Below are positions 1 through 64,000 of a DNA stretch of 64,000 nucleotides, one piece after another. Made by a program: the position numbers and the translations under genes. The stretch comes from Moheibacter sediminis (lineage in GTDB: Bacteria > Bacteroidota > Bacteroidia > Flavobacteriales > Weeksellaceae): positions 62,001 to 126,000 of the forward strand of contig NZ_FWXS01000004.1 in the NCBI RefSeq assembly GCF_900176425.1, given 5' to 3'. The notes under the pieces are model-generated. The model worked only from the letters and a program-made list of their open reading frames with translations, ran no database searches and had not been told where the DNA came from. The first letter of the stretch is position 1. The number at the start of each line of letters is the position of its first letter.

Positions 1-177
1 GGAATTGAAACTGAAAGCTCACAAGAATATTTCGTCAATCTTCGCTGTGCGCAATTCTATCAAAACAAAATTTGGATATATGTCGGTGGAGGAATCACCG
101 CTGAAAGCAATCCTCAAAACGAATGGAACGAAACCGAACTGAAATCCGGAACCATTCTCAATTCCTTATTAAAATAA
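1..177 (+). CDS. C-terminal end of a chorismate-binding enzyme (isochorismate synthase family), partial
   Basis: Frame 1 is open from the window edge to a TAA at 175-177, giving 58 residues. The peptide carries FVNLRCAQ, then IYVGGGITAESNP, then a W-x-E-T-E-x-K segment. These are the closing conserved blocks of the chorismate-utilising family (isochorismate, anthranilate and aminodeoxychorismate synthases), which use chorismate with Mg2+. The GGGIT-x-S-P block matches isochorismate synthase style (menaquinone or siderophore route) best, but the family members cannot be separated from this tail alone. The start lies upstream of the window. It is convergent with the superoxide dismutase gene. 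Confidence 0.75.
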   Translation, partial: GIETESSQEYFVNLRCAQFYQNKIWIYVGGGITAESNPQNEWNETELKSGTILNSLLK

Positions 178-206
178 AAGGAGAACGCAAAAATTACATT
201 CTCCTT
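178..206 (-). terminator. Hairpin terminator between convergent genes
   Basis: AAGGAGAA (178-185) and TTCTCCTT (199-206) form a perfect 8-bp stem with a 13-base loop. Read on the minus strand the stem is followed by a T-rich run (TTTTATTTT), so it best serves the superoxide dismutase gene. It overlaps the stop of the opposing gene. Confidence 0.55.
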
Positions 207-234
207 CCACAATCAATTATACAATAACTAATTA

Positions 235-1011
235 TTATTTTGCCGCAACTGCCGCATCATAATTCTGTCCTATAAAATTCCAGTCAATCACATTGAAAAA
301 TGCGTCGATGTATTCTGGTCTTTTGTTTTGGTATTTTAAATAATAAGCATGTTCCCAAACGTCAATTCCTAAAATCGGCGTTCCAGAAATTTCTTGTCCT
401 GGCATCAATGGATTGTCTTGATTTGCAGTGCTTCCAACAGCCAATTTGCCATCTTTCACAACCAACCAAGCCCACCCTGAACCAAATCTTTTTGCACCTG
501 CTTCAGAAAGTTGTTTTTTTAATTCATCAAACGAACCGATGTCTTTTTTGATGGCCTCAGCCAAAGCTCCGGTAGGTTCTCCGCCGCCATTTGGACTCAT
601 GCTTGCGAAGTATAATCTGTGGTTGTAAAATCCACCCCCATTGTTTCTCAAAGCAGCATTTTTCAAATCCAGACTTTTCATGATTTCTTCAATAGATTTT
701 CCTTCATTTGGTGTTCCTTTGATAGCTTCATTCAATTTGTTGGCATAACCTAAATAATGCTTTGAATAATGAACTTCCATAGTTTTTGAGTCAATCGATT
801 TTGACAAATCAGAATAACCATATTTCAAAGCTTCTAATTGGAATGGGCCTGCATCTGTTTTTACATCTGCCGGATTTCCAACTGTTTCATTTGGAGTTGT
901 TTCTTCTGTCGTAACTGTTTCGGGAGTTTCAGTTTCTGTTGCAGGCTTTTCACAAGCAATCATTCCAAAAGCCAAAATCAAAGCTGAAATTCCTATTGTT
1001 AATTTTTTCAT
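235..1011 (-). CDS. Superoxide dismutase, Mn type, predicted lipoprotein
   Basis: Detoxifies superoxide to hydrogen peroxide and oxygen. With the ATG at 1011 the protein has 258 residues: MKKLTIGI signal peptide, lipobox GMIAC (Cys20), a Thr/Glu-rich linker to about residue 55, then a full SOD fold. Visible metal ligands are His81 (MEVHYSKHY), His131 (FYNHRLYF), Asp217 and His221 (DVWEHAYY). The TANQDNPLM block is typical of the manganese type. An in-frame ATG three codons earlier (1020) is possible, but MKK is the usual lipoprotein start. The lipobox and linker predict tethering to a membrane outside the cytoplasm, unlike most bacterial SODs. Divergent from ppk2. Confidence 0.9.
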   Translation of the reverse strand: MKKLTIGISALILAFGMIACEKPATETETPETVTTEETTPNETVGNPADVKTDAGPFQLEALKYGYSDLSKSIDSKTMEVHYSKHYLGYANKLNEAIKGTPNEGKSIEEIMKSLDLKNAALRNNGGGFYNHRLYFASMSPNGGGEPTGALAEAIKKDIGSFDELKKQLSEAGAKRFGSGWAWLVVKDGKLAVGSTANQDNPLMPGQEISGTPILGIDVWEHAYYLKYQNKRPEYIDAFFNVIDWNFIGQNYDAAVAAK

Positions 1012-1113
1012 ATTGTACATTTTACTTCAAATTTAACAGAAATTATGCCAGAGAATAGTCTTTGTCAAAAACTATTATACTAAATTTAACATTCTAAAAT
1101 TAAAAGTAAATCT

Positions 1114-1896
1114 ATGGCAGAATTTGATTTAAATGATTTGGAAAAAATTTCCAGAAGTGAAGAAATCATCGATTTATTGGTTTCCAAAGGAATTATCAAA
1201 GAGAAAAAATTCCTTAAACAATTGGACTATGAAAAAGAATTGAACCAATTACAATATGAAATGTTGCGTTTGCAGGAATTTCTCATTACCAATAAAAAGA
1301 AACTTTTAATCATCTACGAAGGTCGGGATGCAGCCGGAAAAGGCGGAACGATCAGCCGCACGATTGCAAAATTAAACCCCAAACATTTCCGCGTAACTGC
1401 ACTTCCAAAACCCACCGAAATCGAAACACAACAATGGTATTTTCAGCGATACATTCAACAATTGCCCAAACAGGAAGAAATTGTTTTTTTCGATAGAAGT
1501 TGGTACAATAGGGCTGTGGTGGAGCCGGTTTTTGGATTTTGTACCCCTGAACAGCATGAGTCTTTTATGAGTCAAGTCAATTTGTTGGAACATTTGTTAA
1601 TCGATGATGGGGTCATTTTGATTAAATTTTTCCTCAACATATCTAAAGAAGAGCAGGCGAGTCGTCTTGCTGACCGCCAGGAAGACGAAATGAAACAATA
1701 TAAAATCGGTGGACTCGACAAGCTGGCACAGGAAAAATGGGACGATTACACAAAATACATCGACAAAATGCTCAAAGAAACTTCCACCGAAAAATCGCCT
1801 TGGATTGAGATTAAAACAGATGATAAGAAAGAAGCAAGGTTAGAAACGATGAAGTACATTCTGAATCATGTTTCCGGATTTAAAAAGAGTAAATAG
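1114..1896 (+). CDS. ppk2: Polyphosphate kinase 2 (PPK2) family protein
   Basis: 260 residues. PPK2 enzymes transfer phosphate between polyphosphate and nucleotides in the cytoplasm, mostly making NDP or NTP from polyphosphate. The Walker A loop GRDAAGKGG is at residues 70-78, and the Walker B/lid region FDRSWYNR is at about 126-133, followed by VVEPVFGF. The 260-residue, one-domain size fits the short PPK2 classes. The preferred nucleotide class cannot be read with certainty. It stands alone between the divergent SOD gene and the DUF5686 gene. A TTTG (1061) and TAAATTTA (1081) pair upstream resembles a Bacteroidota promoter with short spacing. Confidence 0.9.
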   Translation: MAEFDLNDLEKISRSEEIIDLLVSKGIIKEKKFLKQLDYEKELNQLQYEMLRLQEFLITNKKKLLIIYEGRDAAGKGGTISRTIAKLNPKHFRVTALPKPTEIETQQWYFQRYIQQLPKQEEIVFFDRSWYNRAVVEPVFGFCTPEQHESFMSQVNLLEHLLIDDGVILIKFFLNISKEEQASRLADRQEDEMKQYKIGGLDKLAQEKWDDYTKYIDKMLKETSTEKSPWIEIKTDDKKEARLETMKYILNHVSGFKKSK

Positions 1897-2022
1897 TTTT
1901 TTTAAGATTATAAAATCCTGAAAATTGTTTAAAGTTTAATTCAACTTTCAAGTTTTTGATTTTAGTTCAAGAATTGTTAGTAAGCATTTTTAAATCTCAA
2001 ATAATTTAACTTATATAATTGA

Positions 2023-2030
2023 TACATTTG
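2023..2030 (+). promoter_or_regulatory. Candidate -7 promoter element (TACATTTG)
   Basis: TACATTTG matches the Bacteroidota -7 consensus TAnnTTTG exactly and lies 24 bases before the ATG at 2055. No clear -33 TTTG is seen at the right distance. The motif is short, so this is suggestive only. Confidence 0.35.
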
Positions 2031-2054
2031 CTGTAAGAAAGCTACTAATTGAGC

Positions 2055-4499
2055 ATGTTGAAATTTTTACTCCCTTCCTTGTTATTATTTTCCCTGAGTG
2101 TTTGTGCGCAAACCAAACTGATTGTGATGGATGGTTTTATGGAAGACCAACCCATGGAAAACGTCACTGTGCTTTCTGATGACAATGTAGAATTGGGTAA
2201 AACAAATAAAAACGGCGTTTTTATAATTCCAGCTATTCATAACACTGTGAAATTGGTTTATGACGGTTATAAAGACAAAAAAATATTTGCTTACGGCAAA
2301 GACATTACAATTATGCTGCAACCAATGATGGTTGAATTATCTTCTGCTGAAATCACCAATGACGATTCCGAAGCGAGAAGAATCATCAAACAAGTCATTC
2401 AAAATAAAAAGAAAAACAGCATCGAAAATCTGAAAACTTACCAATACAAAAGTTATTCGAAATTTCTGGTGACCGCCAATAAAGATTCACTTCCTTACAT
2501 CATGGATCCTAGAAATGAAGAGGATTCGAGTTACAATGACATTAGAAAATTACTGGACGAAAGCCATTTGATGCTGGGTGAACGTGCGATGGATCATAAG
2601 TTTTCAAACAAATTGGGAAGTAAAAATGTCGTGAAAGCAACCCGCATTTCAGGCACAAAAATTCCTGTTTATGAGTTTGTGGCGATGCAGCCCATTTCGC
2701 ATAATTTTGATGATGAAAAAATTGATTTTTTCTTTAAGCAATTTACCAATCCTATTTCACAGTCAGGACTTCAGGAATATCGTTACCGAATTGTGGAAGA
2801 AGAAATACTCGAAGGTCAAAGTATAATTGTCGTTGCATTTTTTCCACAAAAAAGAGTTGATAACAAACAACAGATAAAAGGGCATCTTTGGATTGATAAA
2901 AACACAAAAGCAGTTGCGAAATTTTATGCAGAAAACCTTTCTGACAAAAGCATTGCAGAACTCGAAATGGATTGGACGCGGGTCAATGATTATTGGTTTC
3001 CACACCAGCAAAGGTATAGAATGGATGGTGGAAATATTTCTTACCCGTCTGTGAAAGATTCTGTCACAACTGATGGAACGGTCGTCTTGGATACCATCAA
3101 AAAGAAAGAAAAAGTATGGCTTCATCTGACCACTTCTTTCAAAGACGTAGAAACACCAAAGGAATTTGAACCGAAAGAATTTCGTGGCTATACCAATGAA
3201 ATCGATATGAAGACGATGGATGACTGGGACGGAACGCTTGAATCTTACCGCGACAATTCACTCACAAATCAGGAAAAAAATACCTACGTAAAAATCGACA
3301 GCATCGGTGAAAAATACAATATGGATCGTAACATCCGACTGCTGCGGATCATCAGTTCCGGTGGGAAATATTCGATTGGAAAGTTTGATTGGGACTTGAC
3401 GAAACTGGTTAATTACAATGACTATGAAGGATTTCGATTAGGACTCGGCGGAAATACAAATTACAAATTGAGCGAAGATTTCTCTCTAAATGGTTATGTT
3501 GCATATGGTTTCCGGGACGAAAAATTCAAATTTGGAGGTGGTGCAGATTTCTTTGTGAATAAGCCTTATTCTGGAAAATTATTTACGAAATATGCACAAG
3601 ACGTTGAAGCTTCCGGAAGAAATCCGATTATACTTCAGAACAATTATCTGAAATTCCTCAATGGAAATTTGAACAATGTTTACAATGATTTCTTTTACAG
3701 TTACAAAAAAGCTACAATTGGTTATGAACAAGACATTTTTCAAAATGTAACTTTCCAGTTTACTGCAAATTATAACGAGCAAAATCCCGAATTTAATTAT
3801 GAATACCAGAACAAATTCGACGGAGAAAAATACATTTCATTTGATACACAACTCGCCTTGCGTTGGGCACCGAAAGACCAAAACGTACGCACGCCTTACG
3901 GAAAAGTGACTATCAAAAGCGGATTACCGGTGTTTTATCTGACGGCAAGTAAAGGTTGGAATGTTTTCAACGCGGACTATACACCGACGAAATTGGATTT
4001 CACTTATTTAGATAATTTCCGTACGTATTTCGGAGAAACCAACTTACAAGTAAGAACCGGAGCAGTTTTCGGAGATACGCCGATTATGAATCTTTTTGAA
4101 GGAATGGGAAATGCGAAACGCGGCGACCAGATTTTCAAACATTTCGGATTGGCGGGATTCAATAATTTCGAGACGATGCTGCCTGGTGAATTTTATTCGG
4201 ACAAATATTTTTCATTCCAAATCGGACATAAATTCGCGGGATTCAAATTCATGAAACGCGAAGTTTTTCCGGAATTCATTTACCGCGGATTGATTGGTGA
4301 TATGAAAGACGTCACCGACCATCGTTTAACCAATTTCCAAACCCCAGATAAATATTATCAAGAAGCAGGAGTAGAATTCAATCAATTGATTTACGGCATC
4401 TTCGGCGTGGGAACTTATTACCGATTTGGTGCTTATGGACACGATACTTTTGACCAGAATTTCTTTTTGAAATTGACGCTGAAATTGACTTTGTTTTAA
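2055..4499 (+). CDS. DUF5686 / carboxypeptidase-like regulatory domain outer-membrane protein
   Basis: 814 residues from the ATG at 2055; a TTG two codons earlier is in frame but less likely. The signal peptide is MLKFLLPSLLLFSLSVCAQ, with a Bacteroidota-typical cut after CAQ. Residues about 20-90 form a CarboxypepD_reg-like beta domain (GKTNKNGVFIIP). The rest is the DUF5686 family, with charged periplasmic repeats and a C-terminal half rich in alternating aromatic/polar strands ending in LTLKLTLF, as in an outer-membrane beta barrel. The family is common in Bacteroidota and its exact job is not established. Predicted to be surface or outer-membrane located. Confidence 0.8.
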   Translation: MLKFLLPSLLLFSLSVCAQTKLIVMDGFMEDQPMENVTVLSDDNVELGKTNKNGVFIIPAIHNTVKLVYDGYKDKKIFAYGKDITIMLQPMMVELSSAEITNDDSEARRIIKQVIQNKKKNSIENLKTYQYKSYSKFLVTANKDSLPYIMDPRNEEDSSYNDIRKLLDESHLMLGERAMDHKFSNKLGSKNVVKATRISGTKIPVYEFVAMQPISHNFDDEKIDFFFKQFTNPISQSGLQEYRYRIVEEEILEGQSIIVVAFFPQKRVDNKQQIKGHLWIDKNTKAVAKFYAENLSDKSIAELEMDWTRVNDYWFPHQQRYRMDGGNISYPSVKDSVTTDGTVVLDTIKKKEKVWLHLTTSFKDVETPKEFEPKEFRGYTNEIDMKTMDDWDGTLESYRDNSLTNQEKNTYVKIDSIGEKYNMDRNIRLLRIISSGGKYSIGKFDWDLTKLVNYNDYEGFRLGLGGNTNYKLSEDFSLNGYVAYGFRDEKFKFGGGADFFVNKPYSGKLFTKYAQDVEASGRNPIILQNNYLKFLNGNLNNVYNDFFYSYKKATIGYEQDIFQNVTFQFTANYNEQNPEFNYEYQNKFDGEKYISFDTQLALRWAPKDQNVRTPYGKVTIKSGLPVFYLTASKGWNVFNADYTPTKLDFTYLDNFRTYFGETNLQVRTGAVFGDTPIMNLFEGMGNAKRGDQIFKHFGLAGFNNFETMLPGEFYSDKYFSFQIGHKFAGFKFMKREVFPEFIYRGLIGDMKDVTDHRLTNFQTPDKYYQEAGVEFNQLIYGIFGVGTYYRFGAYGHDTFDQNFFLKLTLKLTLF

Positions 4500-4508
4500 T
4501 TCTCCTAC

Positions 4509-4955
4509 ATGATAAAATATTTCCCGCGAAGTTCTGATAAAAATAAAATTTTGCTTTTGGTAATAGTCATATTTTGTATTGTCCTTTTCTTTCTATTTCG
4601 CAAATCAGAATCCCAAAGAATTTTAGAAGAAAAATTAGTTACTGAAACATTTGATTTTGAGAATTTTAGTATGCATGACAAATATGTTATATCTAATAGG
4701 AAAAATGATATACAAAATGGGTTTATTTTATTGAAAAATGGAGAAAAAGTCAAATTTTGGTTTTTATCGCATCATTTAACCTCTGATGATGGAGGTACAA
4801 TTTACGAATTTCAAGATGGTGAACAAATATTTTGTGAAGGAACACATTGTTGTGAAGTACAATATTTTGAGTTTGGAAAAAATAAACGTGAAGAATTAAT
4901 TGATTCAAAAGCATTCAGGGCACACGTTAAAAAATACGATGGCTCAAGTCCTTAA
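4509..4955 (+). CDS. Hypothetical membrane-anchored protein
   Basis: 148 residues. One hydrophobic segment (about residues 13-31, ILLLVIVIFCIVLFFLF) is followed by an RKSES stretch and a soluble, mostly beta-like domain with a CEGTHCCEV cysteine cluster. I do not recognise the family. It begins 9 bases after the DUF5686 gene and may share its transcript. The topology suggests a cytoplasmic N-terminus and an exported C-terminal domain. Confidence 0.6.
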   Translation: MIKYFPRSSDKNKILLLVIVIFCIVLFFLFRKSESQRILEEKLVTETFDFENFSMHDKYVISNRKNDIQNGFILLKNGEKVKFWFLSHHLTSDDGGTIYEFQDGEQIFCEGTHCCEVQYFEFGKNKREELIDSKAFRAHVKKYDGSSP

Positions 4956-5069
4956 TTAGTATGTTTAAAGTAGGTAAAACAATGAACAAAATCATATAAA
5001 AATTCTTAATTTAAAATATACTAACTCACATTTACTCCCTAAATTTAATCCATCGGCCACAAACCTTAT

Positions 5070-5083
5070 TTGATTAACATCAA
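5070..5083 (+). promoter_or_regulatory. Perfect FNR/CRP-family palindrome upstream of cydA
   Basis: The sequence TTGAT-TAAC-ATCAA is a perfect match to the FNR-type consensus TTGATnnnnATCAA. It ends 15 bases before the cydA start. A site so close to the start would sit near or downstream of the transcription start, which fits repression or a steric role better than classical activation. No FNR-like gene is in this window, so the link to oxygen control is inference. Confidence 0.5.
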
Positions 5084-5098
5084 AAACGCAAAAGTTCT

Positions 5099-6436
5099 AT
5101 GGATGATTTCATTGCAGCACGTTCCCAAATGGCGATGTCCCTCGGTTTTCACATCATCTTCGCTTGTGTGGGAATGGTTATGCCGTTCTTCATGGCGATT
5201 TCCCATTACAAATACCTACGAACCGGAAATGAAATTTATAAAGGACTTACCAAAGCCTGGAGCAAAGGAGTTGCTATTCTTTTCGCTACAGGAGCCGTTT
5301 CTGGGACGATGCTTTCTTTTGAACTAGGACTTTTATGGCCTGAATTCATGAAACATGCCGGACCGATTTTCGGGATGCCATTTTCCCTCGAGGGAACGGC
5401 TTTTTTCATAGAAGCCATAGCATTAGGATTTTTCCTTTACGGTTGGAATAGATTCAACAAATGGTTCCATTGGGCAACCGGATTGGTTGTCGGACTGAGC
5501 GGGCTTTCCTCCGGGATACTTGTGGTAGCTGCAAATGCTTGGATGAACAGTCCTGCCGGATTTGATTATGTAAACGGAGAATACATCAATATCGACCCCA
5601 TCAAAGCCATGTTCAACGACGCTTGGTTTTCACAGGCATTGCACATGGTCATCGCAGCTTTCGTAGCAACCGGATTCGCCGTTGCCGGCGTTCATGCGCT
5701 CATGATTTTGAAAAAGAAAAATATAGAATTTCATACCAAAGCATTTAAAATTGCTGCGATTTGTGCAACGATTGCTGCCATTTTGCAGCCTGTGAGCGGA
5801 GACATTTCTGCAAAAGATGTTGCGGAAAGGCAACCCGCAAAGCTAGCAGCGATGGAAGCACATTTCGAAACAGATTCTGCTTCCGCATTTTTGGTTGGAG
5901 GAATTGTGGATGAAGAAAATCAGGAAGTTAAATATGGATTGAAAATCCCTGGGCTGCTCAGCTTTCTAGTTCATTCCGATTTTGAAACTCCTGTTACAGG
6001 GCTCAATGACATTCCAAAAGAAAATCATCCGCCAGTTGCCATTGTGCATTATGCTTTTCAAATCATGATCGGATTGGGAATGTTTCTTTTTATGGTTTCA
6101 ATTATTTACCTGTATTTATTAATTCGCAAAAGAAATTTAATCCAAAAGAAATGGCTGATGAAACTTTTTGTCTTTTCAATTCCTTTGGGTTACATCGCTT
6201 TAGAAGCAGGTTGGACAGTAACTGAAGTCGGACGGCAGCCGTGGATCATTTATGAAATTATGAAAACAGCCGATGCTGTCACACCGATGCCGGGAATTGT
6301 GTATTCGTTTTATATTTTTACTGCGGTTTTTGTTTCGCTTTCTGCAATTGTAATTTTTCTGATGTACCGCCAGATGAAAATGGTGGACATACTTTATGAT
6401 GCATCTTCGCCTAATTACAAACATAAAAAACATTAA
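5099..6436 (+). CDS. cydA: Cytochrome bd ubiquinol/menaquinol oxidase subunit I
   Basis: 445 residues, an inner-membrane quinol oxidase subunit that reduces oxygen to water with high affinity. Visible marks are the N-terminal SLGFHIIFACVGM with haem-ligand His18, many hydrophobic helices, a short Q-loop region (residues about 230-300), and the C-terminal signature GWTVTEVGRQPWIIY. At 445 residues it is near the short-Q-loop class. cydB starts 2 bases after the stop, so the two form an operon. A perfect FNR-type palindrome lies just upstream. Confidence 0.97.
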   Translation: MDDFIAARSQMAMSLGFHIIFACVGMVMPFFMAISHYKYLRTGNEIYKGLTKAWSKGVAILFATGAVSGTMLSFELGLLWPEFMKHAGPIFGMPFSLEGTAFFIEAIALGFFLYGWNRFNKWFHWATGLVVGLSGLSSGILVVAANAWMNSPAGFDYVNGEYINIDPIKAMFNDAWFSQALHMVIAAFVATGFAVAGVHALMILKKKNIEFHTKAFKIAAICATIAAILQPVSGDISAKDVAERQPAKLAAMEAHFETDSASAFLVGGIVDEENQEVKYGLKIPGLLSFLVHSDFETPVTGLNDIPKENHPPVAIVHYAFQIMIGLGMFLFMVSIIYLYLLIRKRNLIQKKWLMKLFVFSIPLGYIALEAGWTVTEVGRQPWIIYEIMKTADAVTPMPGIVYSFYIFTAVFVSLSAIVIFLMYRQMKMVDILYDASSPNYKHKKH

Positions 6437-6438
6437 AA

Positions 6439-7461
6439 ATGGTATATGTAATCATTGCTTATTTATGGCTTTCACTTTACTTGTACCTGATTTTGGGCGG
6501 AGCAGATTTTGGAGTAGGAGTGATGGAATTATTTAGCAAAAAGAAAAATAAAAGCACTGTAAGAGACACATCATACAAATCTATCGGACCTATTTGGGAG
6601 GCCAATCACATGTGGCTGATCATAGCAATTGTAATTCTATTTGTAGGATTTTCGCAGATTTACACCACTTTATCCATTTACCTCCACATTCCATTGGTTT
6701 TGTTATTATTGGGAATCATTGCGAGAGGAACGGCATTTACATTTAGACATTATGATGCGGTAAATGATGATTGGCAAAAAGTTTATACAACCATTTTTAC
6801 AATCAGCAGTTTGGTAACGCCTTTCTTTTTGGGAATAATTGCCGCAAGTACCGTTTCAGGAACGATTGACCCAAATGCACAGGATTTTCTCACGGCTTAT
6901 GTCTGGAGCTGGTGGAATTTATTTGGAATCAGCGTTGGGATTTTTACCATTTGCATCAGTGCTTATCTAGCTTCCATTTACATTATTGGGGAAACAAATG
7001 ACAGGCAGGAAGTAAATTATTTTGTAAAAAATGCAGTCAAATACATGATAGTTCTTTTGGCTTCGGGGTTTCTGGTTTTCATTGCCGCCTATATAGATGA
7101 AGTTCCTTTGCTGGAATTGGTTTTTGGAAAATCAACAGGACAAATTGTAATTGCTTTGGCAACCCTTTCAGTTGGGATATTAATTTATGCTTTGAAAAAA
7201 AGAAATGTTTTGCTGATGCGGATTTGTGCAGCATTTCAGGTATTGATGATTTTGGTGGCGGCAACTTACAGACATTATCCGGATGTGGTTTTGCTCAAAG
7301 ACGGATCGGTTTTGTCACTGCTCGAACACGCCGGAGCAGAAAAAACTGTAAGCGCTTTGGCTTGGGCATTGCTTTTGGGCAGCATTTTCATCTTACCCTT
7401 TTTAGGCTATTTGCTGTATTCATTTCACCAGAAAAACAAAATCAAAGACAAAATCAATTGA
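6439..7461 (+). CDS. cydB: Cytochrome bd oxidase subunit II
   Basis: 340 residues and about eight or nine predicted membrane helices. Conserved blocks include LYLILGGADFGVGVMELF at the start and IWEANHMWLI near residue 55, both typical of CydB. It pairs with CydA in the bd oxidase. Its last bases overlap the stop of a small gene on the other strand. No CydX-like or CydCD gene is adjacent. Confidence 0.96.
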   Translation: MVYVIIAYLWLSLYLYLILGGADFGVGVMELFSKKKNKSTVRDTSYKSIGPIWEANHMWLIIAIVILFVGFSQIYTTLSIYLHIPLVLLLLGIIARGTAFTFRHYDAVNDDWQKVYTTIFTISSLVTPFFLGIIAASTVSGTIDPNAQDFLTAYVWSWWNLFGISVGIFTICISAYLASIYIIGETNDRQEVNYFVKNAVKYMIVLLASGFLVFIAAYIDEVPLLELVFGKSTGQIVIALATLSVGILIYALKKRNVLLMRICAAFQVLMILVAATYRHYPDVVLLKDGSVLSLLEHAGAEKTVSALAWALLLGSIFILPFLGYLLYSFHQKNKIKDKIN

Positions 7462-7630
7462 GCGGATCGTCAATTTCATTCGGTTCCGGTCTTTCTGCGC
7501 GTTCCTTTTTTTCTTCGGTAGGGCTGACTTTCGGTGGATTTTTTCTTTGCACAAACCAATAAAACACACCTAAAACTCCAATCGTACAGACGATAGAAAT
7601 GATAACGATGATAGCTGTTGAAGTATCCAT
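7454..7630 (-). CDS. Small membrane protein, 58 residues, unknown function
   Basis: An ATG at 7630 opens a 58-codon frame ending in TGA at 7454. The peptide starts MDTSTAIIVIISIVCTIG, has one membrane helix (about residues 5-26, ending GVFYWFV), then a highly charged tail (QRKNPPK... EEKKERAERPEP). The sharp switch from hydrophobic helix to charged tail is protein-like rather than a chance frame. It is convergent with and overlaps cydB by 8 bases. I do not recognise it. A link to the oxidase is only suggested by position. Confidence 0.55.
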   Translation of the reverse strand: MDTSTAIIVIISIVCTIGVLGVFYWFVQRKNPPKVSPTEEKKERAERPEPNEIDDPLN

Positions 7631-7694
7631 AATGCTTTTATTTAAATATTAATTAATACATTGATTGAACCAAAATCCAATCAATTTCAGGATT

Positions 7695-8402
7695 TTAAGT
7701 AACTCTTCGTTGATTGCTGGATGGAACCCATTCGTTTTTTTTACAAACTGGGCATTTACCACCCGCGCCGACTTTTTTGATTTCAGTATGGCCACAATAT
7801 TCGCAGGAATGATGACCTTCTTTTTTTATGTATTTTGATTTTTTATTACACGACTCCGGCATAATGGGCAATCCATATTTCACGTCTTCATCTTCATAAA
7901 AAAAGACACTCATGTCGCCGGACATTTCTTCGATAGCAGTTTCCACTTGTCCGAGTTGTGAAATACCTTTTACCCTCAATTCTGACAATAATTCCTGTGT
8001 TCCTAATTTTTCTTTTGTGAAATTTTGAACGGCAAATTGTCCCTTTTCAATTAGACAACTTGGACTTCCTTCCATGATTTTTTCAAATCTTTGAATTTTC
8101 CCGATGAAAAATGTAATAATGCTATACAGCAAAATTACAACTGCGAAAACCAAAACCGAAGTCAAAATCCCTACTTCCTTGTAAAACATCGGGTCACCCG
8201 CTGCGGAACCCAATCCGATGATGACAACCAATTCAAATATAGAAAGCTGTTTTACGCTGCGTTTTCCGAGAATCCTCAATCCTATGATGATGACCATAAG
8301 CATAATGCCCGTTCGCAGCACCACTTCCCAAAGGAAGTCCCATTCTTCTTGTCCAATTAGAATTTCTTTCCAATTTATATCCATCAAAATTGCTGAAATC
8401 AT
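7695..8402 (-). CDS. DUF421 (YetF-like) membrane protein with C-terminal zinc ribbon
   Basis: 235 residues. Three N-terminal membrane helices surround the DUF421 signature LRILGKRSVKQLSIFELVVIIGLGS (about 42-66, followed by AAGDPM). A cytoplasmic YetF-like domain spans about 105-180 (SCLIEKGQF, LLSELRVKGI). The tail has CEYC (Cys200, Cys203) and CPVC (Cys217, Cys220), a rubredoxin-like zinc ribbon that many DUF421 proteins lack. Function is unknown; the family occurs widely in bacterial membranes. A later start at Met7 is possible. Divergent from the TPR/LuxR gene. Confidence 0.85.
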   Translation of the reverse strand: MISAILMDINWKEILIGQEEWDFLWEVVLRTGIMLMVIIIGLRILGKRSVKQLSIFELVVIIGLGSAAGDPMFYKEVGILTSVLVFAVVILLYSIITFFIGKIQRFEKIMEGSPSCLIEKGQFAVQNFTKEKLGTQELLSELRVKGISQLGQVETAIEEMSGDMSVFFYEDEDVKYGLPIMPESCNKKSKYIKKEGHHSCEYCGHTEIKKVGAGGKCPVCKKNEWVPSSNQRRVT

Positions 8403-8539
8403 AATTTAGATTTTTGAGACAATTCCAAAAAACAAGCCATTTTTTTGATATTGACATCTTTAGCGTTTAATCTATTCTGTTTTTTATTTGTTAAAATTTC
8501 TTTTTATACATTTACTTGATTTTTTAATGGTTAGGGCCC

Positions 8540-10117
8540 GTGATTAAAAATTGTACTCTTTACTTTCTTATTTTGTTGCCGTGTTTATTGTTGTGTCAAA
8601 ATGACTTCAACCATAAATTGACACAGCAATTACAATCGTCTAAAAATTTTAAAGACAGTTCTGTCATTGTCAGAAAATTCATTCAGGAAAATGAAAATTT
8701 AAGTACTAAAGAGGCCTTCAGATTGCTCAAAGTTGCAGAAGATTTACTAAGAAAAGATTCGGACAAAAAGCTTTGGGCGGAATTTTATCTGGATGCCGGC
8801 GAAATTTATTTCCATCATTTGGAAATAGACAAAGCGATTGAAAACTATATCAAATCTTATGAATTTTTTGAATTAACCAATTCTCCCAATAAACAATTGA
8901 TTGAATCAAGATTTGGAAATATTTACACCCAAACGGGGAACTTTTCTCAAGCGGAGGAATATCTTTTTAAAGCACATAACCATGCCTTGGCAACCAATGA
9001 TAAGGAGCAAGCCGCTGAGAATGAAGCAAGCATAGGCTGGCTGTACTACATGGAGTATATGGAAAAAGATGATAGCGTTAAACTCGAATCATCTTTGAAT
9101 TATTCCAAAAAAGCTTACAAATGGATAGATCAATATGGAGACGACTTATCGAAAATGAAGCTGAATGTAGCCATAGCCCAAATTATTTCTTTTACTCATA
9201 ATGGCAGCAGTACGGGCGATTCTGCATATTATTACTATTTTCAAAAGGCGATAAAACTGGCAGATACTAGCAAGACAATTCCACTTCAGTCCAAAGCATT
9301 TGCCTATAATCAATATGCCAGGTATTTATTTGACATTGGAAGACCTGATTTAGCGGAAGTAAATGCAGAAAAGGCATTTGAATTTGTTAAAAACATGGAA
9401 TCTTTTGAGAAACTGGCAATTGCTAAAACTTTATATAAATCTTACATAGAAAATAAAAAATTTGAAAAGGCTGCTCAATTTTTTGAAAAATATTCGGAAT
9501 TGCAAGACAGTTTGAGGAAATTTGAAAAATATTCCAACATACAGACACTCATTCATCAGCAGGAAAACCCGAGAAAAGATTCGTGGATAGAAAAACATTG
9601 GGAAAAAGTTTTGATTATTATGCTTGCCTTTTTCACGATAGTATTTGTTTTTGTGAAAATGAATCAAAAGCGAAAATTAAAAGATGCTCAAAATGAATTG
9701 AATCAGTTGAGCCATAAAGTGTCGACTTTGAATTCAGATATTTCAAAATACGAAGATGAAATCATACAGCTCAAAAATGATTCAAATGCTAACATGATTG
9801 AAATGGGAGAAAAGGAAGCCCAGCTCAAAGATATACTCGAAACTCCGCTTTTGACCGATGATCAATGGCTTTCATTTAAACAGTCATTTGAAAGGGTAAA
9901 TAATGATTATAGCAAAAGAATTCCCCAATATTTCTCAAACGTTTCCCAAGCAGAACTTCGTTACCTTTATTTGATTAAGTTGGGATTGAACCACAAAGAG
10001 ATTGCCTCTGTTTTAGGAATTTCATCGGATTCTGTTCGTCTTTATAAACATAGGTTAGGCAAAAAAGTAACTCCCGGAAAAGAAAATGTCTTATCTGTTT
10101 TGTTTAATTCTAATTAA
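8540..10117 (+). CDS. TPR and LuxR-type HTH membrane regulator
   Basis: 525 residues with a GTG start; no in-frame ATG precedes the signal-like MIKNCTLYFLILLPCLLLC. Residues about 30-330 are helical tetratricopeptide-like repeats (GEIYFHHLEIDKAIENYIKS, GNIYTQTGNFSQAEEYLFKA). A membrane helix is at about 357-374, a coiled coil at about 378-435, and a LuxR/GerE-type helix-turn-helix at about 469-512 (HKEIASVLGISSDSVRLYKHRL). This Bacteroidota architecture senses with periplasmic TPRs and binds DNA in the cytoplasm. The giant T9SS gene follows 118 bases later, so it probably controls that gene; this is inference from order. Confidence 0.85.
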   Translation: MIKNCTLYFLILLPCLLLCQNDFNHKLTQQLQSSKNFKDSSVIVRKFIQENENLSTKEAFRLLKVAEDLLRKDSDKKLWAEFYLDAGEIYFHHLEIDKAIENYIKSYEFFELTNSPNKQLIESRFGNIYTQTGNFSQAEEYLFKAHNHALATNDKEQAAENEASIGWLYYMEYMEKDDSVKLESSLNYSKKAYKWIDQYGDDLSKMKLNVAIAQIISFTHNGSSTGDSAYYYYFQKAIKLADTSKTIPLQSKAFAYNQYARYLFDIGRPDLAEVNAEKAFEFVKNMESFEKLAIAKTLYKSYIENKKFEKAAQFFEKYSELQDSLRKFEKYSNIQTLIHQQENPRKDSWIEKHWEKVLIIMLAFFTIVFVFVKMNQKRKLKDAQNELNQLSHKVSTLNSDISKYEDEIIQLKNDSNANMIEMGEKEAQLKDILETPLLTDDQWLSFKQSFERVNNDYSKRIPQYFSNVSQAELRYLYLIKLGLNHKEIASVLGISSDSVRLYKHRLGKKVTPGKENVLSVLFNSN

Positions 10118-10235
10118 TTTCATTCTGAATTTCAGTTAGTTGTGAATTGAAACGATTTTGAAACGCTTCGTTTTAATCATTATCACACACTTGTTTTTAA
10201 TTTGGTTGAGAATTCATTCGACTAAAATTAACTAC

Positions 10236-13200
10236 ATGAAATGTAACCTGCCTCTTTGGGAAATCCATTCCGGAATTACTCAAAATCTGAAATTCTGTAC
10301 ATCTATTTTATTACTTTTTTCATTCTTTTTATCAGTCTCCGCGCAGACAATACATTATGTGAGGCTAGGGGGTGTGGGTGATGGGAGTAGTTGGGTAAAC
10401 TCTTCAGGTAGCTTGCAGTGGTCTATAGATCAATCAAATGCTGGAGATGAAATTTGGGTAGCAAAAGGTGATTATCAGCTTGCTATGTACGAGTCTTATA
10501 AGATGAAAGAAGGGGTAAAGATTTATGGTGGTTTTGTGGGTAATGAAACCAATTTAAATCAACGTAACTGGAAAGCCAATCTTACCGTGTTGATAGGATT
10601 TAGTGCAGCCATATTTGTCAATAATAATGGGCTTAGCTCAGCAGCAGTGTTGGACGGATTTAAGCTTACAGATGCTTGGACTGGAGCGATAGTTAATACT
10701 AATTCATCGCCAATAATTAGAAACTGTATATTCGATGACAATAATGCACCAGCTATCTCCAATACTCAATCTTCTCCAATAATCTATAATTGTATTTTTA
10801 TCAACAATATAATAGGTAATAATGCTCCGATAATATCTAATGCTTATTCCAATCCTGTTATAAGTAATTCATTATTTATTGGAAATCGTTCTTCAATTGC
10901 AGTAATTCATTCCGTACAAGGTAGCCCCACAATCAATAATTGTACTTTTTATAATAATCAATTAACCGGGACAGGGGGAGTAATACATCAAAATGCCGGT
11001 TCAGTCAAGATTAATAATACAATTATATGGGGTAATATATCAGGAAATGGAAATACAGCAGCCAATACTTCAGCTGGTGGAACTATTAGTATCAATTACA
11101 CATTGGCTCAAAATTACAACGGTTCCGGAATAGGAAATTTAAATATTAATCCGCTATTTTTTAATATAAGTAATCTTTCCGGAGATGACGGAATATACGG
11201 CACGGAAGATGATGGTTTAAAACTCCGTTCGGAAAGCCCTGCAATAGATAATGGTGATCCATTGACAAATATAAATGGTGCGTCCGTCCAAGTTGGGGAT
11301 TTGGATATAACGGGAAACGAACGAATTCAAAGAAACCGAATAGACATTGGAGCTTATGAAGGAGGAGTCTGTATATCTTCTACAGAAAGTATTTATGTTG
11401 ATGCTTCTGTCGTAAGTTCCGGTTCTGGTGATTGCTGGGATACTGCTTTCAAAACATTAAAAGAGGCTTTGGATTTTGCGACTTTAAACAGCGAGATTAA
11501 AAATGTTTATATAGCCAAAGGAACTTATTATCCTACAGGAATACAAAATGGAACAGATCGAAATGCAACTTTTCTGATTCCACAAAGAGGAGGAATTGAA
11601 ATATATGGTGGTTATCCGAATGGAGGTGGAGCCAGAGAGGTAAAAACAAATCCAACCATTTTGAGCGGAGATATAGGTAATCCAAATGATATTTCTGACA
11701 ATAGCTATCATGTTATGGTAATGACTGGAACATCTTCTGGAGCCAATCAAGTAGTAATTGATGGTTTAATTCTTACCAAAGGAAACGCTACCAATGGGAC
11801 TCAATTTACTTATAATGGAGTGCTTACCAATCAGAGTGAAGGAGGTGGATTGTTGCTACGCGAAAACGGTAATATCGGTGATAAAATAATTGTTAGAAAT
11901 TGTATAATTAAAGAAAATGTTGCATCTGTTGCTGGAGGTTTGTATTTGTGGGCTTCTTCAGCATTGATTCATCATACGATTATCTCAGATAATTCTGCGA
12001 TAGCAAGCGGTGGCGGTGTATTTATCTACAGTACACAATCTCCTAAAATAGTGAATTCATTAATTTATAATAATACAGCGGCTAATGGGGGAGGGATTTA
12101 TAATTCTAATACATCAACTGTTTTGAATATTATCAATGTAACGATAAGTGACAACTTAGCAAGTAATGATGGTAATAATATCCATAACAATACGGGGGCA
12201 ACCATCAATATTGTAAATTCAATCGTTTGGGGTGCAAATGCTGCAAAAAATATTTTAAACCAAGCAATTATTAATGCTTCTTACAGTGATATTTTACAGG
12301 TTAATGGAGTTTTTTTAGGAAATGGAAATATCAATCAAAATCCATTCTTTGAGAATATATCAGAAGGTAATTATAGTCCTTTGAAATGTTCTCCAGTCAT
12401 CAATGCAGGTAATAATTTGGTAATCAATAATGCTCCGTCGGATTCCGGGACATTTGATTTAATTGAGAATTCCCGCATTTATGGAGGCACGGTTGATATG
12501 GGTGCGTATGAAGTTCAGGTCAATCCGGGTAGTACAAGTTTTACAATTTCAACACCTGCTTCAAACATTGCTTGTATAGGGAGCATTTTTCCTGAACTTG
12601 AATTTACAAGCAGCGCAAATTCTCGGGTTTGTTTTATTGTAGATGAAAACGTAACACGGACCATCTCAGCACCTGCAGGAGCAGTATTTTCTGAGGTAAT
12701 TTTTGCAAGCTATGGTAATGCTTCTGGAAATTGTACAACCGGTTTTACAATGGGATCTTGTAATGCTGTCAATAGCAGAAGTGTTATAGAGAATCTGGCA
12801 TTGGGTAATAATAGCTTTATAATTACTCCAAATAATACAACTTTTGGAGATCCGTGCTCGGGAACGGCTAAAAAATTGTACATACAGATAGCATACTCTT
12901 TTCCGGATTATGACTATTCATGGACAAATGACAATCCGGCAATAGGGCTTCCGGCTTCCGGTACAGGAAGTATACCTTCTTTTGAAGCTCTTGAAGCAGG
13001 AGTCGCTAACATTACGCTAATAGCATCATCAGATGCTTGTACGGTTTCAAATCCGGTGACATTTAAATATACCGTTCAGGATTATGATCCTATATATGTA
13101 GATGCAAGTGTAAGTATTTCTGGTAATGGAAAAAGTTGGGCTACAGCTTACAAAACTTTACAAGAGGCATTAAATGTAATTCCGACTCAGCATTGTAAAT

Positions 13201-16200
13201 CTGATAGTATCTTGGTAGCTAAAGGAACTTATCAGCCCGCGAATGGACAATCATTTGTTATGATAGAAGGAGTTAAAATCTTAGGAGGTTACCCAAATGG
13301 TGGAGGAGAAAGAGATGTGGTAAATAATACAACTATCCTTAGAGGAAGTAACCGTTCTGTAATAAGAAATGATAATAATGGGTTGACAACCACAGCTGTT
13401 CTAGACGGATTTACAATCACTGGAGGTACTGCAACTGGAAGTGGGCAGTTGAAATATGGAGGAGGTATTTATAATCGTTTTGCATCACCAACTATTTCTA
13501 ACTGTATATTTATAGATAACAGAACTGACATATATGCTGATGGTAGGGGTGGTAGCATATATAATTATGGTTCGTCTCCCATAATTGTGAATTGTACATT
13601 TACTCATCCACGTGCTGAAAGTGATTTGGGAGGAGCTATACATAATGAATATTCTTCAACAGTCATTGTAAATTGTGAATTTTTAAAAAATCATGCGGCT
13701 CAGCATGGAGGAGCAATTTATAATAAAGGCGGAACTCATACAATAACTGATTGTAGCTTTGTAGAAAACAGTGCCAATGCTAATAATAATGTAGGATCAG
13801 GTGGCGCAATTTATAATGATGGGGCTACTATAAGTATAAATGGATGTGACTTTACTTCTAATTTCGCATTACAGAATGGTGGAGCTATTTACAATATTTC
13901 ATCTCAAGTGGTATTGAATAACAGTTCTTTTAAAGGAAACCGTTCTGAATTCTATGGCGGAGCTATTCACTCGGATACTTCTTCTTCATTTTCTGCTACA
14001 AACTGTACTTTTGAGGGAAATGAGTCATTTTATAGTGGTGGAGCGATAAATAATACCCGAGCAACCTTGACTTTAAATAAGTGTATTTTTATCAATAATA
14101 TAGTAAGAGGGCAAGGAAGCGGAGGTGGAGTGAACAGTTCTAACGACAATACTTCTGCGGATATTTTTAATAGTTTGTTTGTTGGAAATCAGGCATATAT
14201 TGGAGGTGGTGCAGATTTAACTTCTGGATCCCGTATTGTAAATTCTACTTTTTTTGGTAATAATACTTCTTACTTGGGCATTGGTGGGGGTATAAACGGA
14301 TCTTCTTTAAATATTACGAATTCCATTATATACGGTAACACTTCTTATTATACACCTCAGGTTTCCGATAATAACAATATAAATTATAGTAATATTCAGG
14401 GAGAATATGGAGGGATAGGCAACATCAATACAGACCCTCAATTCCAAAATCCATCAAATCCAATTGGTGAAGACGGCATTTGGTTTACAGACGATGATGG
14501 GTTTAGGTTACAGGGCTGTTCTATTATTACTGATTTAGGAAATGACAATGCTTACACGACTTCCGGTGGAAATTTAGAGACAGATTTAGATTTGGCGGGG
14601 AATCCCAGATTGTATGGAACTAAAATAGACATGGGCGCCTATGAATCTCAAGGAGAAACATGCGTTATCAAATGGATAGGTTCACCACAGGCAGGATATT
14701 GGAGCAATGGTTCTGGTCCAGGATTGTCAGATGATGCGTATGTCGAAGGAGATTTAAATATTGTAAACACATTACAGGCTAAAGATTTTGAAGTAATGCA
14801 AGGCGGAAGTGTGGTTATCCAAGATGGCGGTTCACTTACTTTGGCTGGGAAATTAACCAATCAAAATATTGATGACTTCCAAACAACAGATACGGACGAA
14901 CAAGCCGCTTCTTTCATCATCAAAAACGGAGGTAACTTCATTCAGACTATAGATTACAATGCAGATGATAACTATGGTAAAATAACAGTAGAAAGAGAAA
15001 GTCAGGGCATCATTCGCCTTGACTATACACTTTGGTCTTCGCCGACACGCGAGCAGCAAATTCATTCATTTTCACCAATGACGCTTCCAAACCGTATTTA
15101 CACTTATGAAACGGATACCTCTAATCAAAATACGGATGGGGCTTATGTGATTGTTCCGGATGTAAATCAAAATTTCACATTAGGAAGGGGGTATTTGGTG
15201 CGTGCGCCAAATGATTGGGATGCTACCCATAACAACCAGGAAGCGCCTTATTTGGGAAGATTCATCGGAACACCTTTCAACGGAACCTTAAATGTTCCAA
15301 CTTATCCAAATGGATATACCTCTTTAGGAAATCCGTATCCGTCAAGCATTAAACCTGAAAATTTAATTACTCAAAACCCAGGCATCCAAACGGTTTATTT
15401 TTGGAACAATCCTGAACGTATATTCAATCCATCCACTGGATTGTGGGAATACGTCGGAACACGATACGTAACCTGTTCTGCAGTTGGTTTTAGTGAACCT
15501 CAATATGAAGGAATGAGCATCGCGCCGGGCCAAGGATTTATCGTTTATACAACAGCTGCATCTGTTAATTTCAATAACTCATTTCGTGTAAATTCAAATG
15601 AAATTTTCTTCCGAACAGAATCTGAATCCAGAGAAAAACACAGAATCTGGCTTAGACTTTCCGATATTGACGATAAACAATTTAACCAAATATTGATTGG
15701 ATACATGAATGGTGGAACACTTGGAGTGGATAATCAATTGGATGGAGAATTCTTTGGATATGGCGGAAGTGCATTGTATAATTTGATTGAAGATGGTAAA
15801 TATACAATTCAGGCAAGAGAAATTCCTTTTAGCAAAAATGACGTAGTGCAATTAGGTTTCAAAGCAGAAAAAAAAGGGAAATTTAAAATCTCACTTTCAC
15901 ACTTTGACGGTTTGTTCGCAGATGGGGAAGTAATGGTTTATTTAAGAGACAATGAAATAAATATAATTCACAATCTTATGGAATCTGATTATAAATTTGA
16001 AGCAAAAGAAGGCGAGCACCACAGACGATTTGAAGTGATTTATAAAAAGAACATTCAACACCAGTTGATAAGCATTAAAAATCTAGCTAACAAAGTAGAA
16101 ATTTATAAAGACAAAAGCCATATCGTAATAGAGTCCAGCTTGGAAAAAATAAAGAGCATTGAGATTCACAACCATCACGGAAAATTGGTTTACACAAATT

Positions 16201-16319
16201 CTAAAGTATATTCACAAACACACAAAATCAGCAATGAAAATTTCGAAAAAGGAATTTTATTCATGACAATTCAGACTGAAAGTGGACAAGTGATTTCTGA
16301 AAAAGTTATGAATAATTAA
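10236..16319 (+). CDS. Giant parallel-beta-helix T9SS-secreted surface protein
   Basis: 2027 residues from the ATG at 10236. An upstream in-frame TTG (10158) would add 26 residues before the natural signal peptide, so it was rejected. The signal peptide ends FFLSVSAQ. Three modules open with Y-V-(x)-A...G.G.SW..A...L..A (near 10355, 11390 and 13095). Each is followed by parallel beta-helix repeats rich in GGAIYN and NCTF-type rungs, as in polymorphic-outer-membrane-protein and choice-of-anchor proteins. A carbohydrate-binding-like beta region follows, and the end (EIHNHHGKLVYT...GILFMTIQTESGQ) is a T9SS type A sorting domain. Likely exported and attached to the cell surface as an adhesin or polysaccharide-active protein. 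No catalytic residues can be named. Confidence 0.85.
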   Translation: MKCNLPLWEIHSGITQNLKFCTSILLLFSFFLSVSAQTIHYVRLGGVGDGSSWVNSSGSLQWSIDQSNAGDEIWVAKGDYQLAMYESYKMKEGVKIYGGFVGNETNLNQRNWKANLTVLIGFSAAIFVNNNGLSSAAVLDGFKLTDAWTGAIVNTNSSPIIRNCIFDDNNAPAISNTQSSPIIYNCIFINNIIGNNAPIISNAYSNPVISNSLFIGNRSSIAVIHSVQGSPTINNCTFYNNQLTGTGGVIHQNAGSVKINNTIIWGNISGNGNTAANTSAGGTISINYTLAQNYNGSGIGNLNINPLFFNISNLSGDDGIYGTEDDGLKLRSESPAIDNGDPLTNINGASVQVGDLDITGNERIQRNRIDIGAYEGGVCISSTESIYVDASVVSSGSGDCWDTAFKTLKEALDFATLNSEIKNVYIAKGTYYPTGIQNGTDRNATFLIPQRGGIEIYGGYPNGGGAREVKTNPTILSGDIGNPNDISDNSYHVMVMTGTSSGANQVVIDGLILTKGNATNGTQFTYNGVLTNQSEGGGLLLRENGNIGDKIIVRNCIIKENVASVAGGLYLWASSALIHHTIISDNSAIASGGGVFIYSTQSPKIVNSLIYNNTAANGGGIYNSNTSTVLNIINVTISDNLASNDGNNIHNNTGATINIVNSIVWGANAAKNILNQAIINASYSDILQVNGVFLGNGNINQNPFFENISEGNYSPLKCSPVINAGNNLVINNAPSDSGTFDLIENSRIYGGTVDMGAYEVQVNPGSTSFTISTPASNIACIGSIFPELEFTSSANSRVCFIVDENVTRTISAPAGAVFSEVIFASYGNASGNCTTGFTMGSCNAVNSRSVIENLALGNNSFIITPNNTTFGDPCSGTAKKLYIQIAYSFPDYDYSWTNDNPAIGLPASGTGSIPSFEALEAGVANITLIASSDACTVSNPVTFKYTVQDYDPIYVDASVSISGNGKSWATAYKTLQEALNVIPTQHCKSDSILVAKGTYQPANGQSFVMIEGVKILGGYPNGGGERDVVNNTTILRGSNRSVIRNDNNGLTTTAVLDGFTITGGTATGSGQLKYGGGIYNRFASPTISNCIFIDNRTDIYADGRGGSIYNYGSSPIIVNCTFTHPRAESDLGGAIHNEYSSTVIVNCEFLKNHAAQHGGAIYNKGGTHTITDCSFVENSANANNNVGSGGAIYNDGATISINGCDFTSNFALQNGGAIYNISSQVVLNNSSFKGNRSEFYGGAIHSDTSSSFSATNCTFEGNESFYSGGAINNTRATLTLNKCIFINNIVRGQGSGGGVNSSNDNTSADIFNSLFVGNQAYIGGGADLTSGSRIVNSTFFGNNTSYLGIGGGINGSSLNITNSIIYGNTSYYTPQVSDNNNINYSNIQGEYGGIGNINTDPQFQNPSNPIGEDGIWFTDDDGFRLQGCSIITDLGNDNAYTTSGGNLETDLDLAGNPRLYGTKIDMGAYESQGETCVIKWIGSPQAGYWSNGSGPGLSDDAYVEGDLNIVNTLQAKDFEVMQGGSVVIQDGGSLTLAGKLTNQNIDDFQTTDTDEQAASFIIKNGGNFIQTIDYNADDNYGKITVERESQGIIRLDYTLWSSPTREQQIHSFSPMTLPNRIYTYETDTSNQNTDGAYVIVPDVNQNFTLGRGYLVRAPNDWDATHNNQEAPYLGRFIGTPFNGTLNVPTYPNGYTSLGNPYPSSIKPENLITQNPGIQTVYFWNNPERIFNPSTGLWEYVGTRYVTCSAVGFSEPQYEGMSIAPGQGFIVYTTAASVNFNNSFRVNSNEIFFRTESESREKHRIWLRLSDIDDKQFNQILIGYMNGGTLGVDNQLDGEFFGYGGSALYNLIEDGKYTIQAREIPFSKNDVVQLGFKAEKKGKFKISLSHFDGLFADGEVMVYLRDNEINIIHNLMESDYKFEAKEGEHHRRFEVIYKKNIQHQLISIKNLANKVEIYKDKSHIVIESSLEKIKSIEIHNHHGKLVYTNSKVYSQTHKISNENFEKGILFMTIQTESGQVISEKVMNN

Positions 16320-16330
16320 AATTTTAAAGA

Positions 16331-16386
16331 GTGAGTGCAGGATGTTGGGAGCTGAAAAGAGGCGGCTCTCGGCATTCTGTGTTCAC
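16331..16386 (+). other. 22-bp RNA hairpin with G.U wobbles between adhesin and small-protein genes
   Basis: Positions 16331-16352 and 16365-16386 pair without bulge or mismatch if G.U is allowed: 15 Watson-Crick and 7 G.U pairs around a 12-base loop. On the minus strand the wobbles would be A.C mismatches, so the structure is specific to + strand RNA. No T tract follows (the next bases are an A-rich run up to the next start), so it is not a standard intrinsic terminator. It may stabilise the 3' end of the adhesin mRNA or set the ratio of the two products. Confidence 0.7.
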
Positions 16387-16414
16387 ACACAAAAAAAAAT
16401 AAAATAAAATAAAC

Positions 16415-16612
16415 ATGAAAATAAAAACCTTGAAGTACATTTTATGTGCGTTTTTTTTTACAGTCTATACCTTTCCGGTGATAGCAGATCCTAATTCACC
16501 TGATGCAGGTGATGATCCACAGGCAGCATCTATTGACCATTACATTATTTTATTGTTTTCAGCAGCAGTTTTGATGGGGGCACGGTATTTCATTCAACCA
16601 AAGAAACATTAA
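16415..16612 (+). CDS. Small signal-peptide/one-helix membrane protein next to T9SS adhesin
   Basis: 65 residues: MKIKTLKYILCAFFFTVYTFPVIA signal-like segment, an acidic Pro/Asp/Gly linker (DPNSPDAGDDPQ), a second hydrophobic helix (about 42-59, YIILLFSAAVLMGARYF), and a basic end QPKKH. Short proteins with this layout are common beside T9SS surface genes in Flavobacteria. Their function is not established. It lies 95 bases after the giant gene with a strong hairpin between, so a shared transcript is likely. Confidence 0.7.
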   Translation: MKIKTLKYILCAFFFTVYTFPVIADPNSPDAGDDPQAASIDHYIILLFSAAVLMGARYFIQPKKH

Positions 16613-16620
16613 ATTAAAGA

Positions 16621-17250
16621 TTAATCCAGGTAATCTAAAAACTCTTCAGCCGAAATCATTTCCGCGCCCAGACTTTCCAGATGTTCCGTGTGAGTCTGGC
16701 AATCGATGAGTTCATAACGATCTTTGTATTTTTCCACGAAATAAATAAATCCCGCTTTAGAAGCGTTAGAAACTTTGGTAAACATACTCTCGCCGCAGAA
16801 AATTCTTTTGCCTTCTATTCCGTAAAAACCACCCACCAATTCACCGTTTTTCCAAACCTCGATACTTCGTGCAATTCCCAGATGATGAAGTTGTACGTAA
16901 GCATTCAACATATCATCCGTTATCCAAGTTCCATCCTGTCCCAGTCGTGAAATCCTTTGGCAATTTCTCATTACTTCCTCAAAACAAGTATTCTCTGTAA
17001 AAGTAAACTGACTATCTCTCAGGATTTTTTTCATCGACTTTGAGACTTTTAACTCATCAGGAAACAACACAAAACGCGGGTCAGGAAACCACCACAAAAT
17101 CGGCTCATCTTCATTGAACCAAGGAAAAATTCCTTTCTCATACGCCAGCTTCAGCCTTTCCACACTCAAACCACCGCCCAAAGCAATTATACCATCTACT
17201 GCTTCATTGTAGTCGGGAAATGTAAGTTCATCTTCATTCAGCCATTTCAT
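16621..17250 (-). CDS. aat: Leucyl/phenylalanyl-tRNA--protein transferase
   Basis: 209 residues. Adds Leu or Phe from aminoacyl-tRNA to N-terminal Lys or Arg of proteins, marking them for ClpS/ClpAP-type degradation (N-end rule). Family blocks seen are GIIALGGGLSVERL, YEKGIFPWF, WWFPDPRFVLFPDELKVSKS and GIEGKRIFCGESMFTKVSNASK. Length fits the family (about 200-240). Convergent with the small membrane protein. Confidence 0.95.
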   Translation of the reverse strand: MKWLNEDELTFPDYNEAVDGIIALGGGLSVERLKLAYEKGIFPWFNEDEPILWWFPDPRFVLFPDELKVSKSMKKILRDSQFTFTENTCFEEVMRNCQRISRLGQDGTWITDDMLNAYVQLHHLGIARSIEVWKNGELVGGFYGIEGKRIFCGESMFTKVSNASKAGFIYFVEKYKDRYELIDCQTHTEHLESLGAEMISAEEFLDYLD

Positions 17251-17358
17251 AATTGTAAATTGATGCGTAAAATTAATTCTAATTCAGGATTAATTCCAAC
17301 AAAAATTCCCTTCTCATCGACTGAGAAGGGAATCTGAACATGAATAATTAGTAAGGAA

Positions 17359-17550
17359 TTATACCTCCCAATCTCTAATTTCTTGTTCAATCTGCTCACG
17401 GGTTCTACCGGATTTCTCTTGAATTTTTCCAATTACTTCATCCAGTTTCCCGTCAGCATAGGCCTCATCATCATTAAACCACTCTCCATACTTCTGCTTA
17501 AAGGCTCCTTTCACTTGATTCCATTTTCCTTCTAATTCTAACTTGTCCAT
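17359..17550 (-). CDS. CsbD family stress protein
   Basis: 63 residues with the CsbD core: LEGKWNQVKGAFKQKYGEW and a C-terminal GKIQEKSGRTREQIEQEI helix. CsbD proteins are small, acidic and stress-induced in many bacteria; the molecular job is unknown. About 110 bases separate it from aat, so it is probably transcribed alone. Confidence 0.9.
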   Translation of the reverse strand: MDKLELEGKWNQVKGAFKQKYGEWFNDDEAYADGKLDEVIGKIQEKSGRTREQIEQEIRDWEV

Positions 17551-17659
17551 AACAATGATTTTTATGATTAATATTACTTATTAATTTGCAAGCATCAGTC
17601 CGAAAATTGTTAACCCATGCTAAATTAATGTTAAACAAACTTGAGAACAAACATTTGGG

Positions 17660-17757
17660 TGCCTCTCTCCGCGCAGGGCAGCTTCACTCCGGTACATCCA
17701 TTTCATTCCGTACATCCTTATAGTCGGGCCCTTTGCCTCCTTGGCCCGGGCTCAGTC
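17660..17757. repeat. GC-rich intergenic element with hairpin and direct repeats
   Basis: This is the notable part of the 316-base gap between the CsbD and flavin reductase genes. It is far richer in G+C than its surroundings. It holds CCGGTACATCC (17689) repeated as CCGTACATCC (17708), and a perfect 6-bp inverted repeat CGGGCC (17725) / GGCCCG (17743) around a 12-base loop. From memory, similar elements with the words CCGTACATCC and GGCCCGGGCTCAG recur between genes in flavobacterial genomes, which I cannot verify here. The rest of the gap is AT-rich with nothing recognised. Confidence 0.5.
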
Positions 17758-17866
17758 ATTACTGCAAATTATAGTTATATAAAAATATTTACCATGATTC
17801 AATTCATTTCCTCGGTTATTCAAATTGAATCCATAATTATTACCTTTGAATCTCAAAATTTCAGAA

Positions 17867-18691
17867 ATGATCAAAACAATAGATACCTCGTTGGTAACCC
17901 CGGCAGAATCCATCCAATACTTACAAAACGCCGTAGCACCGCGTCCCATTGCGTTGGTAAGCACCATCGACAAACAAGGAAACGTGAACCTGAGCCCATT
18001 TAGTTTTTACAATGTATTTAGCTCCAACCCACCGATTCTTGTGTTTTCTCCATCAAGAAGAGTTCGCGACACGACTTCCAAACATACCATCCAAAACATA
18101 GAAGAAGTCCGTGAATGCGTCATCAACTCCGTTTCATACGACATCGTACACCAAAGCTCGCTTTCGAGCACCGAATACGACAAAGGCGTAAACGAGTTCC
18201 ACAAAGCAGGTTTCACTGAGATAAAATCCCTCAAAGTTAAACCACCAAGGGTCAAAGAATCGAAAGTTTCATTTGAGTGCAAAGTCCGTGATTTGATTTC
18301 GATGGGTGACGGAGGAGGAGCAGGAACACTTGTTGTTTGTGAAGTTTTGATGATTCACGTGGACGAATCCGTGCTCAATGAAAGAGGTTTAATCGATACT
18401 AAAAAAATTGATTTGGTCGGCAGAATGGGCGAGTCTTGGTACACACATTCCAACGGTGATTCTCTGTTTGAAATCCCAAAACCACTCGTTACCAAAGGAG
18501 TTGGGGTAGATGCTTTGCCGGTTGAAATACGTACGAGCAACATTTTTACTGGAAATGATTTGGCAATGCTTGGCAACGTGGAATTCTTGCCGGAAAGTAA
18601 TTTCAACGATGATGAATCCATCCACCACAAAGCCAAAGAATTATTGAAAAATGGTGACGTAGCAGGCGCTTGGCAGAGTTTGATGAAATAG
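17867..18691 (+). CDS. Flavin reductase family protein (FMN-binding split barrel)
   Basis: 274 residues from the ATG at 17867; an in-frame TTG at 17846 adds 7 residues and was not preferred. The N-terminal half has the flavin reductase-like block NAVAPRPIALVSTID..GNVNLSPFSFYNVFSSNPPIL, with the SPFSFYN motif that contacts flavin. The C-terminal 80 residues are family-specific (DLVGRMGESWYTH). Such proteins reduce or bind FMN in the cytoplasm; the substrate is unknown. It is monocistronic and convergent with the GNAT gene. Confidence 0.85.
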   Translation: MIKTIDTSLVTPAESIQYLQNAVAPRPIALVSTIDKQGNVNLSPFSFYNVFSSNPPILVFSPSRRVRDTTSKHTIQNIEEVRECVINSVSYDIVHQSSLSSTEYDKGVNEFHKAGFTEIKSLKVKPPRVKESKVSFECKVRDLISMGDGGGAGTLVVCEVLMIHVDESVLNERGLIDTKKIDLVGRMGESWYTHSNGDSLFEIPKPLVTKGVGVDALPVEIRTSNIFTGNDLAMLGNVEFLPESNFNDDESIHHKAKELLKNGDVAGAWQSLMK

Positions 18692-18732
18692 ATTTATTTC
18701 TACTAAAATCTGTGCAATCTGTGGGAAACGAT

Positions 18733-19269
18733 TTACTTCCAGTCAGACTTTTGCATTTCAAACCAATTGCATTTTAAACGTGTTTCATTGTATTTGAAAA
18801 TTTCTTTCAATTCAAATCCTAATTTGTTCAAAACATGGATGGAACCATTATTTCCTAAATCGGTAATAGCATAAATCGCATCAGTATTCAAATTTGAAAA
18901 TGCCCAATTCAAAACTGCTTTGCTTGATTCGGTTGCATAGCCTTTTCCCCAATGTTTTTGTTTGAAACGGTAGCCGTGTTCGTAGAAATTCTGATGACCG
19001 TTGAGTTCATCGGTGTAATATTTAATCCCGCACCAACCAAGCATTTCTCCTGAAATCTTATCGACAACTGCCCAACGCGCGATGCCATTGTCTTTGTATT
19101 GCTTTCGAAGCATTTTTATTACTTCTACAATTTCATCTTTGGAAGTTACGGGAGTTTGCAAAATGTATTTATGAACTTCAGGATCGGAGTCCATTTCAAA
19201 CATATCATCGACATCCGTCATTTCGATTTCACGGATGATTAGGCGTTCGGTCTTTAAGTGGATTTTCAT
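18733..19269 (-). CDS. GNAT family N-acetyltransferase (RimJ/RimL-like)
   Basis: 178 residues. It opens TERLIIREIEMTDVDDMFEMDSDPEVHKY, a standard RimJ/RimL-like start. The acetyl-CoA loop is QKHWGKGYATESSKAV, and NNGSIHVLNKLGFE forms the closing motif. Transfers acetyl from acetyl-CoA to an amine; the substrate is unknown. Its ATG overlaps the stop of the upstream gene by 4 bases, so the two are probably translationally coupled. Confidence 0.9.
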   Translation of the reverse strand: MKIHLKTERLIIREIEMTDVDDMFEMDSDPEVHKYILQTPVTSKDEIVEVIKMLRKQYKDNGIARWAVVDKISGEMLGWCGIKYYTDELNGHQNFYEHGYRFKQKHWGKGYATESSKAVLNWAFSNLNTDAIYAITDLGNNGSIHVLNKLGFELKEIFKYNETRLKCNWFEMQKSDWK

Positions 19270-19808
19270 AATGAATTTTTATTGATTTTATAAGTTTCAG
19301 TTTCATATCCTGTATTACAAATTAAAAGTAAATCACTTTCATTCTTCATTTCCCATAAAACGGAAGATAAGTTTTTATGTAATATTTTATAAGAATTGTT
19401 ACTTGAATCGATAACTATCAAATTTGTGTCAGCGGTAGTTGTAGAATTCCATTCTTGAATAAAGATGAAATTTTCATAAATGAAAAACCAATCGCCAAAA
19501 ATTTTATTTTTTAGTTCAGGAATAATTGGTTCAGATTTTAAATGGAAATATGCTGGTCCAAATCTTATTTCATTTATATATCTTTTTAGAATTTGTATGT
19601 TTTTATTTTCTACTAAAAATGTCCATTCTAAATTTGATGTATTATTTAAATTTTCCTGCTTTTGATTTGTTTGAAATAATGAAATTATCCATGCAATTAG
19701 AATAATAATTAGACCAATCAATAAAATAAAAGGATATAAAATAATAATAATAAAATTGAGTAATAAATTATTATTTCTTTTGATTTTAAATCTTTTAATT
19801 AATTCCAT
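19266..19808 (-). CDS. Hypothetical membrane-anchored protein
   Basis: 180 residues. A basic start (MELIKRFKIKRNN) leads into a long hydrophobic stretch at about 14-50 (LLLNFIIIILYPFILLIGLIIILIAWIISL split over two possible helices), then a soluble domain without recognised motifs. Very AT-rich, more than its neighbours. Overlaps the GNAT gene by 4 bases. No family recognised. Confidence 0.6.
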   Translation of the reverse strand: MELIKRFKIKRNNNLLLNFIIIILYPFILLIGLIIILIAWIISLFQTNQKQENLNNTSNLEWTFLVENKNIQILKRYINEIRFGPAYFHLKSEPIIPELKNKIFGDWFFIYENFIFIQEWNSTTTADTNLIVIDSSNNSYKILHKNLSSVLWEMKNESDLLLICNTGYETETYKINKNSL

Positions 19809-19826
19809 TTATATAGAATTCAAAGA

Positions 19827-20306
19827 TTAAATATAGTTTAATAAAGATTTGTACAAATCAGTTTCAGCATATTCTTTGATGATTTTATTTCTTTCAATGA
19901 GGAATTTTTTCAAATAATTTGTCAGAATTAATTGTTCGACAATTCTTCCAAGAAAACCCAAAGGAGCTTCATAAACAAAAACATCTTTCATCAGCACACC
20001 CTCATTTTTCTGTTCGAAATAATGGTCGTGTTTGATGGATTTGAAAATTCCTTTTTGCTGTTCATCCCGGAAATGAAAAGGTTTTTCGAAAGCCGTAATT
20101 TTTGAGGTTAATTTTTGTGTGACTCCGAAATGTGTTGCTTCCCAAGTGACAAATTCATTTGATTCAATCAAACCTTTGGTTCTTCCGTCGATTGCTTTTT
20201 CATTTGTTTTTGAAGTTGAAATGGAATGTAAATCAATGCTTCTTGCCAAATCAAAACAAATTTCAATTTCTGCATTGATGAAAGTTTCCAGCTCTATTAT
20301 GGGCAT
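19827..20306 (-). CDS. SRPBCC (START-like) family protein
   Basis: 159 residues. The start MPIIELETFINAEIEICFDLARSIDLHSIST and the later EATHFGVTQKLTSKI...FHFRDEQQKGIFKSIKHDHYFE are typical of cyclase/dehydrase-like SRPBCC proteins, sometimes annotated as cell-division-inhibitor-like. The fold binds hydrophobic ligands; no ligand is known here. It lies 9 bases after the glyS stop on the same strand and may be cotranscribed. Confidence 0.8.
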   Translation of the reverse strand: MPIIELETFINAEIEICFDLARSIDLHSISTSKTNEKAIDGRTKGLIESNEFVTWEATHFGVTQKLTSKITAFEKPFHFRDEQQKGIFKSIKHDHYFEQKNEGVLMKDVFVYEAPLGFLGRIVEQLILTNYLKKFLIERNKIIKEYAETDLYKSLLNYI

Positions 20307-20315
20307 ATTGCATTT

Positions 20316-21851
20316 TTAAACCTTAGCCAATAAATGTTTCATATTGACTTCTTTGTCGATGATTTCAGAAAGTTTCTCAACCGGAACTCTTTCTTGTTTC
20401 ATCGTATCTCTGTGGCGAAGCGTCACGCTGTTGTCGTTCAAAGAATCGTGGTCAATTGTAATACAGAAAGGCGTTCCGATGGCATCCATCCTTCTGTAAC
20501 GTTTTCCGATAGAGTCTTTTTCTTCATACATCACATTGAAATCTAAACGCAAATCATTGAATATTTTTTCTGCAAATTCAGGCAAGCCATCACGTTTAAT
20601 CAGTGGTAAAATTGCTGCTTTGATCGGCGCCAAAGCAGGAGGTAAGCTCAAAACTGTTCTTTCACTTCCATCCTCCAATAGTTCTTCTTTCAGGCTGTTA
20701 GAGAAAATTGCCAGAAACAATCTGTCCAAACCAACTGAAGTTTCAACTACGTAAGGAACATAACTTTTGTTCAATTCGTTGTCGAAATATTGTAATTTTT
20801 TGCTTGAATGTTTTTCATGTGAACTTAAATCAAAATCAGTTCGGGAATGAATTCCTTCCAATTCTTTGAATCCAAACGGGAATTTGAATTCTATATCTGT
20901 TGCTGCATTGGCATAATGTGCTAATTTTTCATGGTCATGGAAACGGTAATTTTCTTCACCCAAACCAAGTGCTTTGTGCCATTTTAAACGGGTTTCTTTC
21001 CATTTTGTGTACCATTCCAATTCAGTTCCGGGCTGCACAAAATATTGCATTTCCATTTGTTCAAATTCACGCATGCGAAAAATGAATTGTCTTGCAACGA
21101 TTTCATTTCTAAATGCTTTTCCGATTTGCGCAATTCCGAATGGAATTTTCATTCGTCCTGTTTTCTGAACATTTAAGAAATTTACAAAAATACCCTGAGC
21201 CGTTTCCGGACGTAAATACAAATCCATCGCAGAATCAGCCGTTGCGCCTAATTTCGTTCCGAACATCAAATTGAACTGACGCACTTCTGTCCAGTTTTTA
21301 GAACCGGTAACCGGGTCAGCAATTTCCAATTCTTCAATCAAAGCTTTTACATCAGCCAGATTTTCGGTTTCAAGAGATTTTGCCATTCGGCTCAAAATGG
21401 AGTCGATTTTTTGCTGGTATTCTATAATTCTTGTGTTGGTCGAAACAAATTGTTCTTTGTCAAATGAATCTCCGAAACGCTTTGCAGCTTTTTCAACTTC
21501 TTTGTCAATTTTAGCTTCGATTTTGGCGCAATAATCTTCGATTAAAACGTCTGCACGGTAGCGTTTTTTTGAATCTTTATTGTCAATCAAAGGATCGTTG
21601 AAAGCATCTACGTGACCGGAAGCTTTCCAAGTCGTGGGATGCATGAAGATTGCAGAATCGATGCCGACGATATTTTCATTCAATTGAACCATCGCTTTCC
21701 ACCAATATTGTTTGATGTTGTTTTTAAGTTCAGCTCCATTTTGTCCGTAATCGTAAACGGCTGATAATCCGTCATAAATTTCACTGGATTGGAAAATGAA
21801 ACCGTATTCTTTGGCGTGCGAAATAATCTTCTTGAAAATATCTTCTGACAT
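20316..21851 (-). CDS. glyS: Glycine--tRNA ligase (homodimeric, class II)
   Basis: 511 residues, the alpha2 form of glycyl-tRNA synthetase, which charges tRNA-Gly in the cytoplasm. Class II motifs are visible: RPETAQGIFVNF (motif 1 region), FRMREFEQMEMQYFV (motif 2), and VVETSVGLDRLFLAIF (motif 3). The anticodon-binding domain forms the last 100 residues (LPPALAPIKAAILPL). Length fits bacterial homodimeric enzymes. Confidence 0.96.
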   Translation of the reverse strand: MSEDIFKKIISHAKEYGFIFQSSEIYDGLSAVYDYGQNGAELKNNIKQYWWKAMVQLNENIVGIDSAIFMHPTTWKASGHVDAFNDPLIDNKDSKKRYRADVLIEDYCAKIEAKIDKEVEKAAKRFGDSFDKEQFVSTNTRIIEYQQKIDSILSRMAKSLETENLADVKALIEELEIADPVTGSKNWTEVRQFNLMFGTKLGATADSAMDLYLRPETAQGIFVNFLNVQKTGRMKIPFGIAQIGKAFRNEIVARQFIFRMREFEQMEMQYFVQPGTELEWYTKWKETRLKWHKALGLGEENYRFHDHEKLAHYANAATDIEFKFPFGFKELEGIHSRTDFDLSSHEKHSSKKLQYFDNELNKSYVPYVVETSVGLDRLFLAIFSNSLKEELLEDGSERTVLSLPPALAPIKAAILPLIKRDGLPEFAEKIFNDLRLDFNVMYEEKDSIGKRYRRMDAIGTPFCITIDHDSLNDNSVTLRHRDTMKQERVPVEKLSEIIDKEVNMKHLLAKV

Positions 21852-21940
21852 GGCTTTAAATTAGGTTGCGAATTTAATTGTTTTTAGTCGTTTTGCGAAA
21901 TTCGAAGTTCGAAATTCGTGGTGATCTTAAAATAATCAAT

Positions 21941-22099
21941 TTAAAATATTTGAATTAATTTAAGAATCAAATTAATTACTCCTATCAAAACTAAAATCCA
22001 CCAATTTCTTTTGAGCCAAGATTCAGATGAATATTTAGCCCAAATTCCAGAGAGAATCAGAAGAATTGGAATGAGGAATTTTAGAATTTCTGTACTCAT
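21941..22099 (-). CDS. Two-helix small membrane protein, 52 residues
   Basis: An ATG at 22099 opens a 52-codon frame ending in TAA at 21941. The peptide has two hydrophobic helices (about 6-20, KFLIPILLILSGIW, and 34-50, WWILVLIGVINLILKL) joined by a charged loop with SWLKRN. Its ATG overlaps the stop of the upstream lipoprotein gene as ATGA, a coupling arrangement that supports it being real. Family unknown. Confidence 0.6.
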   Translation of the reverse strand: MSTEILKFLIPILLILSGIWAKYSSESWLKRNWWILVLIGVINLILKLIQIF

Positions 22100-22530
22100 T
22101 CTTTTATAGAATAGTAATAATTGTGAAATCCACCACCTTTACGAATTTTCTTCTCAAATTCTTCTTTTGAATAGATTACATCATTAATAGTTATAGATTT
22201 TATCTGTGTTTTTTCAATGTTTTGCCTACTTATAAAAACTGTTGATCTTTTTGGAGTGGTAATCTGAATTGTATTATTATCGATGGTTTTGTATTCAAGA
22301 TTTTCATCTAATTTTTCTAATGTTTTATTGTTGATTTTTAAAACCTGATCGGTATATTTAAAAAAATCAGTAACTTTCTGTTTTCTTATTCTTTCAATTG
22401 GATGCATAAATTCAATTGAAATCTCTAAATCTTGTTCTGATTTGTTTAAGATAAAGAAATGAGTCAGATAAGAACAGGAATTTAGTATCAAAGAAAATCC
22501 AAATAGAAATAAAAAAGTTAGCTTTCTCAT
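22096..22530 (-). CDS. Hypothetical lipoprotein
   Basis: 144 residues. MRKLTFLFLFGFSLILNSC is a lipoprotein signal with lipobox LNSC (Cys19), followed by a polar, mixed alpha/beta domain with no recognised motif. Predicted to be anchored in the envelope. Coupled to the 52-residue membrane protein downstream; 34 bases after the ABC permease gene, so possibly the tail of that operon. Confidence 0.65.
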   Translation of the reverse strand: MRKLTFLFLFGFSLILNSCSYLTHFFILNKSEQDLEISIEFMHPIERIRKQKVTDFFKYTDQVLKINNKTLEKLDENLEYKTIDNNTIQITTPKRSTVFISRQNIEKTQIKSITINDVIYSKEEFEKKIRKGGGFHNYYYSIKE

Positions 22531-22564
22531 TTCAACAATTTATACATTCTCAAAAACTTGAAAC

Positions 22565-23878
22565 TTAACTCGAATACCTCATCCACTTCCACATTTCTTT
22601 GAAAGAAGGTTTTTTGCCGTACATCAAAATTCCGACGCGGTAAATTTTTGAAGCGAAAAAAACCATCAGCAACATAGAACCAATGAGCAATGCAAGTGAA
22701 ATCGCAATTTCCCACCATTCCACACCAAACGGCAATCTGGTAACCATCGAAATCGGTGAAGTCAGTGGAATCATCGAGAGCCAAAAAGAAACCGGTCCGT
22801 CAGGGTTTTCCAAAGTGGTCATACTTCCGTACATCGCAATCATCATCGGGAAAATTGGGTAAAAGGTAAATTGCTGTGTATCGGTATCGTTGTCAACGGC
22901 AGAGCCAATCGCTGCGAAAATCGAACTGTAAAATAAATATCCTAAAAAGAAATAAACCACAAATAAAATCAGAATTAATGGATAATCCATGTCAAGCAAT
23001 TCGGTGAAAATTCCTTGTGATTTCAACATCCAATCAGGATTTGCCTGTGCCAGCATTTCAGTTTGCTGCGCTGAAACTTTCTCTATTTTTGATGCGAAAA
23101 ACGCCGACCCTGCAAATAATAAACCTAATCCCATTCCGATCCAAATGATGAATTGCGTAAGCGCAACCATCGTCGTTCCCATGATTTTTCCCATCATCAG
23201 ATTAAATGGTTTCACGGAAGAAATGATGATTTCCACTACACGGTTGTTTTTTTCTTCTACAACACTTCGCATAACTTTTACACCATAAATCATGATGAAC
23301 ATAAAAATTACGTAAGCCAGGAAAATCGCCAATCCGAATTTCAGATATTCGCCTTTGTCTTCAGCACCGCCTTTGAGGTTAAATGTTTTGATTTTGATTT
23401 TGGAATCGAGGCTTTTCATGGCTTCTCCGGAAATTCCGGCTTTTTCCATTTTCAATTCTTCGACGCGTTTATTGAGTTTTGATTCTAATTTTTCCTTGAA
23501 TCCCACGCCGATATTTCCTTTCGTGCTTAATTCAATTCCGTTTTCAACTTTTGACAAATCATTTTTATCAAAATTTGGGATGATTAACAATCCATCAAGC
23601 GATTTGCTTTCTGCCAAAGTGTCTTTAATTCCTTTGATGTCCTTGGTTCCATAGAAATTATAAATTTCATTTTCGGTTGAAACCAAAGAAGTAATGAATT
23701 CATTGCTTTGATCCACAACCGCGATGTTCTTCTGTTCGCTGTTGGCAGACATCATCCAGGCAATTATTCCGATAATCCCTACAAGAATCAGCGGGGACAA
23801 AACGGTCATTATGATGAAGGTTTTATTTTTTACCTGTGAAAGAAATTCTCTTTTTGCGACGAGTATGATTTGGTTCAT
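22565..23878 (-). CDS. ABC-2 type transporter permease (NatB-like)
   Basis: 437 residues. The start MNQIILVAKREFLSQVKNKTFIIMTVLSPLIL is the usual ABC-2/NatB opening: an amphipathic helix then membrane helix 1. A large extracytoplasmic domain (about 45-175) follows, then about five more helices in the C-terminal half, with VVEEKNNRVVEIIISSVKPFNLMMGKIMG, a strong family signature. Works with the ATPase encoded just upstream, probably as an exporter. Substrate unknown; sodium export is only a family possibility. Confidence 0.9.
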   Translation of the reverse strand: MNQIILVAKREFLSQVKNKTFIIMTVLSPLILVGIIGIIAWMMSANSEQKNIAVVDQSNEFITSLVSTENEIYNFYGTKDIKGIKDTLAESKSLDGLLIIPNFDKNDLSKVENGIELSTKGNIGVGFKEKLESKLNKRVEELKMEKAGISGEAMKSLDSKIKIKTFNLKGGAEDKGEYLKFGLAIFLAYVIFMFIMIYGVKVMRSVVEEKNNRVVEIIISSVKPFNLMMGKIMGTTMVALTQFIIWIGMGLGLLFAGSAFFASKIEKVSAQQTEMLAQANPDWMLKSQGIFTELLDMDYPLILILFVVYFFLGYLFYSSIFAAIGSAVDNDTDTQQFTFYPIFPMMIAMYGSMTTLENPDGPVSFWLSMIPLTSPISMVTRLPFGVEWWEIAISLALLIGSMLLMVFFASKIYRVGILMYGKKPSFKEMWKWMRYSS

Positions 23879-23908
23879 ATTTTTAATTTAGAAGTCCGAA
23901 ATAAGAAG

Positions 23909-24835
23909 TTAGAAGTTAGAATCATTTTTAACGGATTGTAAAAATATTTCGTTGATGGAAGGAATTGCTTCTCTGTATTGGACGATGTGTCCTAATTGAG
24001 AAATTTCCTGCAACAATTGATTTGAACCCGTGTTTTCGGGTTTTGAAATTTTGAATTGCGTTGTATATCCGTTGTTTCCTAAAGTTTCTACATCGAAATT
24101 ATTAACAAATCTGTCCCAGGAATTCACTTCAGGATTTTCAATTTCCACGAAATATTTTCCCGATTTAAATTTGTTTTTTACTTCGTGAATCGGTCCGTCC
24201 AAAACTTTATTGGATAAATTAATCAAAGCAATGTGGTCACACATTTCCTCTACAGATTCCATTCTATGCGTAGAGAAAATAATGGTAGTTCCTTTGTCGC
24301 GCAACTCTAAGATTTCATTGGCAATAATTTGCGCATTTACTGGGTCAAATCCACTGAAAGGCTCGTCAAAAATCAACAATTCAGGATCATGCAAAACGGT
24401 AATTACAAATTGAACTTTTTGTCCCATACCTTTGGAAAGTTCGGTCAATTTTTTGTCCCACCATTCTGAGATTCCTAATTTTTCAAACCAGTATTCTGTT
24501 TTCTTTTTGGCTTCAGCACTGGAAAGTCCTTTTAATTTGGCAAAATAAAGTGCTTGTTCGCCAATTTTCATATTGTTGTACAAACCACGTTCTTCAGGCA
24601 TATACCCTACCATCGGAATCACAGATTTATCAAGTGGTTTTCCATCAATCATCACAGTACCTTTATCGGGAGCAGTAATTTGGTTGATAATCCTGAGAAA
24701 TGTTGTTTTTCCGGCACCATTCGGACCCAAAAGTCCATAAACAGAACCTTTCGGAATTGTCAAATCAAAATCGTTCAAAGCGATTTTACTTCCGTATTGT
24801 TTGGTGAGATTTTTTGCAACAAGCAAATCAGACAT
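23909..24835 (-). CDS. ABC transporter ATP-binding protein (NatA-like)
   Basis: 308 residues. Walker A GLLGPNGAGKTT (about 34-45), signature LSKGMGQKVQF, Walker B LLIFDEPFSGFDPVN and switch His in STHRM are intact. The C-terminal 90 residues form a DUF4162-like domain (HEVKNKFKSGKYFVEIE). It energises the permease, whose gene starts 30 bases after this stop. Confidence 0.93.
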   Translation of the reverse strand: MSDLLVAKNLTKQYGSKIALNDFDLTIPKGSVYGLLGPNGAGKTTFLRIINQITAPDKGTVMIDGKPLDKSVIPMVGYMPEERGLYNNMKIGEQALYFAKLKGLSSAEAKKKTEYWFEKLGISEWWDKKLTELSKGMGQKVQFVITVLHDPELLIFDEPFSGFDPVNAQIIANEILELRDKGTTIIFSTHRMESVEEMCDHIALINLSNKVLDGPIHEVKNKFKSGKYFVEIENPEVNSWDRFVNNFDVETLGNNGYTTQFKISKPENTGSNQLLQEISQLGHIVQYREAIPSINEIFLQSVKNDSNF

Positions 24836-24941
24836 AAGAATTGATTTTAATAATTAGTGTTAATTCTTATGCAAATGTTACAAAATTTATTGAGAGTTTT
24901 TAATTGAAAAGAGGATTTAAGGCGGGGGATGGGTGAAATTA

Positions 24942-25280
24942 TTATAATTTATCTTCCAGATAACCTTGAATTTTTTTAGCGACAATAGGTACTGCAATCG
25001 CAACAGCAATGGAAAGGATCGTTTTGCCGGTAGTTCCCATTTTCAATCGCTGGCTTGCTTGTCCGGAAATGAAGCTGAGTGCAGAGTTCACACCGTTTCC
25101 GATTGGTGATCCTAATACGGAAGAATTATCTTCAACTTTATTCACCAGATTATTAAATGTCTTGTACAAAAAACCATCTTGTGTTTTTTTGTCAGCATTT
25201 GACATTTTAGTTTTCAGTTGTTGTTTCGCCAACCTTAAATCAGCAAGAGTATTTATATCTTTATAATTAATCTTCGTCAT
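24942..25280 (-). CDS. Hypothetical protein of the YtxH/holin-like cluster
   Basis: 112 residues from the ATG at 25280; earlier in-frame ATGs at 25286 and 25298 overlap the preceding gene more deeply. A polar helical N-terminus is followed by a Gly-rich hydrophobic end (TGKTILSIAVAIAVPIVAKKI). Last of three small envelope genes on this strand. Its function is unknown; stress or envelope roles are guesses from context. Confidence 0.7.
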   Translation of the reverse strand: MTKINYKDINTLADLRLAKQQLKTKMSNADKKTQDGFLYKTFNNLVNKVEDNSSVLGSPIGNGVNSALSFISGQASQRLKMGTTGKTILSIAVAIAVPIVAKKIQGYLEDKL

Positions 25281-25608
25281 CGTCATCTGAGTTATCAATG
25301 GCTTCCATAGCAGCTTCTATGGTTTTATTGGTTATGATTAGCTGAATTTTCTTTCTGAAAATAATAAAGATGACTAAAAGCAATACATAAACAATCATCA
25401 CAAATAAAAATCCTAAACCAGTATCATCGAACCAGTTCCCTAAAAGAAATCCAGCCGCTAAACTACCTATAAAAAGAATCATTAAAACAAATACTCCCAC
25501 CAACATTCCAAAAACACCAGCTCCAATCATATTGCTGACAGAGTCAACGATTTCGAGTTTAGCATAAGAAATTCGGTTGTTAATGTACTGTTTTAAATCA
25601 TCAAACAT
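25267..25608 (-). CDS. Phage-holin-family (superfamily III-like) membrane protein
   Basis: 113 residues: an amphipathic start (MFDDLKQYINNRISYAKLEIVD), two long membrane helices (about 30-58 and 64-86), a basic stretch, then an acidic end (DNSDDDDED). This matches the putative Actinobacterial/Bacteroidota Holin-X type family that sits beside YtxH genes. Despite the name there is no phage context here. Its stop overlaps the next gene. Confidence 0.8.
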   Translation of the reverse strand: MFDDLKQYINNRISYAKLEIVDSVSNMIGAGVFGMLVGVFVLMILFIGSLAAGFLLGNWFDDTGLGFLFVMIVYVLLLVIFIIFRKKIQLIITNKTIEAAMEAIDNSDDDDED

Positions 25609-25660
25609 ATGCAGTGTTTTATTGGGTATTTAACAAATATAAGAAAAAAAATTGGGGTTT

Positions 25661-25975
25661 TTAAACCCCAACATTGTCTTGAAACTCATCTTTAGCTTTC
25701 TTGGCTTGACCTTTTACATCTTCAGCAGTTGATTGCAACTTGCTTTTCACATCAGCCAATCTGTCTTCGATATCTTTTTTAGCTTTTTTAGCTTTTTCAC
25801 TGAAATCATTAGAATACTTTTCAGCTTCTTTTTTCAATCTTTCAGCTTCTTTTCTTAATTGTTTTCTTGTTTCTTCTCCGGACTGAGGTGCTAATAAAAT
25901 TCCTGCCGCTGCTCCAGCTGCTGCTCCGATTAATAATCCGGCTAATAATTTGAATGCTCCACTTTCTTTTGCCAT
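25661..25975 (-). CDS. YtxH domain-containing protein
   Basis: 104 residues. One glycine/alanine-rich membrane helix (LLAGLLIGAAAGAAAGILLAP, residues about 10-30) ends in the YtxH hallmark P-Q-S-G-E-E-T-R-K-Q-L. A long, highly charged coiled-coil tail follows. YtxH proteins are stress-associated membrane proteins of unclear mechanism. First gene of the three-gene cluster. Confidence 0.9.
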   Translation of the reverse strand: MAKESGAFKLLAGLLIGAAAGAAAGILLAPQSGEETRKQLRKEAERLKKEAEKYSNDFSEKAKKAKKDIEDRLADVKSKLQSTAEDVKGQAKKAKDEFQDNVGV

Positions 25976-26083
25976 GGCTTTAATTTTTAATGATTAATAG
26001 ATTTTCTAAAATTATAAATAGTTAAAGACAAAAACAATACCAAAAATTTTATCTTTACACCAATTTAAAGAAAATTTTAACAA

Positions 26084-27286
26084 ATGCCACAATTATCTTC
26101 AAAGGCGGATTTGATGCCCGCATCTCCTATCAGAAAACTTGTACCCTACGCTGACAAAGCAAAACAAAGAGGAACTAAAGTATATCATTTAAACATCGGA
26201 CAGCCTGACATTGTTTCACCTGAGGCGGCGCTGGATGCTTATCGCAACCTGCCCTTTGATGTGATTGCTTATACGCATTCCGAAGGAACGCCTGAGTATC
26301 GAAAAGCTCTCTCGGATTATTACAAAGGAAGAGGTTATGACGTGGCGCCTAACAATATTATCGTTACCAATGGAGGGTCCGAAGCCTTGTTATTTACATT
26401 TGGAGTAATTGCCAATCCGGATGATGAAATCATTATCCCGGAACCCTATTATGCGAATTATAACAGTTTTGCTTGCCAGAGTGAAGTTAAAATTGTTCCT
26501 ATAAAATCTTCTATCGAATCCAATTTTGCTTTGCCTCCAATTGAATCTTTTGAAGAAAAAATCACGGATAAAACGCGTGCGATTTTAATTTGTCATCCCG
26601 GAAATCCGACCGGATATTTATATTCACAAGAAGAATTAAATAAATTAAAAGATTTGGTTCTGAAGCATGATTTGTATTTGATTTCAGATGAAGTTTATGC
26701 GGAATATATATATGGTGAAGAAGAACATCATTCTGTTTTAGGTTTTGATGAATTGAAAAACAATGTGATCGTAATTGATTCTGAATCCAAGCGTTTCAGC
26801 ATGTGTGGTGCTCGTTTGGGTGCAATGATTTCTCGAAATGAAGAAATGATGTCCAAAGCAATGAAATTTGCGCAAGCACGTCTAAGCCCGGTTTTGACAA
26901 GCCAATATGCTGCAACCAAAGCGCATGAAAATGTTGGTAGCTATTTCGAAGATTCAAGAGCTGAATACGTAAGCCGTAGAGATATTTTGATTTCAGAATT
27001 AAATAAAATTCCCGGTGTAGTTTGTCCAAACCCTAAGGGTGCATTCTATTGTATGGTAGAATTGCCGGTTGATGATGCTGAAAAATTTGCCATTTGGTTG
27101 TTGAATGATTTTGATTTAAATGGTGAAACAATTATGGTCGCTCCCGGAAACGGGTTTTACAGCAATCCTGAATCAGGAAAAAAACAAGTTCGCATCGCTT
27201 ATGTTTTGAAAAAAGAAGATTTGATTCGTTCGGTTGAAATTTTGAAAGTGGCATTGGAGCAGTATTATGCGAAAACTTTGATTTAA
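26084..27286 (+). CDS. PLP-dependent aminotransferase (class I/II, AspC-like)
   Basis: 400 residues. Fold type I aminotransferase: HLNIGQPDIVSPEAAL near the N-terminus, NPTGYLYSQEEL, ISDEVYAEYIYGEE, the PLP lysine in SESKRFSMCGARLG, and the carboxylate-binding Arg in KKQVRIAY. It moves amino groups between amino and keto acids, probably aspartate or aromatic substrates. Exact specificity cannot be read. murB starts directly at its stop, so the two form an operon. Confidence 0.92.
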   Translation: MPQLSSKADLMPASPIRKLVPYADKAKQRGTKVYHLNIGQPDIVSPEAALDAYRNLPFDVIAYTHSEGTPEYRKALSDYYKGRGYDVAPNNIIVTNGGSEALLFTFGVIANPDDEIIIPEPYYANYNSFACQSEVKIVPIKSSIESNFALPPIESFEEKITDKTRAILICHPGNPTGYLYSQEELNKLKDLVLKHDLYLISDEVYAEYIYGEEEHHSVLGFDELKNNVIVIDSESKRFSMCGARLGAMISRNEEMMSKAMKFAQARLSPVLTSQYAATKAHENVGSYFEDSRAEYVSRRDILISELNKIPGVVCPNPKGAFYCMVELPVDDAEKFAIWLLNDFDLNGETIMVAPGNGFYSNPESGKKQVRIAYVLKKEDLIRSVEILKVALEQYYAKTLI

Positions 27287-28303
27287 GTGGAAGTAATTCA
27301 AAATAAATCCCTAAAACCCTATAACACATTTGGTTTAGACGTTTCTGCCAAATATTTTGTAGAAGCAGATTCAAAAGAAAAAATCATTTCTGCATTGAAT
27401 TTTGCGAAGGAAAATAACCAGCCGGTTATGTTGCTCAATGGTGGAAGCAATATGCTTTTGACACATGATTTCGAGGGATTGGTTTTGAAATTAAATCTGA
27501 AAGGAATTGAAATCATTTCAGAAAATGAAGATTTCGTAAAAGTAAAAGTCAATTCCGCGGAAAACTGGCATGAGTTTGTGCAATGGACACTGCAAAATGA
27601 TTTCGGCGGATTGGAAAATTTATCCCTCATTCCCGGAAATTGTGGAACGGCTCCGATTCAAAATATCGGTGCTTATGGTGTTGAGATAAAAGATGTGATG
27701 TCTGAACTTTCAGCACTTCATATTGCGACAAGGGAAATCAAAATTTTCGCCAACGAAGAATGTAAATTCGGCTACCGCGAATCTGTTTTTAAAAATGAAT
27801 TCAAAGGACAATTTATTTTGTTAGATGTAACATTTAAATTGACTAAAAAAAATCACATTCTCCATACCTCTTACGGTGCGATTCAATCGGAATTAAATGA
27901 TTTAAACATCTCAAATCCAACGATTCAAGATGTGAGTAAGGCTGTTGTTAATATCCGTCAAAGCAAATTACCTGATCCGAAAGAGATTGGAAATTCTGGT
28001 AGTTTTTTCAAAAATCCGGTCATTTCAAAATCGAAATTTGAAGAACTACAAAAGCAATTTCCTGATATTTCAGGGTATGTTACGGGTGATGAAGTAAAAG
28101 TTGCTGCCGGCTGGTTGATAGAAAATGCTGGTTGGAAGGGAAAACGCTTCGGTGATGCGGGCGTTCATGAAAAACAAGCTTTGGTTTTGGTCAATTATGG
28201 AAACGCAACAGGGCAGGAAATTTATGATTTGTCTCAACAAATTTTAGATGATATCTGGACAAAGTTTGGTATTCAACTAGAAAGAGAAGTTAATATTCTT
28301 TGA
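27287..28303 (+). CDS. murB: UDP-N-acetylmuramate dehydrogenase
   Basis: 338 residues, GTG start abutting the TAA of the aminotransferase gene; no ATG precedes the conserved YNTFG. FAD enzyme that reduces UDP-GlcNAc-enolpyruvate to UDP-MurNAc in peptidoglycan synthesis. Visible blocks: LLNGGSNMLL, NIGAYGVEIKD, GNSGSFFKNPV with the proton-donor serine, and GDAGVHEKQALVLVN. Length and the final 90 residues fit the E. coli-like class I. Confidence 0.95.
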   Translation: MEVIQNKSLKPYNTFGLDVSAKYFVEADSKEKIISALNFAKENNQPVMLLNGGSNMLLTHDFEGLVLKLNLKGIEIISENEDFVKVKVNSAENWHEFVQWTLQNDFGGLENLSLIPGNCGTAPIQNIGAYGVEIKDVMSELSALHIATREIKIFANEECKFGYRESVFKNEFKGQFILLDVTFKLTKKNHILHTSYGAIQSELNDLNISNPTIQDVSKAVVNIRQSKLPDPKEIGNSGSFFKNPVISKSKFEELQKQFPDISGYVTGDEVKVAAGWLIENAGWKGKRFGDAGVHEKQALVLVNYGNATGQEIYDLSQQILDDIWTKFGIQLEREVNIL

Positions 28304-28357
28304 TTACATTTGTTGTAAATCAAGTGCTTAAATCATTTGGATTTTATTTAACATAAA

Positions 28358-28393
28358 ACTCTACTGAATTGGTAGAGTAAAACTCTAATTTTG
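28358..28393 (+). promoter_or_regulatory. Three ACTCTA half-sites overlapping a -7 element
   Basis: ACTCTAC (28358), its complement GTAGAGT (28372) and another ACTCTA (28382) lie in a row. The middle copy can pair with either neighbour (7 bp, or 6 bp with a 3-base loop). The last copy overlaps TAATTTTG (28386-28393), an exact TAnnTTTG match. This resembles an operator over the promoter of the methyltransferase gene that begins at 28411. A repressor is not identified. Confidence 0.4.
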
Positions 28394-28410
28394 CTGCCTT
28401 AAATTTTTAT

Positions 28411-30000
28411 ATGGACAAAAAGCTTTTAAGATCTTCCATTTTCAGACATCTCGATGGAATCGTTACTGCGACAGTGATTGCTGCTTTATCACAGAAAAAT
28501 ATTTTACAATTTATATTAGATAAAAAAGAATTAAAACTTTCCGAAATCGCTCAGGAATTTCCAGCAAATGAAGGTTATCTGAACGTTGCTTTGCGAATTT
28601 TAGCTTCGCAGAATTATTTGAATTATCATATCGACAATCAGAATGATTTAATTCAGATTTCGATAAATGAAAATTCAGAAAAAGCATTTTCTTTCCAAAA
28701 TATTTATGTTGACTTATCTCAATTTTTATCAGATGAAGACTTGATTAAATCAAGAGAAATCACTGAAGAATTGTGCCGTAAATGGATTCAATTATTTGAT
28801 AAATATAAATCATTATTGGTTGAAAAATCTGATGAAAATTCATTGGAATTTCAACTCAAAAAACACATCGAAGGCGTACTCATAGGGCCAATCATAGTAA
28901 AACTTGGAATGAGTGGAATGTTCCATAAATACTTTATGGAAGCGTCTTTCAGCGCAGGAGAATTCCATAGAAATCCTGAATGTTTTGAAACAATTTTAGA
29001 TTATTTGTCTGAATTAGGTTGGTTTACCAAACGAAATAAAAATTTCCAGTTTACCGAAACCGGATTGTTTTTCGCCAGACGAGCTCCGGCTTACGGTGTT
29101 ACTGTTTCTTATTTACCGATGTTTTCAAAACTTCAAAATTTACTTTTTGGAAAAGCAAATGAAATTCGGGAAATCGAAATTGGTGATGATGAAATCCACG
29201 TGGACAGAGAGATGAACGTTTGGGGAAGCGGTGGTGCGCATTCTACATACTTCAAAGTTTTGGATGAATTTATCATCGAAATTTTTAACCGTCCGATCCA
29301 TGAGCAACCCAAAGGAATTCTCGATATGGGTTGTGGAAACGGTGCGCTTTTGCAACATTTGTATGAAGTGATTGAACGCCAAACTTTGCGTGGAAAACAA
29401 TTAGAAGAACATCCCTTATTTTTGGTGGGTGCAGATTTCAATCAGGCGGCGCTGAAAGTAACGCGTGCAAATTTGATTAAAAATGACATTTGGGCAAAAG
29501 TGATTTGGGGCGACATAGGAAATCCACAAAAATTATCCGAAGATTTAAAATGTGATTACAATATTGAATTGGGAGAATTGTTGAATATCAGAACCTTCTT
29601 AGATCATAACCGAATCTGGGAAGATGTAGCGGAGTTGAATTCTGAACGTATAAGCACTTCAACAGGTGCGTTTAGTTTCAGAGGAAAAAGACTTTCAAAC
29701 CAAGAAGTTGAAGAAAATCTTTTGCTTCATTTGAAAAAATGGACACCTTATGTTGAAAGATTCGGATTGTTATTGATTGAATTACATACTTTGCCACCTG
29801 CGATTACTTCAAAAAATTTAGGAAAAACTGCGGCAACTGCTTATGATGCTACACATGGATTTTCAGATCAATACATTGTTGAGGTCGATGTTTTTCACAA
29901 GATTTGTATGGAATCCGGATTAAATCCTGACAGAAATTTATTCAAGAAATTTCCTGATTCTGAATTGGCGACTGTAAGTATTAATTTGTTGAAGAAATAA
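28411..30000 (+). CDS. Class I SAM-dependent methyltransferase with N-terminal winged-helix domain
   Basis: 529 residues. The N-terminal part reads like the dimerisation/winged-helix domain of O-methyltransferases (IAALSQKNILQFILDKKELKLSEIAQEF). Motif I LDMGCGNGALLQHL is near 305, with GADFNQAALKVTRANL as motif II. At 529 residues it is longer than small-molecule O-methyltransferases, because about 200 residues with no motif I know sit between the two domains. Substrate unknown; it may modify a lipid or secondary metabolite. Transcribed alone from a candidate operator-covered promoter. Confidence 0.75.
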   Translation: MDKKLLRSSIFRHLDGIVTATVIAALSQKNILQFILDKKELKLSEIAQEFPANEGYLNVALRILASQNYLNYHIDNQNDLIQISINENSEKAFSFQNIYVDLSQFLSDEDLIKSREITEELCRKWIQLFDKYKSLLVEKSDENSLEFQLKKHIEGVLIGPIIVKLGMSGMFHKYFMEASFSAGEFHRNPECFETILDYLSELGWFTKRNKNFQFTETGLFFARRAPAYGVTVSYLPMFSKLQNLLFGKANEIREIEIGDDEIHVDREMNVWGSGGAHSTYFKVLDEFIIEIFNRPIHEQPKGILDMGCGNGALLQHLYEVIERQTLRGKQLEEHPLFLVGADFNQAALKVTRANLIKNDIWAKVIWGDIGNPQKLSEDLKCDYNIELGELLNIRTFLDHNRIWEDVAELNSERISTSTGAFSFRGKRLSNQEVEENLLLHLKKWTPYVERFGLLLIELHTLPPAITSKNLGKTAATAYDATHGFSDQYIVEVDVFHKICMESGLNPDRNLFKKFPDSELATVSINLLKK

Positions 30001-30014
30001 AATTTCAAACTTTG

Positions 30015-30042
30015 TCATTCCGAATGAAATAAAAAGGAATGA
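30015..30042. terminator. Inverted repeat between convergent genes
   Basis: TCATTCC (30015-30021) and GGAATGA (30036-30042) form a perfect 7-bp stem with a 14-base A-rich loop, midway between two convergent stops. The words GTCATTCCGAAT and GAGGAATCTT resemble a repeat seen often between flavobacterial genes (from memory). Likely acts as a bidirectional terminator. Confidence 0.45.
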
Positions 30043-30054
30043 GGAATCTTTAAT

Positions 30055-30756
30055 TTAATTATTCATCCAATTCAACCCAAAAACGCTATTCAAAGCAGCA
30101 GTTTCGGTGCGAAGTCTTTGATTTCCAAGAGAAATTCCAATAAATCCATTTTGCTCGGCAAGTTGGATTTCTTCTTTTGAGAAATCTCCTTCGGGACCGA
30201 TTAGAATCAAATAATCTGTTACAGGTTTAATGATTTTCTTAAATTCTTTTCTTTCAAAATTAGAGTCACAATGCGCAATCATTTTATTTTCAGGATGATT
30301 GAATTTAAGAAAATCAGAAAATTTAATCAAATCATTGATTTTTGGAACGGAAGCTTTTAGCGATTGTTTCACTGCCGAATGAACGATTTTCTGACAGCGT
30401 TCAAGATTGATGTTTTTTCTTTCCGAATGAAATGTTTTCAGAAATGTAATTTCATCAATTCCAATTTCCACAGATTTTTCCATGAAGAATTCAATACGTT
30501 CCATGTTTTTGGTAGGAGCGATGGCAACATGAATTTGATAAGGTCTCTGTTCAAAATTTTCCTGAATTTCAGATAATTCAACTTCAATTGATTTTGAATT
30601 GATTTGGGAAACTTTTCCTTTGGCTAATTTCCCCAATCCATCTGTGACATAAATTTCCTGACCGATTTTTCCGCGCAAAACTTTAGAGAAATGCTGGCTT
30701 TCTTCCGAGTTTAATTCTGCAAAATTTCCATTAATATTTCCGATGTATAACCGCAT
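30055..30756 (-). CDS. rsmE: 16S rRNA (uracil(1498)-N(3))-methyltransferase
   Basis: 233 residues. SPOUT-family methyltransferase acting on m3U1498 of 16S rRNA. Seen: SQHFSKVLRGKIGQEIYVTDG (PUA-like N-terminal domain), AIAPTKNMERIEFFMEKSVEIGIDEI, and the knot region LILIGPEGDFSKEEIQLAEQNG followed by ISLGNQRLRTETAALN. Overlaps the stop of tsaD by one base, so the two are cotranscribed. Confidence 0.95.
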   Translation of the reverse strand: MRLYIGNINGNFAELNSEESQHFSKVLRGKIGQEIYVTDGLGKLAKGKVSQINSKSIEVELSEIQENFEQRPYQIHVAIAPTKNMERIEFFMEKSVEIGIDEITFLKTFHSERKNINLERCQKIVHSAVKQSLKASVPKINDLIKFSDFLKFNHPENKMIAHCDSNFERKEFKKIIKPVTDYLILIGPEGDFSKEEIQLAEQNGFIGISLGNQRLRTETAALNSVFGLNWMNN

Positions 30757-31775
30757 TATAAAGTATATTTTGAAACAGATTTAGAAGTAGAATCGGCGAA
30801 AATACTTCGTTCAAATTTCAATTGTCCGACCATCGCAATCATCGCCGCATTGTCTGTCGTGTATTCAAATTTTGGAACAAATGTTTTATAATTTCCGGAT
30901 TTTGCCAATTCATTCAATCGATTTCTGATTTCAGAATTTGCCGAAACGCCACCTGCAATTGCGATTTGATTGATTCCGCTTTTTTCAGAAGCCGCAATTA
31001 TTTTTTCCATCAAAATATCGACAATCGTTTTTTGAATCGAAGCGCATAAATCGTTTAAATTTTCTTCTATAAAATCCGGATTTTCTTTCACTTCTTTTTG
31101 GATGAAATACAAAATCGCAGTTTTCAATCCACTGAAACTGAAATTAAATCCATCCACTTTAGGTTTTGAAAATTTGAATTTGTCAGGATTTCCTTCTTTT
31201 GCCAATTTATCGATGATTGGTCCCGAAGGATAATCCAATCCCAAAACTTTTCCGGCTTTGTCAAAAGCTTCCCCCGCAGCATCATCAATCGTTTCACCTA
31301 AAAGTTCCATTTCGAAATAATCATTGATTTTAACGATTTGTGTATGCCCGCCGCTTACAGTCAAACATAAAAATGGAAAATCTGGTGAATTCTCATTGGC
31401 ATCATCAATAAAATGCGCCAAAATATGCGCTTGCATGTGGTTGATTTCAATCAAAGGAACATCCAAAGATGCACTCAAAGATTTCGCAAAGCTGCTTCCA
31501 ACCAATAAAGAACCCATCAATCCGGGACCACGCGTATAAGCCACCGCAGAGATTTTGTCTTTGGAAATTCCGGCTTGTTTGATGGCTTCATTTACGACCG
31601 GGACGATGTTTTGCTGGTGGGCACGTGAAGCCAGTTCAGGCACGACTCCGCCGTAACTTTGGTGTACTTTTTGATTGGCAATCACGTTGGATAAAATTTT
31701 ATTGTTCTGAATCACAGCCGAAGCCGTATCATCACAAGAAGATTCAATTCCAAGTATTATTGGGAAATCAGTCAT
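30756..31775 (-). CDS. tsaD: tRNA N6-adenosine threonylcarbamoyltransferase
   Basis: 339 residues. Catalyses the final transfer in t6A37 tRNA modification with TsaB/TsaE. Visible: ILGIESSCDDTASAV at the N-terminus, metal-binding HMQAHILAHF, SGGHTQIV, GEAFDKAGKVLGL, and the closing GGVSANSEIRNRL. Divergent from tamB with 61 bases between starts, an order I recall from other Flavobacteria. Confidence 0.97.
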   Translation of the reverse strand: MTDFPIILGIESSCDDTASAVIQNNKILSNVIANQKVHQSYGGVVPELASRAHQQNIVPVVNEAIKQAGISKDKISAVAYTRGPGLMGSLLVGSSFAKSLSASLDVPLIEINHMQAHILAHFIDDANENSPDFPFLCLTVSGGHTQIVKINDYFEMELLGETIDDAAGEAFDKAGKVLGLDYPSGPIIDKLAKEGNPDKFKFSKPKVDGFNFSFSGLKTAILYFIQKEVKENPDFIEENLNDLCASIQKTIVDILMEKIIAASEKSGINQIAIAGGVSANSEIRNRLNELAKSGNYKTFVPKFEYTTDNAAMIAMVGQLKFERSIFADSTSKSVSKYTL

Positions 31776-31804
31776 TTTAACGCTTACAATTAATTAATTA
31801 CGCT

Positions 31805-31812
31805 TAATTTTG
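31805..31812 (+). promoter_or_regulatory. Candidate -7 promoter element for tamB (TAATTTTG)
   Basis: TAATTTTG matches TAnnTTTG exactly and sits 24 bases before the TTG start at 31837, inside the tsaD/tamB divergent gap. No clear -33 element is visible. Confidence 0.35.
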
Positions 31813-31836
31813 TTGCAAATATCGGAATTTTAGAGT

Positions 31837-34800
31837 TTGAAAGTAGTAAGAAGAATAGGAAGGGTAATTTTAATTTCAGTAATCGTCGTGCTTACGCTTT
31901 TGCTGACGGTTATGATTTCCCTGCAAATTCCTGCTGTTCAGACCAAAATTGCAACTTATGCCGTAACTGAACTCAATAAAACTTTCGGCACTAAAATAAA
32001 TGTTGACCGCGTAAATATCGATTTTTTCGGAGATGTGAACCTATACGGAGTCTCCACGCATGACAACCACGATTTGGAATTCGTGAAAATCGACAGAGTT
32101 GAAGCTCGACTTAGTTTATGGGGATTGATTAGAAATCCCAATAATATTACCATTAAAAAATTGACTCTTTATAAGCCTGAAGTGCAGGTGATCACTTATA
32201 AAGAGGAAACGATAAGTAATTTCATTGATTTAGTTAATAAATTTTCAAAACAGGAAAAAACAGAAGAATCAGATTTTCTTTTGCGTGGTGATGTGGAAAT
32301 TATCAATGGAAAAGTATTAATCCAAAATCAAAATCTGGAAAATCCGAATTGGATTGATGCGCAGAATTTCAACGCTTTGATTGAAAAGTTTAAATTGGAA
32401 AACAATGAAATCTGGGCAAATCTGAAACAGATGAATTTCAATGCTGAAAGAAATGATGAAAATTATATAATTGAGAATTTTTCAGGCGATTTTCACTATT
32501 CAGACAAAGAAATTAGATTTGACAAATTAAATTTAAAAACCGAAGATTCCTATCTTGACGGGCATTTGGTTTTCTCCTATAATTCAACCGAAGAATTAAA
32601 AGATTTTGTAAACAAAGTACAATGGGATGTTGAGTTCAAAGATGATTCGAAAGTAAATTTTAAAGATATTCGTTATTTTGTAAAGAATTTCGACAAGAAT
32701 AGTACGGTCGAAGTTTTGGGAAAAGTTTCCGGAACTTTGAATGATTTGCATCTGAATGAATTTCAATTGAAAGGCGACGGCGCTTTTATTGCGGCCAATG
32801 ATTTGTATCTGACCGATATGACCCACGGCGATAAAATTGTCATTTCCACTAAAAATGTAAAGCTAAAAACTTCCTATTCAGAATTAAATCAATTGCTTCC
32901 GACATTTATTTCGAGCCGAATTCCTGATTTTATGAATCGTTTCGGGACGATGGATTATTTGGGAGATTTTAATTTAAATCCAAATCAAATTAACATCAAC
33001 GGAGATGCGATTACGGCTTTAGGAAATGCTGATTTGAATGTTGCGTTGACCAATTACAAAAGGAATCTTACATATAAAGGAACGGTCATCGCTGACAATA
33101 TAAACCTGAAACAAATCACGGAAGTAAAAGAACTTGGATTTGTGAAAGGTCGAATGGAATTTGATGGTGTCGGCACCGATATCAAAACATTGAAATTGCG
33201 TGCCAACGGAAATCTTGCTTACCTCGATTTGATGGACAAAAGATACCAGCAAGTTTCAGTAAACGGAAAGTTGGAAAGACAGATTTTTTCCGGATTGCTT
33301 TCCATTCGTGACCCGCATTTGAATTTAAATTATGACGGAACTTTTGATTTTTCGGGTAAAACCATGAAATTGGATTTCCAGTCAAATGTCAATCATATCA
33401 ATCTCGATTATCTAGGTTTGACCAAAAATTTAGAAGCAAAAGTTAAAGCAGAGATTGGAGGAAATTTTACATTTAGTAATATTGATGATTTCTTAGGTAA
33501 TTTAGATATAAAAAATCTTCATTTTACTTCAAAAACCGATACGGTTGATATTCCTGAAGCGCATTTGGTTTCTTCAAGAACAGATGGAAATCAAAATCTG
33601 GAATTGGATATTCCAGGGTTTTTGAAAGGAGAAATTCATGGTAATTACAGATTGAGCCAGCTTCCTGATGCGATCATGAATGCGGTTGGAACTACAACTT
33701 TGCTTACTTATGAGGCCAAACCGATTGAAGCCAATCAGAGTTTTGGATTTTATTTCGAAGTCGATCAGGATTTATTTTCTTTGATTGATCCGCGAATTCA
33801 GATTGCTCCTGGGACAATTGTGGATGGTCAAGTCGATACAAATACCAATTCATTAATTGCGGAATTGAGTTCTACCGAAATTGGTTTTGACGGGTTTAAT
33901 CTTTATAATCCCTTGATTAATATTGACACTTCCAAAAATACAGAACCCATTTACCTTCGTTCGGATAGTATTGCTGCGAAAGGTTTTATGATTTACAATA
34001 TGGATTTGTACACGACTCCGATTCAGGATTCCATGTTAGTGAAAACGAAATTTCAGATTGGAAAAGAATTTCCGGTAAATGTAGATTTAAATCTGTTCCA
34101 TACGTTAGATGAAGAAGAAAATCTGGTTTTTGGTTTTTCGCCTTCAACTATAAATGTGGATGAAACAGATTGGCATTTGAACCCAAATAATGACAGAAAT
34201 TCCAATCGTGTTACAGTAAATTTCAAGAAGAATTATTACAAACTTCAAAATGTTTTGTTAGAATCAGAGGGGCAGAAATTATTGTTGGACGGTTATTATG
34301 CAAGTGCGACTGATTACCAGTTGAATGCAGATTTGGAAGAATTGGTTTTGTCTAAATTATTACCAAAAGGATTACTTGGAAATTTATCTATAGATGGGAT
34401 TGCCAACGGAAATATTGACATCATCAGAAGTAAAGACGAATTCAAACCTTTGATGGAGCTGAAGGTTGCATCACTTGAATTAAACAAATATGCTTTGGGT
34501 GATTTGGGAATTAATGGAGTTTATAACGTTGCGCAAAATGTATTTGATTTAGAGCTCTTTTTAGAACAACAGCAAGTTCAGGTTTTATATGTGAATGGAT
34601 ATATTGATAATAAGCCGGCTACGCCTGAAATCAATTTGGCGGCAAGTTTAGATGATCTGAATTTCAAATTTGTAGAATCATTTTTATCGGCGGCTATGAG
34701 TAATGTAAGAGGAATGATTTCCGGAGAAATGAAATTTACAGGACCAATCGATTCTCCAGATTTTGAGGGAATGCTCGACATGAAAGACTTAGGATTTACA

Positions 34801-36405
34801 GTTGATTATCTCAATGTTGATTATGCTTTTGACGGTGTAAATACACTTCCTGTTTATAAACAAAGTGGAGGGCAAGGTTTCATCAATTTGGATGAAATGT
34901 CATTCAGAGATACAAAATTCAATACAAAAGGAGAAGTTACGGGGCAATTACTTTTTAGAGATTTTGCCACCTGGTTTCTCAACTTGTCATTCAATACAAA
35001 TAATTTACTTGTGATGAATACCACCGAAAAACATAATGAATTGTTTTATGGAAGAGTATTCGGGCAGGGAGCATTTGAACTTTTCGGTCCGCCTGAGAGA
35101 TTAGATATTTCTGCAAAAGCAATCATCAATGAAAATTCAGAATTTACAATCAATACCGGAGCTACTAAAGTAGAATCAGAAAGCTCGTTGGTAAGATTTA
35201 TTCCGGAAGGATTAGACAAAATAGAAGATGACGGAACACCACGTGGAATGGATATTGACATAGAAGTTTCAGCCAGTCCTTCAGCAACCATCAACCTGAT
35301 TTTTGATCCGGTGACAGGTGATATGGTTACAGCAAATGGCTATACAAAGGATTTGAGATTTAGACTTTCCCGTACCGGAAATATGACCATTGACGGAACC
35401 TATACTTTAGAATCAGGAAAATATGAACTCCGCCAAATCCCTCTTCTCAATCGAGACTTCAACATAAAATCAGGAAGTTATGTGAGATGGAACAATGGGA
35501 ATGCGTTTGAGGCAGATATGAATATTGTTGCGAACTATGAAAGAACAGTTTCAAATGTTTATGAATATGCAGGTGTAGGGCAGAGTCAAACTTATGATGT
35601 TGCTTTGGGGATTGTAATCAGTGAGTCTTTGAAAGAACCGGAAATGGATTTCACATTGACGATTCCAAAAGGAGGCAGTGATATACAATCAGCGGTGGAT
35701 TATAAATTTAATTTAGATCCCGACGAAAAAATGATTCAATTTGGCTCCATATTGTTATTTGGTCAATTCAATACCAATTCCGAATCCGTTCTGACCGCAG
35801 GTGCTACCTCTGCAGGAGCAGGTATAGCTTTGAAGCAACTGGGCGGTATTTTGACTTCTTTATTATCGAGTGGGGGAGTAAGTGTTGGATTAGATTACGT
35901 TTCAGGGTCACAGCTAAGTAATACATCTGACCGTGTGAAAACAAATTTAACGATCAATTTATCACCTCGCTGGACTTTCAATGGAGCCGTTGGAATCCCC
36001 GTTGGGACTACTTATCAAGGAGATAATGCCACAGGAGAAGCAGAAATTCAGTGGGATGTTTCCAAGAAGATGGATAAAAGTATTGTTGTAAACTTCTTTA
36101 CGCGACCAACCAATTTTGGAGTTCAAGGAGCCGGAAATACAAATAATTTCCAAAGTTTCGGAGGTGGAATTATCTATAAAACTACTTTTGACAGATTTTC
36201 TGAGATTTTTAAAAAACAAGAAAATACTCCATCTCCGGTTGTAACTCCAAAATTCGGAGATGAACCACCTTCATTATTTGACCAGCCTTTCCCAAATGAC
36301 TCCATCACACCGGAAAACGGAGAGGAAAAAGATTCTGTAGAAAAAAAGAAAGTTTCTAAAGTTGAGGAAAAACAGAAAGGAAATTCTCTGGTTCGTTTTA
36401 AATAA
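31837..36405 (+). CDS. tamB: Translocation/assembly module TamB domain protein
   Basis: 1522 residues. A TTG start is required to keep the signal anchor (KVVRRIGRVILISVIVVLTLLLTVM); the next ATG falls inside that helix. The long middle is repetitive beta strand of the AsmA/TamB type. The C-terminal third has the DUF490/TamB core (GNMTIDGTYTLESGKYELRQ, FELGPPE-like turns). The last 60 residues are Pro/Lys/Glu-rich. TamB-like proteins bridge inner and outer membranes and help move phospholipid or barrel proteins. Some Bacteroidota partners (TamL) are outside this window. Confidence 0.9.
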   Translation: MKVVRRIGRVILISVIVVLTLLLTVMISLQIPAVQTKIATYAVTELNKTFGTKINVDRVNIDFFGDVNLYGVSTHDNHDLEFVKIDRVEARLSLWGLIRNPNNITIKKLTLYKPEVQVITYKEETISNFIDLVNKFSKQEKTEESDFLLRGDVEIINGKVLIQNQNLENPNWIDAQNFNALIEKFKLENNEIWANLKQMNFNAERNDENYIIENFSGDFHYSDKEIRFDKLNLKTEDSYLDGHLVFSYNSTEELKDFVNKVQWDVEFKDDSKVNFKDIRYFVKNFDKNSTVEVLGKVSGTLNDLHLNEFQLKGDGAFIAANDLYLTDMTHGDKIVISTKNVKLKTSYSELNQLLPTFISSRIPDFMNRFGTMDYLGDFNLNPNQININGDAITALGNADLNVALTNYKRNLTYKGTVIADNINLKQITEVKELGFVKGRMEFDGVGTDIKTLKLRANGNLAYLDLMDKRYQQVSVNGKLERQIFSGLLSIRDPHLNLNYDGTFDFSGKTMKLDFQSNVNHINLDYLGLTKNLEAKVKAEIGGNFTFSNIDDFLGNLDIKNLHFTSKTDTVDIPEAHLVSSRTDGNQNLELDIPGFLKGEIHGNYRLSQLPDAIMNAVGTTTLLTYEAKPIEANQSFGFYFEVDQDLFSLIDPRIQIAPGTIVDGQVDTNTNSLIAELSSTEIGFDGFNLYNPLINIDTSKNTEPIYLRSDSIAAKGFMIYNMDLYTTPIQDSMLVKTKFQIGKEFPVNVDLNLFHTLDEEENLVFGFSPSTINVDETDWHLNPNNDRNSNRVTVNFKKNYYKLQNVLLESEGQKLLLDGYYASATDYQLNADLEELVLSKLLPKGLLGNLSIDGIANGNIDIIRSKDEFKPLMELKVASLELNKYALGDLGINGVYNVAQNVFDLELFLEQQQVQVLYVNGYIDNKPATPEINLAASLDDLNFKFVESFLSAAMSNVRGMISGEMKFTGPIDSPDFEGMLDMKDLGFTVDYLNVDYAFDGVNTLPVYKQSGGQGFINLDEMSFRDTKFNTKGEVTGQLLFRDFATWFLNLSFNTNNLLVMNTTEKHNELFYGRVFGQGAFELFGPPERLDISAKAIINENSEFTINTGATKVESESSLVRFIPEGLDKIEDDGTPRGMDIDIEVSASPSATINLIFDPVTGDMVTANGYTKDLRFRLSRTGNMTIDGTYTLESGKYELRQIPLLNRDFNIKSGSYVRWNNGNAFEADMNIVANYERTVSNVYEYAGVGQSQTYDVALGIVISESLKEPEMDFTLTIPKGGSDIQSAVDYKFNLDPDEKMIQFGSILLFGQFNTNSESVLTAGATSAGAGIALKQLGGILTSLLSSGGVSVGLDYVSGSQLSNTSDRVKTNLTINLSPRWTFNGAVGIPVGTTYQGDNATGEAEIQWDVSKKMDKSIVVNFFTRPTNFGVQGAGNTNNFQSFGGGIIYKTTFDRFSEIFKKQENTPSPVVTPKFGDEPPSLFDQPFPNDSITPENGEEKDSVEKKKVSKVEEKQKGNSLVRFK

Positions 36406-36410
36406 AAAAA

Positions 36411-36434
36411 GTTTATTGTCCAAAGACAATAAAC
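36411..36434. terminator. Perfect 10-bp hairpin after tamB
   Basis: GTTTATTGTC (36411-36420) and GACAATAAAC (36425-36434) pair perfectly around a CAAA loop, 5 bases after the tamB stop. A tract of A precedes it but no T tract follows on the + strand, so it is an atypical terminator or mRNA 3'-end stabiliser. Confidence 0.55.
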
Positions 36435-36603
36435 TCACGCAAAACAAACAAAAGTGATGAATTTTTTGTGATTCAAAACTTGTTGCTAATTTAATGTTTT
36501 GTCAAAATATTTAAAAAAAATATATTGATTTAATGAATTTATTTATAAATTTGATAAAATTTAAGTTCATAAATTATTAATTTAATAAAATGTAGGTTCT
36601 GAT

Positions 36604-37080
36604 ATGAAGCCAAATTATGATATCGATGATGTAGATAAAACGATTTTGATGTATTTGATTGAAAATACACGCATGCCTTTTACTGAAATTGCCAAAAAAA
36701 TGGAAGTTTCTGCGGGAACCATACATGTTCGTGTAAAAAAGTTGGAAGATGCAGGCATCATTAAAGGGACAACTCTGATTACGGATTATGATAAAATGGG
36801 TTATCAATTTGTTGCTTATGTAGGTCTATTATTGACTAAGACCAATAAAATACAAGGTGTAGTTGAAGAATTATACAAAATTCCAAATGTAACCGTAGCG
36901 CACATCGTTTCGGGTAAATATAATATTTTCTGTAAAATCAGAGCGCGCGATACCAATCATGCGAAGGAAGTTATTTTTAAAATTGATGAGATAGATGATG
37001 TTCTGCGGACTGAGTCCATGATTTCTCTTGAAGAAAGCTTCAATGACAAAAATCGATTGATGAGATCAATTTTTAAATAA
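36604..37080 (+). CDS. Lrp/AsnC family transcriptional regulator
   Basis: 158 residues. The N-terminal helix-turn-helix (DDVDKTILMYLIENTRMPFTEIAKKMEVSAGTIHVRVKKLEDAGII) is followed by a RAM ligand-binding domain (about 65-150). Binds DNA as an octameric ring and senses a small molecule, often an amino acid. A TAAATTTG -7-like element at 36546 precedes it. Ten bases separate it from the next gene, so the pair may be one operon. Confidence 0.93.
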   Translation: MKPNYDIDDVDKTILMYLIENTRMPFTEIAKKMEVSAGTIHVRVKKLEDAGIIKGTTLITDYDKMGYQFVAYVGLLLTKTNKIQGVVEELYKIPNVTVAHIVSGKYNIFCKIRARDTNHAKEVIFKIDEIDDVLRTESMISLEESFNDKNRLMRSIFK

Positions 37081-37090
37081 TGAATTTCAA

Positions 37091-37798
37091 ATGAAAACAG
37101 AAAACAATCCGCTAGGAGAATATTTTAATTTTGCAGTAGCGTCCAGTTTGGTTTTATTTGGTTTTGATGGTGAAGAACTTTCAATTTTACTGACCAAAAA
37201 AACGCATGAACCATTTTTAGGAGCTTATATTTTACCAGGGAAATATATTCGCCCGACTGAGGGAAATGACGCTGCGATTCATCAATTGTTAATTGAAAAG
37301 ATTGGAGTTGATCCAAATTCTATTTATCTGGAACAGTTGAAAGCGTTTAGTAAAGTTTTCCGAAATCCAATGGGACGCGTCATCAATGTTGCTTATTATG
37401 CGTTGGTTAAATTGACTCCTGAAGTGAAAGCGCATTCTGAGAAATTTGGAGGAGTTTGGATTCCCTACAACAAGATTCCCGATCTTGCATTTGATCACAA
37501 TGATATCATCGTTTATGCAAAAGAACGTTTGAAAAGAAGAGTAAAACGACGCCCGGTTGGATTTAATCTTTTGCCGAAAGAATTTACGATTTCTCAGTTG
37601 CAGTTAATTTATGAAAAGGCTCTGAATCGTGAATTGGACAAAAGAAATTTCCGCAAAAAAATATTTAATTCCAATCTGATAATTGAATCAGGAAATTATA
37701 CAGACCCAAATTTGTATCGAAAAATTTCAAAGCTTTATATGTTTGATGAAGAGAAATATGAAAAAATGACTTTGAAGGGTTATGATTTCTTGTTTTAA
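37091..37798 (+). CDS. NrtR-like Nudix-fold regulator with degenerate Nudix box
   Basis: 235 residues. The N-terminal half is a Nudix fold (SILLTKKTHEPFLGAYILPG). The expected REUxEExGU core reads HQLLIEKIGV (residues about 64-73), with the Arg-Glu pair and the first of the two adjacent Glu replaced, so hydrolysis is probably lost. The C-terminal half (LKRRVKRRPVGFNLLPKEFTISQLQLIYEKALNRELDKRNFRKKI) is the winged-helix of NrtR-type regulators, which respond to ADP-ribose or sugar derivatives and control NAD or sugar use. The ligand and target genes here are unknown. Confidence 0.85.
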   Translation: MKTENNPLGEYFNFAVASSLVLFGFDGEELSILLTKKTHEPFLGAYILPGKYIRPTEGNDAAIHQLLIEKIGVDPNSIYLEQLKAFSKVFRNPMGRVINVAYYALVKLTPEVKAHSEKFGGVWIPYNKIPDLAFDHNDIIVYAKERLKRRVKRRPVGFNLLPKEFTISQLQLIYEKALNRELDKRNFRKKIFNSNLIIESGNYTDPNLYRKISKLYMFDEEKYEKMTLKGYDFLF

Positions 37799-37814
37799 CT
37801 ATTAATTTTGCAAC

Positions 37815-38195
37815 ATGATAAAAAGATCAATTTGGTTTAATGGTTTGATTGCTCTGATGGTGGTGCTTATCAGCGGAATTTTATTTCGTGGTTACAGATT
37901 GTGGAGTACAAATGATTTCCTTTTCAAAGAACACTTCCAACTTGAAGATTTGCAAATGCCGGAATGGTATCCTTTGGCAACATTAGGCTTGGGTCTAGTG
38001 GCATTGATAGGAATCATTTTGGTATATTTTTATCGAAAAATAGGGGTTTATCTAACCATTGCATCACTATTTATATCGATAGCGATGCAACCTGAATTTA
38101 TGCCTGACGGCACACTTTATTCCATGTTTACATTATTTGTGTTTATCGGATATGGCTTATCTGTTGTAATCCCTCACTGGAAAGAATTCAAATAA
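37815..38195 (+). CDS. Hypothetical multi-helix membrane protein
   Basis: 126 residues with about four hydrophobic segments: 8-25, 53-71, 76-90 and 102-118. No family recognised. It lies 16 bases after the NrtR-like gene on the same strand and ends 2 bases from the convergent head-domain gene. Confidence 0.65.
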   Translation: MIKRSIWFNGLIALMVVLISGILFRGYRLWSTNDFLFKEHFQLEDLQMPEWYPLATLGLGLVALIGIILVYFYRKIGVYLTIASLFISIAMQPEFMPDGTLYSMFTLFVFIGYGLSVVIPHWKEFK

Positions 38196-38197
38196 AT

Positions 38198-39604
38198 TTA
38201 TCTTACAAATTCTACTATTAAATTTGTTCCTCCCGCCAAAACAGAGGTATTGTTGTCTGTCATATTGGACATAATTCTGATCAACTGATACTGGCTAGTG
38301 ATGCTCACAAGTTTAGTTGCTGTAACGGTTACACTTTCACCATTTGATACAGTAGCAAAAGTTCTGGTGCCTGCAATTTCTGACCCTCCTAAAGTCAGGT
38401 AAAATTCAGGGCTGATTGCCGAGCCTGAATTTTTTCTTACAGAAACTGTATAGGTAATTTTATAAATTCCGGTTTTAGTTTGTGTTTGGATGTAGTTGGA
38501 ATCTACATTTAAATTATGAACTTCTCCGGGAGTCCCAAAAGTTATTCCGTTGCTGGAACTTAGGTTTTCATTTGATGATTTGTGTGCTTGAGCATATGCA
38601 ACATTGTTTGCGTCATCAGGAGATTTCCATGTAGCAACGCCATTTGCATTCGAAGTCAAAACATATCCGTTTGCTTGCGAACCATCAGCTATTTTTACTT
38701 TTCCGGCAACATGAAGCCTTTCGTCTGGGGAATTGGTACCAATTCCCACTTTGTTATTGTTATTAGAACTATTTCCCAAAACAATTGCATTTGCCTGAGA
38801 AGTCGTCGCCTGATAACCAATTGCAGCAGAATTTTGTCCTGAAGAATTGGCACTAACTCCCAAGGAAATTGAGTTTTCACCGGAAGCTGTAGATTCATTT
38901 CCAACTGCCATAGTGGAATTGTTGGAACTTTTAGAATTGTATCCTAAAGCAGTTGATTGATAGCCGCTTGCATTAGAATTATACCCTAAGCCCATCGCAG
39001 AATTATGAGAACTTATCGCTCCATATCCCACTGCTGTAGATTGGTAACCGCTAGCTGTAGAATTGTAACCGATGGCAGTGGCTTGATTAGAAGCAGATGA
39101 ATTTGCATTAGTTCCTATAGCAACTGATTGATTTTCATTGGCGTTGGCACCATTCCCCAAACTAATTCCTCCATTAGGGACAAACTTCCCAATTTGAGTA
39201 TTATTTACTTTTAAAACTAAATTCTGATAATTATTGGTTCCTAAATAATCAGACGAACTTATTGTATTTCCTCCCAATGACCAGTCAACTCCGGAGCCGC
39301 TTCCGGTGCTTCCTGTAGAGAGTCTGTTCCATTGCCCACTATGCCAATAGTAAAATCCGGGCGTTAAACCATTCAAAGATGATGTGTTAAAAACAAGAAG
39401 GCTGTTTTCAGCACTCGTAATTGTGCTTGTATCTGAACTGTTTTGTAAAGATACATTAGGGATTAATAATCCTTTATTAGTTGAATTTAGGTGTAAAATG
39501 GAGGAAGGGTGAGGGCTTTGAATCCCAATTCCGACCTGAGCGAATGTGTGATTTAGGTTGCACATAATCACTAACAAGAATACAAATAGCTTTCTCATTT
39601 TCAT
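38198..39604 (-). CDS. Secreted protein with YadA-like head repeats
   Basis: 468 residues. Signal peptide MKMRKLFVFLLVIMCNLNHTFAQ. A GIGIQSPHPSSILHLNSTNKGLL block starts the mature protein, as in Bacteroidota surface fibre proteins. Residues about 145-285 are repeats of about 14-16 residues (SVAIGTNANSSASNQ, ATAIGYNSTASGYQ, STALGYNSKSSNN), the left-handed beta-roll of trimeric adhesin heads. The last 130 residues form a beta-rich, C1q/TNF-like end. There is no YadA barrel and no T9SS sorting domain, so attachment is unclear. Likely trimeric. Confidence 0.8.
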   Translation of the reverse strand: MKMRKLFVFLLVIMCNLNHTFAQVGIGIQSPHPSSILHLNSTNKGLLIPNVSLQNSSDTSTITSAENSLLVFNTSSLNGLTPGFYYWHSGQWNRLSTGSTGSGSGVDWSLGGNTISSSDYLGTNNYQNLVLKVNNTQIGKFVPNGGISLGNGANANENQSVAIGTNANSSASNQATAIGYNSTASGYQSTAVGYGAISSHNSAMGLGYNSNASGYQSTALGYNSKSSNNSTMAVGNESTASGENSISLGVSANSSGQNSAAIGYQATTSQANAIVLGNSSNNNNKVGIGTNSPDERLHVAGKVKIADGSQANGYVLTSNANGVATWKSPDDANNVAYAQAHKSSNENLSSSNGITFGTPGEVHNLNVDSNYIQTQTKTGIYKITYTVSVRKNSGSAISPEFYLTLGGSEIAGTRTFATVSNGESVTVTATKLVSITSQYQLIRIMSNMTDNNTSVLAGGTNLIVEFVR

Positions 39605-39749
39605 TATAGATTTAAGTTAGGTAACCAAAATGGTCAGTCTAGTTAGTAAGTTAGATTACAAATATACCTCATGTTTTTTATGTTGGAATTTTTTTTTGAT
39701 TATGGCATTGAAATTGTTAAATTCGTATTTAAACAAAAATCCAATTATT

Positions 39750-40295
39750 ATGAAAAAATCTAATTTAATTTTAGGCTTAATTACAATCGGGGCTTCATTT
39801 ATTATGTTTTCCTGTGGCCCTAAAGAAAATCCACCAGCGACTGATCCGAATGCAATTCCCCAAGATACGATTTCTGTTGCAGAGAATGCTAAAATGACTG
39901 AGGCACGTAAAAGATTGCAAGAGGCCGAAGAAAATCTTCAAAAAGCTAAGGAAAGCGGGGACAAAACAGCAGAAAAAGCAGCACAGAAAGTGAAAGACGA
40001 TGCCCAAACCGCTTGGGATGCTATCAAAAATACAGCAAACAATGCGGCAAATGCAGTTGAAGATGGCGCACATGAAGCTGTTGATGGGATGAAAAATGCA
40101 GCAAATGATGTTGGAGAAGCTTCAAAAGAAGCATATAAAGAGACCAAAGAAGGTGTTAAAGAGACTGCTCAAGATGTAAAAGAGGGCACTAAGAAAGTAG
40201 CCGATGATGTAAAGGATGGTTCCAAAAAACTGGCGAATGACGTGAAAGATGGTTCTAAAAAACTGGCTGATGATGTAAAAAATATTGGAAAGTAA
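39750..40295 (+). CDS. LEA-like repeat lipoprotein
   Basis: 181 residues from the ATG at 39750; upstream in-frame ATGs lack a signal. Lipobox FMFSC follows MKKSNLILGLITIGASFI. The mature protein is a long amphipathic helix of 11-residue units (DVKDGSKKLAN type) resembling late-embryogenesis-abundant or apolipoprotein-like repeats, linked with desiccation or membrane protection. The C-terminal units are nearly identical at DNA level. Function here is inferred only from the repeat type. Confidence 0.75.
   Translation: MKKSNLILGLITIGASFIMFSCGPKENPPATDPNAIPQDTISVAENAKMTEARKRLQEAEENLQKAKESGDKTAEKAAQKVKDDAQTAWDAIKNTANNAANAVEDGAHEAVDGMKNAANDVGEASKEAYKETKEGVKETAQDVKEGTKKVADDVKDGSKKLANDVKDGSKKLADDVKNIGK
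40203..40276 (+). repeat. 33-bp tandem repeat coding for 11-residue helical units
   Basis: Units start at 40203, 40236 and 40269 (the last partial), each beginning with the codons for (D/N)DVK and continuing DGSKKLA. They lie in frame within the LEA-like lipoprotein gene; a more diverged unit precedes them. Copy number may vary between strains. Confidence 0.7.
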
Positions 40296-40316
40296 ATTAC
40301 AATTCATTCCAAAAAG

Positions 40317-40346
40317 AAAGTCCTGACTAAAAATCAGGACTTTTTT
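40317..40346. terminator. Bidirectional intrinsic terminator
   Basis: AAAGTCCTGA (40317-40326) pairs with TCAGGACTTT (40334-40343) around a 7-base loop, followed by T residues, and is A-rich on the other side. It separates two convergent genes and can stop both. Confidence 0.85.
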
Positions 40347-40364
40347 ATTTATTTCAATTTGAAA

Positions 40365-41837
40365 TTATTCTACAACTAATTTCTTTGTAGTTTTTGATTT
40401 TTGATTGTCAAATTCAACCAAATAAATTCCTTTAGGTAAAGAAATATTGATTTGATTTTGTCCATTTAAATTATTTTTAGAAAGAACTTTTTTACCGCTC
40501 AAATCATAAACTGTTACATTTCCTTTTTCTTGAGATTCAATAAAGAATGAATTTCTAGCAGGATTAGGATAGATTTTGAAACTGTTTTTGTTTAAATCAT
40601 TTATCGACATCAAGACGCCGCATTCAAAAGGATCAAAGAAAACTTCTCCTAAAGTATCATCGTCATTTTTATGTGAAATCACATTTTCTACATCTTCAAT
40701 CGTAGATTCCTGACCTTCAATCCAGCAATTGTGTAAAGCTTTTACAGTATTTGGAGTATTGTTGAACAAAGCATAAACTTCTCCTTCATTGCCATTTTCA
40801 CTGAAAACATTTCCTCCAGGATTGAAATCTTCATCATCATCGCTGCCGAAATTAGCCTGAGCAGTTCCCTGCATGGTCACACCCCATAGGTTTCTTCTGA
40901 TCTGGTTATTCTTCACATAAATTAAATTAGTACTGAACAAATTAATGCCGCTTCCGCCATTCATCGGGATTCCTTCAGAATTATTATCTTCTATAACATT
41001 ATCAGCAATAACTCCTGTTGAATTTCCCATAGAGGTGATTCCATAACGATTGTTTTTTACGATATTTCCTTTGATTACAATTTTATTCAGAACATTTACT
41101 AAACTCGAAGCAGAAATACCACCCACCATCGTCAAATCTCTGTCACCGATAACCGTATTGTTGATGATTCTGATAGAATCTGCATCGCCACTCGGCCCCA
41201 TGTTGATTTGTGGACGATTGTTGTTTGAAGTATTATTTCCTTCAAAATAATTTCCTTCAATCAAAGCTGAAACGGATGTGTTTGCGCCTGAACTTAATGC
41301 GGGATGTACATTGAATTTAAATATTGAATTTTTAATTACAGGGCTTCCTTTTGAAAAGGAAATAGCTCCTCCTGATGAAGAACCATCTGATTTTATGTTG
41401 TGAGTCATTTCGCAATTATACATCTCAAACTTTGCAGTTACAACTCTGATTCCTCCTCCATGTGTAATCAATGTATTTCTGAAAAAACCTTCTGATTCAT
41501 CATAAAACCAAAATCCTTCATACGGGGTTTCATTATCAATTGCCGTAATGGTAATTTGTTCATCTCCAGCATCGCTGATGAATTTTCCTTTCACTTCAAT
41601 TTCTACTTCAGAACCGATTTTCAAAGTCAGATTTTCATTTAATAATAAAGCATCATTGGTTTCTATTATCAAATTTTCATGCAGCTTGTATTCATTTCCA
41701 GAAACTGTGACCGTTTCCGGAGAAGCAGCTGCAATATCATCTAAAGTCCATTCTACACCAGTGTTTGGTGTTGAGTACTGTGCGAAGGTAAAAGAGGCTA
41801 ATCCTGTAAAAATAAATGGTAAAAATTTTGCTTTCAT
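40365..41837 (-). CDS. T9SS-secreted right-handed parallel beta-helix protein
   Basis: 490 residues. Signal peptide MKAKFLPFIFTGLASFTFAQ. Residues about 90-360 are beta-helix rungs with many N-x-(I/V)-x-x-N turns (NSIFKFNVHPALSSGANT, IIKNNRYGITSMGN-type), as in NosD/periplasmic copper-binding-like or pectate-lyase-fold proteins. The end NSFKIYPNPARNSFFIES...KGIYLVEFDNQKSKTTKKLVVE is a clear T9SS type A sorting domain. Exported to the surface or medium. No lyase active site could be assigned. Confidence 0.85.
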   Translation of the reverse strand: MKAKFLPFIFTGLASFTFAQYSTPNTGVEWTLDDIAAASPETVTVSGNEYKLHENLIIETNDALLLNENLTLKIGSEVEIEVKGKFISDAGDEQITITAIDNETPYEGFWFYDESEGFFRNTLITHGGGIRVVTAKFEMYNCEMTHNIKSDGSSSGGAISFSKGSPVIKNSIFKFNVHPALSSGANTSVSALIEGNYFEGNNTSNNNRPQINMGPSGDADSIRIINNTVIGDRDLTMVGGISASSLVNVLNKIVIKGNIVKNNRYGITSMGNSTGVIADNVIEDNNSEGIPMNGGSGINLFSTNLIYVKNNQIRRNLWGVTMQGTAQANFGSDDDEDFNPGGNVFSENGNEGEVYALFNNTPNTVKALHNCWIEGQESTIEDVENVISHKNDDDTLGEVFFDPFECGVLMSINDLNKNSFKIYPNPARNSFFIESQEKGNVTVYDLSGKKVLSKNNLNGQNQINISLPKGIYLVEFDNQKSKTTKKLVVE

Positions 41838-41939
41838 TTTCTAATCTTCATTAATTGGCTTGCAAGTTAGAATAATTTGACGAAATTTGTTATTCTAAAA
41901 CCAATTGATACCTTTTTTAAAGTAATTTTTTGAAAAATT

Positions 41940-42347
41940 ATGCTTTCTAAAAAAACAAAGTACGGATTAAAGGCAATGGCTTATCTGGCAAGGAATACAG
42001 AACGTTTTCCTATTCTTATTTCTGAGATTTCACAGGAAGAATCCATTCCTCAGAAATTTTTAGAAGGAATTTTATTGGACTTGAAAAAGAATGGTTTGCT
42101 TGCTTCCAAAAAAGGGAAGGGTGGAGGTTATTTTTTGATGAGACCAGCGGAAAATATTACCGTTGCATCGATTATTCGCGTTTTAGACGGTCCGATTGCA
42201 TTACTTCCTTGCGTGAGTTTAAATTATTACCAGAAATGTGATGACTGTAAAGATGAGATGACTTGCACGCTCAATCGCGTTATGGTAAAGGTAAGAGACA
42301 AAACGCTCAAAGTTTTGGAAAGCCAGTCTTTAGAAGATTTAAAATAA
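41940..42347 (+). CDS. Rrf2 family transcriptional regulator
   Basis: 135 residues. Winged-helix start MLSKKTKYGLKAMAYLAR, then the wing GKGGGYFLMRPAENITVASIIRVLDGP, both typical of Rrf2. Four cysteines cluster at Cys91, Cys100, Cys103 and Cys109; IscR-like members hold an iron-sulfur cluster with three cysteines in this region, so a redox or iron-sulfur sensing role is plausible. Targets are unknown. Divergent from the beta-helix gene. Confidence 0.9.
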   Translation: MLSKKTKYGLKAMAYLARNTERFPILISEISQEESIPQKFLEGILLDLKKNGLLASKKGKGGGYFLMRPAENITVASIIRVLDGPIALLPCVSLNYYQKCDDCKDEMTCTLNRVMVKVRDKTLKVLESQSLEDLK

Positions 42348-42450
42348 ATTAAAAAATTTTAAACAAATACTATAGTAAATTGATAGACTTTGTTTACATT
42401 TGTATAAATATTTTGAATTAATGTAGGTTTTTAAAACCTCTTAAAATATA

Positions 42451-42523
42451 AAGTCTTATTTTTTAAGATTTTTTGTGTGTTAGTTATTTATGCCTCATGG
42501 TCTCTCTACTATGAGGTTTTTTT
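42451..42523 (+). terminator. Two tandem hairpin terminators downstream of the Rrf2 gene
   Basis: First: TCTTA (42454) / TAAGA (42464), extendable to 8 bp with one G.U, followed by a T run. Second: CCTCAT (42493) / ATGAGG (42511) with a following run of seven T that overlaps the recN stop. Upstream is another palindrome, AGGTTTTTAAAACCT at 42425. The segment 42348-42523 is either a long structured 3' UTR or a short independent RNA. Confidence 0.55.
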
Positions 42524-44180
42524 ATGCATTTTGGAGAAGTTCACGCGCTTGCTGCAAAGCACTTTCAGAAATGCTTGCCCCACTGATTAATTCAGCAATT
42601 TCCAAGATTCTTTCTTCTTTATTTAATTCTTTTACAGAAGTTTGTGTAAGATTATATTCAGTTTTTTTCAAAACTTTGAGGTGAAATTGTCCTTTTGCAG
42701 CCACTTGTGGTAAATGCGTGATGCTTATCAATTGCATTTCCTGCGACATTTCCTGCATCAATTTTCCGACTTCGTCAGCTACTTTTCCGGAAACTCCGGT
42801 ATCAACTTCATCCAAAATCAAAGTTGGTAAATCCAAATGTGAAGAAAGTAGTTTCTTGATTGCCAGCATCAAACGTGAACGTTCACCACCGGAAACAGAT
42901 TTTCCAATAGGTTTCAATTCAGAACCTTTGTTGGCCGTAAACAGCATATCGATTTTGTCTATACCATTTGGAGTAAATTCGTCTGAAGTTTTTAATTCAA
43001 TATTGATAGACGAATTTTCCATACCTAATTTGGAAAGTGTTTCTAAAATGGAATTTTCAACTTTTGAAACAACTGATTTTCTTTTGGAAGAAATTTTTTC
43101 AGAAAAGGATTTCAACTGATTTTCAATAGTATTGATTTCCTGTTTGATTTTTTCAATCTGAATTTCAATTGAGTTAAAATCTGAATTTTCCGATTCTAAT
43201 TTTGATAAAATTTCAAGCAATTCTTCTGTAGAATTGACGCGGTGTTTCACCATCAGCGAATGTAGCAAATTGATCCTGTCATTGACTTCATCAAGCCTTT
43301 CAGGATTTAGTTCCAACTTGCTGATTTTGGATTGGATTTCATTTTCAAGATCCTGAATTTCAATTTTTACAGAATTAAATCTTTCTGAAAGTGAGTCCAA
43401 ATCTGAAGTATAATTAGAAATACGCTGCGTACCGGAAAGAACTTCATTTAATTGAACGATAATTCCAAATTCAGGAGTTTCCAATTTAGTTTGAATTTCA
43501 CCTAAAACTCTTTGAATCTCATCAGCATGCTGTAATTCTTTCTGTTCTTTTTCCAATTCTTCCAATTCTTCTTTTTTCAAATTGGATTCGCTCAATTCAT
43601 TCAATAAAAAATTCTGATAATCAGCTTCCTGAGATTTTGATTGGAGTTTTTCTTCCAATTTTTTCAGTTCACTTCTTTTGCTATTTCTGAGCAGATAATT
43701 TTTTTTGTATTCATTTACCGATGAAATTTGATTTGCATAAGCATCTAAAATCTGCATCTGGTAATTTTCATCTAACAAATTAGCAGTACTAAATTGCGAA
43801 TGAATGTCAATCAATTGCTCACTCAATTCTTGCAAAACATCCAGCGTAACAGGCGTATCATTGATAAAAGCTCTGGATTTTCCGCTGGGTAAAAGTTCTC
43901 TTCTTAGGATGGATTCTGACTCGTGATCCAATTCATTTTCCTCAAAAAAGGAACTTAGATTTAATTTAGAAATATCGAAAGTAGCTTCGATGATGCACTT
44001 TTTTTCAGCATTATTGAGTTGCTTCAAATCGGCGCGCTCACCCAAAACGAGTTTTAATGCGCCCAATAGAATTGATTTTCCAGCTCCGGTTTCACCTGTA
44101 ATTATAGTCAATCCGTCGCCAAATTGCAATTGCAATTCGTCGATGATGGCAAAATTTGAAACCGATAAACGGGTCAGCAT
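42522..44180 (-). CDS. recN: DNA repair protein RecN
   Basis: 552 residues, an SMC-like ATPase for double-strand break repair. N-terminal RLSVSNFAIIDELQLQFGDGLTIITGETGAGKSILLGAL with Walker A, a central coiled coil (about 155-370), and C-terminal SGGERSRLMLAIK signature with Walker B LILDEVDTGVSG. Length fits the family. Last gene of the dapA-to-recN cluster and one base overlap with porD. Confidence 0.96.
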   Translation of the reverse strand: MLTRLSVSNFAIIDELQLQFGDGLTIITGETGAGKSILLGALKLVLGERADLKQLNNAEKKCIIEATFDISKLNLSSFFEENELDHESESILRRELLPSGKSRAFINDTPVTLDVLQELSEQLIDIHSQFSTANLLDENYQMQILDAYANQISSVNEYKKNYLLRNSKRSELKKLEEKLQSKSQEADYQNFLLNELSESNLKKEELEELEKEQKELQHADEIQRVLGEIQTKLETPEFGIIVQLNEVLSGTQRISNYTSDLDSLSERFNSVKIEIQDLENEIQSKISKLELNPERLDEVNDRINLLHSLMVKHRVNSTEELLEILSKLESENSDFNSIEIQIEKIKQEINTIENQLKSFSEKISSKRKSVVSKVENSILETLSKLGMENSSINIELKTSDEFTPNGIDKIDMLFTANKGSELKPIGKSVSGGERSRLMLAIKKLLSSHLDLPTLILDEVDTGVSGKVADEVGKLMQEMSQEMQLISITHLPQVAAKGQFHLKVLKKTEYNLTQTSVKELNKEERILEIAELISGASISESALQQARELLQNA

Positions 44181-45082
44181 TATTTTTTCAGATTATTCCA
44201 AAGTTGGCTGTTAGTAGGCGATAGCGCAGTCAAAACTTCTTTCACTCCTGCGATGTCAACGGAAGACATCATGCCGCCACTGAATATTTTAGAAATTTCA
44301 TCTTTTTTTGCCATGAAAAAAATATCCAACGGATAAAAAAGTGCGTAATTTCCTTTTTGGTAAAAACTCAAGGTCAGTAAAGCGTTTCCTATCGTATTTT
44401 TAGCTTTTGTTTCGTTGTCACTCATTCCGTCCAAACCGACTCTGTGGTATTGGTAATATAAATTTCTCAAAGTGGAATTGTCAGATTTCATCACATTATT
44501 GATGAGCGTCGCACGAGATTTGTTCCCATCGATTTCACCCCATCCTGTATAGCGAGAACCGTTTGCATTGGTTGTGATCTGGCGCGCAATGTTGAAATAG
44601 GGCGTTCCACCTTCTTTTTGAAAAGTGTCGGAATCCATTCCCAAAGCGAAGTAAACATAGTATGCTATAACGTCAGTCAGGTTTTTGCCGCTGAATTTTC
44701 TTGGATTAAAAATTAATTCTTCAAATTCTGTGTATTCAAAGTCGAAATTCGCATCCACGAAATTCAAAACGGGCGTATAATAAGTAGAATTGTAAACCGG
44801 TCTTCTGGATTGAACTTGTAAGCGTGCCTGATAAGTGCTTCCGCTCCTTCCGGTAACAATTACCAAAAAGTTAGCTTCAATTTTTTCATGAATTTTATAA
44901 CGCCCTTCAGTCCATTTAGTTGTGTTGATGAAGTCACGAAGTGATTTTTCCAAAGTCTGAAAAACCTGGTTATTTGATCCTTGTACTTGCTGGTAATCAA
45001 CGGTTACTGTCGCCATGAATTCCTGAGCAGAAGCTACGGCTGTAACCATCAAACATACTATCAGCAACTTAATCTTGTTCAT
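44180..45082 (-). CDS. porD: DUF4835 family protein, probable T9SS component PorD
   Basis: 300 residues with signal peptide MNKIKLLIVCLMVTAVASAQ. The start of the mature part, EFMATVTVDYQQVQGSNNQVFQTLEKSLRDFINTTKW, and the later NLTDVIAYYVYFALGMDSDTFQ are DUF4835 features. This family includes PorD, needed for type IX secretion in Porphyromonas. Periplasmic or outer-membrane associated. It overlaps coaBC by 4 bases and recN by 1, an arrangement I recall in many Flavobacteria. Two or more T9SS cargo proteins are encoded in this window. Confidence 0.85.
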   Translation of the reverse strand: MNKIKLLIVCLMVTAVASAQEFMATVTVDYQQVQGSNNQVFQTLEKSLRDFINTTKWTEGRYKIHEKIEANFLVIVTGRSGSTYQARLQVQSRRPVYNSTYYTPVLNFVDANFDFEYTEFEELIFNPRKFSGKNLTDVIAYYVYFALGMDSDTFQKEGGTPYFNIARQITTNANGSRYTGWGEIDGNKSRATLINNVMKSDNSTLRNLYYQYHRVGLDGMSDNETKAKNTIGNALLTLSFYQKGNYALFYPLDIFFMAKKDEISKIFSGGMMSSVDIAGVKEVLTALSPTNSQLWNNLKK

Positions 45083-46281
45083 ATTTTATAATTTTCAACG
45101 ATAAAGTTAAGAATATCTTGTGCAACTTCCGTTTTATTTTTTGCTTTATAAATCACGGGTTCACCATTTCGAGAAATGATGGTAATTTTATTTGTGTCTT
45201 TCTGGAAGCCGGCTTCTTCATCTTGCAATGAATTCAAAACGATGAAATCCAGATTTTTCTTTTCTAATTTTCCTTTGGCAAATTCCATTTCATTATTGGT
45301 TTCCAAAGCAAACCCTACCAAAATCTGATGTGTTTTCTTTTCACCCAAGCCTTTTAAAATATCAGGATTTTTGGTCAAATGAATGATCAGCTCACTCTCA
45401 GACTTTTTAATTTTTTCAGTTGCAGGATTGATGACTTTGTAATCAGCAACTGCAGCAGACATAATAACGATATCCGAATTTTCAAAATGGCTTTCCATTT
45501 CAGATTTCATTTCTTCGGCAGAAACGACATCAATTCTTTGAATGTTATATCCGTCAGATTTTTCTTTGGAAGGTCCGCAAACTAAAGTTACATCTGCTCC
45601 GTTTTTGGCAGCATTTTTTGCAATTTCAATTCCCATTTTACCTGAAGAAAAATTTCCGATAAAACGAACCGGATCAATTTTTTCATAAGTTGGACCTGCA
45701 GAAACCAAAACTTTTTTACCAAAAAGCGGTAAATTTTTCTGAATATGATTTTCCAGAAATGAAACGATATTTTCAGGTTCAGCCATTCGACCTTCTCCTG
45801 ATAAACCACTTGCCAATTCGCCACTTTCCGCCGGAATAATTATGTTACCATAACTTTCCAACTTCGCTAAATTTTCTTTCGTGCTTGGATGTTGATACAT
45901 ATCCAAATCCATTGCCGGAGCGAGGTAAACAGGACATTTAGCAGAAAGATAAGTTGCCAAAACCAAATTGTCAACTGCTCCGTCTGTCATTTTTGACATT
46001 GTATTTGCAGTTGCCGGAGCGATGATCATGTAATCTGCCCAAAGTCCTAAATCGACGTGGTTGTTCCAGCTTCCGTCTTCATCAGAAAATTTCCATTCAA
46101 CAGGATTTTTTGACAAAGTCGCAAGAGTAAGCGGTGTCACAAATTCCAAAGCTTCCGGAGTCAAAATCACCTTGACTTCAGCACCTTGTTTGATAAGCAA
46201 ACGAACCAGAAAAGCGGATTTATAAGCCGCAATCCCTGCGGTAACAGCTAATAGAATCTTTTTCCGGTAGAGGATTGACAT
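45079..46281 (-). CDS. coaBC: Bifunctional phosphopantothenoylcysteine decarboxylase / phosphopantothenate--cysteine ligase
   Basis: 400 residues, two steps of coenzyme A synthesis. N-terminal flavin decarboxylase domain: GIAAYKS, catalytic His75 (NNHVDLGLWADY), and MTDGAVDNLV. The E. coli residues Asn125 and Cys158 align with Asp125 (APAMDLD) and Ser158 (GELASGLSGEGRM). From memory other Bacteroidota share the PAMD and ASGL forms, so this may be a clade variant. C-terminal ligase domain: VSAGPTYEKIDPVRFIGNFSSGKMG. Cytoplasmic. Ten bases after rpoZ. Confidence 0.93.
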   Translation of the reverse strand: MSILYRKKILLAVTAGIAAYKSAFLVRLLIKQGAEVKVILTPEALEFVTPLTLATLSKNPVEWKFSDEDGSWNNHVDLGLWADYMIIAPATANTMSKMTDGAVDNLVLATYLSAKCPVYLAPAMDLDMYQHPSTKENLAKLESYGNIIIPAESGELASGLSGEGRMAEPENIVSFLENHIQKNLPLFGKKVLVSAGPTYEKIDPVRFIGNFSSGKMGIEIAKNAAKNGADVTLVCGPSKEKSDGYNIQRIDVVSAEEMKSEMESHFENSDIVIMSAAVADYKVINPATEKIKKSESELIIHLTKNPDILKGLGEKKTHQILVGFALETNNEMEFAKGKLEKKNLDFIVLNSLQDEEAGFQKDTNKITIISRNGEPVIYKAKNKTEVAQDILNFIVENYKI

Positions 46282-46290
46282 CGTTTTGTT

Positions 46291-46617
46291 TTATTTCGTA
46301 TCGTCTTCCGGTACGCGGTAGTAAATGTCTCCGCTCATCCATTCTTTGATAGAAATAGAAGCAGGTTTTGGAAGTCTTTCGTAAAATTTAGAAACTTCAA
46401 TTTGTTCGCGGTTTTCGAAGATTTCTTCCAAAGAATCAGTGTGAGAAGCAAATTCATCCAATTTTTGGATCAATTCAGTTTTCATTTCCTGGTTGATTTG
46501 TTCGGCACGTTTCCCCATTATCACAATGGATTGGTAGATGTTGCCTGTTTTTTCTTCAATAACTCCTCTGTTGAAAGTTTCGGTAGAAGTAGGAGCGTCT
46601 ATGTCTTTGAAGTTCAT
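46291..46617 (-). CDS. rpoZ: DNA-directed RNA polymerase omega subunit (Bacteroidota type)
   Basis: 108 residues. Core GNIYQSIVIMGKRAEQINQEMKTEL matches omega's conserved helix that clamps the beta-prime subunit. The C-terminal EFASHTDSLEEIFENREQIEVSKFYERLPKPA is a Bacteroidota extension. Placement between bamD and coaBC matches other flavobacterial genomes (knowledge, not checked here). Confidence 0.88.
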   Translation of the reverse strand: MNFKDIDAPTSTETFNRGVIEEKTGNIYQSIVIMGKRAEQINQEMKTELIQKLDEFASHTDSLEEIFENREQIEVSKFYERLPKPASISIKEWMSGDIYYRVPEDDTK

Positions 46618-46645
46618 ATTTGATATATTTAATTCGAATTAAATT

Positions 46646-47506
46646 TTATTTCGCGGGTGTATTGTTGGCTACTGCTTTTTTGTGTTCTTCAATTTTAACA
46701 GCAGTTTCTCTGTGTTTTACCAATGCTTCTTCTGTTTTTTTCAAAAGTTTATCAGCTTCATCTTTGTATTTCGTTTCAGGAAAAGCTTTTAGCAATAATT
46801 TATGTTGTGTAATTGTATTTTGAAATCTCAATTCTTCTGTTTCAAAACGGCTGTAATTCAATGCCAGTTCATATTTAGAACGCAAGGAATACATCATCGC
46901 TTCTTCGCGGAATTTCGTATCAGGATATTCATCTAACATATTGTCAAAAGCAATTGCCGCTGCTTTGAATTTCATTGTTTTATGGTAAATTTTTGCAATT
47001 TCAAATGCTTTCTTTTCCAATTTTTGTCTTAGCTCATCGATGTATCCATTTGCCTGAGCAACATTAGGAGATTCTGGAAACATATTGATAAATGACTGTA
47101 ATTCAGACATTGCACTGTAAGTGCTTGTCTGGTCTAAATTGTATTTCGGGGAATCTGTGTAATAAGAATAAGCAGATTTGTATGCTGCATCTTCAGCTCT
47201 CGGATCAGCCGGATTGGTTACATAAAAATTCTTGAACTGGTGTGCTGCCAATCTGTAATTTTTATCTTGAAAATTTGCTTCGGCACTGTTATATAAAATG
47301 TTTGCTGCTTCATCCGTTCCTGAAAAAGATGAAGCTACTTTTGAATACAATTCAATCGCAAAGGCATATTTCCCTTCTGCAAAGAATTCATTTGCAGTTT
47401 GTAAGATTAAATCCTTATCTGTACTTTTCATCGCTCTCTCATAACGTCTGTTACAAGAAACAACCACCATCATCACTACTATGAGTACGCCTAACTTTTT
47501 AAACAT
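46646..47506 (-). CDS. bamD: Outer membrane protein assembly factor BamD
   Basis: 286 residues from the ATG at 47506; an upstream in-frame ATG (47539) would place extra residues before the lipoprotein signal MFKKLGVLIVVMMVVVSC. Lipobox VVSC, then five TPR-like repeats (ANEFFAEGKYAFAIELYSKV, NFQDKNYRLAAHQFKNFYV, KTMKFKAAAIAFDNMLDEYP). Periplasmic lipoprotein of the BAM complex that inserts beta-barrel proteins. Length is close to E. coli BamD plus a Lys-rich tail. Confidence 0.9.
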   Translation of the reverse strand: MFKKLGVLIVVMMVVVSCNRRYERAMKSTDKDLILQTANEFFAEGKYAFAIELYSKVASSFSGTDEAANILYNSAEANFQDKNYRLAAHQFKNFYVTNPADPRAEDAAYKSAYSYYTDSPKYNLDQTSTYSAMSELQSFINMFPESPNVAQANGYIDELRQKLEKKAFEIAKIYHKTMKFKAAAIAFDNMLDEYPDTKFREEAMMYSLRSKYELALNYSRFETEELRFQNTITQHKLLLKAFPETKYKDEADKLLKKTEEALVKHRETAVKIEEHKKAVANNTPAK

Positions 47507-47579
47507 TTTGCAAAGGTATAAAATAATTGCCACAAACATAATATAAATGCTTGTGGCAAGATGTTAATGAAACGCAAAA

Positions 47580-48077
47580 TTATTTTGCAGGGTTAAATGT
47601 GGAGATGTCTCTGTCAAACAAGTACATACCACCTTTGTCGTCACCGATTAATTTTAATTTGTCTAAAATAATTCTGGCCAAGCGTTCTTCTTCTATTTGT
47701 TCAGAAACGTACCACTGCAAAAAGTTATGTGTTGTATAATCTTTTTCAGATAAGGTTAAATCCACAATCTCGTTTATCATTTCAGAAACTTTTACTTCGT
47801 GATCCAATAACATTGTGAAGATTTCATTTAAATTTTGGAAATCTTGTTTGGGCATATGAAGTGAGGGTATGATTGCTTTTCCACCGCGTTCGTTGATGAA
47901 TCGTATTAATTTCAGCATGTGCATTCTTTCTTCGTCTGAATGTGCAAATAAAAATTCTGAAATTCCTTCCAATCCGCGTGAATCTGCCCAAGAAGCCATT
48001 GCGAGATAAAGTTGTGATGCTCCTGCCTCTGCTTCTACCTGATTATTCAGGGCGTCTATTATATTTTGTTTAATCAT
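47580..48077 (-). CDS. ftnA: Ferritin
   Basis: 165 residues, a 24-mer cage storing iron after oxidising Fe(II). All ferroxidase residues of E. coli FtnA are present at the same numbers: Glu17, Glu50, His53, Glu94, Gln127 and Glu130. Length fits non-haem ferritin. It sits between dapA and bamD on the same strand, 74 bases before the bamD start. Confidence 0.95.
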   Translation of the reverse strand: MIKQNIIDALNNQVEAEAGASQLYLAMASWADSRGLEGISEFLFAHSDEERMHMLKLIRFINERGGKAIIPSLHMPKQDFQNLNEIFTMLLDHEVKVSEMINEIVDLTLSEKDYTTHNFLQWYVSEQIEEERLARIILDKLKLIGDDKGGMYLFDRDISTFNPAK

Positions 48078-48095
48078 GATTTTATATGTTTTGAA

Positions 48096-48971
48096 TTATA
48101 TTTTTTCTAATAATGTTTTGATTTTGTTTGATAAATCATCACTTGCATGAACCAAAGGAAGCCTTGTGTAAGGCTTGCAAATTCCTTTATGAGTTAACAA
48201 TGATTTAATTCCCGCAGGATTTCCTTCAACGTAAATCGCACGGGTAATTTCCATCAATTTATAATGCAATTTGTATGCCTCATCGACTTTTCTGTCCAAT
48301 CCTAAACGAATCATTTCTGTGTATTGTTCAGGCAAACCTTGTGCAATTACAGAAATTACACCTTTTCCGCCAGCCAAAGTCATCGGTAACCCAAATTCAT
48401 CATCTCCTGAAATCACTTCAAAACCGTCTGGTTTGTCTTTTAAAATTTCAGTGCTTTGTAAGAAATTAGGGGAAGCTTCTTTGATAGCAATTATATTTTT
48501 GAGATCATTTGCCAAACGTAAGGTGGTTGCAGTTTCCATATTGGATCCAGTTCTTCCCGGTACGTTATACAAAATAATGTCTGCATCTGTATTTTCTGCT
48601 AATATTTTATAGTGCTGATAAATTCCTTCTTGGTTGGGTTTGTTGTAAGCCGGAGAAGCCGATAGAACTGCTGTGAAATCTGATAAATCGGTATCTTTGA
48701 ACTCCTGCTTTATTTCTTCAGTATTATTTCCGCCGATTCCTAAGATCAATGGCAATTTTCCTGCATTTGCAGATTTTATAGTGGAAACGATTTGCTTCTT
48801 TTCATCTTTGGTCAAAGTTGGTGTTTCGGCAGTTGTGCCCAAACAAACCAAATATTCAACTCCGCCTTTGGTAGAATAATCAACCAATTTTTCCAGTGCA
48901 GGATAATCGATACTTCTGTCTTGGTTAAATGGTGTAATCAATGCAATTCCGGTTCCTCTTAATTTATTCAT
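48096..48971 (-). CDS. dapA: 4-hydroxy-tetrahydrodipicolinate synthase
   Basis: 291 residues. Condenses pyruvate with aspartate semialdehyde in the lysine/diaminopimelate pathway. (beta/alpha)8 barrel with GTGIALITPFN, the GTTAETPTL loop, catalytic Tyr in YNVPGRTGSN, and the Schiff-base Lys in IIAIKEASPNF. Its product feeds peptidoglycan together with murB in this window. Ferritin gene follows 18 bases later. Confidence 0.96.
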   Translation of the reverse strand: MNKLRGTGIALITPFNQDRSIDYPALEKLVDYSTKGGVEYLVCLGTTAETPTLTKDEKKQIVSTIKSANAGKLPLILGIGGNNTEEIKQEFKDTDLSDFTAVLSASPAYNKPNQEGIYQHYKILAENTDADIILYNVPGRTGSNMETATTLRLANDLKNIIAIKEASPNFLQSTEILKDKPDGFEVISGDDEFGLPMTLAGGKGVISVIAQGLPEQYTEMIRLGLDRKVDEAYKLHYKLMEITRAIYVEGNPAGIKSLLTHKGICKPYTRLPLVHASDDLSNKIKTLLEKI

Positions 48972-49143
48972 GATGCAAAATTATGTTGTTATGATGTAAT
49001 TATTAAATGATTCGCGTGATTTAGGTTTAAACTAAGTCTTGATAAAATTTAGCATCAAATTAGTAGCCAAACAGCAAAAGTTTTCTCAAATTTGTGATTT
49101 CAATCGGATTTTAAATTCTATCGAATCAAAATTAATCATTTCA

Positions 49144-49887
49144 ATGCGCTTCACGAAATATATTTCACCCGTTTTGTTGCTGATATTTTTCAGTTCATGT
49201 TCAAAGAAGTTTTATCAAGTTAATAAGTCGGAGCCTTATCCCAATACTTTTATCAATGAGAATCTGTGGCCGGATTCGGCAGTGGTTCAAATCATTCAGC
49301 CTTATAAAGAAAAACTTGATGGAGAAATGAACCGCGTGATTTCTTACACACCGATTGATTTGCCAAAAAGTGGTTTCAACAGTCCGCTGGCTAATCTGAA
49401 TTGTGATATGATTTGGGAAGAAACCAATTTAATTTATGAGCAATTGCACAATGAAAAAGTGGATATGTGTCTGCTCAACAGCGGCGGAATCAGAAGGACT
49501 TTTACAAAAGGGGATCTGACAGTAAGAAATGTATATGAATTGATGCCGTTTGAGAATCAGGCTTTGGTGGTAACTTTGAGCGGAGAAAAGGTCTTGGAAA
49601 TGGTAAAGTATTTGTCAAATGCTGAAGTGGGACATCCGGTTTCGGGGATTAAATTCATTCCAAATGATACTTTGTCAATTGAAATCAACGGAGAGAAATT
49701 TGATAAAAACAAAACTTATACTGTTGTAACCAATGATTATTTGCAAAAAGGAGGAGACCAGATGGATTTCCTTGCTAAACCTGTAAAGATCGAAATACTC
49801 GATGCTAAACTCCGGGACCTGATGATGCAGTATTTTGAGAAACATGATACTATAAAAGTTAATCTTGATCAGAGAATTCTTAAATAA
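49144..49887 (+). CDS. 5'-nucleotidase C-terminal domain lipoprotein
   Basis: 247 residues from the ATG at 49144; the 35 codons before it in frame lack a signal. Lipobox FFSSC follows MRFTKYISPVLLLI. The body is the 5'-nucleotidase C-terminal (substrate-binding) domain: LLNSGGIRRTFTKGDLTVRNVYELMPFENQALVVTLSGEKV and NDYLQKGGDQMDF. The catalytic half is encoded by the next gene 70 bases downstream, so the enzyme is split and gene order is reversed relative to the fused protein. Likely anchored in the periplasm. Confidence 0.9.
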   Translation: MRFTKYISPVLLLIFFSSCSKKFYQVNKSEPYPNTFINENLWPDSAVVQIIQPYKEKLDGEMNRVISYTPIDLPKSGFNSPLANLNCDMIWEETNLIYEQLHNEKVDMCLLNSGGIRRTFTKGDLTVRNVYELMPFENQALVVTLSGEKVLEMVKYLSNAEVGHPVSGIKFIPNDTLSIEINGEKFDKNKTYTVVTNDYLQKGGDQMDFLAKPVKIEILDAKLRDLMMQYFEKHDTIKVNLDQRILK

Positions 49888-49957
49888 GAAAAGAGAATAT
49901 AGACAATAGAGAATAGAATTCAGCAATTATTATCATTACGCATAACACAATACTTGG

Positions 49958-50905
49958 ATGGAAACCAGAAGAGAATTTATAAAGAAGGCAGGAGCAGCTT
50001 CGTTGTTAACAATAATTCCCGGAGCGGATTTATTGGCAGGCGAGTTGAATCAAATGCAGAAAATAACTATACTTCATACGAATGACCAGCATTCACGCAT
50101 CGAACCTTTTGAGGTTTCGAGTGATGAAAGGACTTCTAATAAAGGAGGTTTTGCGCGTCGTGCAGCGCTCATCCATAAAATCAGACAGGAAGAACCCAAT
50201 GTGCTTCTGCTGGATGCTGGCGATGTTTTCCAGGGAACGCCTTACTTTAACTATTATGGTGGAGAGTTGGAATATAAGCTGATGACGCAGATGGGTTATG
50301 ATGCTTCGACGATTGGAAATCATGAGTTTGATAATGGGTTGGAAGGAATCCTGAAGCAACTGCCTCACGCGGGATTTGATATTATCTGTTCGAATTATGA
50401 TTTTTCCAACACGATACTGGATGGTAAGTTTAAACCGTTTCAGATTTATAAAAAGGAGGGTGTAAAGATCGGTGTGTTTGGTTTAGGAATACAGTTGGAA
50501 GGTCTTGTGGGAAAAGAAATGTACGGTGATACGAGGTATCTGGATCCTATCAAAGTGGCACAAGGAATGGTTCGGTTTCTGCGCCAGGAAAAGGAGTGTG
50601 AATTGGTTATCTGTCTTTCTCACTTAGGTTATGAGTATAAAAATGATCCTAAAAAGGTATCAGACATCCATCTTGCACAGAAAACTTCTGGGATTGATTT
50701 GATTATAGGCGGACATACGCATACTTTTTTACCGGAGCCACAACAGTTCAAGAATAAAGATGGTAAAATGGTACTTGTAAATCAGGTTGGTTGGGCAGGA
50801 TTGTATCTTGGACGAATTGATTTTTATATGGAGAAGCGTAAAATCAAAAGGTATTTTACTTATAATCTGAATGATTACAGTATAGGGAAAGAGTTGATGG
50901 GGTAA
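49958..50905 (+). CDS. 5'-nucleotidase catalytic (metallophosphatase) subunit
   Basis: 315 residues. Starts METRREFIKKAGAASLLTIIPGA, a Tat-like signal with an RREFIKK motif. All five metal motifs are seen: ILHTNDQHSRIEP, LLDAGDVFQG, TIGNHEFDNG, CLSHLGY and GGHTHTF. Hydrolyses nucleotides or related phosphoesters in the periplasm together with the C-terminal-domain lipoprotein encoded just upstream. Confidence 0.92.
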   Translation: METRREFIKKAGAASLLTIIPGADLLAGELNQMQKITILHTNDQHSRIEPFEVSSDERTSNKGGFARRAALIHKIRQEEPNVLLLDAGDVFQGTPYFNYYGGELEYKLMTQMGYDASTIGNHEFDNGLEGILKQLPHAGFDIICSNYDFSNTILDGKFKPFQIYKKEGVKIGVFGLGIQLEGLVGKEMYGDTRYLDPIKVAQGMVRFLRQEKECELVICLSHLGYEYKNDPKKVSDIHLAQKTSGIDLIIGGHTHTFLPEPQQFKNKDGKMVLVNQVGWAGLYLGRIDFYMEKRKIKRYFTYNLNDYSIGKELMG

Positions 50906-51013
50906 AGTTATTTAAAAAATTTATTATTTATTTTATTGAGAATAAGGATAGTCTTATGTTTAAGCTTTGAATCTCCTATAGTATAAAAAAGAACATAATT
51001 ATTTAGTAATACC

Positions 51014-51100
51014 TTATCTGTTCAAAACCATCGTCTGTTTAATTTCATCAAAAGAAATCCATTTTTCAATTTGGGATAAATTTTAGCCAGAGGTGTTTTT
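51014..51100 (-). pseudogene. Frameshifted remnant of the 3' end of the Pif1-like helicase gene
   Basis: On the minus strand this reads KTPLAKIYPKLKN, then after a one-base deletion ISFDEIKQTMVLNR and a stop. The full helicase at 61737-63419 ends KTSLAKIYAELKN and SFDEIKQSMIF. Both copies share an identical 16-bp stretch (ATTTCATCAAAAGAAA at 51042 and 61768). About three quarters of bases match by eye. Homology stops at the GreA-like gene. Either a decayed paralogue or an att-like duplication left by an inserted island. Confidence 0.75.
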
Positions 51101-51118
51101 ATATGACAGTTACCTTGC

Positions 51119-51562
51119 TCAATCTACTTCTAATATCTGATAAGCTCGCTGTTGGATTGAAAAAGAGTCACCTGTTTTTTTACCGAGTAATTGCTGCGCC
51201 AAAGGTGTCTGTTCAGAAATGCTGACGAATTTCTCTCCTTCTATTTGAAATTCCCCCAGACTGGTGATGATCAGAAAATTCCCAAAGGTAGTTTTCACAA
51301 TACTTCCTGTTCTGATGATCTCGGAAGAGATGTCTGTTAACCTTCTCACATGAGATTGATGCTCCTGAAAAACTGCCAGCTGCCGTTGAATCTGCATGAT
51401 TTCCTGTTGAAGCATCTCTCTTGAAGTTTCATATTTATCCCCCATACTGCTTTTGGTTTCGGTATTGGAGCTTCGCAAATCATCGATCAGTGCTTGAAAT
51501 TGTCGGATTTTTTCTTCTACGATTTGATTAAGTTTTGCTATGATTTCTTTTCGGTCTGTCAT
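51119..51562 (-). CDS. GreA/GreB-like transcription elongation factor
   Basis: 147 residues. An N-terminal helical hairpin (LNQIVEEKIRQFQALIDDLRSS...KYETSREMLQQEIMQIQRQL) is followed by an FKBP-like C-terminal domain (IIRTGSIVKTTFGNFLII, EQTPLAQQLLGKKTGDSF). GreA-type factors rescue backtracked RNA polymerase via acidic tip residues, but some paralogues act differently. The tip here has SSNTETKSSMGDKYE; acidic residues are fewer than in classic GreA, so function may differ. Confidence 0.75.
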   Translation of the reverse strand: MTDRKEIIAKLNQIVEEKIRQFQALIDDLRSSNTETKSSMGDKYETSREMLQQEIMQIQRQLAVFQEHQSHVRRLTDISSEIIRTGSIVKTTFGNFLIITSLGEFQIEGEKFVSISEQTPLAQQLLGKKTGDSFSIQQRAYQILEVD

Positions 51563-51813
51563 AAAATGGATTTCGGGATAATTTTTAAGGTGTTTGTCTT
51601 AATCAATTGAAAAGCGACATTTTTTTATAATCATAATGATTTACGTTTGAAATACAATAGTACGCATTTCAACAAACATATATCACCGGAAAAACCATCA
51701 GCTAAATTTTTTATGGTTATTTTTTTTGAATTATGGTTTTCCTTAATGTGTGTTTGGAAAAAGATTTTATATTTGGCAGATTATTACTCTATTCTATTAA
51801 AAATCAAGTCATT

Positions 51814-52119
51814 ATGAATAAACATTATTTGATGTCTCAAATGAAATCAACGGGAATAGCTTATCTGTGTTGGTTTTTTATAGGTTGCCACTATGCTTAT
51901 CTAGGAAGATGGGGAACTCAGATTTTATACTGGCTTACTTTAGGCGGATTGGGGATTTGGGCATTTATCGACCTTTTTCTGATTCCTTCCAAAGTAAATT
52001 CACACAATTTTACCATCGCGCGACAAATCGACCAAATTGAAAAAAGAGAACAAGAAGAATCTCATGCAAGAAATATGGCATTGATGGCGGGGGTAAGTAA
52101 TATGAATAAACTAACTTAA
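51814..52119 (+). CDS. TM2 domain-containing membrane protein
   Basis: 101 residues from the ATG at 51814; upstream frame lacks a natural start. Two helices in TM2 form: GIAYLCWFFIGCHYAYLGRWGTQILYWLTLGGLGIWAFIDLF with a short turn, then a polar tail IDQIEKREQEESHARNMA. Function unknown. A TATATTTG element (51768) may be its -7 box. Confidence 0.85.
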   Translation: MNKHYLMSQMKSTGIAYLCWFFIGCHYAYLGRWGTQILYWLTLGGLGIWAFIDLFLIPSKVNSHNFTIARQIDQIEKREQEESHARNMALMAGVSNMNKLT

Positions 52120-52133
52120 TAAACCTACAAAAT

Positions 52134-52254
52134 ATGGGACTATTCGATTTTCTAAAAAAGAAATAATTATCTGAAAATCAAAGATTAAAATCAGAATTTA
52201 GAAAGATATTCCTCATTACAAGATGTTGAAAAAGAGAAAATAATTATAAACTAA
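52134..52254 (+). pseudogene. Decayed gene start (MGLFDFLKKK remnant)
   Basis: An ATG 14 bases after the TM2 stop encodes MGLFDFLKKK then TAA. Past the stop the same frame reads LSENQRLKSEF, and a one-base shift continues ERYSSLQDVEKEKIIIN to a stop at 52252. MGLFDFLKK is a frequent N-terminus of bacterial cytoplasmic proteins, so this looks like a broken gene cut short before the AbiTii unit. The rest of the 316-base gap up to 52435 holds the AbiTii promoter region. Confidence 0.5.
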
Positions 52255-52379
52255 ATCGTGCATTTCATTTTAATGTCAGATTTCATTATAAACTTCAAAA
52301 ATAGAAATACAACTACAAATGGTAATCATCGAATAATTGGTTGAAAAATTTGCATTTAAGTGTCTGTACCTATTTAGTT

Positions 52380-52387
52380 TATCTTTG
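52380..52387 (+). promoter_or_regulatory. Candidate -7 promoter element for the AbiTii gene (TATCTTTG)
   Basis: TATCTTTG matches TAnnTTTG exactly, 48 bases before the AbiTii start and directly before the 5' half of the flanking inverted repeat. Confidence 0.4.
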
Positions 52388-52397
52388 TGTTGTGCGT
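52388..52397 (+). repeat. 5' arm of inverted repeat flanking the AbiTii gene
   Basis: TGTTGTGCGT here is complementary to ACACACAACA at 53341-53350 with one mismatch. The two arms bracket the AbiTii gene closely (38 bases before the start, 8 bases after the stop). Confidence 0.4.
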
Positions 52398-52435
52398 CAG
52401 CTTGAGTGAGAACGTTGAAAAACAAATAACATAAA

Positions 52436-53332
52436 ATGATAAAAGAACTAATTACTGATATAGCTTACGATAAGATTAAATTATCTCAAGGATTAACAAG
52501 AGCAAAACTTATTGCAAATGAAATCAAAAATGACATTTTCTCAAAATGGCTAAATAAAGAACTTGAAGGTTACGAATATCAAGATGAATATTTACCAAGC
52601 TACAGAAAAATTTGGAGTCTAATTGAACTTGTTATGGAAATTCCAGGTGGAAAATTTAATACTTTTCCAGTAATAGTACCAGAAGATATGGATGAAAAAT
52701 TTAAAGAATCTGTAAATAATCATTTTATAATAGAACCCATTTCAATAGTTGAGGCACAAATTGAAAGCATTGATAAGCCAAAAGGATACATTAATTTGCC
52801 ACCACAAATGATTGAAATTTTGGCAAAGCCATTTAAACCACAAATTACTTTATATAGAGGAGTAATTCGTAAAGCTCAAAGAGAAATTGGTAAAGTACAT
52901 TACCAAAGTGTTATTGAATTAACAAAGCAAAAACTCCTTGATACTTTAATGCAGTTAAATAATGAATTTCCAAACCTTGAAAATAAATACGAAATGACAG
53001 AAGAAAATAAAGATAAAGTTCAACATATAATTACAAACAATATTTATGGAAATAGTAATCCCTTGAATATTGCAACAGGAAATAATAATGTGCAAACTAT
53101 AAATATCACTTCATTAAAATCAGAAGATGTAGAAAAATTAAAATCTTATGGAGTGACCGAAGAAGAGGTTGAGGAACTTAAAACAATTATTGAAGCTAAA
53201 ACAAATGACCAGCCAAAATTTGTAGAAAAAACTATGAAATGGTTAGGCGGAGTAACTGCTTCAGTTGCAGGAAGAGGACTATATGAAAATATTCCAGCAA
53301 TTACAGACTTCATTCATAAACTGACATTATAA
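52436..53332 (+). CDS. AbiTii domain protein (abortive-infection type phage defence)
   Basis: 298 residues. The N-terminal MIKELITDIAYDKIKLSQGLTRAKLIANEIKNDIFSKWLNKELEGY with a following PSYRKI is the AbiTii domain, found in abortive-infection proteins. About 195-215 is Asn-rich (NNIYGNSNPLNIATGNNN). A helical segment with VEELKTIIEAKT follows, and the last 35 residues hold a possible membrane helix (LGGVTASVAGRGLYENIPAI). The mechanism is not established; sensing plus membrane or toxin action is a guess. Convergent with the Septu genes; AT-rich. Confidence 0.75.
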   Translation: MIKELITDIAYDKIKLSQGLTRAKLIANEIKNDIFSKWLNKELEGYEYQDEYLPSYRKIWSLIELVMEIPGGKFNTFPVIVPEDMDEKFKESVNNHFIIEPISIVEAQIESIDKPKGYINLPPQMIEILAKPFKPQITLYRGVIRKAQREIGKVHYQSVIELTKQKLLDTLMQLNNEFPNLENKYEMTEENKDKVQHIITNNIYGNSNPLNIATGNNNVQTINITSLKSEDVEKLKSYGVTEEEVEELKTIIEAKTNDQPKFVEKTMKWLGGVTASVAGRGLYENIPAITDFIHKLTL

Positions 53333-53340
53333 AAAGCCGA

Positions 53341-53450
53341 ACACACAACAGCAGGTTAGGAAAAATAGCGGGTTTGGTGTTAAATTCAACGACAGTTCTA
53401 CGATTGCGTTTAATCTTGCTTCATCTATATTAGCGTATTAATTTCCTTTG
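53341..53450 (+). repeat. 3' flanking element of the AbiTii unit
   Basis: Begins with the inverted-repeat arm ACACACAACA, then AGCAGGTTAGG, a TAGCGGGTTTGGTG stretch and TTGCGTTTAATCTTG. From memory, closely similar non-coding sequence (CAACAGC.GGTTTGG...GCGGGTTTGGT) recurs after unrelated genes in Bacteroidota genomes. I cannot check this here. It is not part of a reading frame. The rest of the gap to 53524 shows nothing recognised. Confidence 0.4.
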
Positions 53451-53524
53451 GTATTGAGTACTCTTTTATTGGTTGCCACATAATTTTCCCAAATGGTATG
53501 AATCTGTTTTATCTTATAATATCA

Positions 53525-54199
53525 TCATGAATTATATTTTGGCTGTTTTATCAGCTCATTAAATCTAAATATTATATAGTTACAAAAAGCACTGTACTTT
53601 CCATTACTCTTTTCAGTATAAAATTGTTTTTCAGTTTCCAGAATTTTTTTTGTCCAAGTTACTTTAGAGTGTTTGGCTATTAATTTAGTTTTTGCATCTT
53701 CCCACAAATTAATCCTTAACTCTTTCAAAGGCTGACAGTTTAATTTTAGCAATTCAATATCATATGCTACATTACTGTTATTCCTATCAACCACTTCGCC
53801 AATCAAGTTATACGTTATCAGACTTTCACATACATTTTGATGAGGATTTAAAATTCTAAAAGGAATATTCCCTCTGCTTTTGTCACAATGTTCACCATTA
53901 TTTATACATACCCCAATCATATTGTTATAAATCAACGATAATCTTTTATGATATGCTTCACTATGAGGAGAGTCAACATGTTTTTCTTGCGAGATATAAT
54001 GTTCAACTGAAACATACTTCTCATCAACAATTTTTTTCATACAGTAACCACATAGGTAACCTTGTTCGTTTAATAGTGCCTTTTTTAATTTTTTATCTGT
54101 ATCTCCAAAACCTTTATATGATTTAGGTTCTGGTGTATTATTTCTGTAATCTCTTAGAGTATTGGGTTCTAATACAATCTTCTTCTGAATATACTTCAT
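53525..54199 (-). CDS. ptuB: Septu HNH endonuclease PtuB (TIGR02646-like)
   Basis: 224 residues. An HNH/zinc site is seen at Cys50, Cys53 (YLCGYCMKKI) and Glu66, His67 (VSVEHYIS), with a second pair at Cys98 and Cys105 (IGVCINNGEHCDKSRG) and the NPH block near 118. This is the TIGR02646/PtuB pattern. In Septu, PtuB nuclease is held and activated by the PtuA ATPase to cut nucleic acid during phage infection. Starts 2 bases after the ptuA stop. Confidence 0.85.
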   Translation of the reverse strand: MKYIQKKIVLEPNTLRDYRNNTPEPKSYKGFGDTDKKLKKALLNEQGYLCGYCMKKIVDEKYVSVEHYISQEKHVDSPHSEAYHKRLSLIYNNMIGVCINNGEHCDKSRGNIPFRILNPHQNVCESLITYNLIGEVVDRNNSNVAYDIELLKLNCQPLKELRINLWEDAKTKLIAKHSKVTWTKKILETEKQFYTEKSNGKYSAFCNYIIFRFNELIKQPKYNS

Positions 54200-54201
54200 A
54201 T

Positions 54202-55728
54202 CTAATCATAATCATCAAAATTATCTAAAGCTCTTTGGGTTTCTATATCATCAAGACCTCTTTCATTGATAATGTTGTCCAATACTTGTTTAGCCTTATC
54301 CAATTGCTTAGATTCTAAAAAATCATAAAAGGAAGATAGTAAATCTTTGCCAATGTCTGAGCTTTTTTCAGTACCGAAAGCTTCAAATAATATCGAATTA
54401 TAATCTCGCCCCTTGACAAAATACTCTTTATCTGACACTTTTCCCTCCATTAATCTTCTTAGTAATATGTTATGTTTTATACCTCCAATAATTTCGGGAG
54501 AGTGAGTTGTTATGATATCAAAATCATTAAATGTGCTTTTAACTCCATCAGTATCGTAATACAAATTTTTAAAGAATTCTTTTTTCCATTTAGGATGTAG
54601 GAATGTATCAGGCTCATCAAACAAAAACAAACTTTCATCATTTGTTGAAATAATCTGTTTTAGTCCGTAAATAGATAAAAGTTGTTTCTCACCCTCACTT
54701 AAATCTTGGCTAGATATTTCAATATTTTTTTCTGGAGCTATCTCTTTGACTAGCGTAATTTGAACTTTATCCAATAGCCCCATTATATCTAAAGCCAACA
54801 GAGTTTGAAAAATGTCTTTTTCTGATGCAAATGAATCGTCTGTACTATACCCAGAAAGATTAAATAAAACGTCTGGAATAAAATAAGAAAATGATATGCC
54901 TCTCTTTAGGAATTCAGATTCTTGCGATGCCTTATTAAATTTATCAAGCGCATCTTTGATAATTCCTTTTGCTCCCCAAAATTCTTTTGACGAGCCTTTT
55001 GACCAACTTGGACTTTTTAAAACAAGAGTTATATCAGTAAAACCAACAATACCAAATTTTTCCCTTATAAATTTATACACATCGCCACTTTCCTTACAAA
55101 AAAGACTAAACAGCAATAAATTAAATTGATTAGGATTAAAGTGAAAAATAGGTGCATTAATATTTAATCCTAATGTTTGCTTGTCACTATCTTCACTAAC
55201 AAATGTGAACCAATCTTTAAAGAAATCATAGGTGAATTTTTGAGTTAATTTGCTCAACCTTCCATCAAATCCTGCATAATACAGTACTACATTTTTAGGA
55301 AGTAAATCTTTTACAAGATACTGTGTTTTGAATAAAAAATTGTTCACATCATCATTGTCAAAAATAGAATCCGTATACTCCAGTCTTATCCAATTTTTAT
55401 CAATGTTACTAAACTGTAGTTTTATATAATCAATTCTGGAATCCTTAGAGATCGAAGTTTCTTCCAATACTCTTTCTGCCCTAATGAAATACGATATAGT
55501 AAATTTGAAATCAATTGACTTGATTTTTTTTTCAATATCTTGTAATGTATTAGCTTCGTATAGATTCCCAAATATCTTTAAGATTCCCTCTAACAGGGTT
55601 GTTTTACCAGCACCATTCTCTCCAATAATGACATTGAAAGTATCTTCATTTTGGAACCCTTCTGTAAAGTTGATTTCAAAATCTGAAAGTAACTTATAGT
55701 CTTTTATATATAAATTAAGTAGTTGCAT
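54202..55728 (-). CDS. ptuA: Septu ATPase PtuA (AAA/ABC-type)
   Basis: 508 residues. Walker A GENGAGKTT at residues 36-44, a long middle insert (about 90-330), signature SEGEKQLLSIYGL, Walker B LFLFDEPDTFLHP and switch THSPEII. The C-terminal 90 residues are helical (SSFYDFLESKQLDKAKQVLDNI). This OLD/RecF-like ATPase with adjacent PtuB is the Septu arrangement. Gap to the P-loop gene is 3 bases, so it belongs to the same operon as the restriction genes. Confidence 0.88.
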   Translation of the reverse strand: MQLLNLYIKDYKLLSDFEINFTEGFQNEDTFNVIIGENGAGKTTLLEGILKIFGNLYEANTLQDIEKKIKSIDFKFTISYFIRAERVLEETSISKDSRIDYIKLQFSNIDKNWIRLEYTDSIFDNDDVNNFLFKTQYLVKDLLPKNVVLYYAGFDGRLSKLTQKFTYDFFKDWFTFVSEDSDKQTLGLNINAPIFHFNPNQFNLLLFSLFCKESGDVYKFIREKFGIVGFTDITLVLKSPSWSKGSSKEFWGAKGIIKDALDKFNKASQESEFLKRGISFSYFIPDVLFNLSGYSTDDSFASEKDIFQTLLALDIMGLLDKVQITLVKEIAPEKNIEISSQDLSEGEKQLLSIYGLKQIISTNDESLFLFDEPDTFLHPKWKKEFFKNLYYDTDGVKSTFNDFDIITTHSPEIIGGIKHNILLRRLMEGKVSDKEYFVKGRDYNSILFEAFGTEKSSDIGKDLLSSFYDFLESKQLDKAKQVLDNIINERGLDDIETQRALDNFDDYD

Positions 55729-55731
55729 AAT

Positions 55732-56190
55732 CTAAATTCTACCTGTTATAATCTGATCAACTAAATTTAAAAGATGTTGAGCCGATAATTGATTTAACTC
55801 ATCTTGGACAAATGGGAATTCTTCGCCTCGATAATTAGTAACCTTTAATAACCTATAATTATGTGTATTGGCTAAATGTTCTATATGTTTCGATACATCA
55901 TTATAAACTCTACTAGCACAAATAATAATATCACAATTGTGCTGTAGTATGTAAGCATTCAATCTATCATGTAAATTCCAATGCCATAAATAATCTCCCA
56001 TACTTTCTATACCTACTTTGATTCCATTACATATCAATACATCTGAAATCTCACCTGATGGCAATGGTAATGAATATGTATGTGAAGTATTTATGTAGAA
56101 CCTGATTAATTCTTCTCTAATAATCTTAATTGTTCCTGACTTCCCTCTATCTTGGGCACCCCAAACCTGTATGATTGTTTTTTGCTTCAT
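55732..56190 (-). CDS. Small P-loop NTPase-like protein between HsdS and PtuA
   Basis: 152 residues. Walker A-like GAQDRGKSGT at 11-20 follows a beta strand (KTIIQVW). Later strands DVLICNGIKVGIESM and CDIIICAS give a Rossmann-like order, but no clear Walker B acid or ABC signature. The family is not recognised; it resembles a trimmed P-loop ATPase or kinase. Its ATG overlaps the hsdS stop by one base (TAATG) and ptuA starts 3 bases after its stop, so it is coupled to both. It could regulate or couple the two systems; this is inference. Confidence 0.75.
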   Translation of the reverse strand: MKQKTIIQVWGAQDRGKSGTIKIIREELIRFYINTSHTYSLPLPSGEISDVLICNGIKVGIESMGDYLWHWNLHDRLNAYILQHNCDIIICASRVYNDVSKHIEHLANTHNYRLLKVTNYRGEEFPFVQDELNQLSAQHLLNLVDQIITGRI

Positions 56191-57599
56191 TAGTTTTTAA
56201 ATATTGTTTTTTCAAAGTCAACGAGAGCTTCTTTTACTAAATTATTAGATACATCGTTGTAATCAGAAGCTTGTAATCTTAACTTCCTGATATTATTAGA
56301 AATGATTTGCTGTAGATTTTTATCACTAGGCAAAGGGATTTCTAAATTATAAAAATCACTTGAACTTATTCTAGGCATTCTTACGCCACTATACTTATCA
56401 CTAATCTGTCTTTGGACTATTGATGAAGAAAGTACATCTAAAAAATAAGACTTGTCAATTTTACTTTCATCAATATTAAAAACAAAAAATTCGGAAGAAC
56501 AAACAATATCTGAAAAATCACTTGTATTGTGCCAATATTTATTTAAATAAGGTCGTAACTTTCCATAAATAATAAAGTCTTTAGGAACTTTTAGTGTTTG
56601 ACTTTTTATCTGAGAGCCCTTAACAATTGGTAGGTCTATCAATTTTCCAGTATCTCTCTCTACATTTTCCATTCCTAGGTAATAAAACTCCTCATTAGGA
56701 TATTTATATGTCTCAAAACGAAGGGACTTCCTGTCAATATCATAGTTAAAACATGTGATTAAAGAAGACAGCTTTACAGTGTTATATATAGACTTTATGT
56801 TCAAAGACTGAGATTGTAAGGATAATACATCCCATCGATCTAAATTTTTAAAATTAATAAAGGTCAATCCGTTAATCCCGTGTGAGTTTAAAATATTTTC
56901 AACTCCTAACTCCTTTAATAAATACTTTTCAATTTCTTTTTCCGTTTCTTTAGCTTTTATTTTTGCATTCTCTGCATCTATTATCTTTTGATAATAAGCA
57001 TCTACAAGTTTCTTTTGAGTTATTTCATTAGAAACTTTTTTCTCTTTAGCATCTTCATCATCTAAAGGAGGAAGCGGAATTTCGACTGCTAAAAATAAAT
57101 TTTCCTGTAAATAGTGTCTATTCGTAGTGCCTGTACTACTATTCTCGCAAAACTTAATAAATTCAGGTGTTGTTGTTATCAATGTCAAATAGTGTGGATT
57201 TATTTGAGTGTAATCTACATCAAATGTCCAAAAGTTTCCCGTGATTATCGCTCCATCAACATCTGAAGTGACAACACCAAACGCTCCATTTCTTGCATCT
57301 ATTTTAGATAAGAGAAACTGACCTTCTTTAATCAAAAATTGATTTTTAGTGCCTATTTTATCACCTATTTGTATATCTCTTAAATAAACACCTCCATTAT
57401 TTGTTTTAATAGTAACTCTCTTATATTGAATACCATTCAGTATCTCTACATTTGTTTTATTTCTCTTTAAGAATTTACCTATAGGTACAAAAGGGAAATC
57501 TTGCTTGAATGAAAACGTATCTTCAATCAGATATTGAACACTCCAATTATAGAGTTTAGAAAACTTAACAAATGTAATATTTGAAATATTATTACTCAT
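56190..57599 (-). CDS. hsdS: Restriction-modification specificity subunit (HsdS)
   Basis: 469 residues from the ATG that overlaps the hsdM stop as TAATG (another ATG two codons earlier is possible). Two target recognition domains: about 25-195 (LRDIQIGDKIGTKNQFLIKEGQFLLSKIDARNGAFG) and about 265-430 (YLGMENVERDTGKL, PKDFIIYGKLRPYLNKYW). Each ends in a helical spacer; between them is a long coiled coil (about 200-235, AYYQKIIDAENAKIKAKETEKEIEKY). Determines the DNA target; each TRD reads half of a split sequence. The target cannot be predicted. Confidence 0.93.
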   Translation of the reverse strand: MSNNISNITFVKFSKLYNWSVQYLIEDTFSFKQDFPFVPIGKFLKRNKTNVEILNGIQYKRVTIKTNNGGVYLRDIQIGDKIGTKNQFLIKEGQFLLSKIDARNGAFGVVTSDVDGAIITGNFWTFDVDYTQINPHYLTLITTTPEFIKFCENSSTGTTNRHYLQENLFLAVEIPLPPLDDEDAKEKKVSNEITQKKLVDAYYQKIIDAENAKIKAKETEKEIEKYLLKELGVENILNSHGINGLTFINFKNLDRWDVLSLQSQSLNIKSIYNTVKLSSLITCFNYDIDRKSLRFETYKYPNEEFYYLGMENVERDTGKLIDLPIVKGSQIKSQTLKVPKDFIIYGKLRPYLNKYWHNTSDFSDIVCSSEFFVFNIDESKIDKSYFLDVLSSSIVQRQISDKYSGVRMPRISSSDFYNLEIPLPSDKNLQQIISNNIRKLRLQASDYNDVSNNLVKEALVDFEKTIFKN

Positions 57600-59938
57600 T
57601 ACCATTCAATTACAATCGGTTCAGAATTATTTTTTATCCTTTGTGCTTTACCAGTTTTAGTATTCCATTTATATTGGAATACAGGCTTTAATTCCTTCCA
57701 TAATTCATTTTGTTTACGATATGGTACGTATTGTGGTAAAATAACATCTTTTAACTCATTATCAATGGATGTTCCAGTACTGCTTATTCCTGCTTTTTCA
57801 ACAGTGGCAATAGGAATATCATAATCAAATCTTTCCTTTACAATTTGTCTAACTTCCAATTCTATATCTTCTGTAATTTTTCTTTTCCTTACTCTTAATT
57901 CTTTTTTTACAGAAGCTAAAGGGGCATCCTTACCTCTTAAAGCTAATTGACGCTCTATGTTTTTTAATTCTTCCTCGTATTTTGCTGATACTTCTGCTAT
58001 AGCTTCATTTTCATATTGTTTCCAAAGAGAGACTTCATTCTCTGTGAATTTTTTCATAAACAGAAGACTTGATTTTACAGTAGCTCCACTTTTCATAAAG
58101 ACATCTTGTGGAATAGAAACGATAAGTATTAACTTAGCGACACTTTCAAAATACTGTCTTACTTTTCCCAAATTCTGTGTATTCAACACACCTTCAGGTA
58201 AAACAATACCTAATCTACCTCCTGGTTTAAGTAGATTAATACACCTTTCAATAAACAAAACTTCTGTTAGTCCACTTAATCCTTCTTTCCCAATATATAA
58301 AGTGTCTAATACTGGCTTTCCTTTGGTCGTTTCTTCGTCAAAAAGAAGTTGTTCCATTGCTTTTTCATAAACCTCTGCTCCATACATTTTTTTGTATTTA
58401 GTAATTCGATTTTCATCAGATATTTGGTCAGCTTTGGTTATTAATAATGATTTCTCTACCCTCGCACCAAAAGGAGGATTGGTTAATATAACATCAAATC
58501 TATTTTCAAAAATACCGTTGATATTTAAAAGCCCATCTCTATGATGCACTCCACCATGTCCATCACCATGCATAATCATATTCATTTTGGCAGTTCTTGC
58601 CATTCTTGGATTAGCATCTGTACCAAAAATACAAGAAGCCGAAAGTTTTTCCAGTCTAGAAATAAACTTACTTTTTTCTTTAGCTATTTCTTGTTCACTA
58701 CTTTTTCTAATTTGAGTTTCATACCCCAGTTTTTGAATGATAGTGTTGGAAACTTCTTTCAATTTTTCAAGTTCACTTTCCGCCTTTCCTTCCGATAACT
58801 CATCAAAAGCAAGGTTAACTTTATCTTTTTCAATTTTAATATCTTGTTCTATCTTGTCTCTAACATATTCAAAAGCTTTAATCAAAAATCCACCAGAACC
58901 ACAACAAGGATCACACATCACTTCATCTTCTTGAGGATCCAATATATCTACCATAAAATCAACAATGGTTCTAGGGGTAAAAAATTGCCCTAATTCACCT
59001 CTAAATGTACCTCCTAAGAACTCTTCAAAGGCAATACCTTTTACATCATCGCTAGTTGTGGATAGATTATATTTTTGAAGTTTACGTACTATATCTTTAA
59101 AAGAAGCCTCCTTTATTTTTATCTTTTCATTTTTGTCAAATAATTCATCTTCTTCAAATTCATCCTTTGTCAATTCAAACCAATAATCCATATATGGAAT
59201 ATCATCTTTAGGTCCGTTTCTTTTAATATTAACTGGTCGAATATTTTTCTCGTAATTAGCTTCTTGCTTTTCAAATTGTTTTAGGGTGAAAATATTTTCC
59301 TCATCAGGATTTCTTTCGTACCTTATCTTCATAAAGAGAATTTTACTAATCTCATCAAAGGCAGCTTCAGGTGATAATTTATCATTGTTACGGATTACAT
59401 TATGACATTGGAATAAAAGTTTAGAAAACTCATCACGTTCAAATGCCTTAGTTTGCCCCAATAATTTTTTAATTTTATCATCATTATTTGCTTCTTTGGC
59501 ATTAGGTATATCTAAAATTTCATCACTTAATGTTTTCGGAGTTACATCCAAATTGACTTTGAAAACTTTTGTTTCCTTTTCGTTAGTTGTTACAAAAAAT
59601 GGAGCATTTGCAAAACGAGCATAATTTTGACCTTGATAATAATCTTCACTTTTAATATCTATGTATTCTGCTTTACATTCTACAACAATTATTGGGTTCT
59701 TTCCTTCTTTTTTCTCTTCTTTACTACGCCAGACAACAATATCGGCACTTGCTCTCCCTGTTCCTCTCTTAGAACCAGTAAGCGAAACTTCTTGCTGCAT
59801 TTGTTCTAATTCGTAACCATACGAATTGACTAATTTCAAAATGTATTTTTGCCTTACTTCCTCTTCGGGGGTTTTAACCAATTCTTTACCCTTTAGCGGG
59901 GCATATATTTTATTACCATTTATTCGAAGCTCTAACAT
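57599..59938 (-). CDS. Fused PD-(D/E)xK nuclease and N6-adenine DNA methyltransferase (HsdM-like)
   Basis: 779 residues. Residues 1-140 form an HsdR N-terminal-like nuclease: Asp66 (ASADIVVW), Glu87-x-Lys89 (VVECKAE) and Q102-G-Q-N-Y106, the Q-x3-Y motif of type I endonucleases. Then a HsdM-type methylase: GQFFTPR (about 317), motif I DPCCGSGG (343-350) and motif IV NPPF (487-490). No helicase (translocase) domain is present, and no hsdR gene is in the window. The layout resembles BcgI-type enzymes, where a nuclease-methylase subunit works with one S subunit. It starts 3 bases after the HTH gene. Confidence 0.88.
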   Translation of the reverse strand: MLELRINGNKIYAPLKGKELVKTPEEEVRQKYILKLVNSYGYELEQMQQEVSLTGSKRGTGRASADIVVWRSKEEKKEGKNPIIVVECKAEYIDIKSEDYYQGQNYARFANAPFFVTTNEKETKVFKVNLDVTPKTLSDEILDIPNAKEANNDDKIKKLLGQTKAFERDEFSKLLFQCHNVIRNNDKLSPEAAFDEISKILFMKIRYERNPDEENIFTLKQFEKQEANYEKNIRPVNIKRNGPKDDIPYMDYWFELTKDEFEEDELFDKNEKIKIKEASFKDIVRKLQKYNLSTTSDDVKGIAFEEFLGGTFRGELGQFFTPRTIVDFMVDILDPQEDEVMCDPCCGSGGFLIKAFEYVRDKIEQDIKIEKDKVNLAFDELSEGKAESELEKLKEVSNTIIQKLGYETQIRKSSEQEIAKEKSKFISRLEKLSASCIFGTDANPRMARTAKMNMIMHGDGHGGVHHRDGLLNINGIFENRFDVILTNPPFGARVEKSLLITKADQISDENRITKYKKMYGAEVYEKAMEQLLFDEETTKGKPVLDTLYIGKEGLSGLTEVLFIERCINLLKPGGRLGIVLPEGVLNTQNLGKVRQYFESVAKLILIVSIPQDVFMKSGATVKSSLLFMKKFTENEVSLWKQYENEAIAEVSAKYEEELKNIERQLALRGKDAPLASVKKELRVRKRKITEDIELEVRQIVKERFDYDIPIATVEKAGISSTGTSIDNELKDVILPQYVPYRKQNELWKELKPVFQYKWNTKTGKAQRIKNNSEPIVIEW

Positions 59939-59941
59939 TCT

Positions 59942-60139
59942 CTATTTAGTTGAGTTTAATAATTCTTTGATATCCACTTTTAACAGTTTTGCAATCTCCG
60001 CTAACGTTTCTACAGAAGGCTGCACTTCATTGGTACACCAACGGGAAACCGTACTTGCACTTTTGCCCAGCTCTTTAGCTAACCATTTACTGGTTTTAGA
60101 TTGTTCTGTCAATACAATTTTCAGTCGATTGATTTTCAT
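59942..60139 (-). CDS. Small XRE-type HTH regulator (controller protein candidate)
   Basis: 65 residues, almost only a helix-turn-helix: KTSKWLAKELGKSASTVSRWCTNEVQPSVETLAEIAKLLKV. First gene of the defence operon. C-proteins of restriction systems are small XRE proteins that bind their own promoter to delay restriction. A 21-bp imperfect palindrome 12 bases before its start (60152-60172) is a candidate operator. Confidence 0.9.
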   Translation of the reverse strand: MKINRLKIVLTEQSKTSKWLAKELGKSASTVSRWCTNEVQPSVETLAEIAKLLKVDIKELLNSTK

Positions 60140-60151
60140 ACGATGCTATTT

Positions 60152-60172
60152 AATACGCATATTGTGCGAATT
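60152..60172 (-). promoter_or_regulatory. Imperfect palindrome, candidate operator of the defence operon
   Basis: Arms AATACGCA and TGCGAATT surround the centre TATTG; sixteen of the twenty non-central positions pair with their partner. It lies 12 bases upstream of the HTH start codon, where a repressor or controller protein would bind. No other palindrome of this quality was seen nearby. Confidence 0.5.
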
Positions 60173-60316
60173 TAATGTTATTAATTATACAAACAAAGCA
60201 TTGAAAAGGGATTTTTCATTAAGTCCTACTTTGCAATAAGCCCCGAATTTATTCTCCTTTTCCGAACTCATAATTTAAACGTCTCCATGTCATCCTGAAC
60301 ATAGTACTGCGGCGTA

Positions 60317-60391
60317 TTTGAGATTAAGAATTTGATATTAAGAAGGAGAAGCGCAGCTTCGGATAAAGTTCAGTAATCAAGCATAGCTTCG
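60317..60391 (+). repeat. 75-bp intergenic repeat, left copy
   Basis: Begins with a tandem of TTTGA(G/T)ATTAAGAA twice, then GGAGAA and a CGCAGCTTCGG..AAAGTTC region. A second copy lies at 61337-61411 in the same orientation. Both flank the 249-residue gene. The 357-base gap also holds text like GTCATCCTGAAC, resembling common flavobacterial intergenic repeats. Confidence 0.6.
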
Positions 60392-60496
60392 GGTATTTAG
60401 CGAAGGATCTAAAAAAAACCAAAAATCCAGATTCTATTCTCTATGAACCATTCTCTATTTTCTAAAAAAAGTATTAACATTTAAAACCCTATTATT

Positions 60497-61246
60497 ATGA
60501 CAACAAACACCAACGGCGGCGGTCACTCCAATAGTGAGACAGGACACGCCAAAAACGTAGCCCAGTTCCAGAAGATCATTACAAAATGTGAACTGCTCGC
60601 GGACTTCAACCCGCCCAATCCGCTCATCTACATGGTTGAGCTCAAAAAATTCTACATATCAGCAAACGAAATCATCCGTTTGGTACATGAGGCAAAAGGA
60701 GGAGCCGATGTCTTCATCAATGAACGCCAGATCGAATTCCAGAAGCTCGACTCGGTGTCAACACGTACCATCAACATCCTGGCGGTAATTGCCAACGAAC
60801 CCAAAATTGTAGCAGATGCACGCACCATAGTGAGAAGAATTCGCGGAGAAGCATCCAAACCCAAAACCGATGAAAACCAACCGGGACAGGAAACCAATAC
60901 CCCGCGCTCCAACTCCCAGCAGTCTTATGACAAGCTCATCGACCATTTTGTGGCATTGATAGAATTGGTAAAACAGGTCAATGGTTACGAGCCCAACGAA
61001 GAAGACCTTACCATTGCAGGGCTCGAAGTATATTTAGCAGACTTGGTCATGCGAAACAAAAACGTAATTCAGGCCAATGCAGAACTCGCAAAAACAAGAA
61101 AAGAAAGAGACAAAAAGCTCTACCATGCTGTCGAAGGTCTTGTCAACAGAGCAAAACTCGTAAAGCTTTACGTAAAAAGTCTCTATGGGTCATCAAGCAC
61201 AGAATACAAACAAATCAACGCAATCAAATTCCGAACATTACAATAA
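60497..61246 (+). CDS. Hypothetical protein, higher-GC gene of unknown function
   Basis: 249 residues. Starts MTTNTNGGGHSNSETGHAKNV, then two helical halves joined by a polar linker at about 122-140 (KPKTDENQPGQETNTPRSNS). The halves may be related repeats (both begin with a short helix then FNPPNP or NGYEPNEED-type turns). No known domain. Its GC content and codon choice (many GCC, ATC, CTC) differ from the AT-rich neighbours, suggesting transfer. From memory, similar proteins occur in several copies in flavobacterial genomes. Confidence 0.6.
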   Translation: MTTNTNGGGHSNSETGHAKNVAQFQKIITKCELLADFNPPNPLIYMVELKKFYISANEIIRLVHEAKGGADVFINERQIEFQKLDSVSTRTINILAVIANEPKIVADARTIVRRIRGEASKPKTDENQPGQETNTPRSNSQQSYDKLIDHFVALIELVKQVNGYEPNEEDLTIAGLEVYLADLVMRNKNVIQANAELAKTRKERDKKLYHAVEGLVNRAKLVKLYVKSLYGSSSTEYKQINAIKFRTLQ

Positions 61247-61336
61247 TAAAAACCCAACACCCGCAAAACATAGCTTTCTGTGGGTGTTTTTATCATTCCG
61301 ACCTCCTCTCATTCTAAGGTCTATGTCATTCCGAGA

Positions 61337-61411
61337 TTTGATATTAAGAATTTGATATTAAGAAGGAGAACCGATAGGTTCGGACAAAGTTCGGTCATCA
61401 AGCGCAGCTTC
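61337..61411 (+). repeat. 75-bp intergenic repeat, right copy
   Basis: Same start (TTTGATATTAAGAA twice, GGAGAA) and the AAAGTTC..TCATCAAGC..AGCTTCGG end as the copy at 60317. One mismatch in the first 34 bases, more in the second half. Part of a 490-base gap that also holds the 21-bp tandem array. Confidence 0.6.
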
Positions 61412-61483
61412 GGACAAAGTCCGGTCTGGGGATTAATGAAGGATTTCACCACAGAGATGTTTCATTCCGACCCTATTATCATT

Positions 61484-61729
61484 CCGTTTTCCTGACTGTG
61501 CCGCCCGTTATTGCGACTGCGCACTCCGTTATCCCAACTTCACATTCCGTTATTGCGACTGTACGCCCCGTTATAGTAACTGCGTGTTCCGTTATTCCTA
61601 CTGCACGCTCCGTTATTGCGATTGTACCCTCCGTTATTGTAACTGCACGCTCCGTTTTTCTGACTGCACGTTCCGTTATTGTGATTGCGCTCTCCGTTTT
61701 TTGAACTGTACGCTCCGTTATATCTTCCG
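61484..61729. repeat. 21-bp tandem repeat, 11 full copies plus a partial
   Basis: Units begin with CCGTT(A/T)T and contain a conserved ACTG(C/T) near the middle. Eleven units of exactly 21 bp run from 61484 to 61714, then 15 bases of a twelfth. Copies differ at several positions, mostly outside the CCGTT core. In one + frame it would encode a heptad peptide (SVIATAR-like) but no convincing start or signal exists. It ends 8 bases from the helicase stop. Confidence 0.85.
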
Positions 61730-61736
61730 TAACATC

Positions 61737-63419
61737 TTAATTCACTAAAAAAATCATCGACTGCTTGATTTCATCAAAAGAAACTTCATTCTTCAGTTCA
61801 GCATAAATTTTTGCTAATGAAGTTTTTTCTTCTTTGGCTTGTTTTTGGGCAGCAGCTTTTACTTTTTCAAATATCACTTCTGAAGGACGGTAGATATCCA
61901 GATCAATTTCCTTGTCAATTTCCGCGATGTGGATCAGGTGACTGAGGATGGTTCCCTTTCCCAAACCTCGTCTTTCAGCCATCTGATCGATGGTCAGTTT
62001 TTCCTCAACCAATTTTTTTGTCAATTGATAAGTAGAAACTTTCTCGGCTTTTCCTTTTTGGGTCAATTTTTCTTTTTGCTTCGCCAATTCTTTCTTATCG
62101 GTAATCCCGCCGCAATGCACGATGAAACCTATGAACTCATTTTCCAGATCTTTTTCATCCAGAGAATCATCCCACTCCTGTGACAATTCCCGAAACCTGA
62201 AATCGGCACGCATCGCCAGTTTATCAACTTCCAGTGCCGTTTGATTAAGTCCTCTTAGTTTCAGTCCTGACAAATCGCGCAAACGCGAAAGAGCCACATA
62301 ACCCTGTCCCTTTTCAAACGCACGGCTAAGATCGATCATCGCAGCATCCATCGTCATTCCCTGGCTTTTGTGTACTGTAATTGCCCAGGCCAGACGCAGT
62401 GGGATCTGCACAAAAGAAGCCAGAGGTTTTCCGGTTTCGTCTTCGATGGCCCAGGTTTCAACTTTCGCTTCGATGAGGTCATTGTCAAGTGTTTTTACCA
62501 ACGGATTTCCCTTGTCTGTAAAACCTGTAACCCTCCCCAAAGTGCCGTTCACATAACCCACTTCATAATTGTTTTTGATGAACATGACCTGCGCACCCGT
62601 TTTGAGTTCGAGGTTTTCGGGAGCCAGAACAGATCTTTTCAGGATTTCAAGCAAGCCATCATTTCCTTTGAGCATTGCAGGAAAAAATTTTGATGAACTT
62701 CCGATTTGTTCGAGGTAAGCTTTATTGATTCTTTCCACATCGGCATTGTGCGTAAACAATTTGGTTTCCTGTTCGCCTTCGTCGGGATGAAATTCTACTC
62801 TTGATTCCAGTAAATCGATTGATCTTTGGGAAACTTCTCCGTTTCTGATTTCATTTAAAATGCTATTCAAATCATTTTCAGATTGGCGGTGCTGTTCGGT
62901 CAGGTAACAAATCACAGGTTCTGCTTCCAACCATGCATCGGACATGAAAGCGAATTTTTGACGTGAAGTTTCTTCCTGATTTCCAATCGGTGGTAACTGA
63001 AAGAAATCTCCTGAAAAGATGACCTGAATGCCTCCGAATGCCAATTCATTTTCTTTGAAAAATTTAAGTACGCGGTTGACCAATTCCAGTTGGTTGCGGT
63101 GAAGCATAGAAATTTCATCGACAATCAATACTTTGACATTGTCCATCTTGTCGCGGAAATATTTCTTTTCCTTGAGGTTGGACATTTGTTTGTAAGAAAT
63201 TTCATCTTTGATACCGATTCCAGACCATGAATGAATGGTCTGCCCGTTCATATGCGTAGCCGCAATTCCCGTCGAAGCGGTCGTTGCCACCGGAATTTTA
63301 TGTTCTTTGAGGTAAGTGATGTATTGGTTGAGCACATAGGTTTTTCCCGCGCCGGCCGAACCGGTAAGGAAAACATTTCGTCCGGATTTGAGTATGGCTA
63401 AGGCTTTGGATTGATTCAT
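61737..63419 (-). CDS. Pif1/RecD2-like helicase with C-terminal HTH
   Basis: 560 residues. Walker A LTGSAGAGKTYVLNQYI, TTASTGIAATHMNGQTIHSW, Walker B VLIVDEISML, GDFFQLPPIG, VMFIKNN, ITVHKSQGMT and YVALSRL are all SF1B Pif1-family motifs. The C-terminal 150 residues add a helix-turn-helix region (QLTKKLVEEKLTIDQMAERRGLGKGTILSHL). Resolves DNA structures or unwinds DNA; phage or plasmid origins are possible but the gene is widely chromosomal. A broken copy of its last 90 bp lies at 51014-51100. Confidence 0.92.
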   Translation of the reverse strand: MNQSKALAILKSGRNVFLTGSAGAGKTYVLNQYITYLKEHKIPVATTASTGIAATHMNGQTIHSWSGIGIKDEISYKQMSNLKEKKYFRDKMDNVKVLIVDEISMLHRNQLELVNRVLKFFKENELAFGGIQVIFSGDFFQLPPIGNQEETSRQKFAFMSDAWLEAEPVICYLTEQHRQSENDLNSILNEIRNGEVSQRSIDLLESRVEFHPDEGEQETKLFTHNADVERINKAYLEQIGSSSKFFPAMLKGNDGLLEILKRSVLAPENLELKTGAQVMFIKNNYEVGYVNGTLGRVTGFTDKGNPLVKTLDNDLIEAKVETWAIEDETGKPLASFVQIPLRLAWAITVHKSQGMTMDAAMIDLSRAFEKGQGYVALSRLRDLSGLKLRGLNQTALEVDKLAMRADFRFRELSQEWDDSLDEKDLENEFIGFIVHCGGITDKKELAKQKEKLTQKGKAEKVSTYQLTKKLVEEKLTIDQMAERRGLGKGTILSHLIHIAEIDKEIDLDIYRPSEVIFEKVKAAAQKQAKEEKTSLAKIYAELKNEVSFDEIKQSMIFLVN

Positions 63420-63477
63420 AATTTCTTAGTTTCAAGTTTAAGTTTTTAAATTCTAAGTTGAGAGGCAATCTAATAAT

Positions 63478-63999
63478 TTATTTTCTTACAACTTTTTGTG
63501 CAATGTGCAGAAAAATGGTTGCTGAAATCGCCAATCCGCACATCGTGATGAACATTGTATTGGCTGAATTTCCTTGAAATATTCCAATTGTTGCAGCAAC
63601 TACAGCACCGACGCCCATTCGGATAGAGCCCCCTAAAGCAGATGCAGCACCTGCATTGTTGGTAAATGGAGCCAAAGATGCGGCAGTTGCATTTGGGTTA
63701 ATGAATCCTGTCGAAAATAAAATCAGAAACAATCCGGCAACAACCCATTGGTAAGGCATTTCCGGAATTACATTGATCAGAATTAAAATCAAAATGGAAA
63801 TAACGCTCAGTATGATGGCTGCAAGGTTGGCAATTTTGATATAATCCACATATTTATTCAAAACCCCATTCAGGTAGCTTCCCGAAATCAGCCCTGAAGC
63901 ATTTATAGCAAAAAGAATTGAAAATGTTCCTTTGTCCAATTTATACAAGGTTAGAAATACAAATGAAGCAGAGGAAATGTACGCAAACAAAATCGACAT
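63478..63999 (-). CDS. MFS multidrug efflux transporter, Bcr/CflA family, C-terminal part
   Basis: 173 residues at the window edge; the true start lies to the right. Five or six membrane helices with FAYISSASFVFLTLYKLDKGTFSILFAINASGLISGS and FINPNATAASLAPFTNNAGAASALGGSIRMGVGA, the typical closing helices of Bcr/CflA drug/proton antiporters. The Met at 63999 is probably internal. Confidence 0.85.
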   Translation of the reverse strand: MSILFAYISSASFVFLTLYKLDKGTFSILFAINASGLISGSYLNGVLNKYVDYIKIANLAAIILSVISILILILINVIPEMPYQWVVAGLFLILFSTGFINPNATAASLAPFTNNAGAASALGGSIRMGVGAVVAATIGIFQGNSANTMFITMCGLAISATIFLHIAQKVVRK

Positions 64000-64000
64000 C

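Follow-up and report, generated by a model that had tools for sequence, protein, structure and literature searches.

Two known systems in which restriction is guarded by a second effector are PrrC and PARIS. PrrC is embedded in EcoprrI, is released when the T4 protein Stp blocks restriction and needs dTTP, while the AriA/AriB proteins of PARIS fire on the antirestriction protein Ocr, releasing a tRNA-Lys nuclease (PMC12707154). Among systems built on a PtuA ATPase and a PtuB nuclease, tRNA-Tyr is cleaved by PtuAB from retron Eco7 as well as by PtuAB from one Septu system (PMC11555353, PMC13096335), and another Septu has been reported to target DNA.

The locus described here lies in a 64,000-nucleotide stretch of the Moheibacter sediminis genome (the window, meaning this whole stretch) and combines features of these systems. 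As in PrrC-EcoprrI, a type I hsd locus here houses an accessory gene (PMC12707154). An ABC-type ATPase and a nuclease stand with the restriction-modification (RM) genes, as such proteins do with the RM genes of PrrC and the antirestriction trigger of PARIS. The locus differs from both in that its putative effector pair is PtuA-PtuB, accompanied by a separate small P-loop protein. With the Septu and retron I-A effectors it shares genes for a PtuA-like ATPase and a PtuB-like HNH nuclease, whereas in the window this pair is co-operonic with HTH, HsdM and HsdS genes and the P-loop gene, and no gene of the operon encodes a reverse transcriptase. The leading HTH gene, a MAD2-like methyltransferase and a MAD5-like S subunit recall MADS, the methylation-associated defence system; membership in that system was rejected on scores of 286 and 43.9 bits against NCBIfam cut-offs of 720 and 400 bits, respectively. 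The other mad genes are absent from the operon. In the literature collection that was searched, no paper on the P-loop family or on HsdMS-PtuAB operons was found.

Gene content of the operon

The six genes run in the order HTH, HsdM with an HSDR_N domain, HsdS, P-loop, PtuA and PtuB (Table 1). The neighbours of the P-loop gene had been named correctly by the first-pass annotation, as PADLOC recovers HsdS (Specificity_I), PtuA and PtuB, and HsdS is matched by PF01420 as well. An HsdM and an HsdS, the combination by which type I RM is recognized, are both present. The methyltransferase scores 1060 bits against PADLOC MTase_I and the motifs DPCCGSGGF and NPPF can be read in its sequence. No linked HsdR translocase-nuclease occurs in the six-gene run; the two full HsdR loci of type I that were inspected elsewhere in the genome, L083 and L084, have M and S genes of their own. 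The HSDR_N_2 domain at the N-terminus of the window HsdM keeps a D...ExK...Q-like series (SADIVVW...VVECKAE...YYQGQNY, read in sequence). RM-fused enzymes of the BcgI kind cut DNA themselves, and because it carries this domain and series the window HsdM may do the same.

Downstream of the P-loop gene, an ABC-type ATPase of the PtuA kind adjoins an HNH nuclease of the PtuB kind, the arrangement that marks a Septu system. The window PtuA has a Walker A motif (GENGAGKT), a signature (LSEGEKQL) and a Walker B motif (LFLFDEPD), and the HNH residues can be read in PtuB, which reaches 75 bits against the NCBIfam PtuB model (cut-off 150). The best NCBIfam match of PtuA is TIGR04435, restriction system-associated AAA family ATPase (91.5 bits, below the 300-bit cut-off), by its title a family of ATPases that occur with restriction systems.

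The surroundings of the operon resemble a defence island, with an AbiTii gene directly past it. An open reading frame of low-complexity repeats (PVIVTARSVI-like units) adjoins the defence genes. Elsewhere in the genome, the second type I locus (L083:4401-7798) has two opposed HsdS genes with a similar start and an integrase beside them, and the pair looks like a phase-variable specificity cassette.

Table 1. Features in and beside the operon (window positions)
Feature	Position	Strand	Size	Evidence
HTH regulator, Cro/CI type, first of the run	59942..60139	-	65 aa	HTH_3 3.2e-11 (Pfam)
HsdM-type N6-adenine methyltransferase, N-terminal HSDR_N_2	57599..59938	-	779 aa	N6_Mtase 1.6e-35, HSDR_N_2 3.2e-25
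HsdS-like specificity subunit	56190..57605	-	471 aa	Methylase_S (PF01420) 1.7e-9; PADLOC Specificity_I 2.1e-41
Small P-loop gene	55732..56190	-	152 aa, ATG start	ORF list, alignment of 25 members, dN/dS, AF2 model
PtuA-like ABC-type ATPase	54202..55728	-	508 aa	PADLOC PtuA (PDLC00293) 1.2e-61; AAA_21 1.8e-19
PtuB-like HNH nuclease	53525..54199	-	224 aa	PADLOC PtuB (PDLC00322) 2.7e-41
AbiTii gene	52436-53332	+		PF18864 1e-21
Low-complexity repeat ORF	61498-61704

The small P-loop protein

The P-loop gene is real and constrained by purifying selection, because pN against its homologues is only 0.12-0.19 while synonymous change is near saturation (pS 0.53-0.79); where dS is unsaturated, dN/dS is 0.08-0.19. 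Its start is supported by the same N-terminus (MKQKTIIQ) in three homologues of 74-77% identity, and dN/dS together with this common start rules out a chance open reading frame. The stop codon of hsdS and the ATG of the P-loop gene share one base (TAATG, a 1-nt overlap), and 3 nt separate its own stop from the ATG of PtuA. Of the earlier suggestion that the gene is translationally coupled to both neighbours, the tight geometry is borne out, and the coupling itself is plausible from this spacing.

The protein carries a canonical Walker A motif, G11-A-Q-D-R-G-K-S18 (GAQDRGKS), as the first-pass annotation had seen, along with an acidic residue at E47, G65-D66 within S-x-G-D and the sequence C86-D87-I-I-I-C91-A. 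In the family alignment, 25 of 25 members keep GK[S/T] and G65-D66 and have an acid, either D or E, at position 47. G65-D66 mostly falls within an S/T-x-G-D motif after strand 3, and C86-D87 and C91 are nearly invariant. D66 is likely the Walker B equivalent, or magnesium acid, so that the earlier statement that there is no obvious Walker B needs revision; the accompanying statement that a signature motif is missing stands, with no LSGGQ-like signature in the alignment. A Walker A motif combined with an acidic residue is the mark of a P-loop NTPase, and the invariant GK[S/T], D/E47 and GD66 agree with a site that can bind nucleotide.

An AlphaFold2 model (pLDDT 77.6, pTM 0.78), built from 4 sequences with the distant members from sampled genomes left out, has as its best fold match 2yvu (APE1195; E 2.7e-4, TM 0.48, about 11% identity), followed by Ras-like proteins, APS kinases, thymidylate kinases and others. 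With APS kinase, other P-loop kinases and Ras-like GTPases it has the core beta-P-loop-alpha fold in common; it differs from them in that the TM is 0.48 at best, the identity about 11% and no Pfam or NCBIfam family matches. The structure prediction and fold search that had been proposed as a check thus gave a P-loop fold but only generic matches. Its motif and predicted fold place the protein among P-loop NTPases of a generic small type, with no closer assignment.

Sequence searches of the protein gave no above-threshold match in Pfam, NCBIfam or PADLOC, none in PHROGs (single relatives had weak touches only, two of them to thymidylate kinases) and nothing significant by phmmer against PDB sequences. 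It is thus predicted to be a small protein that binds nucleotides, and none of the reference libraries searched contains its family. Three classes of candidate were considered and rejected. Thymidylate, cytidylate and APS kinases have no whole-domain family match over cut-off in Pfam or NCBIfam; a STAND, AAA+ or ABC ATPase is at odds with a length of only 152 aa, the lack of any AAA or STAND model match and the missing signature; and a G protein is at odds with the low TM of the Ras-like structures and with the absence of an NKxD conserved across the family. A match to a housekeeping kinase, named at the outset as the result that would count against a defence role, was not found in the Pfam, NCBIfam and PHROGs searches.

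The kinase-like matches nevertheless raise the alternative of a small enzyme, either an NTPase or a kinase of nucleosides or nucleotides, that alters the pool of (d)NTPs or of a nucleotide signal when the cell is infected, acting upstream of PtuAB and not as a subunit of it. The top fold match to APE1195, the annotated APS and thymidylate kinases after it and a touch of the family profile on the thymidylate kinase 3lv8 (8.8e-4, P-loop region only) are in keeping with such an enzyme. However, the kinase matches span the P-loop region only or have a TM of about 0.5 or less, NMP kinases are longer than the protein (152 aa, with complete relatives at 134-207 aa) and no family library assigns a kinase, and we regard this alternative as unlikely.

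Relatives and their genomic surroundings

The family comprises 25 aligned proteins at 24 loci and is sparse, mobile and mostly without RM linkage. A scan of genome contigs gave three relatives of 74-77% identity in Bacteroidota, two of them named Flavobacterium and Aquimarina, with which the window protein aligns over 152 aa without indels. Profiles built from these three reached distant relatives in sampled Bacteroidota genomes, and single distant relatives occur in Neisseria and on a Thiothrix plasmid; many weak genome matches of profile A2, which covered only the P-loop of proteins of about 230 aa, were set aside. Complete relatives are mostly 134-166 aa. Members were found in 5 of 395 genomes of the class (three of them weak), 5 of 399 genomes of Flavobacterium's family and 7 of 149 genomes of the family to which the window belongs, a low frequency that fits a mobile accessory gene. 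Plasmids and phages held no match to the window protein itself, and plasmids none to three distant members. In viral_contigs, no relative turned up when the window-family alignment and two distant members were used as queries. One genome holds two divergent members within 3 kb of each other near integrase-like genes (L041:7599-8072 and 10396-10815). In Neisseria gonorrhoeae a shortened member lies between nuoF-like and nuoG-like genes (L046:8971-9285), in a record listed as a plasmid that is chromosome-sized (2.17 Mb).

At six of the 24 loci the gene lies inside a type I RM-like operon. L002 has HsdS, P-loop, PtuA and PtuB as in the window, its contig ending within hsdS so that HsdM is out of view. 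In L001 and L003 the order is HsdS, PtuA-like ATPase, HNH and HsdM, with the P-loop gene last and, in L003, one extra gene between HsdM and the P-loop gene. This extra gene (L003:7130-7996; 288 aa) has no Pfam match and by eye resembles a class III nucleotidyl cyclase (FVDILGFS...GIFTRGAITIG). Two type I operons carry HsdR and no PtuAB: L043, with HsdR (in two frames), HsdM, HsdS, an HNH_5 gene and a small gene followed by the P-loop gene, and L072, from the window's own family, where HsdM is followed by two other genes, then HsdS, a gene of 207 aa, the P-loop gene and finally HsdR. In L066 and L075 RM genes occur only at a distance of 2-4 kb. About three quarters of the loci lie outside RM operons, in unrelated accessory settings that include Neisseria nuo genes, phage-integrase neighbourhoods and IS-flanked sites. 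The co-occurrence with ptuA and hsdS that the first-pass annotation had proposed to examine is partial, extending to RM operons at these six loci but failing at most others, and at two of the RM loci lacking PtuAB.

On the tree of the family, the label of lying in an RM operon needs about 3 changes, at least 2 of them forced by supported branches. For at least 3 independent RM placements in 20 loci, P is about 7e-5 under a background of 0.4% of genes, a figure that is assumed, being estimated from three RM loci of the genome that holds the window and not measured. The recurrence inside RM operons, together with the lack of a housekeeping family match, upholds the earlier view of a defence-associated, non-housekeeping P-loop protein, and its sequence and neighbours suggest that the protein probably serves anti-phage defence as a switch or accessory.

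The main rival to a switch is that the gene is a passenger or moron, a mobile, self-contained unit (e.g. a stand-alone anti-phage factor or a toxin-like NTPase) that settles in insertion-tolerant gaps of RM operons and is co-expressed there without being physically tied to either HsdMS or PtuAB. Most relatives sit in unrelated mobile or accessory contexts, L072 has other cargo-like genes between HsdM and HsdS, and RM-PtuAB operons without the P-loop gene exist, all as expected of a passenger. The very tight spacing in the window argues against it, as do the 152 aa free of indels and the 77% identity retained across two different RM-ATPase-HNH operons. We consider this explanation a serious possibility, nearly as likely as the switch.

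That identity comes from the comparison of the window with L001, in which the P-loop proteins are 77% identical over 152 residues, while the HsdM proteins are 31% and the ATPases 25% identical and the HNH genes unalignable. The same small protein is thus kept with two different sets of RM, PtuA-like and HNH genes, its companions having been exchanged or having diverged far. The effector genes vary in a second way. A Flammeovirga plasmid (L087:7713-13377) carries an HTH-HsdM-HsdS core as in the window (HsdM 78% identical over the matched region), in which a single 568-aa AAA+TOPRIM OLD-like gene replaces P-loop, PtuA and PtuB, and the comparison of the two loci indicates an exchangeable effector slot behind the core. 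On Pantoea and Pseudoalteromonas plasmids, HsdM, HsdS, PtuA and PtuB genes occur with no family member among them; given this absence and the missing PADLOC match, the P-loop protein is not supported as a Septu component.

These arrangements bear on the proposal of the first-pass annotation that the protein connects restriction with Septu activation, that is, a dedicated connector that arose to read the state of HsdS and switch PtuAB on. The place of the gene in the window and L002, where hsdS and ptuA flank it, and the company of a PtuA-like ATPase and an HNH gene in L001 and L003, are what such a connector would show. Yet L043 and L072 have RM genes without PtuAB, the HsdMS-PtuAB operons just described do without the P-loop gene, and in L001 and L003 the gene comes last, outside the interval from hsdS to the ATPase. 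The specific link is weakened accordingly, and we hold a dedicated connector to be improbable, the least favoured of the explanations considered; the nucleotide sensor suggested by the same annotation is a conjecture. Since there are RM-PtuAB operons without the P-loop gene and P-loop operons without PtuAB, such operons can do without the gene, and the gene also occurs outside them. Because HsdR operons without Septu carry it, and HsdMS-PtuAB and Flammeovirga operons lack it, it reads as an optional restriction-associated module and no dedicated Septu connector.

A candidate nucleotide-state switch

The explanation that we tentatively prefer, at somewhat less than even confidence and by analogy with described systems, is that the P-loop protein is an optional accessory subunit of RM-type operons, a nucleotide-state switch that gates PtuAB as a back-up effector. 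In this scheme the HsdM-HsdS pair would recognize and methylate DNA, and PtuA-PtuB would fill the slot held elsewhere by HsdR or an OLD-like nuclease. PtuA-PtuB, as the putative effector of the RM part, would probably be a back-up that, in the manner of PrrC and PARIS, fires once the RM complex is blocked. Most likely the P-loop protein would bind the RM complex and, set by its nucleotide state (ATP, GTP or dNTP, presumably with hydrolysis), help to hold or release the effector. The precedents of PrrC and PARIS make HsdMS with PtuAB a candidate guard system, in which the P-loop protein, having two invariant acids, could be the nucleotide switch; such a role is our best guess for it. Two findings weigh against parts of this scheme: two of the six loci in RM operons have no PtuAB to gate, and the window HsdM carries its own predicted nuclease domain, which leaves room for an effector besides PtuAB. 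A broader version, in which the family consists of small nucleotide-state switches common to unrelated RM-linked defence operons, each reading, in the course of an infection, the (d)NTP state and licensing an exchangeable ATPase-nuclease effector (PtuAB here) when RM is blocked, strikes us as doubtful, though less so than the kinase alternative.

The locus brings to light an unnamed P-loop family that appears to be an optional associate of RM-type defence operons. The RM-PtuAB combination would be a candidate guard system with exchangeable effectors, and the retention of the P-loop protein at 77% identity amid diverged or exchanged RM and effector genes points to a shared, testable function.
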